IMG/VR virus record: IMGVR_UViG_3300042504_002032
Coordinates: 1-21,346 of that record
Direction: 5' to 3' (one strand)
Origin: a virus
DNA: 21,346 bases
Part shown: piece by piece, positions 1 to 21,346 of the stretch
How the letters are laid out: each line of letters opens with the position of its first letter
Numbering within the stretch: position 1 is the first letter of the stretch
Made by a program: the position numbers and the translations under genes
Notes under the pieces: model-generated
Database searches by the model: none
Told to the model about the DNA's origin: nothing
The model's input: only the letters and a program-made list of their open reading frames with translations

Positions 1-1845
1 CTCTTTGCCTCCCTTCATTCGTTTAATTGTATTTTGAAACAAGGCAATACTGAATTCTACTAACGGCGGAAACTGCTCAATCAGCCCTCGCATTTGGTCA
101 AAAAATTGTCCTGCTGTAGCAATTAACGCTTGTCCTTCTTGCTGTTGTTGCTGTTGGTCTATAGCTACCATCGAATCTGAAGCTATTTGAATACGGTAGC
201 TACGTTTCGTGTCGTCGCGTAGTATGTCAATAATTTGACGCTTCATATCCTCGATAAGCATTAGAGGATCTGGCTGTGGAGCTATAGGAGGTAGCTCAAC
301 TGGTAGCATACCTTCTTGTCCTGGTTCTGGCATTGGCGCGGGAGGTGGCGTTGGTATAAAGATGGTAGGCTCAATAAGAGCTGTCGCATCTCCAATTTCT
401 AAAATCCTAGCTTCATCAAATTGTTCGCAAATGATAGCGCCAAGTTTAGCGATAGCGTCCGACATAAACTTGGTAAACATGTTCTGTCGTACAATTAACC
501 CCATTGACGACCACTGATTTTCTAACCTGTTGGCCGTAGCAGATTTGTATTGCTCTGAGGTGCCACGTAATAGATCAGAAACTTTCAGCGTTTCGTAAAG
601 CTGCTGTAAAGCATTTTGTCGAATTTCTTGAAGAACATTAAGTGCATTTGCAAATGGCTCAAATGGAGCAAACTCCATAGACCCTTGCAAGCCGCCTCTG
701 CCGCGATTTGCAGGCCAATTATCAACAGGGACACCCTTTAGGTCATCTTCAAAGATTTGTTCAATGGTGCGGCCCATAGCGCTGTCATAAGCAAAGTTAG
801 TGCGTATTGCTTGAGTGACAGCATGGATACGGGTTGTAAGGCGTTCTACTTCTAGAATTTGGTCTTTAACATGAGCGTAATCAGATACTGGGATTACGCT
901 ATCTGGATCAATGGATTGTCTGATAACTGAACAGGGATAGAACCCTTCAAATTTGATGGGTGGCTCCATCTCTTCAATAATGGTTTTATCACCACCTTTT
1001 TGGATCCAATAAACTTTGTTTGTTGCTTGGCACCAAATTTCAAATACTTCTGCTTTCCCTTCAAACTTATCTTCTTTTCGAGCTATGTCTTTTTTAATGA
1101 CCTCTGGAAAACTGTCATAGTTTAATTCTTCTGCAACAACGTCGCCAAAAAGAGATTTTGCTTGGTCTCTGTCTAAGAACGCACGTCTAGCCTGCCATTC
1201 TATTTCTTGCTCATTCCGAGCATCGGAGCAGAAGTAATCACTGTAAGAAATGACTTCTAAAACAGCTTTTTCATCTGTTTTTTGTTCTACTTCTACAGAT
1301 TTAACTAAAATGCCCCCTGTTGTTTCTGTAAAGCCTTCTATATCGTCTTCATAAGGCTGACCATTGCCATCCAAATAAGCTCCGCTTGGGTCTTTAATGA
1401 TAGCAATCTCTTGAAAAACTGTTTCAAACTTAGCTATGTATCTAGCCCATAAAACGGCTTGTCCAGTAAGCAAAAATTGCAGAGCTGCTTGATAACCGAT
1501 CTTATCAAAATCAAAGTTGCAATCCATGGCATACTGAGTGTTGCGTTCTATAATAACGCTGCCTAGTTCGTAGGGTATGCCACCTGCTCTTTTACGTAAA
1601 TTTACTTCAGCTTTAGGTGTTGAGCTGTAATAAGCAGGTAGCAGGGTATTAATGCAGTACCACCAAACATTTAATCGTCGCTGTGCGTCTCGTAATGTGT
1701 CTACTTGTCTGTGTGCGTTATAAACCCGAATTGACTCTTCAGCGTCTTGAATAAACTTTTTACGTCTTGTTTCTGCATCAGAAATCTGAGCTTTCCACCA
1801 GCGACCTGAATACTTTTTAATTAGTGAAACAGGTTGTTTTTTCAT
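1..1845 (-). CDS. Portal protein, partial (C-terminus beyond left edge)
   Basis: The frame is open without a stop from an ATG at 1845 to the window edge (615 codons), so the C-terminus is missing or just outside. Portal proteins form the dodecameric ring at the capsid vertex through which DNA is packaged and ejected. Support is its place directly after the large terminase, the length, and a portal-like stretch with VSDLLRGTSEQYKSATANR around residues 415-435 followed by a helical region. A Pro-rich linker (FIPTPPPAPMPEPG) and a Gln run (residues ~558-563) lie near the C-terminus. Its ATG overlaps the terminase stop as ATGA, which suggests translational coupling. The family call rests on synteny and general look rather than a diagnostic catalytic motif. 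Confidence 0.8.
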   Translation of the reverse strand, partial: MKKQPVSLIKKYSGRWWKAQISDAETRRKKFIQDAEESIRVYNAHRQVDTLRDAQRRLNVWWYCINTLLPAYYSSTPKAEVNLRKRAGGIPYELGSVIIERNTQYAMDCNFDFDKIGYQAALQFLLTGQAVLWARYIAKFETVFQEIAIIKDPSGAYLDGNGQPYEDDIEGFTETTGGILVKSVEVEQKTDEKAVLEVISYSDYFCSDARNEQEIEWQARRAFLDRDQAKSLFGDVVAEELNYDSFPEVIKKDIARKEDKFEGKAEVFEIWCQATNKVYWIQKGGDKTIIEEMEPPIKFEGFYPCSVIRQSIDPDSVIPVSDYAHVKDQILEVERLTTRIHAVTQAIRTNFAYDSAMGRTIEQIFEDDLKGVPVDNWPANRGRGGLQGSMEFAPFEPFANALNVLQEIRQNALQQLYETLKVSDLLRGTSEQYKSATANRLENQWSSMGLIVRQNMFTKFMSDAIAKLGAIICEQFDEARILEIGDATALIEPTIFIPTPPPAPMPEPGQEGMLPVELPPIAPQPDPLMLIEDMKRQIIDILRDDTKRSYRIQIASDSMVAIDQQQQQQEGQALIATAGQFFDQMRGLIEQFPPLVEFSIALFQNTIKRMKGGKE

Positions 1846-4142
1846 ATTTTACTCTTAGAGTTTCTAGCTCGTACTTTTGCTATGTAACTTTGTAATTTAA
1901 CCAAGCCTTTGTTGAATACTTCTGCTGGTTGCTCCCATTTAGAATCAATTAAACGTGCTTTACAAAGATAGCGCAAAGCATCACAATTATGTGACACGAC
2001 CCCATTGCCCAAAACAAAAGTACTTGTTTTTGGAACATTTAAGCAATACACGTCTTGCGGGGTTTCGGAATAAGATTTGGATTTAACCGTCTTCGCCTGG
2101 CTGACATTTTGCAATTCTGATGACAATACTTGGCTTTCCATGCCATGTGTTTTTTTGTTTGAAACTCCGCCTGGCAAAACTCGCAAGTTTTGGTAATTAG
2201 CGGCATGTTGGCTGCTATTTGCCTGGCATGTTCTGAATGCCATTCCCGCCCCTGTAGCGACTTGTGCCAAAATTTTGACATCGGCACAGCGTTCTTCAGC
2301 AAATTGGCTTTGGCCCACTCCCTCCGCTCTGGCGTCATATGATTGGAAAGATGAGTTTTGGAATCTAACAATTCTAAGTTTTTTATCTGATTGTTGGCTC
2401 TGTTGCCATCCTTGTGATGAATGTGAAACCCTTTTGGGATTGCACCATTGAAGTATTCCCAAACCTTTCTGTGCAAGCGTCTTGAGCCACGCACGCCTTT
2501 TTGCTGGGCTGAAAAGTAATTGCCGCAACGATAATAACGGGTTCCGTCGAATTGTTGGCACGTGTGCGAAATAACCTTTACTTTCATACGTAACGTAGTC
2601 TATCCAATCCTCAGAGGTAATGGCAATAGCTGTTTTATATGTGCCGTTTGCTAATCGAAACAGATGGTCTGGAGTACAAACAATTTCAGAATTGTCGTTA
2701 AAAACAAGTTTTATGACGTTGGCCTGTTTGCGGGTTAGTGCGCCGCACGCCTCATGGTAATAACCGTCGTGAGATAAAACTGCGACGGAATAGTTGCCGC
2801 AAAGGTCTTTAATTGGCAAAGGCCCAGAATCGGTCATTACAAGCGTATCACCAGCCAAACAAGCATGGTCATTGCCGCTTGTGTCCAAATCCTCTGGTCT
2901 TCGTTTGTCTATTGACATAGATGGTAAAGTTTCTAGCAAGTACGGGCAAGTAGCAAATATGTAAAGCAACGGAGGTTTAGCTACTAGCCTTTGTCTAATC
3001 TGGGACCACCCTGAAAGCCGGTCATTGTCAGCAGCCCTAAAACTCATCTGCTTATACTTGCTAAATACAGCTGTAAACTGATCGTTTATGCTTGGTCCAC
3101 CCTCATGATTAAAGATGCTAGGGTCGGCAACAGCTACTGCATTTTCTCCCACGGAAACTGATGCAATTCTGTTAGCCTGCTCGACGTTATCAACTCCTTT
3201 TCCCCACATTTCGCGATAGATGATAATAGCTCCTTTTGGATATGGTACTTCGTTACCTCTGTCATCACGTCCAGAACTAACAGCACCCCAGACAGCAGCA
3301 AAAGGGCTACGATAACCCCAGTCATAGCCCAAATAACGAGGCCAGTGTTGAGGGACGTTAAAAGCAGCAATGATATGTTTAGAGCTAAACTCAGGAAAGT
3401 AACTACCCTCATGAATCTCAAAGTCTCCTTCTAGCCAAGCCCGCACCAGCTCTGGACTACCAACCATGTGCAAGCGGTTAATGTACTCAGGGTCACGCGC
3501 TAACAAGATTTGATTATCATGCACCCTACTTGGTATGTAGATGTAATCAAAACTGGCGCCGTTAGGCAGGTCTTTTGTTAATACTTTCATCCCTTTGGGA
3601 GCTGGTTTGATAAACAATTCCTTTAGCCAGCTATGACCTATACCACCAGGGTTGAATGTAAGGATGATTTGACCGCCTCCCTTGCCTCGTAATGCTCCAA
3701 ATAGCTTCCAAATACAGGACGGGTCAGCATAGTTACCAGCTTCTTCTATAGCGCAATCTGAGAGGTTCTGGCCTTGGTACTTCTCGGCGTCAGCGTCATT
3801 AGCTAAAGGTCTAAAACGTAAGCGACCACCCGATACGAAGGTAAACTGCTTTTTCTGGTCCTGCCAATGCGCTTTAAGCGGCAAATATATCTGTTTAGCA
3901 CGCTCAATAAGGTCATCAGCTTGGGGTAATTCTTTACGAAAAAAGATAGCATTGAAATGAACCCCTAATTGCTCCTGCTTGATTGCAAACTTGCCTAGTA
4001 CGCCGTCAGTCTTGCCACCACCACGGGCGCCCCCATAACCAACCAATGTAATCGGACAAGCAACTAGAGCCTCTTGAGGGCCAGATTGAGGCGCCCAGAC
4101 AATATGCTCATCAAGGCGCTGTTCAGCTACCCAATCACTCAC
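1842..4142 (-). CDS. terL: Large terminase (TerL) interrupted by an intein
   Basis: This is the ATPase/nuclease that pumps DNA into the prohead and cuts the concatemer. Numbering from GTG 4142 (766 residues before splicing, 474 after): Walker A GGARGGGKT at 37-45, Walker B with acidic pair CAIEEAG at 133-134, coupling motif LTFNPGG at 161-167. The RNase-H-like nuclease has GYDWGY (Asp274), VADPS (Asp340) and HA/CDALRY (Asp721 before splicing). I chose GTG 4142 because it overlaps the methyltransferase stop as GTGA, like other junctions of this operon, and has AGAGG upstream; a TTG at 4187 would add 15 residues. Residues 428-719 form an intein placed one residue before the third nuclease Asp, so activity should depend on splicing. 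The terminase identity is firm; the start is less certain. Confidence 0.95.
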   Translation of the reverse strand: MSDWVAEQRLDEHIVWAPQSGPQEALVACPITLVGYGGARGGGKTDGVLGKFAIKQEQLGVHFNAIFFRKELPQADDLIERAKQIYLPLKAHWQDQKKQFTFVSGGRLRFRPLANDADAEKYQGQNLSDCAIEEAGNYADPSCIWKLFGALRGKGGGQIILTFNPGGIGHSWLKELFIKPAPKGMKVLTKDLPNGASFDYIYIPSRVHDNQILLARDPEYINRLHMVGSPELVRAWLEGDFEIHEGSYFPEFSSKHIIAAFNVPQHWPRYLGYDWGYRSPFAAVWGAVSSGRDDRGNEVPYPKGAIIIYREMWGKGVDNVEQANRIASVSVGENAVAVADPSIFNHEGGPSINDQFTAVFSKYKQMSFRAADNDRLSGWSQIRQRLVAKPPLLYIFATCPYLLETLPSMSIDKRRPEDLDTSGNDHACLAGDTLVMTDSGPLPIKDLCGNYSVAVLSHDGYYHEACGALTRKQANVIKLVFNDNSEIVCTPDHLFRLANGTYKTAIAITSEDWIDYVTYESKGYFAHVPTIRRNPLLSLRQLLFSPAKRRAWLKTLAQKGLGILQWCNPKRVSHSSQGWQQSQQSDKKLRIVRFQNSSFQSYDARAEGVGQSQFAEERCADVKILAQVATGAGMAFRTCQANSSQHAANYQNLRVLPGGVSNKKTHGMESQVLSSELQNVSQAKTVKSKSYSETPQDVYCLNVPKTSTFVLGNGVVSHNCDALRYLCKARLIDSKWEQPAEVFNKGLVKLQSYIAKVRARNSKSKI
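1986..2861 (-). mobile_element. Intein in TerL nuclease motif III (292 residues)
   Basis: The splicing element starts at Cys1 (codon 2861-2859, CLAGDTLV) and ends in SHN (Asn codon 1988-1986), followed by extein Cys+1. Block A is CLAGDTLVMTDSG, block B carries the TPDH motif at intein residues 63-66, block F is VYCLNVPKTSTFVLGNG and block G is VVSHN with the penultimate His and terminal Asn. All residues expected for standard Cys1/Asn/Cys+1 splicing are present. Removal joins GNDHA to CDALRY and restores the nuclease motif. Between blocks B and F the intein frame shows no recognisable endonuclease domain; residues about 92-274 overlap an HNH gene read in another frame. Confidence 0.93.
2039..2587 (-). 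CDS. HNH homing endonuclease encoded out of frame inside the intein
   Basis: This 182-residue protein has the organisation of free-standing phage HNH endonucleases: RLHRKVWEYFNG (38-48), the core HIHHKDGNRANN (55-66) with His57, His58 and Asn62, NLELLDSKTHLSNH (70-83), a GREWHSEHAR segment (113-122) and a C-terminal zinc-ribbon-like module with Cys135/Cys138 and Cys155/Cys159 before a basic tail. It probably cuts an intein-less terL allele to drive homing. It starts at ATG 2587, only five codons after a TAG in its own frame, so fusion by frameshifting has a very short possible window and internal initiation is more likely; no strong ribosome-binding site is visible. Its TAA stop lies inside a Leu codon of intein block F. 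It is +1 relative to the terminase/intein frame. Confidence 0.9.
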   Translation of the reverse strand: MKVKVISHTCQQFDGTRYYRCGNYFSAQQKGVRGSRRLHRKVWEYFNGAIPKGFHIHHKDGNRANNQIKNLELLDSKTHLSNHMTPERREWAKANLLKNAVPMSKFWHKSLQGREWHSEHARQIAANMPLITKTCEFCQAEFQTKKHMAWKAKYCHQNCKMSARRRRLNPNLIPKPRKTCIA

Positions 4143-4780
4143 AGCGGCAATACCTCTTGCCGTAAGCGGTTGGCAGCTAATTCGCAATACTTTTCTTCAA
4201 TTTCAATGCCAATAACTTTCCATTGGAGGTCTTTTGCTGCTCGTAAACTACTTCCACTTCCTGCAAAAGGGTCAAGCATTGTTCCAATTTTATGACATCT
4301 TAAAAATGGATACATTACATTTACAGGTTTTTCTGTTGGATGACGAAGACTGGAACCGTTGATTCGAGGGACTTTTATAATGTCTGTTGGTCGATAAACA
4401 AAAGAATGGTTAATTCCAGGGTAAAAAGCGCACCCTTCCCACTGTCTACCGAACTCATGTTGTAAATCCCCCATGGAATGGCTGCCTTTGTCCCAAACTA
4501 TAAAACTTTTTGGTTTTGGGAGTTCGTATAAATTATCCCATCGACACCATACAAACATTGCACCCGTGTATTTTAACTCTGTAAATATCCAATGCGGAAA
4601 TTTATCATCGTTTGCTATTCCCCCTAATTGTTCGTGCTTTGCCCGCCAATTACTGTGATAATCCATTCCATAAGGCGGATCGGTAAGCACTAAATCGACA
4701 GGCTCTAAATGGGGTAGAATATTCTTACAATCCCCATGGTATAAAGTAACGTAATCATCTTGGTAGTAAGGCTTAATCAC
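4139..4780 (-). CDS. DNA methyltransferase, beta-class amino-MTase (N6-adenine or N4-cytosine)
   Basis: A 213-residue SAM-dependent DNA methyltransferase. The catalytic motif TDPPYG lies at residues 33-38 and the SAM-binding motif DPFAGSGSS at 170-178, after HPTEKP (147-152). The order catalytic motif first, SAM motif last is typical of beta-class enzymes that methylate an exocyclic amino group. It is a solitary enzyme: no restriction endonuclease gene is adjacent, so protection against host restriction or marking of DNA for packaging or replication are the likely roles. It starts at GTG 4780, overlapping the upstream stop as GTGA, and ends overlapping the proposed terL start, so it is co-translated inside the terminase operon. 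Target sequence cannot be read from the window. Confidence 0.93.
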   Translation of the reverse strand: MIKPYYQDDYVTLYHGDCKNILPHLEPVDLVLTDPPYGMDYHSNWRAKHEQLGGIANDDKFPHWIFTELKYTGAMFVWCRWDNLYELPKPKSFIVWDKGSHSMGDLQHEFGRQWEGCAFYPGINHSFVYRPTDIIKVPRINGSSLRHPTEKPVNVMYPFLRCHKIGTMLDPFAGSGSSLRAAKDLQWKVIGIEIEEKYCELAANRLRQEVLPL

Positions 4781-4986
4781 TTCCCGCTCACCATTACCAC
4801 GTCATCGCTGTAGATCCGCTCCACGCTACACTTAGGGTTTTGGCATACAAAGTACAAACCATTATCGCCCCCAAAGTGGCTTACATACGGCTGCTCATCC
4901 TCCACCTTCATAGTGGTAATATGCTCGCACCAAGGACAACGCTTTACCTCTTCTTGACTCTCTTTAAAGCTGTGCTCAATCCCCAT
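4777..4986 (-). CDS. Small zinc-binding protein (CPWC...C-x4-C)
   Basis: A 69-residue protein with two cysteine pairs, CPWC near residue 17 and CQNPKC near residue 48, spaced as in a zinc ribbon. This resembles small phage Lar-like or restriction-alleviation-type proteins, but the match is only to the general pattern. It is read from ATG 4986 and its TGA stop overlaps the GTG start of the methyltransferase. The position just before a methyltransferase would suit a DNA-binding or anti-restriction partner; that is inference. A translated gene is supported by the conserved Cys pairs and the tight junction. Confidence 0.65.
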   Translation of the reverse strand: MGIEHSFKESQEEVKRCPWCEHITTMKVEDEQPYVSHFGGDNGLYFVCQNPKCSVERIYSDDVVMVSGK

Positions 4987-5192
4987 ACCCGCTCGTAATC
5001 CCTTTGCCTTACTCTGTTACCGTTTAACCTAAAATACCAGTTACACCTAGCTGCCCCACAGTTCATCCATTCCTTAACCGTGACAATTACCCCAATAAGC
5101 CCACACCGAGGGCAGCAGTAAAAGCTACTCCTCGCTATCTTCGGGGCTAAGGTACTTCTGGATAAACTCTTCTTTCGATAGCGGCTTGGCAC
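4944..5192 (-). CDS. Putative zinc-ribbon protein
   Basis: The frame encodes up to 82 residues with two cysteine pairs, CPRC (about 27-30) and CGAARC (about 45-50), and a basic C-terminus. The only upstream start that keeps the first Cys pair is GTG 5192, which lies within the end of the small terminase gene (68-nt overlap). The 3' end overlaps the next gene by 43 nt. Without this gene a 138-nt gap would exist in an otherwise gapless operon. The Cys spacing supports a real zinc ribbon, but the unusual overlaps keep confidence moderate. No specific function is recognised. Confidence 0.5.
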   Translation of the reverse strand: MPSRYRKKSLSRSTLAPKIARSSFYCCPRCGLIGVIVTVKEWMNCGAARCNWYFRLNGNRVRQRDYERVWGLSTALKRVKKR

Positions 5193-5613
5193 TCACCACA
5201 CTCCTTACCTCACCGCTAATTTCTATCTGATGCTGCTCGCTCCAACCAAGCTTGGTTTTAAGCAGGTGAAGCAAGATAGGCGTATTCCCATTCATCGCTT
5301 CAGCCACCGCTACCGATGCTAGCCCCCTCTGCATCTCAGCCTGGCCCTCTAAAAACTCCTCTAGGTAGTACTTCTCTAGGATGTACGTGCTAACCCTAGC
5401 AGCAAGCGATGTAGACGCCTTAGAAAGCCCAAGGCGCGCCAAATCCCGTATCTGTAAGGCTAACTGCTCATCCCTCTGATGGTCTCTCGTATGCGGAACC
5501 TGCCGCATTATAGGAGGCAATACTTCTATAACTGCGTTTGAATCACCCTGCCGCTCGGATAAATTTGGCGACTCAATAGAACTTTCAGCCTGTTTTAAAT
5601 CATCGTCATTCAT
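5125..5613 (-). CDS. terS: Small terminase subunit (TerS)
   Basis: A 162-residue protein read upstream of terL. A disordered acidic N-terminus is followed by a helical region from about residue 45 (EQLALQIRDLARLGLSKAST) that fits an HTH-like DNA-binding fold, then helices, then ILLHLLKTKLGWSEQ (about 112-126), a feature often seen in phage small terminases. TerS recognises pac or cos DNA and brings TerL to it. The ATG at 5613 has no clear Shine-Dalgarno, but a small upstream frame ends across it as ATGA. Three small genes separate it from TerL, which is unusual since the two subunits are commonly adjacent. The call rests on synteny plus the C-terminal motif. Confidence 0.75.
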   Translation of the reverse strand: MNDDDLKQAESSIESPNLSERQGDSNAVIEVLPPIMRQVPHTRDHQRDEQLALQIRDLARLGLSKASTSLAARVSTYILEKYYLEEFLEGQAEMQRGLASVAVAEAMNGNTPILLHLLKTKLGWSEQHQIEISGEVRSVVSAKPLSKEEFIQKYLSPEDSEE

Positions 5614-5753
5614 AAAACGCCGGTTGGGTATAATAGGGAAATTTTATATGGGTGATTGGATATATATGTAACCGGTACCCTCTCTGTTTTCAAAAAGTTT
5701 TGGAAATTGAAAAACGTGCGTAGTAATTTCAATAAGTTAGCGGCGAATGGCAT
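5610..5753 (-). CDS. Possible 47-residue ORF overlapping the terS start
   Basis: A frame from ATG 5753 encodes 47 residues beginning MPFAANLLKLLRTFFNF and ends in a TGA that overlaps the terS ATG as ATGA. That overlap style is the rule in this operon, and terS lacks its own ribosome-binding site, so coupled translation is conceivable. Against it, no Shine-Dalgarno precedes ATG 5753 and no domain is recognisable. It occupies most of the gap between terS and the HTH gene. Treat it as a weak candidate. Confidence 0.22.
   Translation of the reverse strand: MPFAANLLKLLRTFFNFQNFLKTERVPVTYISNHPYKISLLYPTGVL
5661..5693 (-). promoter_or_regulatory. Candidate leftward promoter upstream of terS
   Basis: On the minus strand, TTGAAA (plus positions 5688-5693) matches five of six bases of the -35 consensus, and an alternating AT stretch around 5660-5670 could serve as a poor -10 at 17-21 bp spacing. 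An ACCGGT palindrome lies between them (5671-5676). It sits before the packaging operon, where a late promoter is expected. The -10 is weak, so this is tentative. Confidence 0.25.
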
Positions 5754-5812
5754 TTGAGAAACGTTTAGTTTACTAGTTTTCTGGTTCTCGTTAGCTAACC
5801 AAGGCAGGGTAA

Positions 5813-6115
5813 CTACGCAATATCATTAAGTAATTGTGCAAACTCTGCCGATGATAGCCCCGATATCTCATGCAGTATCACCAACTCCAACGGCCAGTAC
5901 ATCACCTTGACCCGCTCACGATACTGCCATGCTTTCTGTGTTATACCTATCAGCTTGCCTGCCTCGGTCTGATTTAATCCCAGTAGCTTTCGTATCGAGT
6001 AGTAGAGATTGCCCCGGGGTCTACCGATAGCATGACGATACTTTGCTCGGTATCGTTTCGAGTACATTTCTTTTAGCTTATTGACCCGGGCTGAATACTC
6101 TACTCCATCAAGCAT
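5813..6115 (-). CDS. HTH (XRE-like) DNA-binding protein
   Basis: A 100-residue basic protein with a helix-turn-helix segment: YYSIRKLLGLNQTEAGKLIG then ITQKAWQYRE (about residues 38-68), the pattern of Cro/CI/XRE-type domains, followed by LSSAEFAQLL as a final helix. Such proteins are commonly transcription regulators. It is the first leftward gene beside the divergent control region 6116-6248, where two palindromic sites lie, so it is a reasonable candidate regulator of the early genes and perhaps of its own. No strong ribosome-binding site precedes ATG 6115. The N-terminal 35 residues are Arg/Lys/Tyr-rich and match nothing I recognise. Confidence 0.7.
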   Translation of the reverse strand: MLDGVEYSARVNKLKEMYSKRYRAKYRHAIGRPRGNLYYSIRKLLGLNQTEAGKLIGITQKAWQYRERVKVMYWPLELVILHEISGLSSAEFAQLLNDIA

Positions 6116-6170
6116 AATATCAGCGTACCCGATCTAATTATTTTGACGCTAGTGAAAATATCTGAAAATA

Positions 6171-6212
6171 ACTGTAGACAGTAATCATCTCATACGATAA
6201 GCTGTATACAGT
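6171..6212. promoter_or_regulatory. Pair of CTGTAnACAG dyads in the divergent control region
   Basis: ACTGTAGACAGT (6171-6182) and GCTGTATACAGT (6201-6212) are 10-12-bp dyads 30 bp apart in the non-coding stretch 6116-6248 between the leftward HTH gene and the first rightward gene. TAGACA inside the first dyad is a five-of-six match to a -35 hexamer. TTGACG at 6143-6148 is another -35 candidate, but no good -10 follows either. The same dyad recurs before the genes at 7536 and 8817, which suggests operator sites for a phage or host regulator. Confidence 0.55.
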
Positions 6213-6248
6213 GATTGAGAGTAATCACTAACTAACTACGGAGAATAT

Positions 6249-6416
6249 ATGACATCAATCGTTGCACGAATACTTCTCAACACCGGTTACAGATTCCCTA
6301 AGTACGGCCTGTTTGGTCGTAATTGTCGTGGTCGCCAAGTGCTGCGCCTAGTCGGCATAAACTGCGTACGCTGTAATCTGGCAGCCGATAGCCTGCTAAT
6401 GAGTCTAGAGCGATAA
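6249..6416 (+). CDS. Small basic hypothetical protein (55 aa)
   Basis: ATG 6249 opens a 55-residue frame ending in TAA at 6414-6416. CGGAG lies six bases before the start, preceded by the recurrent leader CTAACTAACTAC (6228-6239). The product is Arg-rich with Cys residues in GRNCRGRQ and INCVRCNL, so metal or nucleic-acid binding is possible but not shown. As the first gene after the divergent control region it is probably expressed early, a position where phages often keep small host-takeover proteins. No family is recognised. The strong ribosome-binding site is the main support. Confidence 0.65.
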   Translation: MTSIVARILLNTGYRFPKYGLFGRNCRGRQVLRLVGINCVRCNLAADSLLMSLER

Positions 6417-6425
6417 CAAGTCGAA

Positions 6426-6459
6426 ACTCCCTACGGGGAGTCTACCCGTTAGGCGGGTA
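6426..6459 (+). other. Two tandem perfect RNA hairpins between small early genes
   Basis: ACTCCC-TACG-GGGAGT (6426-6441) is a perfect 6-bp stem closed by a C(UACG)G tetraloop, a member of the very stable UNCG class. One base later TACCCG-TTAGG-CGGGTA (6443-6459) forms a second perfect 6-bp stem. No U-run follows, so intrinsic termination is unlikely. Position between two early genes suggests a role in mRNA processing or stability. Confidence 0.55.
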
Positions 6460-6489
6460 CTGATGAGACTAACTAACTACGAAGGATAT

Positions 6490-6732
6490 ATGCTTAAAGA
6501 ATCAGACATACTTTTTGAGATTGGCGACTTTTGGGTATGCAAGGCGATTGGTCGCAACTGGCAAGGCTATGAGGTACTTAAAAACGGGATCACGCATAGC
6601 GTTGTAATGGCCAGTATCGGCTATAGCGGCGAAAAAGGATTGCAACGAGCGATCGAAGAGGCAAAGCAACGCCACAATCAATTGTTTTTTGAATCACGTG
6701 TCACCGTTGTACGCAATCCAATCGACGGATAG
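6490..6732 (+). CDS. Small hypothetical protein (80 aa)
   Basis: The frame is open from 6463, but ATG 6490 is preferred because AAGGA lies four to eight bases before it, following the leader CTAACTAACTAC (6469-6480). The 80-residue product begins MLKESDILFEIGDFWVCKA and ends in a charged helix (KGLQRAIEEAKQRHNQL), consistent with a small folded alpha/beta protein. No family is recognised. It lies in the same early group as the 55-residue gene upstream and ends just before a hairpin cluster that separates it from the convergent initiator gene. Confidence 0.7.
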   Translation: MLKESDILFEIGDFWVCKAIGRNWQGYEVLKNGITHSVVMASIGYSGEKGLQRAIEEAKQRHNQLFFESRVTVVRNPIDG

Positions 6733-6743
6733 CCCCTACAATG

Positions 6744-6788
6744 CCCCAGGCTGCGTTTTCTATCGTAGCCTAGGGGTAACCCTACCCC
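6744..6788. terminator. Hairpin cluster between convergent genes, possible bidirectional terminator
   Basis: CCCCAGGCT (6744-6752) pairs with AGCCTAGGGG (6767-6776) with one bulged A. An alternative, overlapping hairpin GGGGTA-ACCC-TACCCC (6773-6788) cannot form at the same time. The element lies between the rightward 80-residue gene and the leftward initiator gene, where a terminator is expected. Neither strand shows a clear U-run, so termination could be Rho-dependent or the element may have another role. Confidence 0.4.
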
Positions 6789-6833
6789 AGCCTATTATCT
6801 CTCAACCTTGACCATCCTAGAGCCTTTAACAGG

Positions 6834-7349
6834 CTATTCAGGTATTTCATCCAAACTAATCCCCGTCTTTTCCCTTAACCAATCATATTTACCATCCTTA
6901 GTAACAAACGGTTCCTTCTTAATAGCTACTGGTATTTTTTTAATGGTAGTTTCTAATGGTAATACTTTTAATGGTAGCGGGTCATTTTGCCCCCGATCAT
7001 TGGGGTCATTTTGCCCCCTATATGGGTTCAATTTGCCCCCATTCGAGGTCAGATTGACCCCGTTCATTGGGGGCGTTTTGACCCCATTCGTGTTGAGGTA
7101 CCGACCCCTTCCCTTGCTCGTTTGTCGCAGTAGTCCGGCTGATAGTAATCGGCGGATCATTCGCTTGGTAGCTGATTCAGAGAATCGCAATTCCGCCGCT
7201 ATATGCGGAATGGAGGCAAAGCACGGTCGCTTGTTTCTCTCAAACCTTTGAACGTAACTAAGAATTAGTGCTTCGTGGTGGGAGAAACCGGCATCAACTA
7301 GCGAAAAGTCTACTATACCTATGCGGTGTTTTTTGGTATCTTTACCCAT
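6834..7349 (-). CDS. Winged-helix replication initiator (lambda O-like arrangement)
   Basis: A 171-residue protein on the opposite strand to its neighbours. Residues 25-85 form a winged-helix domain (HHEALILSYVQRFERN, ASIPHIAAELRFSESATKR, IRRLLSAGLLRQTSKGRGRY) like those of phage and plasmid initiators. Residues 89-124 are a low-complexity linker with repeated NGVNL, NGGKLNP and GQNDP units, translated from DNA iterons. The C-terminal part is Lys-rich and short (ending GISLDEIPE), possibly a helicase- or primase-loader contact. AAGGAA precedes ATG 7349 by six bases. Iterons inside the initiator gene beside AT-rich DNA match the lambda O/ori layout, so the protein most likely binds its own gene as origin. 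A transcription-regulator role is the main alternative. Confidence 0.75.
   Translation of the reverse strand: MGKDTKKHRIGIVDFSLVDAGFSHHEALILSYVQRFERNKRPCFASIPHIAAELRFSESATKRMIRRLLSAGLLRQTSKGRGRYLNTNGVKTPPMNGVNLTSNGGKLNPYRGQNDPNDRGQNDPLPLKVLPLETTIKKIPVAIKKEPFVTKDGKYDWLREKTGISLDEIPE
6939..7085. other. Probable replication origin inside the initiator gene
   Basis: Five related 16-bp units lie at 6979-6994, 7003-7018, 7025-7040, 7046-7061 and 7070-7085, with start-to-start spacing of 24, 22, 21 and 24 bp. Units 1 and 2 are identical (GGGTCATTTTGCCCCC). Unit 4 shows the dyad GGTCA-GAT-TGACC, and a degraded sixth copy may lie at 7093-7108. Beside them, 6890-6977 is AT-rich with three 11-bp repeats, TTTAATGGTAG at 6939 and 6967 and TCTAATGGTAA at 6952, which could be the unwinding element. 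Origin function is inferred from this layout. Confidence 0.7.
6979..7085. repeat. Five iterons, consensus about GGGTCATTTTGCCCCC
   Basis: The core is a G-run, a TCA/CGT step, a T-rich centre and a C-run, so each unit is an imperfect palindrome. Copies vary mainly at the centre (ATTTTG, AATTTG, GATTG, GTTTTG). The array encodes residues 89-124 of the initiator, giving it a repetitive linker. The spacing of roughly two helical turns puts copies on nearly the same DNA face, as in iteron origins. Confidence 0.8.
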
Positions 7350-7364
7350 ATTGTTCCTTTTGTA

Positions 7365-7403
7365 AGAGCCGGTTTTACTTTCGCGAGTGACCGGCTCTTT
7401 TTT
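7365..7403 (+). terminator. Rho-independent terminator, plus strand
   Basis: AGAGCCGGT (7365-7373) pairs perfectly over 9 bp with ACCGGCTCT (7390-7398) and is followed directly by a run of Ts to 7403. It would stop rightward transcripts that cross the initiator gene antisense before they enter the control region at 7417-7535. On the minus strand the same hairpin lies in the presumed 5' leader of the initiator mRNA, without a U-run. Confidence 0.85.
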
Positions 7404-7416
7404 ATTGTTTCAGCTA

Positions 7417-7445
7417 GTTATACTCCTCCAGCAATAATCCCTCAA
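7417..7445 (-). promoter_or_regulatory. Candidate leftward promoter for the initiator gene
   Basis: On the minus strand TTGAGG (plus 7440-7445) and TATAAC (plus 7417-7422) are separated by 17 bp, matching four of six and five of six consensus bases. It lies about 70 bp upstream of the initiator ATG and reads in its direction. The resulting leader would contain the 7365-7398 hairpin. Confidence 0.5.
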
Positions 7446-7472
7446 GAAATTTTCATAACAACCGAAACTAAT

Positions 7473-7519
7473 GCTGTACACAGTACATCGTATTGTGTAG
7501 GATTGATGCTGTAAACAGT
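7473..7519. promoter_or_regulatory. Pair of CTGTAnACAG dyads upstream of the envelope cassette
   Basis: GCTGTACACAGT (7473-7484) and GCTGTAAACAGT (7508-7519) lie 35 bp apart just before the gene at 7536. A weak promoter TGTACA - 17 bp - TAGGAT (7475-7480, 7498-7503) would have its -35 inside the first dyad and its -10 just before the second, as expected for repressor operators. The binding protein is unknown; the HTH protein at 5813-6115 is one candidate. Confidence 0.5.
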
Positions 7520-7535
7520 ACCTAAAAGGAGATTT

Positions 7536-7859
7536 ATGAAATTGATACTCGCAACATTAGTGTTTGTACCGTGCGTAGCGTTCGCACAGACAGAATTAAC
7601 AGATCTTGACTGGGCTATCGCTAACGGTACGTTCGGTCGTGACAACCGCGTGACAGCATCCCCTGGATTGCCGATCCAGCCCGTATTACCCGTACCGCAA
7701 GATAACGGACCATGGGGTACTGGGTATAGCATTGTTACTACTACTCGCCCACAACGCAGTATTTACGACCGAGACGTAACCGGATCTGAGACTGTACAAC
7801 GGGTAGTACCGAAGGATGGGTTAGGACAGCCCATGCGCGGACTGGATCTAGGTTGGTAA
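7536..7859 (+). CDS. Secreted/periplasmic hypothetical protein (107 aa)
   Basis: ATG 7536 is preceded by AAGGAG at good spacing. The N-terminus MKLILATLVFVPCVAFAQ is a standard Sec signal peptide with a probable cut after AFA at residue 17, so a mature domain of about 90 residues would act in the periplasm. That domain is Pro/Gly-rich and ends in RGLDLGW. No family is recognised. It heads a group of four short envelope-directed genes (7536-8746) ending in a transglycosylase, so a role at the cell wall or membrane is plausible. Paired dyads upstream suggest regulated early transcription. The stop codon is part of a long stem-loop. Confidence 0.75.
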   Translation: MKLILATLVFVPCVAFAQTELTDLDWAIANGTFGRDNRVTASPGLPIQPVLPVPQDNGPWGTGYSIVTTTRPQRSIYDRDVTGSETVQRVVPKDGLGQPMRGLDLGW

Positions 7860-7899
7860 AGCACAGTGGGCTTGGTGACGAGTCCACGATGCTTCACCA
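7854..7899 (+). other. Long intergenic stem-loop overlapping a stop codon
   Basis: TGGTAAAGCA (7854-7863) pairs with TGCTTCACCA (7890-7899) with one mismatch. After a small internal loop, GTGGGCT (7866-7872) pairs with AGTCCAC (7881-7887) with one G-U. The structure includes the TAA of the gene at 7536 and lies before the ribosome-binding site of the next gene. No U-run follows. It could be an RNase processing site or tune expression of the cassette. Confidence 0.5.
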
Positions 7900-7928
7900 G
7901 TAACGGTAAGCTAACTAAGGAGATAAAA

Positions 7929-8108
7929 ATGAAAAAAATACTTGCAATTCTATTGCTTTGTTGCACCGGTTGTACAGGCATAGAGGCTGGGGGTAAACTG
8001 TGGATAACTCGCGTTGATGAGCGACAGGAATCTCAGAAAACCCATAACGTGCCACTCAAGTGCTATCTGTGGTCTAACTGTCAATCAACCGACATTCAAG
8101 GGAGCTAA
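7929..8108 (+). CDS. Putative small lipoprotein (59 aa)
   Basis: The frame is open from 7866, but ATG 7929 is chosen because AAGGAG precedes it in the leader CTAACTAAGGAG (7911-7922) and because it exposes a signal sequence, MKKILAILLLCCTGCTG. The segment CTGC could be a lipobox with Cys15 as the lipidated residue, although the -3 position is Cys instead of the usual Leu, so a plain signal peptide is possible. The remaining 44 residues are polar and contain two more Cys (KCYLWSNC). It lies beside a one-helix membrane protein and a transglycosylase. Spanin-like outer-membrane lipoproteins of lysis modules have similar size, but the usual Pro-rich body is absent. Confidence 0.7.
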   Translation: MKKILAILLLCCTGCTGIEAGGKLWITRVDERQESQKTHNVPLKCYLWSNCQSTDIQGS

Positions 8109-8111
8109 GTC

Positions 8112-8276
8112 ATGATTGATAACATTAAACAACTTCTATTCACGCCTACGGGCATTGTTGTCACCTTGCTCCACGTTGCGTTCTTTGTGGGGTTCGTAAC
8201 TTGTACGATAGGCTTCAAGGTGTACGTGCTCGGCGAAGATCCTGCTGCTATTACAGCACCGATTAAAAGTAAATGA
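8112..8276 (+). CDS. Small membrane protein with one transmembrane helix (54 aa)
   Basis: ATG 8112 follows GGGAG by seven bases. The 54-residue product has a single hydrophobic stretch from about residue 14 to 40 (GIVVTLLHVAFFVGFVTC and on), flanked by a short N-terminus and a polar tail. The TGA stop overlaps the ATG of the transglycosylase gene as ATGA, so the two are probably co-translated. A small holin- or pinholin-like role beside a peptidoglycan-cleaving enzyme is possible, though the late module carries another holin candidate; a membrane partner of the transglycosylase fits equally well. Confidence 0.7.
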   Translation: MIDNIKQLLFTPTGIVVTLLHVAFFVGFVTCTIGFKVYVLGEDPAAITAPIKSK

Positions 8277-8746
8277 ACAAAAGCTGGATACTAGCTGGCA
8301 TGGTTGCGCTTGCCTGGTACGTCTCACTACCCGCATCCGTTGTGTATCACGGGAGTAGGGTAGTTAGGCGACCAGTCGAGCCGACCAGGACCGTATTAGA
8401 GGCTGAGATAGATAGGGCCGCCGATGCCTACGGGCTAAGGCGGGCGGTTTTGAGGGCTTTGGTACGTGTTGAGAGCGCGTTTAATCCGAAAGCAGTGTCG
8501 CCGGTAGGGGCGAGAGGTATCGCTCAAATAATGCCAGCGAACCATCGTAGGTGTGGGCTTCCTGATGCTAACAAATTATGGGACGCCACGTATAACTTAC
8601 GCTGTGGAGCTAAGATTTTGCGCGAAGAATTAGACGAGCACGGCGACCTACACAAAGCTTTGACGGTGTACAACTGCGGCAAGGTTAAATGCTCAGAAGG
8701 GCAGAGATATGCTGCAAAAGTAATATCTCTGTCAAAACTGTATTAA
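8273..8746 (+). CDS. Lytic transglycosylase (SLT family), membrane-anchored or secreted
   Basis: A 157-residue protein with an N-terminal hydrophobic segment (ILAGMVALAWYVSLPASVV, 6-24) that could be a signal peptide or anchor. From about residue 42 it is a soluble-lytic-transglycosylase domain: catalytic Glu67 in LVRVESAFNPKAVSPVGA, then RGIAQIMP (81-88), and a YNCG motif (133-136). These enzymes cut the glycan between MurNAc and GlcNAc. Its compact size and early-region position resemble VirB1-type enzymes that open local gaps in the wall, rather than the main late endolysin. A second SLT domain is fused to a virion protein at 16947-19079, so this phage has two. Confidence 0.9.
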   Translation: MNKSWILAGMVALAWYVSLPASVVYHGSRVVRRPVEPTRTVLEAEIDRAADAYGLRRAVLRALVRVESAFNPKAVSPVGARGIAQIMPANHRRCGLPDANKLWDATYNLRCGAKILREELDEHGDLHKALTVYNCGKVKCSEGQRYAAKVISLSKLY

Positions 8747-8781
8747 ACTGTAGACACGTACACAGTAGTGGTGTATACAGT
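8747..8781 (+). promoter_or_regulatory. Candidate early promoter with overlapping CTGTAnACAG-type dyads
   Basis: TAGACA (8751-8756) and TATACA (8774-8779) are 17 bp apart, matching five of six and four of six consensus bases. Degenerate dyads ACTGTAGACACG (8747-8758) and GGTGTATACAGT (8770-8781) cover the two hexamers, and a half site TACACAGT lies between (8759-8766). It precedes the recombination genes. Confidence 0.5.
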
Positions 8782-8816
8782 CTGCAGTTACTAACTAACT
8801 AACTAAGGGGAAGAAA

Positions 8817-9059
8817 ATGCAAATAATCGAAATAGATTTACCTTTGTATAAAATTCAGCACAAAGGCGTGACTTTTTACGTGCGAGCAAGTCATAGCGGC
8901 GACGGTAGAGTCATACTGGACGTAGCAGATACGGGCGACACACTAATTAGAACGTGGGCCGAGCTAATTGATGCAGTCAGACAAGATTCAGAATCGCTGT
9001 ACGACACACTAGATGAAGCAATCTATAACGCAACACCGGAGATGTACGACCATGAATAA
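8817..9059 (+). CDS. Hypothetical acidic protein (80 aa)
   Basis: ATG 8817 follows the leader CTAACTAACTAACTAAGGGG (8791-8810), whose four TAA triplets at 4-base steps close all three reading frames just before the ribosome-binding site. The 80-residue product is acidic with a beta-rich first half (MQIIEIDLPLYKIQHKG) and a helical second half ending in PEMYDHE. No family is recognised. It overlaps the start of the Bet-like annealase by eight bases, so it is probably co-translated with it and may help recombination or replication. Confidence 0.75.
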   Translation: MQIIEIDLPLYKIQHKGVTFYVRASHSGDGRVILDVADTGDTLIRTWAELIDAVRQDSESLYDTLDEAIYNATPEMYDHE

Positions 9060-9906
9060 TCAATTAACAACAACAAACAATATGGAGATGCTTACAGCTC
9101 TCCGCAATACAGTAGCGCCTGGACTGACTGAGCCGGAGTTTCGCTTGTTTGCCGAAATGTGTCGGGCAACAGGGCTAAACCCTGCGACAAAAGAAATTTG
9201 GGCTATCAAAGCAGGGGGACGCCTCCAGCTTATGACGGGGATCAACGGGTTCTTGAAAATAGCGAATTCGCATCCGGCTTTTGACGGCATGGAAGTATCG
9301 CACGAGTGGGATGGCAAAAACCTGGTTAGCTGTACTGTCAAGGTACACCGCAAAGACCGCAAGTTCCCTGCTATCGCTACGGCGTACATGGCTGAGTATG
9401 GCAAGCCGACACCAATCTGGAAGCAGATGCCGTCAGTAATGCTAGCAAAGTGTGCCAAGTCCCTGGCTATCCGCGAGGCATTTATTCAAGAGCTGGGAGG
9501 TTTGTACACGGCTGAAGAGATGCCAGCAGATTTTGCACCGCCAAAGCATGATCCTGTGGTGTTCACCACCGATGGAGAGGAGAGAGTAAAGGTTACTCGA
9601 ACCTCAATATCAGTCCCGCAGCGAGAGGAGATTTTATTTGTTGACACCAACACAGGCGAGATTGACGAACTGCCGAATTGGGACAAGCCGCTATCAAAAA
9701 AGAAGGCGGTGCCAACCTTCTACGACATATCAAAATTGGAAGGCCGGGCAAAAGAAAAAGCCGCCGCTTATTTGAGAGATTGCGAAGCAAAACTAATTGT
9801 AAATGACGTATACAGAGCCCCGATTCGACTAGAAAAACTAACGCAGTGTATCACGGAGGATTACACCGATGCAGGCCAAGACGAAACAATTATGGCTGCG
9901 GACTAG
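9052..9906 (+). CDS. bet: Single-strand annealing recombinase, Bet/RecT family
   Basis: ATG 9052 (MNNQLTTTNN) is chosen over an upstream in-frame start at 9013; GGAG precedes it and it overlaps the previous stop. The 284-residue protein shows the conserved core of lambda Red-beta-like annealases: FAEMCRATGLNPATKEIWAI (about 33-52), LQLMTGINGFLKIAN (58-72), then PIWKQMPSVMLAKCAKSLAI (about 120-140) followed by ELGGLYTAEEM. Such proteins anneal complementary single strands during phage recombination and replication. The usual partner 5'-3' exonuclease is not visible in the window, but ssDNA-binding-like genes lie close downstream and a PDDEXK nuclease further on. The C-terminal 100 residues are less conserved. 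Confidence 0.92.
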   Translation: MNNQLTTTNNMEMLTALRNTVAPGLTEPEFRLFAEMCRATGLNPATKEIWAIKAGGRLQLMTGINGFLKIANSHPAFDGMEVSHEWDGKNLVSCTVKVHRKDRKFPAIATAYMAEYGKPTPIWKQMPSVMLAKCAKSLAIREAFIQELGGLYTAEEMPADFAPPKHDPVVFTTDGEERVKVTRTSISVPQREEILFVDTNTGEIDELPNWDKPLSKKKAVPTFYDISKLEGRAKEKAAAYLRDCEAKLIVNDVYRAPIRLEKLTQCITEDYTDAGQDETIMAAD

Positions 9907-9923
9907 AGCAGCGGGAGTGATCA

Positions 9924-10103
9924 ATGAAACCAGTATGGGAAAAAGAACAGGAAAAATGGGTGCGGTCAGGCTGGCAGCGGTACACAACCTACTACCTAAA
10001 GGAGCAATTAGCCTATTTAAAGCTGCTTTCGAGCGAGAGGCGACAACACGTGATGGATATACTAGCAGAGATAATTAATGACTATCGAAAACGCAATAAG
10101 TGA
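9924..10103 (+). CDS. Small hypothetical protein (59 aa)
   Basis: ATG 9924 follows GGGAG by six bases and opens a 59-residue frame ending in TGA at 10101-10103. The product is highly charged and aromatic (MKPVWEKEQEKWVRSGWQRY) with predicted helices throughout. A competing longer frame (9869-10078) lacks a ribosome-binding site and has a less natural composition. The end overlaps the next small gene by 26 nt. No family is recognised; the position after the annealase suggests a recombination or replication accessory role. Confidence 0.6.
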   Translation: MKPVWEKEQEKWVRSGWQRYTTYYLKEQLAYLKLLSSERRQHVMDILAEIINDYRKRNK

Positions 10104-10245
10104 ACTGTTAAAGCTGGTTAACAGCTTTGCATCAACCGAAAAACTGTCGGATTTTGAGCGTGGGCAGTTGGACGGTTTGTTGTGGGCTATTGACGTAATC
10201 GATGAAAAAACCCCTGACTCATCGGACAATGAATCAGGGGACTAA
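10078..10245 (+). CDS. Small acidic hypothetical protein (55 aa)
   Basis: ATG 10078 opens a 55-residue frame ending in TAA at 10243-10245. The product (MTIENAISELLKLVNSFAST at the start) is a probable helical bundle with an acidic tail (DSSDNESGD). A GCAGAG element seven bases upstream is a weak ribosome-binding site, and translation may be coupled through the overlap with the preceding gene. The last 12 codons form a strong hairpin. No family is recognised. Confidence 0.55.
   Translation: MTIENAISELLKLVNSFASTEKLSDFERGQLDGLLWAIDVIDEKTPDSSDNESGD
10205..10240 (-). terminator. Rho-independent terminator reading leftward
   Basis: CCCCTGA (10211-10217) pairs with TCAGGGG (10234-10240), and after one mismatch TCAT (10219-10222) pairs with ATGA (10229-10232). 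Six As at 10205-10210 become a U-run on the minus strand directly after the stem. It therefore looks like a terminator for antisense transcription, placed inside the 3' end of a rightward gene. Confidence 0.65.
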
Positions 10246-10247
10246 CT

Positions 10248-10275
10248 AAGGAGGCTAAACTGAATTAGCTTCCTT
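10248..10275 (+). promoter_or_regulatory. Hairpin sequestering an orphan Shine-Dalgarno
   Basis: AAGGAGGCTAA (10248-10258) pairs with TTAGCTTCCTT (10265-10275) over 11 bp with one G-U, closing a six-base loop ACTGAA. The left arm is a consensus Shine-Dalgarno in the phage's usual leader (CTAACTAAGGAGG, 10242-10254), but no start codon follows. A second site, AGGAGG at 10285-10290, serves the gene at 10300. It may be a control element or the remnant of a lost gene start. Confidence 0.55.
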
Positions 10276-10299
10276 CAATAATACAGGAGGTAGAACAAC

Positions 10300-10608
10300 G
10301 TGGCAACAAGGATTGGAGCATTTAAGGCTAACACATCACAATTAGTCATCTGGCAACAACCTGAGCGCATCAATTTTACGTTTCAAAAACATTATAGGGA
10401 CAAAAGAACCGGGCAGTACAAAGCGACTCAAACCATTTTTGCGGATGAGCTTGAGGCTATCGGCGAGATGTTTTTGCGAGCCGCAGCGTGGGCAAAAAAA
10501 CACAACTGCGGGCAACCACTGCCTAAAGGCATGGTACAAATAGACGATGTTTTAACGAGTGTAACTAAACAGATAAAGGATAGATATGAAACCAGTCAAA
10601 ACATATAA
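10300..10608 (+). CDS. ssDNA-binding-like protein, paralogue 1
   Basis: GTG 10300 lies nine bases after a strong AGGAGG. The 102-residue product shares its core with the next gene: IGAFKANTSQLVIW, then a beta-rich stretch, then QKHYRDKRTGQYKATQTIFADELEAI followed by a helix. That pattern of strands with YxDKxTGxxKxT before a helix resembles small phage ssDNA-binding proteins with a PC4-like fold. Unlike its neighbour it lacks an acidic C-terminal tip and ends DRYETSQNI. It overlaps the next start by 23 nt. The family call is by pattern only. Confidence 0.55.
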   Translation: MATRIGAFKANTSQLVIWQQPERINFTFQKHYRDKRTGQYKATQTIFADELEAIGEMFLRAAAWAKKHNCGQPLPKGMVQIDDVLTSVTKQIKDRYETSQNI

Positions 10609-10894
10609 AGAAGGCGGACTACAAGTAACAATGTGGCCTGCTAACAACGGAGGCTATACGTATCAAATTAGCAAGCGCTACAAAGACAAAAAAACAGAAG
10701 AATGGAAAGACTCGAAGTATCTTTATAAGTCCGATTTAGAAAAACTTGTGCTATTGTTGCAAGAAGCCATCAACAGCGAGGCAGAGCGCGTAAGTTACGA
10801 TGCGGAACGTGTAACTAGTGGTCAACCTGTTACACCGCCAGCAAAGCAAAAGTATGAGTTGGCGCAAGACGACATTGATGACTTGCCGTTTTAA
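10586..10894 (+). CDS. ssDNA-binding-like protein, paralogue 2 with SSB-type acidic tip
   Basis: A 102-residue protein from ATG 10586, preceded by AAGGATAG. Residues 1-62 align with the previous gene: YKEGGLQVTMW, SKRYKDKKTEEWKDSKYLY, SDLEKLVLLLQEAI. A flexible Pro/Gln linker leads to the C-terminal tip DDIDDLPF, which closely resembles the acidic tail with terminal Phe by which bacterial SSB recruits replication and repair proteins. I therefore read it as the phage SSB working with the annealase and initiator. The pair probably arose by tandem duplication. Confidence 0.65.
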   Translation: MKPVKTYKEGGLQVTMWPANNGGYTYQISKRYKDKKTEEWKDSKYLYKSDLEKLVLLLQEAINSEAERVSYDAERVTSGQPVTPPAKQKYELAQDDIDDLPF

Positions 10895-10936
10895 CGTACG
10901 GGATTGGTAGTGGCTGGGTTTTGCCAGGTGACATTT

Positions 10937-11581
10937 ATGCGAAGCATGATGCTGAGTTTTGCGAGCTGGTTTTTAACTGCTGCTACTATCCCTTCCTGTT
11001 ATGCTCGACCAATCAAACTGCATGCCGTAGTGGCAAAAGGCCCAAACTCTGTCACATGTCAGCAAGGCAGGCGGTTAATACGAGATGTACAGGCAATATT
11101 TAAACGAGACGATATCAACATATCGTTACGACGTTTTCAGTGCATACCCAACCCGAAACGGTCCAAGGACCGGCTAACAGGTTACGGAATAGACAACACC
11201 CATTGGTGGTGGGACGAAGAGTATTTTATTGGCAAAAACTATCGCAAAGGCTGGCTGCACCACGCAATACTACCACCGATTCAACACGATAATTCGCTGT
11301 GGATAGCCGGGCAAGCGTACCAAAGCTGTAACAAATACGGCCACAAGATCAGCACCAGTAACGCTACGATTGTCAGTGCACTAGGAGAGCCACGTTACCG
11401 TCATTCCGTGATAGCAGCAGCACACGAGATAGGACACTCACTAGGTGCAGATCATGATGATAGTTTGCCAGCAACAATCATGCACGGTGCCGCACTACAA
11501 TACGTGAATCTTTGGAATAACTGGCTACCAATTTCACAAGCAACATTAACAACAATTCGACAATGTAACAAAGGACGCTAA
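10937..11581 (+). CDS. Secreted zinc metallopeptidase, metzincin (reprolysin-like)
   Basis: ATG 10937 follows AGGTGA and starts a signal peptide (MRSMMLSFASWFLTAAT, cut probably near residue 23 after CYA). A TTG at 10904 would hide the signal. Residues 163-174 are HEIGHSLGADHD, the extended zinc motif HExxHxxGxxHD with Glu164 as catalytic base, and Met182 in ATIMHG is the Met-turn of metzincins. Cys residues at 41, 69, 131 and 210 could form disulphides in the periplasm or outside the cell. The start of the following gene is directly after its stop. Secreted metzincins are unusual in phages; the target could be envelope or surface proteins. Catalytic residues look complete. Confidence 0.88.
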   Translation: MRSMMLSFASWFLTAATIPSCYARPIKLHAVVAKGPNSVTCQQGRRLIRDVQAIFKRDDINISLRRFQCIPNPKRSKDRLTGYGIDNTHWWWDEEYFIGKNYRKGWLHHAILPPIQHDNSLWIAGQAYQSCNKYGHKISTSNATIVSALGEPRYRHSVIAAAHEIGHSLGADHDDSLPATIMHGAALQYVNLWNNWLPISQATLTTIRQCNKGR

Positions 11582-12565
11582 ATGCTATACGGAATTGATT
11601 ATTTAGGATTACCCAAATATACAGACCTTGCAATTAGAGAGCATCCAGAAGGTTGGGCAGCTGGTTGCTTTGCTAACACGTTTGGTAATGCTCTACCCGC
11701 AGTAGATCGACTACTTGGTACTGGCAGGTGTCCACATTTTAGAGTGCATTTACTATGGAGTGATGCTCATCGTTTTGGCGACGCTGATATTCCAACAATA
11801 AGGCAATTAGCACGCAAATACGAACTGCTTAAACGGAAGTATAATTTTGTCGTAATGGAGATTTCGCCATTTTGTGAGCATAACGTAAGCAATCCAGACA
11901 AATACCTAGATATTGTAAAACAGGAAGCACCTAGCTGTATCATAGTTAATACACCATGGCAGGGTGCAGTATCGCGACGCTATAAAAACGAAACGCACGG
12001 CACACATAGGCCTTTAGCTGGTAGCTATAATTACAGTTGGGATGGCACGTCTTGTGTTGACGGAGATGTAGAAGCAAGCAAAGCGCTACATGCTAGGTCA
12101 GACGTATACTTCTGGTGGCATCCTGCAATGAATGGCAGGTTAAACACTAACGATAAAACCCCCCGATCACAGCGAAAGGCTTGGCCAACCTCAGAGTTGA
12201 TCGACTCAATGATTTATCTTCACAATCCAGCAGGTAGAGTAAAACTACCTCGTAACTACCTGTGGAAATCTCATGCCGATAGACATAGTACACCACCAGA
12301 ACCACGAGCATATAAGCCAGTGCTTATTATGCCGCCTAAAGCACGTCGTGTTGAACTAGTAGCAGATAATGGCCAAGTTGTAGCAATAGCAGGCGCAGCA
12401 GCACCGTTTAACGATGGTAGGTTTAGGTACTACTGGCCTGATTTTGGCTACAAACTTGCTGAAAAAGCAGTACGTATACACAACAAGCCAACCTGCAAGT
12501 TAGTTGTTGATGGGAAGGAAATGGGCATTGTAAACCCTGCTTTTAGAGGGGGATCGTTTCGATGA
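11582..12565 (+). CDS. Putative TIM-barrel (glycoside-hydrolase-like) protein
   Basis: A 327-residue protein beginning immediately after the protease stop (TAA-ATG). Hydrophobic strands end in polar residues in the way of beta/alpha barrels: HFRVHLLWSDAHRF (about 52-65), NFVVMEISPFCEH (about 88-100, with a candidate catalytic Glu), SCIIVNTPWQG and SDVYFWWHPAMNGR. The last 80 residues look like a beta-sandwich (ARRVELVADNGQVVAIAG onward), perhaps sugar-binding. No signal peptide is seen. I do not recognise the family; glycoside hydrolase is an inference from strand and acid pattern. Its pairing with a secreted protease suggests action on surface polymers, but it could be virion-borne. Confidence 0.5.
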   Translation: MLYGIDYLGLPKYTDLAIREHPEGWAAGCFANTFGNALPAVDRLLGTGRCPHFRVHLLWSDAHRFGDADIPTIRQLARKYELLKRKYNFVVMEISPFCEHNVSNPDKYLDIVKQEAPSCIIVNTPWQGAVSRRYKNETHGTHRPLAGSYNYSWDGTSCVDGDVEASKALHARSDVYFWWHPAMNGRLNTNDKTPRSQRKAWPTSELIDSMIYLHNPAGRVKLPRNYLWKSHADRHSTPPEPRAYKPVLIMPPKARRVELVADNGQVVAIAGAAAPFNDGRFRYYWPDFGYKLAEKAVRIHNKPTCKLVVDGKEMGIVNPAFRGGSFR

Positions 12566-13074
12566 GTAAAACACCTGAAGAGATACCAGGCAAGCGCTTC
12601 ACCATTGAAGACATCCGCAGCTGGAACCCATGCTACGACCCCGCAAGGCATTTGCCTGAAGGTTGGAGCGGGACTGCTGCCGATATATTGCGGCATGAAA
12701 CTATTCCCGCCAAAGACAGGCTATGGGTTGTGTGCAGAGAAAATTTGATAGACGCAAAGACACTACGGCTTTTTGCTGTTTGGTGCGCTAGGCAGGTTGA
12801 GCATCTAATGATAGACGAGCGGAGTAAAAAAGCCCTCGAAGTAGCTGAACGATTTGCAAACGGCGAGGCAACCTCTGAAGAGTTGGCTGCTGCTTGGGCT
12901 GCTGCTGGGGCTGCTGCTGGGGATGCTGCTTGGGCTGCTACTGGGGCTGCTGCTTGGGCTGCTGCTGGGGATGCTGCTTGGGCTGCTACTGGGGCTGCTG
13001 CTGGGGCTGCTACTGGGGATGCTGCTTGGGCTGCTCAAGTTGCTCGACTATTAAAAATGGTAGAGGGGGAATGA
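12562..13074 (+). CDS. Hypothetical protein with Ala/Gly/Trp tetrapeptide repeats
   Basis: A 170-residue protein whose ATG overlaps the preceding stop (ATGA at 12562-12565). Residues 1-108 are a globular segment (RFTIEDIRSWNPCYDPARHL; AKDRLWVVCRENLIDAKTLR) that is probably cell-associated. Residues 109-158 consist of 12.5 tetrapeptide units such as AAAW, AAAG, DAAW and AATG. A closing helix ends VARLLKMVEGE. Similar Ala/Trp repeats occur in uncharacterised phage proteins; structure and role are unknown to me. The downstream ATG overlaps its TGA. The frame of the downstream gene is also open through the repeat. Confidence 0.75.
   Translation: MSKTPEEIPGKRFTIEDIRSWNPCYDPARHLPEGWSGTAADILRHETIPAKDRLWVVCRENLIDAKTLRLFAVWCARQVEHLMIDERSKKALEVAERFANGEATSEELAAAWAAAGAAAGDAAWAATGAAAWAAAGDAAWAATGAAAGAATGDAAWAAQVARLLKMVEGE
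12886..13035 (+). repeat. 12-bp tandem repeat array, about 12.5 units
   Basis: The units are variants of GCTGCTGCTTGG: position 4 is TGG or GGG, GAT may replace the first GCT, and ACT the third. Unit length is a multiple of three, so unit gain or loss keeps the reading frame. Other frames of the array are also free of stops, which explains long artefactual open frames on both strands here. Confidence 0.92.
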
Positions 13075-13658
13075 AAACACCTGAAGAGATGGCAACCGAC
13101 TACGCAAACAACAACAGCGGCAACTGTTGCGCCAACGACTTCCCTGGACTGCGGGAAGCATGGCTCGCTGGCTACAAGGCGGCGATGGAGCAGGTAGAAT
13201 ACTACAAAGCCCAAGCAGATAAGTGGCGCAATGAGCTAAGCAACTTAAATTATCGGTACGCTGCCAAATGCGAGGCTTATGCCGAAAAGTGCGCTGAGGA
13301 TGAGGGGAGAGATGCGATGGATCAGGTTGCTGATAAGCCAATATCGCTATCAGTCCGAGAAGTAGAAGAGCATATACATGAAGCTGCAAGCAGGGCTTTT
13401 CATCAGGGCTATGACTCTGCAAAAGGACATTACCAAACAGAGTGGATCAGCGTTAAGGATAGGTTGCCGGAGATAAATCAAGGATTTATAGCTTTTGTTA
13501 ATAACAAAGAAGTTTGTAACTGCGACCGCTATCAAAACAGAAGTACAGATGACACTCCTATTTTTTATGCCTCAACTAAAACAGGCTTGTTGATTTGTAG
13601 CTTGGAAAGCGTATCGCATTGGCAGCCGCTACCAGCACCGCCGAAGGAGGAGAAATGA
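13071..13658 (+). CDS. DUF551 domain protein
   Basis: A 195-residue protein from ATG 13071 (MKTPEEMATDYANNN), overlapping the previous TGA as ATGA. Residues 23-90 are helical and charged with LREAWLAGYKAAMEQVEYYK. The C-terminal part holds the DUF551 signature: EWISVKDRLPEINQGFIAFV (about 123-142) and VSHWQPLPAPP near the end. DUF551 proteins are common in phages of Gram-negative bacteria and have no established function. The opening TPEE matches that of the previous gene product, perhaps by shared origin. Its stop overlaps the next ATG. Confidence 0.85.
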   Translation: MKTPEEMATDYANNNSGNCCANDFPGLREAWLAGYKAAMEQVEYYKAQADKWRNELSNLNYRYAAKCEAYAEKCAEDEGRDAMDQVADKPISLSVREVEEHIHEAASRAFHQGYDSAKGHYQTEWISVKDRLPEINQGFIAFVNNKEVCNCDRYQNRSTDDTPIFYASTKTGLLICSLESVSHWQPLPAPPKEEK

Positions 13659-14212
13659 AAAACACCCTAGTGGGAGAACTTCCCCGGCACCTGTACTGTT
13701 ATGTGGACAGCAGGTTTACGCACAATGAACCGCAAGGTTTTATACCTTGTGTATGGTTTGGGCTAGTCTCCTACCCCGGAAGAATTTGGGGGTGCACTGT
13801 AATGCTAGAATCAGGCGCAATATACAGAAACCTGCCATCGCATTGTTTGGCATTTGATGCCGCACCTCAAACACCTTGGGAACCAGAAGAAGCGCAAACT
13901 TGGGATTGCTACGGCGAAGATTTTACCTGCTTAGAATACCGCTACCTAGCAGGGTTAGAATGTAAGGTTCAAACACAGTTTAGACCAGGGCAACATGAAG
14001 GACAGTATTTGTTTACCGTAGCTCCTGTTGGTGATGGCTTCTCTGCATATCCTGAGCAGGCAAAGGAGTTCTGCTTCATCCAACTATACAATGGCAGACT
14101 GACTATCCAACCAACTAACCTCGTCGTGTTTAAAGACAAAAGTTTCACAGATGATAACCTGCAATTTCCAACAGGGTTGAAACGACAAACTGACATCTTT
14201 ACAGTCGAATAA
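13655..14212 (+). CDS. Conserved-looking hypothetical phage protein (185 aa)
   Basis: ATG 13655 is chosen because GGAGG lies six bases upstream and it overlaps the previous stop as ATGA; an earlier in-frame start at 13619 would lie inside the upstream gene. The 185-residue product is rich in aromatic residues and Cys (LPRHLYCYVDSRF, FIPCVWFGLVSYPGR, TWDCYGEDF, EYRYLAGLEC), suggesting a compact beta-rich fold, with FCFIQLYNGRLTIQPTN near the end. It has no signal peptide or membrane segment. I do not recognise a named family. It ends the run of overlapping genes from 11582. Confidence 0.7.
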   Translation: MKNTLVGELPRHLYCYVDSRFTHNEPQGFIPCVWFGLVSYPGRIWGCTVMLESGAIYRNLPSHCLAFDAAPQTPWEPEEAQTWDCYGEDFTCLEYRYLAGLECKVQTQFRPGQHEGQYLFTVAPVGDGFSAYPEQAKEFCFIQLYNGRLTIQPTNLVVFKDKSFTDDNLQFPTGLKRQTDIFTVE

Positions 14213-14247
14213 CACTAAATCTTAACTTGCAGTAAAAGGTTCTGACT

Positions 14248-14556
14248 ATGGTAAATTCACGCGCTAAAGGTGCCGCAGGGGAGCGAGAGCTAGCAAACAA
14301 GCTAAAAGAACATGGCTTTACTGCTAGGCGAACACAACAGTTCTGTGGCGCAGCAGGTGACTCAGACGTAGTTTGCACCGAATTAACGTCATACCACATC
14401 GAAGTTAAACGAGTGCAAAATCTTAATGTAGACAAAGCTATAGACCAAGCAACAAGAGATTGCGGTGATAAAACTCCAGTAGTTATTCACCGCAAAAACA
14501 ATAGACCCTGGCTGGTAACACTATACTTAGAAGATTGGCTAGAGATCGTGAAATGA
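14248..14556 (+). CDS. PDDEXK-type nuclease, Holliday-junction-resolvase-like
   Basis: A 102-residue protein from ATG 14248, preceded by AAAGG. It has the layout of small PDDEXK nucleases: RAKGAAGERELANKLKEHGF (5-24, Glu12), a metal-binding Asp40 in GDSDVV, then HIEVKR with Glu52 and Lys54, and DKAIDQATRD with Gln67, followed by PVVIHRKNNRPWLVTL. Related phage proteins are annotated as Holliday junction resolvases or PDDEXK endonucleases and probably resolve branched DNA before packaging. Its stop overlaps the next ATG. Family membership is clear; substrate is inferred. Confidence 0.83.
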   Translation: MVNSRAKGAAGERELANKLKEHGFTARRTQQFCGAAGDSDVVCTELTSYHIEVKRVQNLNVDKAIDQATRDCGDKTPVVIHRKNNRPWLVTLYLEDWLEIVK

Positions 14557-14864
14557 CATTGCAGGTTGAAGACTACTTAGACCATGACGTAGCCACGCCA
14601 GAACATATCCTATGGTTAGCAGTCATAGAACGAGCAATCATAGATTACATAGATCCATCTTGCCGCATGACAAAACTAGAACTAGGGGCATTAGAATTGT
14701 TTTTCTTTTCTAAACGCCCTAAGCCTTGCAACTTAATCTATATTTGTCAAAACGTGTTTGATTATCCAGATGCTTGCGAAGCAATACGAACAAGAGTTAA
14801 ACATTTAAAAGCAGCAGGACCAAAATCGTTTAACAGAGCTAAACGATATAGAATTAGTTCTTAA
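14553..14864 (+). CDS. Hypothetical protein (103 aa)
   Basis: ATG 14553 overlaps the nuclease stop as ATGA, so translation is probably coupled. The 103-residue product starts MTLQVEDYLDHDVATPEH and includes ILWLAVIERAIIDYIDPS, LELFFFSKRPKPCNLIYICQ and a basic tail (NRAKRYRISS). Helices dominate and there is no membrane segment. A role in DNA metabolism with its nuclease neighbour is plausible, but no family is named. Its TAA overlaps the stop of the convergent holin gene, marking the end of the rightward region with no room for a separate terminator. Confidence 0.72.
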   Translation: MTLQVEDYLDHDVATPEHILWLAVIERAIIDYIDPSCRMTKLELGALELFFFSKRPKPCNLIYICQNVFDYPDACEAIRTRVKHLKAAGPKSFNRAKRYRISS

Positions 14865-15043
14865 CGCTTTTTCTTATCAACTAACGACCAAGCCTGCGCA
14901 GTGCCATACAGTATAGCACCGCCAATTACAGGCTCAGCAGCTTTGATAAATGTATCAGCATCACTCTCACTAATACCAACAGTAAGCAACCCACCAGCAG
15001 CAAGCGTTAGCAAATGTCGTACAATCGAAAGTATAATTGGCAT
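14861..15043 (-). CDS. Putative holin, Pam3-gp28-like
   Basis: ATG 15043 is chosen because AAGGA lies seven bases upstream; ATGs at 15058 and 15067 would add a few residues. The 60-residue protein runs MPIILSIVRHLLTLAAGGLL, a linker with SESDAD, a second hydrophobic segment AAEPVIGGAILYGTAQAW and a charged SLVDKKKR end. RH-LT-GG-L and the closing WS-DKKKR match small two-helix holin candidates of the Pam3-gp28 type. Holins form membrane holes that release or activate the endolysin. Neighbours (endolysin candidate and coiled-coil membrane protein) support a lysis module at the end of the late operon. Confidence 0.72.
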   Translation of the reverse strand: MPIILSIVRHLLTLAAGGLLTVGISESDADTFIKAAEPVIGGAILYGTAQAWSLVDKKKR

Positions 15044-15068
15044 ATACAGTCCTTCCATCTTTTTCATA

Positions 15069-15305
15069 TCATTTAACCTTATCAAGCTTATTATCGATCC
15101 GCTCAACCCTATCTTTAATAGCTAACAACTCAACGTGGATCACTTGAGCTTGAACAAATAACTCGTACTTCTTCTGCTCTAACTCACGCAAGCTGTTTTT
15201 AACTGACCTGTAATCCATGCCGACTAAGGTAACTACAATGCCTATAAGTGCTTTAACCGCTAGGTCCACCCAATACTTAACAGAAATCAAATCATGTTCT
15301 GTCAT
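15069..15305 (-). CDS. Membrane-anchored coiled-coil protein, possible lysis accessory
   Basis: A 78-residue protein with one transmembrane segment (VDLAVKALIGIVVTLVGM, about 13-30) followed by a charged heptad-like helix (SLRELEQKKYELFVQAQ; KDRVERIDNKLDKVK). This is the layout of an inner-membrane spanin (Rz-like) or a small XhlA-like membrane protein, but no embedded or nearby lipoprotein partner was found on this strand. Its ATG shares a base with the upstream stop (TAATG) and it lies between endolysin candidate and holin, which supports a lysis role. Function is inferred from topology and position. Confidence 0.65.
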   Translation of the reverse strand: MTEHDLISVKYWVDLAVKALIGIVVTLVGMDYRSVKNSLRELEQKKYELFVQAQVIHVELLAIKDRVERIDNKLDKVK

Positions 15306-15724
15306 TAGTGCACCCTCCCACCACCATAGGCATCAATAACTACTATTTCCGCTTCGGGAGTGTTCCCCATAAGTTCCATAAACTTTTGGAACGCCGACTT
15401 GCTTGCTAATATCGCTGACTCTTTTCCAAGTTTGCCAAACTGCAAACCAACTAAGATACAACCGTGCGTATCCTTATGCGTGTTACCAGCGTGAATCAAT
15501 ATATGATTACGCGCAGGTACGTCCATAATCTGGTAGGTCAAACCAAACCGAGGGCTACGGTGTAGCTTTACCTTGTAACGTCCAACTGGAATACAGCTTA
15601 TTAGCTTTTCATTGTAGCGCCAGGGATCCTCCAACGTTACCAACTCAGGCGAGCCATCGATACAGAGGACGCCCATAGTAGCGCCATTATGCTCTGTAAC
15701 TCTGACTAGCCTGAGCTGCTTCAT
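15305..15724 (-). CDS. DUF5675 family protein, endolysin candidate
   Basis: A 139-residue protein whose ATG overlaps the tail-fibre stop as ATGA. It has the DUF5675 pattern: VTLEDPWRYN (about 29-38), CIPVGRYKVKLHRSPRFG (44-61) and the block ILIHAGNTHKDTHGCILVG (75-93) with His78, His87 and Cys89. The His and Gly-Cys arrangement recalls L,D-transpeptidase-like folds, and these proteins often lie in phage lysis modules, so a peptidoglycan-cleaving role is likely but unproven for the family. Neighbours are holin and coiled-coil membrane genes. No signal peptide is present, consistent with holin-dependent release. Confidence 0.8.
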   Translation of the reverse strand: MKQLRLVRVTEHNGATMGVLCIDGSPELVTLEDPWRYNEKLISCIPVGRYKVKLHRSPRFGLTYQIMDVPARNHILIHAGNTHKDTHGCILVGLQFGKLGKESAILASKSAFQKFMELMGNTPEAEIVVIDAYGGGRVH

Positions 15725-16938
15725 GCCGTTTCAAGCTCTGCTACTCGTGCTTCGAGAGCTTCGACTCTTGCCGCAAGTTCCTGGACTGCCTTTGCAAGCA
15801 AAGAAACCATGTTCCCGTATGCCAAACCTTCAGGCTCTCCAGTCTCGTTATACATGACATACTCACTCAACCCGAGAGCGTGGACTTCCTCTGCGATTAG
15901 CCCTCCGAAAACAGTATCTCCATCATTAATGCCTTTATATGTAACTGATCTAAGCTGCAAAACTTTAGACAGCCCATGTGGATTGTCTTGAACATTTGTC
16001 TTGTATCTAATTGAGGAGGTTGAACGCTGGAGATTTCCATTTGAGTCTATGTTTATATTGACAGCAGAGGCCGTTGTGGCGTTATACGATCCGACTGCAA
16101 AGACATACCCATTGTCTCTAACGCCAAAGGTCTCAGTTCCCGAGGAATCTTGTACCGAGATGGCCTTGTTTGTTGTTGTTCCCGTACCTTTAACTGTAAC
16201 CCTCGTGGTACTAGCCGCCGGAGCTGCTCCAATTCCGACATTCCCCGAGGAGTCAATCTGCATCTTCTCTGCAATAGCGCCGGACGTATTGGCGGTTTGA
16301 AATGACAACCTACCAGGAACGATACCAGCAGAAACAGCAGCATCTACGGCACCAATTATCCTGGACGACACATTGTAGCTTGTGCCATCAGCACCGTAGA
16401 AGCCCAAAGAGCCGATATTGTCGTTGTTATTTACAGTGGTGTTTGTCCCTACAGATGCACCACGACTCTTTCGCAAGATTACTTCAGTGGCGTTGGTATC
16501 TGCTACATACCTTGTATTGGTGATTGCGCTGGCAGCTACAGAAGTTCCCTCGACTGCGAAAGCATAGGCAGGGGCAGTAGTTCCAATTCCCACCCGACCT
16601 GCGCTATCAATTCTGACTTTCTCAGTGCTGTTAGTAGCTATGCCAATTTGATTAGCAGCAGGCGAAAAAATGCCAGTGTCGATATCATTGCCAGCACAAA
16701 TAGCAGGTGCTGCCGCAGTCCCAGCACCTATGTTAACAGGTAAATTACCGCCTAAATTTAAGTTATTAGTGCAGGAGTTGCTACCATCCTTGTTAAGACA
16801 CTGGTTAATTCCAGTAGCAAAATCGTTGTCCTGAGTGTCATGGCGACCAGCTTCTATGCCGATACTAAGCGCTGCATCACCAGCCCAACCACCAGTAGCG
16901 TTATTTCCTTTCGTGTAGGTTCCTGCTGCCCAAGCCAT
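15721..16938 (-). CDS. Tail fibre with C-terminal S74 intramolecular chaperone
   Basis: A 405-residue receptor-binding fibre or spike. The N-terminus (GTYTKGNNATGGWAGDAAL) is probably the virion-attaching part. The middle carries repeated IDSAGRVGIGTTAP and IDSSGNVGIGAAP segments typical of beta-structured trimeric fibres. Residues from about 308 are a peptidase S74 domain: SSIRYKTNVQD holds the Ser and Lys of the self-cleavage site, then FGGLIAEEVHALGL and a coiled-coil end, VQELAARVEALEARVAELE. The S74 domain folds the trimer and is then cut off. The gene follows the internal virion proteins and overlaps the endolysin gene, at the end of the structural module. Confidence 0.9.
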   Translation of the reverse strand: MAWAAGTYTKGNNATGGWAGDAALSIGIEAGRHDTQDNDFATGINQCLNKDGSNSCTNNLNLGGNLPVNIGAGTAAAPAICAGNDIDTGIFSPAANQIGIATNSTEKVRIDSAGRVGIGTTAPAYAFAVEGTSVAASAITNTRYVADTNATEVILRKSRGASVGTNTTVNNNDNIGSLGFYGADGTSYNVSSRIIGAVDAAVSAGIVPGRLSFQTANTSGAIAEKMQIDSSGNVGIGAAPAASTTRVTVKGTGTTTNKAISVQDSSGTETFGVRDNGYVFAVGSYNATTASAVNINIDSNGNLQRSTSSIRYKTNVQDNPHGLSKVLQLRSVTYKGINDGDTVFGGLIAEEVHALGLSEYVMYNETGEPEGLAYGNMVSLLAKAVQELAARVEALEARVAELETA

Positions 16939-16946
16939 AATACCCC

Positions 16947-19079
16947 CTATGCTTCTGTAACTTTGCTTAATACTTTATTCACGTACAACCGAGTTTCTTC
17001 AGGCACCTTTACTATTTCTTTAATGTTGGCCCAAGTTACACGCTTGCCTTCTGCTTTTAGCTTACTAATAGCTTTATCAATGTTAAGTGGTCCCCAGTTG
17101 TACGCCGCTAGTGCAATATCAGTTTCGCCGTACTTGCTAATCATCTGCTGCAAGTAACGGCTGCCACCCTCTACATTCTGTTCAGGGTCAAACCTATCTG
17201 CAACACCTAAATCTTTTGCTGTGCCTGGCATAAGCTGCATTAGGCCGCCAGCACCTTTTGGACTAACGGCTTTAGGATTATTAGTAGACTCAACCTGGAT
17301 AACAGCCTTTACCAGTGGAGCAGGCGCATACTCTTCGCCAATTGGTATGTTTACATCCTGTTTCCCAATCTTTACAGATTCTGACTTTTGCGGGGCTTCT
17401 TTCATCATTCCCTCTAATGAAGCTAGCTCTGCCTCTAGTGCTGCAAGTTCTGGATCGGTAGATGAAGTGGCCATATCAATCCCATCAATACCGCTATCTT
17501 TCTGTGTTTGTGGCATTACAGCGCTACGACCGCCAAGCGTAGCAAGCAAAGTTGCCAAATCAACGGCAGATGGCCCGCTGCCTTGCAAAGACCGACCTGC
17601 GCTAAATAAGCCCTTGCCGATTAGCCCTTGTCCAGTAGGCGATCCAGCGGCAGCTAATGACCCTGCAAGGATTGCGCCTAACACTGGGTTACCTCCTAGC
17701 AAGTAGGTTGCACCAGGAAGCCCAGCCCCACCTGTCGCATACAACAACGCTCTTTTTAGATCGCTTGCTGTCATTGGTTGCTCAGCCGCCTTTTTGGCAC
17801 GAGCTAGTATTGGCTCAGCAATAATTACATTTTGCTTTTTTTTGTTAAGCGATTTTACTTCAGGCGCGTACTTCTCAATATGCTCTTTTAAATCCCTGTA
17901 AAACGCTCGCCAAAATCCAGGGTCTGCTTGTGGCCCGTCTTTATACTTTTCCCCAAATACCTTCTTTTGCTTATTGAGCACATCGAGCGAAAGTTTGGAT
18001 CTGCCAACCTGTTCAGCTTCCCAATCTCCAACTGCTTTTCTCATTGTTGGAGATTCTGATTTTGGAATTACATTCCCAAATTCGTCATATAGCGTTGGGA
18101 TGTTTGGCTCAACAAACTTGGATTCGTTTTTAACGGCAGCTTTGAAATCGCCTATGATGTTTTCGTATGACTTTACATCGGTTATGTCTACTCGATTGTT
18201 TTTAAGATATTCTTTTGAATGTGTAAAAGATGGCATTTCAATCTTTTTGCCACCCTTGTCTACATTTTTTATAGCCGTCTGTATTTGTTCTTCTAAGTCA
18301 TCTTTAAGCGCGATTGCGTTAGAGTATAAAACATCTGGATTTCTGCTTGGGCCAAGCGCATTTGTAGAAAGCAACTCATCAAAACTCTTAGCTACTTTGC
18401 TTTGATATTCGCCATCAACTCCTTCAATTAAGCTATTCTTCACAGCGGTCAAATCAGATTTGCGAACCCCAATGCTACTACGTTGAAGCGCAAGCCCAGC
18501 ATCTTCTAATCTGTTGGCTGTTTTTCTTAGTGCGGCCATCCCTCCAGATGCTGCGGCAGGAGCAGCTAGTGCACCAACTAATCCAGCATATTCACTTTCT
18601 GGTGCGTATGCTTGTGCCGCCTCACTGCCAAAATATGAAGCTAACCCTAACAGTGCCTCTTTAGCTGCTGGCATAATGCTAGTAAACGCCTTAGCTTTAC
18701 CGCTTGGCGTTGGCGCCATAAATCCAAGCGCGGTATTCAATTCTCCAAGCCCTGCGCTTTCTACAGCTTTCGATGAAATGTCTTTCATCATCTGTATCTT
18801 TGCTAGCTCATAAGCATAAGTATTCTGTGCTTCCTGGCCAGTAAGCATGTTCTTAATATCAGAAGCTACGGCACTTCCTGCCGCGATGCCTTTTGACATT
18901 AATCCAAACGTAAGCAGGTCGCCAATATTAAGCGCACCACCGCCAAGGGTAGCTGCAGCAGCAAGATTAGCAGTAGCTGGATCCATCCCAGAAGCTTGTG
19001 GTGCCACAGTTTGTGTGGCAGCTAATTGCGCATCGAGAGATGCTAGTTCTGCTTCTAGTGCTTGTAATTCTGGGTCCAT
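16947..19079 (-). CDS. Internal virion protein with C-terminal lytic transglycosylase domain
   Basis: A 710-residue virion protein. Residues 2-15 (DPELQALEAELASL) start a short coiled coil. Hydrophobic Ala/Gly-rich stretches at about 33-70, 160-185 and 445-490 could insert into membrane during DNA entry. DPELAALEAELASL recurs at 542-555, after which residues 585-710 form an SLT transglycosylase: catalytic Glu597 in AVIQVESTNNPKAVSPKGA, GLMQLMPGTA and ALAAYNWGP. In podoviruses such ejected proteins open the cell wall for genome entry. The start shares a base with the upstream stop (TAATG). The domain call is firm; the ejection role is by analogy. Confidence 0.88.
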   Translation of the reverse strand: MDPELQALEAELASLDAQLAATQTVAPQASGMDPATANLAAAATLGGGALNIGDLLTFGLMSKGIAAGSAVASDIKNMLTGQEAQNTYAYELAKIQMMKDISSKAVESAGLGELNTALGFMAPTPSGKAKAFTSIMPAAKEALLGLASYFGSEAAQAYAPESEYAGLVGALAAPAAASGGMAALRKTANRLEDAGLALQRSSIGVRKSDLTAVKNSLIEGVDGEYQSKVAKSFDELLSTNALGPSRNPDVLYSNAIALKDDLEEQIQTAIKNVDKGGKKIEMPSFTHSKEYLKNNRVDITDVKSYENIIGDFKAAVKNESKFVEPNIPTLYDEFGNVIPKSESPTMRKAVGDWEAEQVGRSKLSLDVLNKQKKVFGEKYKDGPQADPGFWRAFYRDLKEHIEKYAPEVKSLNKKKQNVIIAEPILARAKKAAEQPMTASDLKRALLYATGGAGLPGATYLLGGNPVLGAILAGSLAAAGSPTGQGLIGKGLFSAGRSLQGSGPSAVDLATLLATLGGRSAVMPQTQKDSGIDGIDMATSSTDPELAALEAELASLEGMMKEAPQKSESVKIGKQDVNIPIGEEYAPAPLVKAVIQVESTNNPKAVSPKGAGGLMQLMPGTAKDLGVADRFDPEQNVEGGSRYLQQMISKYGETDIALAAYNWGPLNIDKAISKLKAEGKRVTWANIKEIVKVPEETRLYVNKVLSKVTEA

Positions 19080-20179
19080 TATCTTCCCACGCCACCTGCT
19101 GCTTGTCTTTGTTTTTCTATTACCGCCTGTCTGCGCTCTTCAATTAGTTGCCGCAACTCTGCTTTGCGCTTATCAATATCTGGTTGCTCTAACTGCATAG
19201 GTTGATTTAATATTTCAAATGGCTTTGCTATGCCAAATGAACTAATGCGCTTTGGATCGATTCCCGCGGTAATGGCTTCATCTTCATAAAACTTACGTGT
19301 TTCTTCGTATGTTTGTGAAGCAACTTGATATGCACGCCTCCCCATATCAATGATACCTTTTCGCACTCCCTCATCAAGACCGCCCTCGCCCAAAAGCGCT
19401 CGTTTTAACTTAGCTTTTAAGCCGCCTGGAATTGACGCGCTGTTTTCAATTGCACTCACTTCGCCTTGCAATGCCGCTAATCCTGGCTCTATCAAATGCA
19501 CAGCTCTTTTTGCCAATTCCATTGAAGATACTGCGCTTGGGTCTTGCTCCGCTAATTGAATGACTGCTGCGGCATCGCGAAGCTTGCTATATCCTTTAAC
19601 TTCGGGACGAGTATTAAACTCTCGCCTTAATCGTTGCGCTTCCTCGTCTAGTTTATTGCCTTGTTTTAATCGCTCTGACTCTAAAACTCTATCTGTAACG
19701 GCCTTCTGTATTGTTGCTTGTTTATCGATTTCACGTTGATATAGCTCCGTACCTTTAGGCCCAAGTTCAAAATCAGCAGCAGTTTCTAGCCCTAGTAATG
19801 TATCAGCAGCTTTAGCTTTTCTAGCTACTTCTTGCTGATTAAGTGCAGTAGCCAAAGTAGACAACCTACTTTGATACATTGGATCTTCTACGCCACCAAT
19901 AAAGCTAGTCCTAGCTTGTGGTGTAGCCATAGTCATCATTTGATTGGCCAAAGTATTTAGTTCAAGCGTGTTTTGAGCTGCCTGTTGCCTTGCCTGGTAG
20001 CCTAATAATGACTGAAGTAGGATAGACCCTAACCCAATACCTACCGCTCGTCCTGTGCTCGTATATGGCGTTATAAGCTGTGGAGCGACCTGGCCTATAG
20101 ACGTGGCAGCAATGCCGTAAGGATTTTCAGCAGGAGTGAAGTTTAATCCAGACAATGACTCAAATAACGTATCAGCCAT
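19079..20179 (-). CDS. Putative internal virion or structural protein (366 aa)
   Basis: A 366-residue protein from ATG 20179, just after the upstream TAA with AGGAG overlapping that stop region. A hydrophobic stretch (VGIGLGSILLQSLLGYQA, about 46-64) is followed by long charged helices (DRVLESERLKQGNKLDEEAQ; IDKRKAELRQLIEERRQAVI). Its place between another helical structural protein and the transglycosylase-bearing virion protein fits the internal-core genes of podoviruses. No named family is recognised. Helical proteins with a hydrophobic patch suit ejection proteins; that is inference. Confidence 0.68.
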   Translation of the reverse strand: MADTLFESLSGLNFTPAENPYGIAATSIGQVAPQLITPYTSTGRAVGIGLGSILLQSLLGYQARQQAAQNTLELNTLANQMMTMATPQARTSFIGGVEDPMYQSRLSTLATALNQQEVARKAKAADTLLGLETAADFELGPKGTELYQREIDKQATIQKAVTDRVLESERLKQGNKLDEEAQRLRREFNTRPEVKGYSKLRDAAAVIQLAEQDPSAVSSMELAKRAVHLIEPGLAALQGEVSAIENSASIPGGLKAKLKRALLGEGGLDEGVRKGIIDMGRRAYQVASQTYEETRKFYEDEAITAGIDPKRISSFGIAKPFEILNQPMQLEQPDIDKRKAELRQLIEERRQAVIEKQRQAAGGVGR

Positions 20180-20180
20180 G

Positions 20181-21245
20181 TTATCTCCTCAAGCCTTGCG
20201 TAATGCCTGACGTAGCTCCAGCAGTAACGCCTTGCACAACACTAGCGCCAATATTTGGCTTAGGCTGCGCTGGCTGATAATTCTGCATCGTTTGTCCCGC
20301 AACATATTGGTTAAACGCAGCATAAGGATCAGGAGCTGCACCACCACCACTTCGACCAATGCGAGCGGCTTGCAGTTGCGCTTGCCTTGTCCGCTCGGCT
20401 TGTTGTGCTTCAAACGCCCTTTGTCGTTGCGCTTCTTCTTGAGTGTACTGCGCTCCAACACCAGCCATAAATGGTGCATTGATTGCCTGGAATTGCTCGT
20501 ATGGCATCATTCCACTTTGATACGCTTGGCCAAAGCCTTGCTGCTGTACGCTATAAGCAGCTTGCTCAGCAGCACTTTGTGCTTCTTGCCTAGCTAAATC
20601 CTGCCGCTGCGTATTAGCTCGCATTAAAGCTTGAGCCGCTTCTGAGTTAGGGTCTAGGCCACGCTCTACTATGCTTTGCTGAGTAGCTAGGTTTTGTCTT
20701 GCAAACTCTTCCTGATTACGTCTTTCAAACTGGCTTAATACGTTCTGCCTAGCCCGGTCCATTTCTTGCGTAAATCCTGGCTCATAGCGTTGCTGCATTT
20801 GATATGGATCAGATGTCATGTAACGATTAACTAAGTTTTCGTAAGCTTGTCCACCAGATTCCATAGCTCGTTCTACTTGTTTCTCTCTTGGCAAATCAGC
20901 ATATGGAGTCTCAGCTGCTGGTTGTGTTGGCTCATTAACACGTCTGCCGCCTGGCATTACTACAGGTGCACCTGATGCTTGCCCCAAAAACTTGTTTGCT
21001 TCAGCTTTGCCTTTGTTAGCAAGGATTTTTCTATACCTAGCTTGCTGAGCAGGATTTAGTTGGTTAAAAGCAGCTTGGTTTTCTTCGTGCCTAAAAGTAA
21101 CTGCCGATGGTTTTCTCTCATTTGGTTTAGGTTTTGTAGTTACCTTTGCACTAGGCCCTTTTGCTAGAGCGCCTTTTTTTGGTTCAGGTGTAGGCTTAGG
21201 TGTAGGTTTAGGTGCCGCTTCTGGTTTTCTTGTGTTCTTTGCCAT
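20181..21245 (-). CDS. Putative internal virion or structural protein, Gln/Ala-rich (354 aa)
   Basis: A 354-residue protein from ATG 21245. The N-terminal 50 residues are Lys/Pro-rich and disordered (AAPKPTPKPTPEPKKGALAK), possibly DNA-binding. The middle is a very Gln/Ala/Arg-rich helical region (FTQEMDRARQNVLSQFERRN; EEAQRQRAFEAQQAERTRQA), and the C-terminus is Gly/Ala-rich. It lies in the late structural cluster between a truncated gene and the other internal virion candidates with near-zero spacing. Low complexity makes homology hard to judge. A virion core or scaffold-like role is inferred from position. Confidence 0.65.
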   Translation of the reverse strand: MAKNTRKPEAAPKPTPKPTPEPKKGALAKGPSAKVTTKPKPNERKPSAVTFRHEENQAAFNQLNPAQQARYRKILANKGKAEANKFLGQASGAPVVMPGGRRVNEPTQPAAETPYADLPREKQVERAMESGGQAYENLVNRYMTSDPYQMQQRYEPGFTQEMDRARQNVLSQFERRNQEEFARQNLATQQSIVERGLDPNSEAAQALMRANTQRQDLARQEAQSAAEQAAYSVQQQGFGQAYQSGMMPYEQFQAINAPFMAGVGAQYTQEEAQRQRAFEAQQAERTRQAQLQAARIGRSGGGAAPDPYAAFNQYVAGQTMQNYQPAQPKPNIGASVVQGVTAGATSGITQGLRR

Positions 21246-21247
21246 AA

Positions 21248-21346
21248 TTATACCTGTCCGCCTAAATCGTATCGTACTTCAAATCCAAGTATTTGCATCG
21301 TTGTGTTTTTAATAGCGCCTTGAAAAACTACACTTGCACAATGTCC
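21248..21346 (-). CDS. C-terminal end of a structural gene (partial)
   Basis: The last 32 codons of a leftward gene enter from the right edge and end in TAA at 21250-21248, three bases before the next ATG. The readable end is KNTTMQILGFEVRYDLGGQV, with a beta-rich look, and continues the tight gene packing of the late operon. A tail or virion protein is expected from position, but too little is present for a family call. Confidence 0.55.
   Translation of the reverse strand, partial: GHCASVVFQGAIKNTTMQILGFEVRYDLGGQV

Follow-up and report, generated by a model that had tools for sequence, protein, structure and literature searches.

The ShiLan domain/Pacc40 hidden HNH lies out of frame within a phage gene, and the frame of the host gene is open across it (PMC11855218). 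Its distribution is described as disjunct, its translation is left unexplained, with leaderless initiation suggested, and no splicing domains or motifs are found in the in-frame reading, which is suggested to stay in the methylase (PMC11855218). An HNH in a brucellaphage TerL is mentioned in passing, and in the passages considered here neither splicing blocks nor dual coding nor expression is tested (PMC4422536). The dCTP deaminase intein of phage CL131 is of the HintN-HNH_3 type, the nuclease lying within the intein polypeptide (PMC6293099).

The locus described here lies in a window of 21,346 nucleotides, which is the whole stretch of viral DNA analysed (IMG/VR record IMGVR_UViG_3300042504_002032). 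It resembles ShiLan in having an out-of-frame HNH inside a phage gene with an open frame, and differs from it in that the HNH is surrounded by a complete Hint intein and candidate start signals are found (PMC11855218). With the CL131 intein the element shares a Hint splicing domain and an HNH_3 nuclease, but the HNH in the window would be a separate product of another frame (PMC6293099). A ShiLan-type element is marked by having no splicing domain, and here a splicing domain is present. Dassa et al. reportedly described in 2009 fractured genes with split inteins, in which a separate endonuclease gene is said to lie between the intein halves, as here, with the precursor cut into two genes; in contrast, the intein frame in the window is continuous through the endonuclease gene. 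Nested and fractured states both occur within this HNH family. Hidden out-of-frame HNH genes are already known, from ShiLan and the brucellaphage remark; the present case is a variant of that kind. A 2025 preprint by Gosselin et al. on non-canonical architecture may already describe related cases.

The insert in TerL has the motifs and the predicted fold of a Hint intein (Table 1), and from this anatomy it would be expected to splice. The complete splicing element claimed in the preliminary description is borne out: Pfam Intein_splicing matches the TerL ORF (E 2.2e-9), Cys1, block B T63-P-D-H66, H-Asn292 and Cys+1 are all present, and C1, H66 and N292 are invariant across 38 aligned inteins. 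In the AlphaFold prediction the mean pLDDT per 10-residue block is 90-96 over intein residues 1-90 and 27-47 from residue 91 to 250. Residues 1-92 and 254-292 are modelled confidently as Hint, and the best PDB match to the predicted fold is the NpuDnaB intein 4o1r (Foldseek, TM 0.77 by target). The HNH 3' end shares its DNA with the first part of the C-terminal splicing half. The terL start, a TTG, is uncertain. An Rfam search of 1700-4300 gave no family at gathering score, and a group I or II intron in place of the intein was rejected on that ground. The layout is neither that of a canonical large intein with an in-frame endonuclease, the HNH being offset by +1, nor that of a fractured gene with a split intein, the 781-aa ORF being continuous.

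Table 1. Features of the terL locus, in window coordinates.
Feature	Position	Strand	Evidence or remark
terL precursor ORF (terminase large subunit + intein), 781 aa	1842..4187	-	Pfam Terminase_3, Intein_splicing; PHROG terminase large subunit
N-extein, TerL residues 1-442, C-terminal ..GNDHA	2862..4187	-	
Intein, 292 residues, Cys1 to Asn292, then Cys+1; TerL residues 443-734	1986..2861	-	
C-extein CDALRY.. and TerL stop	1842..1985	-	
N-terminal half of splicing domain, intein residues 1-92, blocks A and B	2586..2861	-	AlphaFold pLDDT
Intein residues 93-253, predicted unstructured; DNA common to HNH	2103..2585	-	pLDDT; intein-frame omega ~1.3-1.4
C-terminal half of splicing domain, residues 254-292, blocks F and G	1986..2102	-	AlphaFold; omega
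HNH_3 endonuclease ORF, 182 aa, HNH motif and two CxxC/CxxxC pairs	ATG 2587 to stop 2039	-	+1 frame relative to terL
HNH-frame TAG stop upstream of HNH ATG	2600..2602	-	
Candidate -10 hexamer TAGACT (GATAnnnT element), 9 nt before HNH ATG	2597..2602	-	
Candidate -35 hexamer TTGCCA, 18-nt spacer; weak	2621..2626	-	promoter scan

The HNH gene in the second frame agrees in every coordinate with its first description, the offset from TerL being +1 (1600 mod 3 = 1), and its stop does fall inside intein block F, where TGC TTA AAT reads C-L-N in the intein frame. Pfam HNH_3 matches the ORF (E 1.2e-16). The protein is predicted to fold (AlphaFold mean pLDDT 91.5), and the same DNA read as intein is mostly predicted to be unfolded. 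Among the matches listed, the main catalytic and zinc positions are 95-100% kept in 93 nested representatives (H57 98%, H58 100%, N70 100%, H79 99%), with the zinc-binding C135/C138/C155/C159 kept in 98%. The sole solved-structure match to the HNH profile (E 9e-5) is PDB 1u3e, which we take to be I-HmuI; the likeness is in the HNH core. I-HmuI is intron-encoded, and the window HNH instead lies inside an intein. By these residues and by the pattern of presence and absence of the insert, the protein is a putative HNH_3 homing endonuclease, which would cut the intein-less site.

The preliminary description regarded this layout as an oddity and proposed a search for the same nested architecture elsewhere. 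Such an architecture was found at 93 of 170 dereplicated HNH-family loci among the matches listed, 37 at +1 and 56 at +2. A further 17 are fractured, with both splicing halves around the HNH and the intein frame closed or shifted; the rest comprise 1 in frame, 9 half-seen and 50 without a recognised intein, a class that may include inteins missed by the profiles used. Far from being an oddity, out-of-frame nesting is the commonest state beside an intein in this HNH lineage, among the matches listed in a survey seeded from HNH queries that are themselves mostly nested.

Relatives were checked for stops in either frame, as had been proposed, and both frames are open in all 36 nonredundant close relatives tested, with 0 intein-frame stops over the HNH gene; this set leaves out distant rows (L132, L133, L135), partial rows (L050, L051, L058, L112, L136), a mini-intein (L059), two rows of other length (L052, L054) and a duplicate (L048). 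When the HNH codons were shuffled synonymously, the intein frame was open in 0/1000 shuffles for each of the 36 and gained on average ~6 to 12 stops; the third frame over the HNH gene has 7-14 real stops in each. The openness of the intein frame is therefore more than chance. An HNH protein query alone found 53 loci, some of them the same contigs counted twice, and in all 53 one other frame is open across the whole HNH match (+1 in 52, +2 in 1). These loci and the shuffle expectations are the informative figures, the class called nested being defined by its open frame and having 0 stops by construction. Openness is individually non-significant in 23 of the 70 nested representatives at 70% identity among the matches listed, all 23 at +2.

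Amino-acid selection acts mainly on the HNH protein. Its omega is ~0.19-0.20 over codons 2-150 and 0.12-0.14 over codons 151-182, and that of the intein frame over the same codons is 1.3-1.4 and 0.45-0.49; these values are derived by parsimony rather than from a fitted codon model, and clustered changes (585 and 52) as well as branches longer than 0.15 were omitted. In the overlap, HNH codon position 3 varies most (0.469 vs 0.253 and 0.204). Among HNH-synonymous changes 46.6 and 6.8 intein stops were expected in the two regions, and 0.5 and 0 were reconstructed. Selection on the intein frame serves mainly to keep it free of stops, because a stop in the terL frame would abolish TerL, and amino-acid constraint on it is seen only over the ~last 32 HNH codons. 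Of the claim that ~180 codons are used twice, the part that concerns translation stands, and the part that concerns amino-acid constraint applies to that last stretch.

How, then, is the hidden HNH translated? The TAG noted earlier upstream of its ATG is present, and TGA, TAG or TAA is kept near that position in relatives. Among the matches listed, 89 of 93 nested representatives have an HNH-frame stop no more than 60 nt upstream of the start, and 36 of the 37 at +1 retain the ATG (L155 has TTG). The kept stop, together with candidate expression signals before the ATG, favours internal initiation over frameshifting, as first argued. No Shine-Dalgarno was found for the window's HNH (L008 has the same sequence as the window) or in the +1 clade, where the mean dG of -0.15 is weaker than the -2.35 averaged over controls; for this reason HNH translation in that clade would depend on a promoter predicted from the sequence. 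A promoter scan alone found 5 sites against 4.1 expected, which is not above chance, and the window's candidate -10 has no TG extension. Of 511 windows, the one with the strongest synonymous conservation contains the GATAnnnT element, which 34 of 36 +1 loci have at 9 nt before the ATG (control ATGs, 1.1%). At this distance a short leader of ~2-4 nt would be expected rather than none at all, and the window clade probably has a buried, near-leaderless promoter before the HNH ATG. A Shine-Dalgarno precedes the HNH in 27 of 55 +2 loci and 12 of 17 fractured loci. Of 30 +2 or fractured loci without a Shine-Dalgarno, 8 have TAnnnT upstream of the ATG at exactly 6 nt (control 1.5%), a spacing spotted by eye before counting; the 8 loci amount to ~5 lineages as read from the HNH tree, the bootstrap of which had not settled. 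One +2 clade gives an 11-locus peak at 15 nt, of a kind that shared descent alone can make. TAnnnT is kept in mini-intein L061 although the HNH is lost, and is not kept in mini-intein L059.

The extein tree of 63 loci holds 38 nested, 23 empty and 2 mini forms, the contig-end truncations L058 and L078 being neither mini nor empty, and carries 13 label changes, at least 9 of them forced by well-supported branches. The co-conversion gradient at the insertion site was clear in none of the five intein-plus/empty pairs tried; L049/L073, L016/L076 and L034/L072 gave no junction by the pattern used. Nested L011 and empty L055 have no mismatch in 503 nt upstream or in the 127 nt available downstream. 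The two mini-inteins found in the window's clade arose by deletion and still carry the stop and 3' end of the HNH gene. They give no support to the suggested origin by HNH invasion of a mini-intein; as the ancestral state, mini-inteins were rejected for these two because the HNH 3' ends are retained. Empty sites and deletion-derived mini-inteins show intein gain and loss.

We consider it very likely that this is a mobile TerL intein yielding two products from one DNA stretch, the spliced intein and TerL on the one hand and a separately started +1 HNH that homes on the other. The whole insert would be translated within terL as one precursor, from which the Hint halves, linked by ~160 residues of unstructured filler, would splice out to leave a TerL of ~489 residues, to judge from the anatomy. 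The +1-frame HNH would be expressed alone from its ATG, which directly follows the N-terminal splicing half; in the window clade a promoter hidden among the intein codons is the likely source of a near-leaderless HNH mRNA, and in many +2 and most fractured relatives a Shine-Dalgarno would drive the HNH. The free protein would cut intein-less terL and repair would copy the insert in, a course that fits the observed pattern of presence and absence. With this layout the insert can probably spread while its splicing is left intact.

Programmed frameshifting, by which terL ribosomes would slip +1 after the N-terminal half to make an IntN-HNH fusion with the HNH ATG unused, accords with the position of the HNH just behind that half and with the absence of a Shine-Dalgarno from the +1 clade. 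We think it unlikely, however, since the kept stop between N-half and ATG leaves few codons for a slip, the ATG is itself kept, a Shine-Dalgarno or TAnnnT precedes it in many loci, and inspection of the aligned upstream sequences by eye showed no conserved slippery run. The fractured relatives lend some weight to the idea that the intein is no longer cis-splicing, its through-frame vestigial and terL expressed as a fractured gene whose intein is split; the continuous precursor ORF, and the lack of intein-frame stops in the window and its +1 relatives where ~6-12 are expected, make this very unlikely.

A decaying HNH passenger, its frame open by accident and only the intein frame mattering, would explain the loss of most of the HNH in the two mini-inteins, but is contradicted by the substitution pattern, with omega at ~0.2 and codon position 3 the most variable, and by the kept catalytic and zinc residues; we regard it as highly improbable. 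The chance that paired indels from assembly or sequencing displaced an in-frame HNH domain is negligible. The window clade is known from metagenomic contigs only, but the offset is the same in relatives from many metagenomes, both splicing halves share one frame with no stop between them, and phage records HQ225832, OZ038341 and OP947163 share the design at the other offset. The compensating indels envisaged in the preliminary description do not appear: in L008, L009 and L010, from three other metagenomes, the TerL protein is 100% identical (L010 from residue 10), and the +1 offset is kept in relatives down to 57% HNH identity. The artefact is excluded by these comparative data, and the out-of-frame HNH inside an open TerL intein is confirmed as real.

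If the two-product reading is true, an intein has a second way to carry its endonuclease, with two proteins from one DNA stretch; splicing and cutting, on separate polypeptides, could then be regulated apart. It would also connect ordinary inteins with split-intein fractured genes in a natural and testable way, supply many young overlapping genes whose polarity of constraint is known (old nuclease fold against free filler), and give a testable answer to the question of hidden-HNH translation left open by the ShiLan authors. We lean slightly towards a broader view, in which dual-frame inteins form a separate and widespread type of mobile element: an out-of-frame HNH within an open intein, equipped with a start signal of its own (a Shine-Dalgarno, or else a -10 box that puts the mRNA start at or next to the AUG), would be a regular state of HNH-bearing TerL inteins. 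Deletion would turn this state into mini-inteins, and a single mutation that closes the intein frame would turn it into fractured split-intein genes. HNH genes inside terL are probably overlooked in annotation: in HQ225832, OZ038341 and OP947163 terminase is the sole annotation over the HNH match.

The preliminary description had placed in terL an intein carrying a separate HNH gene overprinted in another frame, and its coordinates and reading frame, the TAG upstream of HNH and the HNH stop within block F are all correct (see table). The window HNH ORF has close relatives among the PHROG HNH families, and the only solved structure matching the HNH profile is 1u3e, an HNH homing endonuclease. 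For the HNH frame (42 sequences) AlphaFold gave a mean pLDDT of 91.5 and a pTM of 0.56, the final residues being weaker. For the intein frame of the same DNA (38 sequences) the mean was 60.3 and the pTM 0.47, with residues 1-92 and 254-292 confident and values of about 30 between them; this model matched inteins in Foldseek, with NpuDnaB (4o1r) at the top.

Coordinates of features in the window (offsets are of the HNH frame relative to the terL/intein frame)
Feature	Position	Strand	Remarks
terL, single open frame, 781 codons	4187..1842	minus	terminase and intein-splicing domains
Intein, TerL residues 443-734	2861..1986	minus	
HNH ORF, 182 codons, +1 within intein	ATG 2587 to stop 2039	minus	HNH_3 domain, Pfam 1.2e-16
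N6_N4 DNA methylase ORF	4139-4780		49-nt overlap with listed TTG start of terL, whose true start may lie downstream
24-bp tandem repeat, 4.7 copies	6979-7085		within ORF 7349..6834(-)
12-bp/48-bp tandem repeat (3.1 copies of 48)	12885-13035		Ala-rich tract of ORF 12562-13074

IMG/VR was scanned with TerL (best 80 of 304 relatives) and with HNH (53 loci). In all 53 loci found by HNH alone, another frame is open over the entire HNH match, at +1 in 52 and at +2 in one. Synonymous shuffling of HNH codons in 36 nonredundant relatives introduced a mean of about 6-12 intein-frame stops and left that frame open in 0 of 1000 shuffles for each, and the third frame contains 7-14 real stops per relative; both frames are thus kept open, and neither is riddled with stops. 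Variability in the overlap peaks at HNH codon position 3 (0.469, versus 0.253 and 0.204), and in the N-extein at TerL position 3 (0.166, 0.096, 0.484). Omega, calculated from isolated changes only by parsimony reconstruction, is about 0.19-0.20 for HNH over its codons 2-150 and 0.12-0.14 over codons 151-182, with intein-frame values of 1.3-1.4 and 0.45-0.49 respectively. HNH-synonymous changes in these two segments should have produced 46.6 and 6.8 intein stops; 0.5 and 0 were reconstructed, or 2.0 and 0 with HNH-changing changes included. These omega values and stop counts imply that HNH is the constrained protein, under selection, and that the intein frame, which has a Hint signature, is mainly held open. 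The double use of about 180 codons proposed earlier therefore stands for two open, conserved frames, but both proteins are constrained only towards block F.

The wider survey compared an HNH alignment of 11 sequences (A1), plus one further query, with IMG/VR and GTDB genome contigs, classes being set by profiles for both splicing halves. The matches listed, once dereplicated at 95%, amount to 170 loci, made up of 93 nested ones (HNH out of frame inside an open intein frame; 37 at +1, 56 at +2), 17 fractured (both splicing halves present, intein frame closed or shifted), 9 with one half seen, one in frame (L270) and 50 without a recognised intein. The nested layout thus occurs in at least 93 loci. 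Because the nested set is defined by openness, only shuffle expectations are informative; among the 70 nested matches listed at 70% dereplication, openness had P < 0.05 in 47 (17/17 at +1, 30/53 at +2). Outside the main window clade 46 of 64 nested representatives were aligned, of which 44 match Pfam Intein_splicing and 40 match one TerL PHROG. Phage records among the nested loci, all +2, are Tetrasphaera phage TJE1, Acinetobacter phage Highwayman and Rhodobacteraceae phage LS06-2018-MD07. On the HNH tree (122 sequences; bootstrap not settled) the +1 state forms nearly one clade with 3 changes, against 10 for +2, 8 for fractured and 11 for loci without a recognised intein, so that the offset is stable within clades, and nested and fractured states interchange. 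In the fractured loci of Lactobacillus phage CL2 (L138) and Vibrio phage 1.245.O (L005), TerL ends in the intein N-half, followed by the HNH ORF and then, in a separate stretch, the intein C-half; the TerL ORF of Brochothrix phage BL3 (L137) likewise stops after the N-half.

How is HNH translated? An HNH-frame stop lies no more than 60 nt upstream of the first start codon in 89 of the 93 nested representatives (exceptions L003, L198, L199 and L219), which argues against frameshifting and bears out the earlier preference for internal initiation. A Shine-Dalgarno sequence (dG -4.4 or lower) precedes HNH in 12/17 fractured, 27/55 +2 and 1/37 +1 loci. Of the 511 five-codon windows that cover the region upstream of HNH in the window clade, the one at residues 528-532, adjoining the HNH start, shows the strongest synonymous conservation; a second cluster occupies N-extein residues 294-302 (windows starting 294-301). 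The third base of codon 528 is invariably G (residue L, V, A or W), all 40 codons for Ile529 are ATA, versus 486/1454 Ile codons elsewhere, and the first base of codon 531 is invariably T (residue C, S or Y). The common letters, GATAnnnT, extended to TGATAnnnT in most members, resemble an extended -10 box. In 34 of 36 +1 loci, against 1.1% of control ATGs, GATAnnnT ends 9 nt upstream of the HNH ATG, a spacing that predicts transcription to begin about 2-4 nt ahead of the AUG.

Where +2 and fractured loci lack a Shine-Dalgarno sequence, 8 of 30 have a TAnnnT ending precisely 6 nt upstream of the ATG (1.5% in the control; P 1.7e-8 on the raw count, 1e-4 if cut to five lineages); where they have one, the figure is 1 of 40. 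This is the spacing of strictly leaderless genes, and it lends partly independent support to a -10-like start signal. Against a promoter count a peak of 11 loci, all from a single clade, with TAnnnT at 15 nt, since shared descent can yield such peaks, the missing TG in the window copy of the candidate -10, and the retention of TAnnnT in L061, which has lost HNH. Also against it, a plain promoter scan was not above chance, though it listed TTGCCA-18-TAGACT at exactly this site. One clade of +2 loci without Shine-Dalgarno sequences (L166, L168, L180, L182, L183, L186, L187, L203 and relatives) has its sole HNH-frame ATG, set in the context GGATG(G), within the N-terminal half of the splicing domain, and TAnnnT ends 15 nt upstream in many.

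The out-of-frame HNH genes ShiLan and Pacc40 lie in phage methylases (PMC11855218), and another such HNH is listed in a further methylase (PMC12613952). For ShiLan and Pacc40 the authors report no intein or intron, whereas the window HNH lies inside an intein with a Hint signature. A 2015 brucellaphage paper (PMC4422536) remarks in passing that its TerL HNH is 'intein-encoded' and lies 'out of frame'. Full-text literature searches, whose coverage excluded most subscription papers, turned up no publication that describes dual coding in a spliced intein.

The intein is missing from the TerL site in some relatives. On an N-extein tree of 63 sequences (38 nested, 23 empty, 2 mini-inteins; the contig-end truncations L058 and L078 dropped) the nested label changes 13 times, at least 9 of these forced by starred branches. 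The nested locus L011 and the empty locus L055, from different metagenomes, are identical over 503 nt upstream and all 127 nt available downstream. The intein has thus been both gained and lost at one site. Most of HNH is missing from the mini-inteins of L059 and L061, which are deletion products, since the HNH 3' end and stop survive in the HNH frame. We envisage that the intein would splice in cis across disordered filler, that the HNH protein would be made independently of the intein precursor, and that it would cut empty terL, the insert then being copied in by repair. A possible origin is repeated invasion of mini-inteins, which fits the tree and the two offsets; frame change through indels at the edges would also serve. 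Two inteins occur in the TerL of L052 (1958-5380) and also L053: in L052, one near the N-terminus (after ..GGSRGGGK) has, in contrast to the nested-HNH intein further on, an in-frame LAGLIDADG domain. The TerL of L141 (MW202478), a phage from a spring metagenome, has a mini-intein at and around 2501-2728, without room for a nuclease.

Follow-up and report, generated by a model that had tools for sequence, protein, structure and literature searches.

The analysis of the virus record IMGVR_UViG_3300042504_002032 (positions 1 to 21,346, that is, the whole stretch of 21,346 bases, referred to here as the window) revealed that palindromes and AT-rich repeats are embedded inside an initiator gene to an extent that exceeds chance. 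On the basis of these features and of the sequence comparisons reported below, it is very likely that this gene codes for a lambda-O-type initiator of an uncultured family of tailed phages, and that its middle third also serves as its origin. It has long been established that lambda carries its origin within gene O, and an intragenic origin is not in itself a novelty; the family to which the window belongs is a new variant of this arrangement, lacking the O C-terminal domain and with no P gene found in 12 records. Since neither the C-terminal domain nor a P/DnaB partner was found, we have classified the gene as that of an O-like initiator whose probable origin is intragenic, and not as lambda O proper.

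Structure of the initiator gene and of its repeats

The features recognized in the gene and upstream of it are reported in Table 1. Along the direction of the gene, the winged helix is followed by the palindromes, by the AT-rich repeats, and by the tail, all of them within ORF 6834-7349(-). This is the order of lambda O (DNA-binding domain, iterons, AT-rich element) that had been noticed in the first-pass annotation, whose coordinates and repeat counts were correct to within one base. The gene had also been described as pointing against its rightward neighbours, which is correct, with the addition that it runs in the same direction as its leftward ones.

Table 1. Features of the initiator gene and of its promoter region (positions of the window).
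Feature	Position	Strand	Description
Initiator gene	6834..7349	-	ORF of 171 aa; wHTH domain followed by a linker encoded by the iterons, an AT-rich part and a short tail
Winged-helix DNA-binding domain, codons 1-88	7086..7349	-	AlphaFold2 model and PHROG matches
Recognition helix, residues 58-70	7140..7178	-	AlphaFold2 model; residue 59 is Ser, at 7173-7175
Iteron 1, GGGTCAAAACGCCCC	7070..7084	-	Palindromic site, gene nt 266
Iteron 2, GGGTCAATCTGACCT	7046..7060	-	Palindromic site, gene nt 290
Iteron 3, GGGGCAAATTGAACC	7025..7039	-	Palindromic site, gene nt 311
Iteron 4, GGGGCAAAATGACCC	7003..7017	-	Gene nt 333; frame differs from that of iterons 1-3
Iteron 5, GGGGCAAAATGACCC	6979..6993	-	Palindromic site, gene nt 357
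AT-rich element, presumed unwinding element	6912..6977	-	Three TACCATTAAAA-type repeats: 6967-6977, 6952-6962, 6939-6949
Short C-terminal tail	6834..6911	-	Last residues SLDEIPE; relatives carry several unrelated tail types
Two exact CTGTANACAGT palindromes, presumed operators	7474-7484, 7509-7519		Overlap promoter-like -35/-10 reading into the initiator gene

The palindromes had been proposed to be five, imperfect, spaced by 21-24 bp, and 16 bp long. Their number and their spacing (in ascending coordinates, the iteron starts of the window are 24, 22, 21, and 24 bp apart) are confirmed, whereas the sites are better described as 15-bp ones. In a synonymous null, the protein was kept fixed and the synonymous codons were redrawn 2000 times; the palindromy of the window is 0.69 versus 0.47 under such recoding (p<0.0005). 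The five iterons are split over two reading frames (nt 266/290/311 versus nt 333/357), so that similar DNA gives two different peptides, NGVKLTP and RGQNDP, and the palindromes have a cross-frame identity of 0.80, versus 0.46 by synonymous recoding (maximum 0.63; p<0.0005). The near identity of the DNA in two frames, together with the synonymous null, thus shows that selection acts on the DNA repeats and not on the peptide. The opposite idea, i.e., that the peptide repeats were selected and that the DNA similarity is a by-product, might find some support in the repetitive nature of the linker at the protein level; however, the different peptides encoded in the two frames, the loss of identity upon synonymous recoding, and a linker pLDDT lower than 50 in the AlphaFold2 model, as if the linker were disordered, leave it with a negligible probability, and the synonymous null rules it out.

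A consensus-free scan recovered the four iterons of lambda exactly, as well as the five of the window; the same scan returned one further region of the window, a protein repeat at 12899, and none in five shuffled windows. A gene with a tandem Ala/Trp-rich protein repeat is located at 12562-13074 (+). Concerning the AT-rich DNA, the three 11-bp repeats previously pointed out were recovered as well (they are of the TTTAATGGTAG type, the one at 6952-6962 with two mismatches), against 0.37 expected (p=0.001), several relatives being just moderately above chance in this respect. The region from about 6912 to 6976 is 75% AT, and few 60-bp stretches of the window are richer in AT.

As regards the protein, the AlphaFold2 model gave the winged helix a block-mean pLDDT of 75-89 across residues 21-90 and placed residue 59 at the N-terminal start of the recognition helix. 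Profile comparison matched the window protein to phrog_270, phrog_428, phrog_678, and phrog_391 (phrog_678 at 1.4e-5, and at 7.6e-9 with the relative L029), and replication-initiation PHROGs were matched by all nine of the family members scanned; the phrog_186 matches turned out to be the initiator itself. The HTH_36 score of the window protein, 19.8 bits (E 7e-4), is below the Pfam cut-off of 25. The fold is that of a winged helix, the best PDB matches being of the MarR/ArsR type, and the N-terminal domain of DnaD (2v79, Z 8.8) is also matched. This similarity to MarR/ArsR-type regulators, as well as the absence of a helicase or loader gene, would fit an autoregulatory transcription factor, for which the intragenic palindromes would represent operators blocking or tuning the transcription of its own gene. 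We regard such a possibility as improbable, because the layout of five sites at even spacing with AT-rich repeats after them copies the lambda ori, the profile matches are replication initiators, a separate operator pair already lies at the promoter, and no other initiator was recognized in the relative G001.

Covariation and possible exchange of the recognition helix and the iterons

The search of IMG/VR returned 11 loci when the window protein alone was used and 23 with a profile of the N-terminal domain, some of the latter being identical or located on the same contig, while the phage collection, the plasmid collection, and the GTDB contigs gave no match to relatives. In the set of genes analysed (n = 20, the window and 19 IMG/VR relatives), 17 have four or five clear iterons, with AT-rich repeats of the TACCA type after them, and the same layout with fewer clear iterons is kept in L011, L027, and L028. 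The iteron spacing in the relatives is mostly 24, 21, 22, 24 (in the gene direction), the CAA core mostly persists, and the cross-frame identity is above every synonymous recoding in all the genes tested (17/17). Directly past the last iteron the AT content (mean of the 20 genes) is 0.74, versus 0.47-0.58 upstream. The C-terminal tails of the family are short and belong to several types.

The outer letters of the half-sites are uniform within each gene and change in concert between genes; GGGT/AGGT, GGAT, and GTGC/CGGC/ATGC occur in the family, with CAA next in all of them. With the classes assigned by an objective half-site consensus, residue 59 predicts the half-site in 20/20 genes (Pro with GGAT in 10, Ser with GGGT in 3, Cys with AGGT in 1, and Arg with xxGC in 6), that is, Ser/Cys59 pairs with GGTCAA, Pro59 with GGATCAA, and Arg59 with GCCAA half-sites. 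Among the 88 alignment columns, column 59 is the sole full predictor of the class (mutual information 1.53 bits, the next column reaching 1.07). On a backbone tree built without the helix, the half-site class needs at least seven changes; since this tree is weakly supported and contains only two starred (supported) independent pairs (sign test p 0.5), the association is strong and the number of independent specificity switches uncertain. The covariation strongly implies that the initiator reads the iterons. The rule is strict only within the family of the window; a universal residue-59 code is not supported, and some Arg-bearing helices outside the family pair with GC-AG or GA-CA half-sites. 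The covariation also bears on the idea that the iterons serve in partition, like a centromere, or are bound by some other protein of the phage or the host, the gene product just lying over them. Iteron arrays are found in centromeres too, and the fold search gave a weak match to a plasmid centromere-binding protein (4rs8), but the agreement between residue 59 and the site class in every gene, the conservation of the AT-rich element, and the profile matches to initiators make this explanation highly improbable.

Between L008 and L009, nt 150-385 show 88 differences in 235 positions and the rest of the gene 10 in 263 (p 9e-23); the left boundary recurs in the L024/L021 pair, with 12/150 differences before it and 76/235 after it (p 1e-8); as the comparison windows were picked after viewing the alignment, both p-values are descriptive. 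In 30-nt bins, L008 and L009 are 97-100% identical in nt 1-150 and 90-94% identical in nt 390-498, the divergent stretch corresponding to the recognition helix through the iterons and both gene ends being nearly identical. No donor breakpoint was identified. The natural reading would be that the recognition helix and the iterons have been exchanged as one cassette by recombination. Since the sites are part of the gene for the protein that reads them, beside the reading helix, both can be exchanged together, and the lock and the key would stay matched. The family provides close homologues that form a natural series, with the site and the recognition helix changing together, including the near-isogenic L008/L009, which makes the specificity code and the logic of an origin placed in its initiator directly testable. 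If the reading is direct, S59P and S59R would shift the preference among GGGTCAAAATGACCC, GGATCAAAATGATCC, and GTGCCAAATTGGCAC.

Comparison with lambda O and other initiators

Work on type-specific O proteins goes back to the 1970s (Furth and Yates 1978, as cited in PMC6022878), and in lambda and Stx phages the central part of gene O contains O-binding iterons and an AT-rich tract (PMC7466680). The gene of the window shares with lambda O/ori-lambda (J02459) an HTH-type initiator, iterons in the middle of the gene, and AT-rich DNA after them, and phrog_678 is also common to both (1.7e-35 for lambda O, over residues 1-172). Lambda is annotated with four iterons of 18 bp at a spacing of 20-24 bp, whereas the window has five of 15 bp. 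The claim of the first-pass annotation that the iteron sequence is unlike that of lambda holds for the outer half-site letters (GGGG in the window versus CCC in lambda), but not for the core TCAAAAYGA (Y being T or C), which the two have in common. With 171 aa versus the 299 of lambda O, the window protein ends where the C-terminal half of O begins; a domain homologous to O residues ~177-298 is absent, the protein stopping at residue 171 with no C-terminal PHROG match, and the family, unlike lambda, lacks this domain and yielded no P gene in 12 records. The alignment by hhalign of the window protein with the single lambda O sequence gave no match, and no PDB relatives of lambda O were found by sequence.

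A more distant set of HTH_36 initiators from named phages and plasmids (n = 18) was also considered. In HTH_36 O-like initiators (Pseudomonas MD8, Klebsiella phi12.5, SfV, Vibrio D79, Aeromonas 56, and a Massilia plasmid), intragenic palindromic arrays lie just past the DNA-binding domain. Palindromic repeats are above the synonymous null in 17 of the 18 (p 0.010 or less), as in lambda O, which indicates that linker-coding iterons are common in the HTH_36 initiator class; the repeats of L080, although scattered, reach significance (p 0.010), and L069 is without an array and not above the null. The distant initiators are longer (about 210-390 aa), and an annotated P-like or DnaB-like gene is found near the initiator in at least nine of the 18 cases, within the stretches fetched, and in no record of the window's family. 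The linker-coded iteron array appears to be widespread in proteobacterial phages and plasmids, which would make origins predictable from the initiator gene alone.

The IMG/VR locus L068 resembles the window in that its linker contains GGTGCCAAAATGGCCCC sites, downstream of a helix bearing Arg at the position of residue 59, but it is a 443-aa open frame in which HTH_36 is fused to a DnaA N-terminal domain (PF11638, 2.7e-7); this fusion might represent an alternative helicase-recruiting route, without counterpart in the family of the window. A sequence-specific interaction with iterons that differ between close relatives is also known for geminivirus Rep (PMC12548392), which is, however, an unrelated rolling-circle initiator of plant viruses with iterons upstream of the gene. 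Lastly, searches for origin parasites by patterns of iteron pairs alone covered 2.9 million viral contigs: GGATC pairs returned only family members, GGTGCC pairs returned family members and other HTH initiators with intragenic sites, L068 among them, and GGGTCA pairs also identified one array outside any recognized initiator gene, in the 82-kb viral contig L044. At 5059-5101 of this contig there are GGGTCAAAATGACCC arrays, with two exact copies in the pattern match and a third one nearby.

Possible mechanism and genomic surroundings

According to the mechanism that we propose, two wHTH domains would bind each palindromic 15-mer, and residue 59, at the N-terminal end of the recognition helix, would read the two base pairs outside the CAA core, as the covariation suggests. 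Bound at intervals of about two helical turns, five copies might then build an O-some-like complex, which, judging from the anatomy of the gene and the lambda precedent, would melt the adjoining AT-rich TACCATTAAAA repeats, where the host helicase would be loaded.

PF06992, PF03796, and PF01695 (lambda P, DnaB, and DnaC-like) were found in none of 12 records, the window and several of these records being fragments, and among the ORFs of G001 (36.6 kb, with overlapping ends) no replication gene was recognized besides the initiator, and no helicase or loader. An integrase was likewise found in 0/12 records and DNA polymerase A in 0/8. Since no phage helicase or loader was found, the host DnaB would presumably be recruited, either via the short C-terminal tail, via the host DnaA, or via an unrecognized partner; the question posed by this family is how a helicase is loaded by a short initiator that has neither the C-terminal domain of O nor a P partner. 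In a broader reading, possible although somewhat doubtful, the gene would be a minimal one-gene replicon, with a short initiator whose coding sequence is the origin, a host helicase acting without a phage loader, and helix and iterons forming an exchangeable cassette with a one-residue code (S/C, P, or R at position 59), perhaps diversified against interference from related phages or origin-bearing parasites. The GC skew turns near 7 kb, yet it follows the gene strand both in the window and in the relatives; it does not discriminate and was discarded as origin evidence.

The CTGTANACAGT palindrome has eight matches with up to one mismatch in the window, versus 1.4 expected. A second exact pair is located within 6172-6212, the two pairs flanking the stretch of the initiator gene. 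A phage repressor probably uses these pairs as operators, and it may be the XRE-like protein encoded at 5813-6115(-). The Rfam search returned nothing. Elsewhere in the window, the tandem related ORFs 10300-10608 and 10586-10894 (+) belong to one conserved family (19 loci), and the second ends with DDIDDLPF, which is similar to the acidic tip found in SSB proteins; their products are candidates for a phage ssDNA-binding protein. Finally, the terminase large subunit (1842-4187, -) matches the intein-splicing domain PF14890, and a 182-aa ORF (2039-2587, same strand) lies within the stretch inserted in it.
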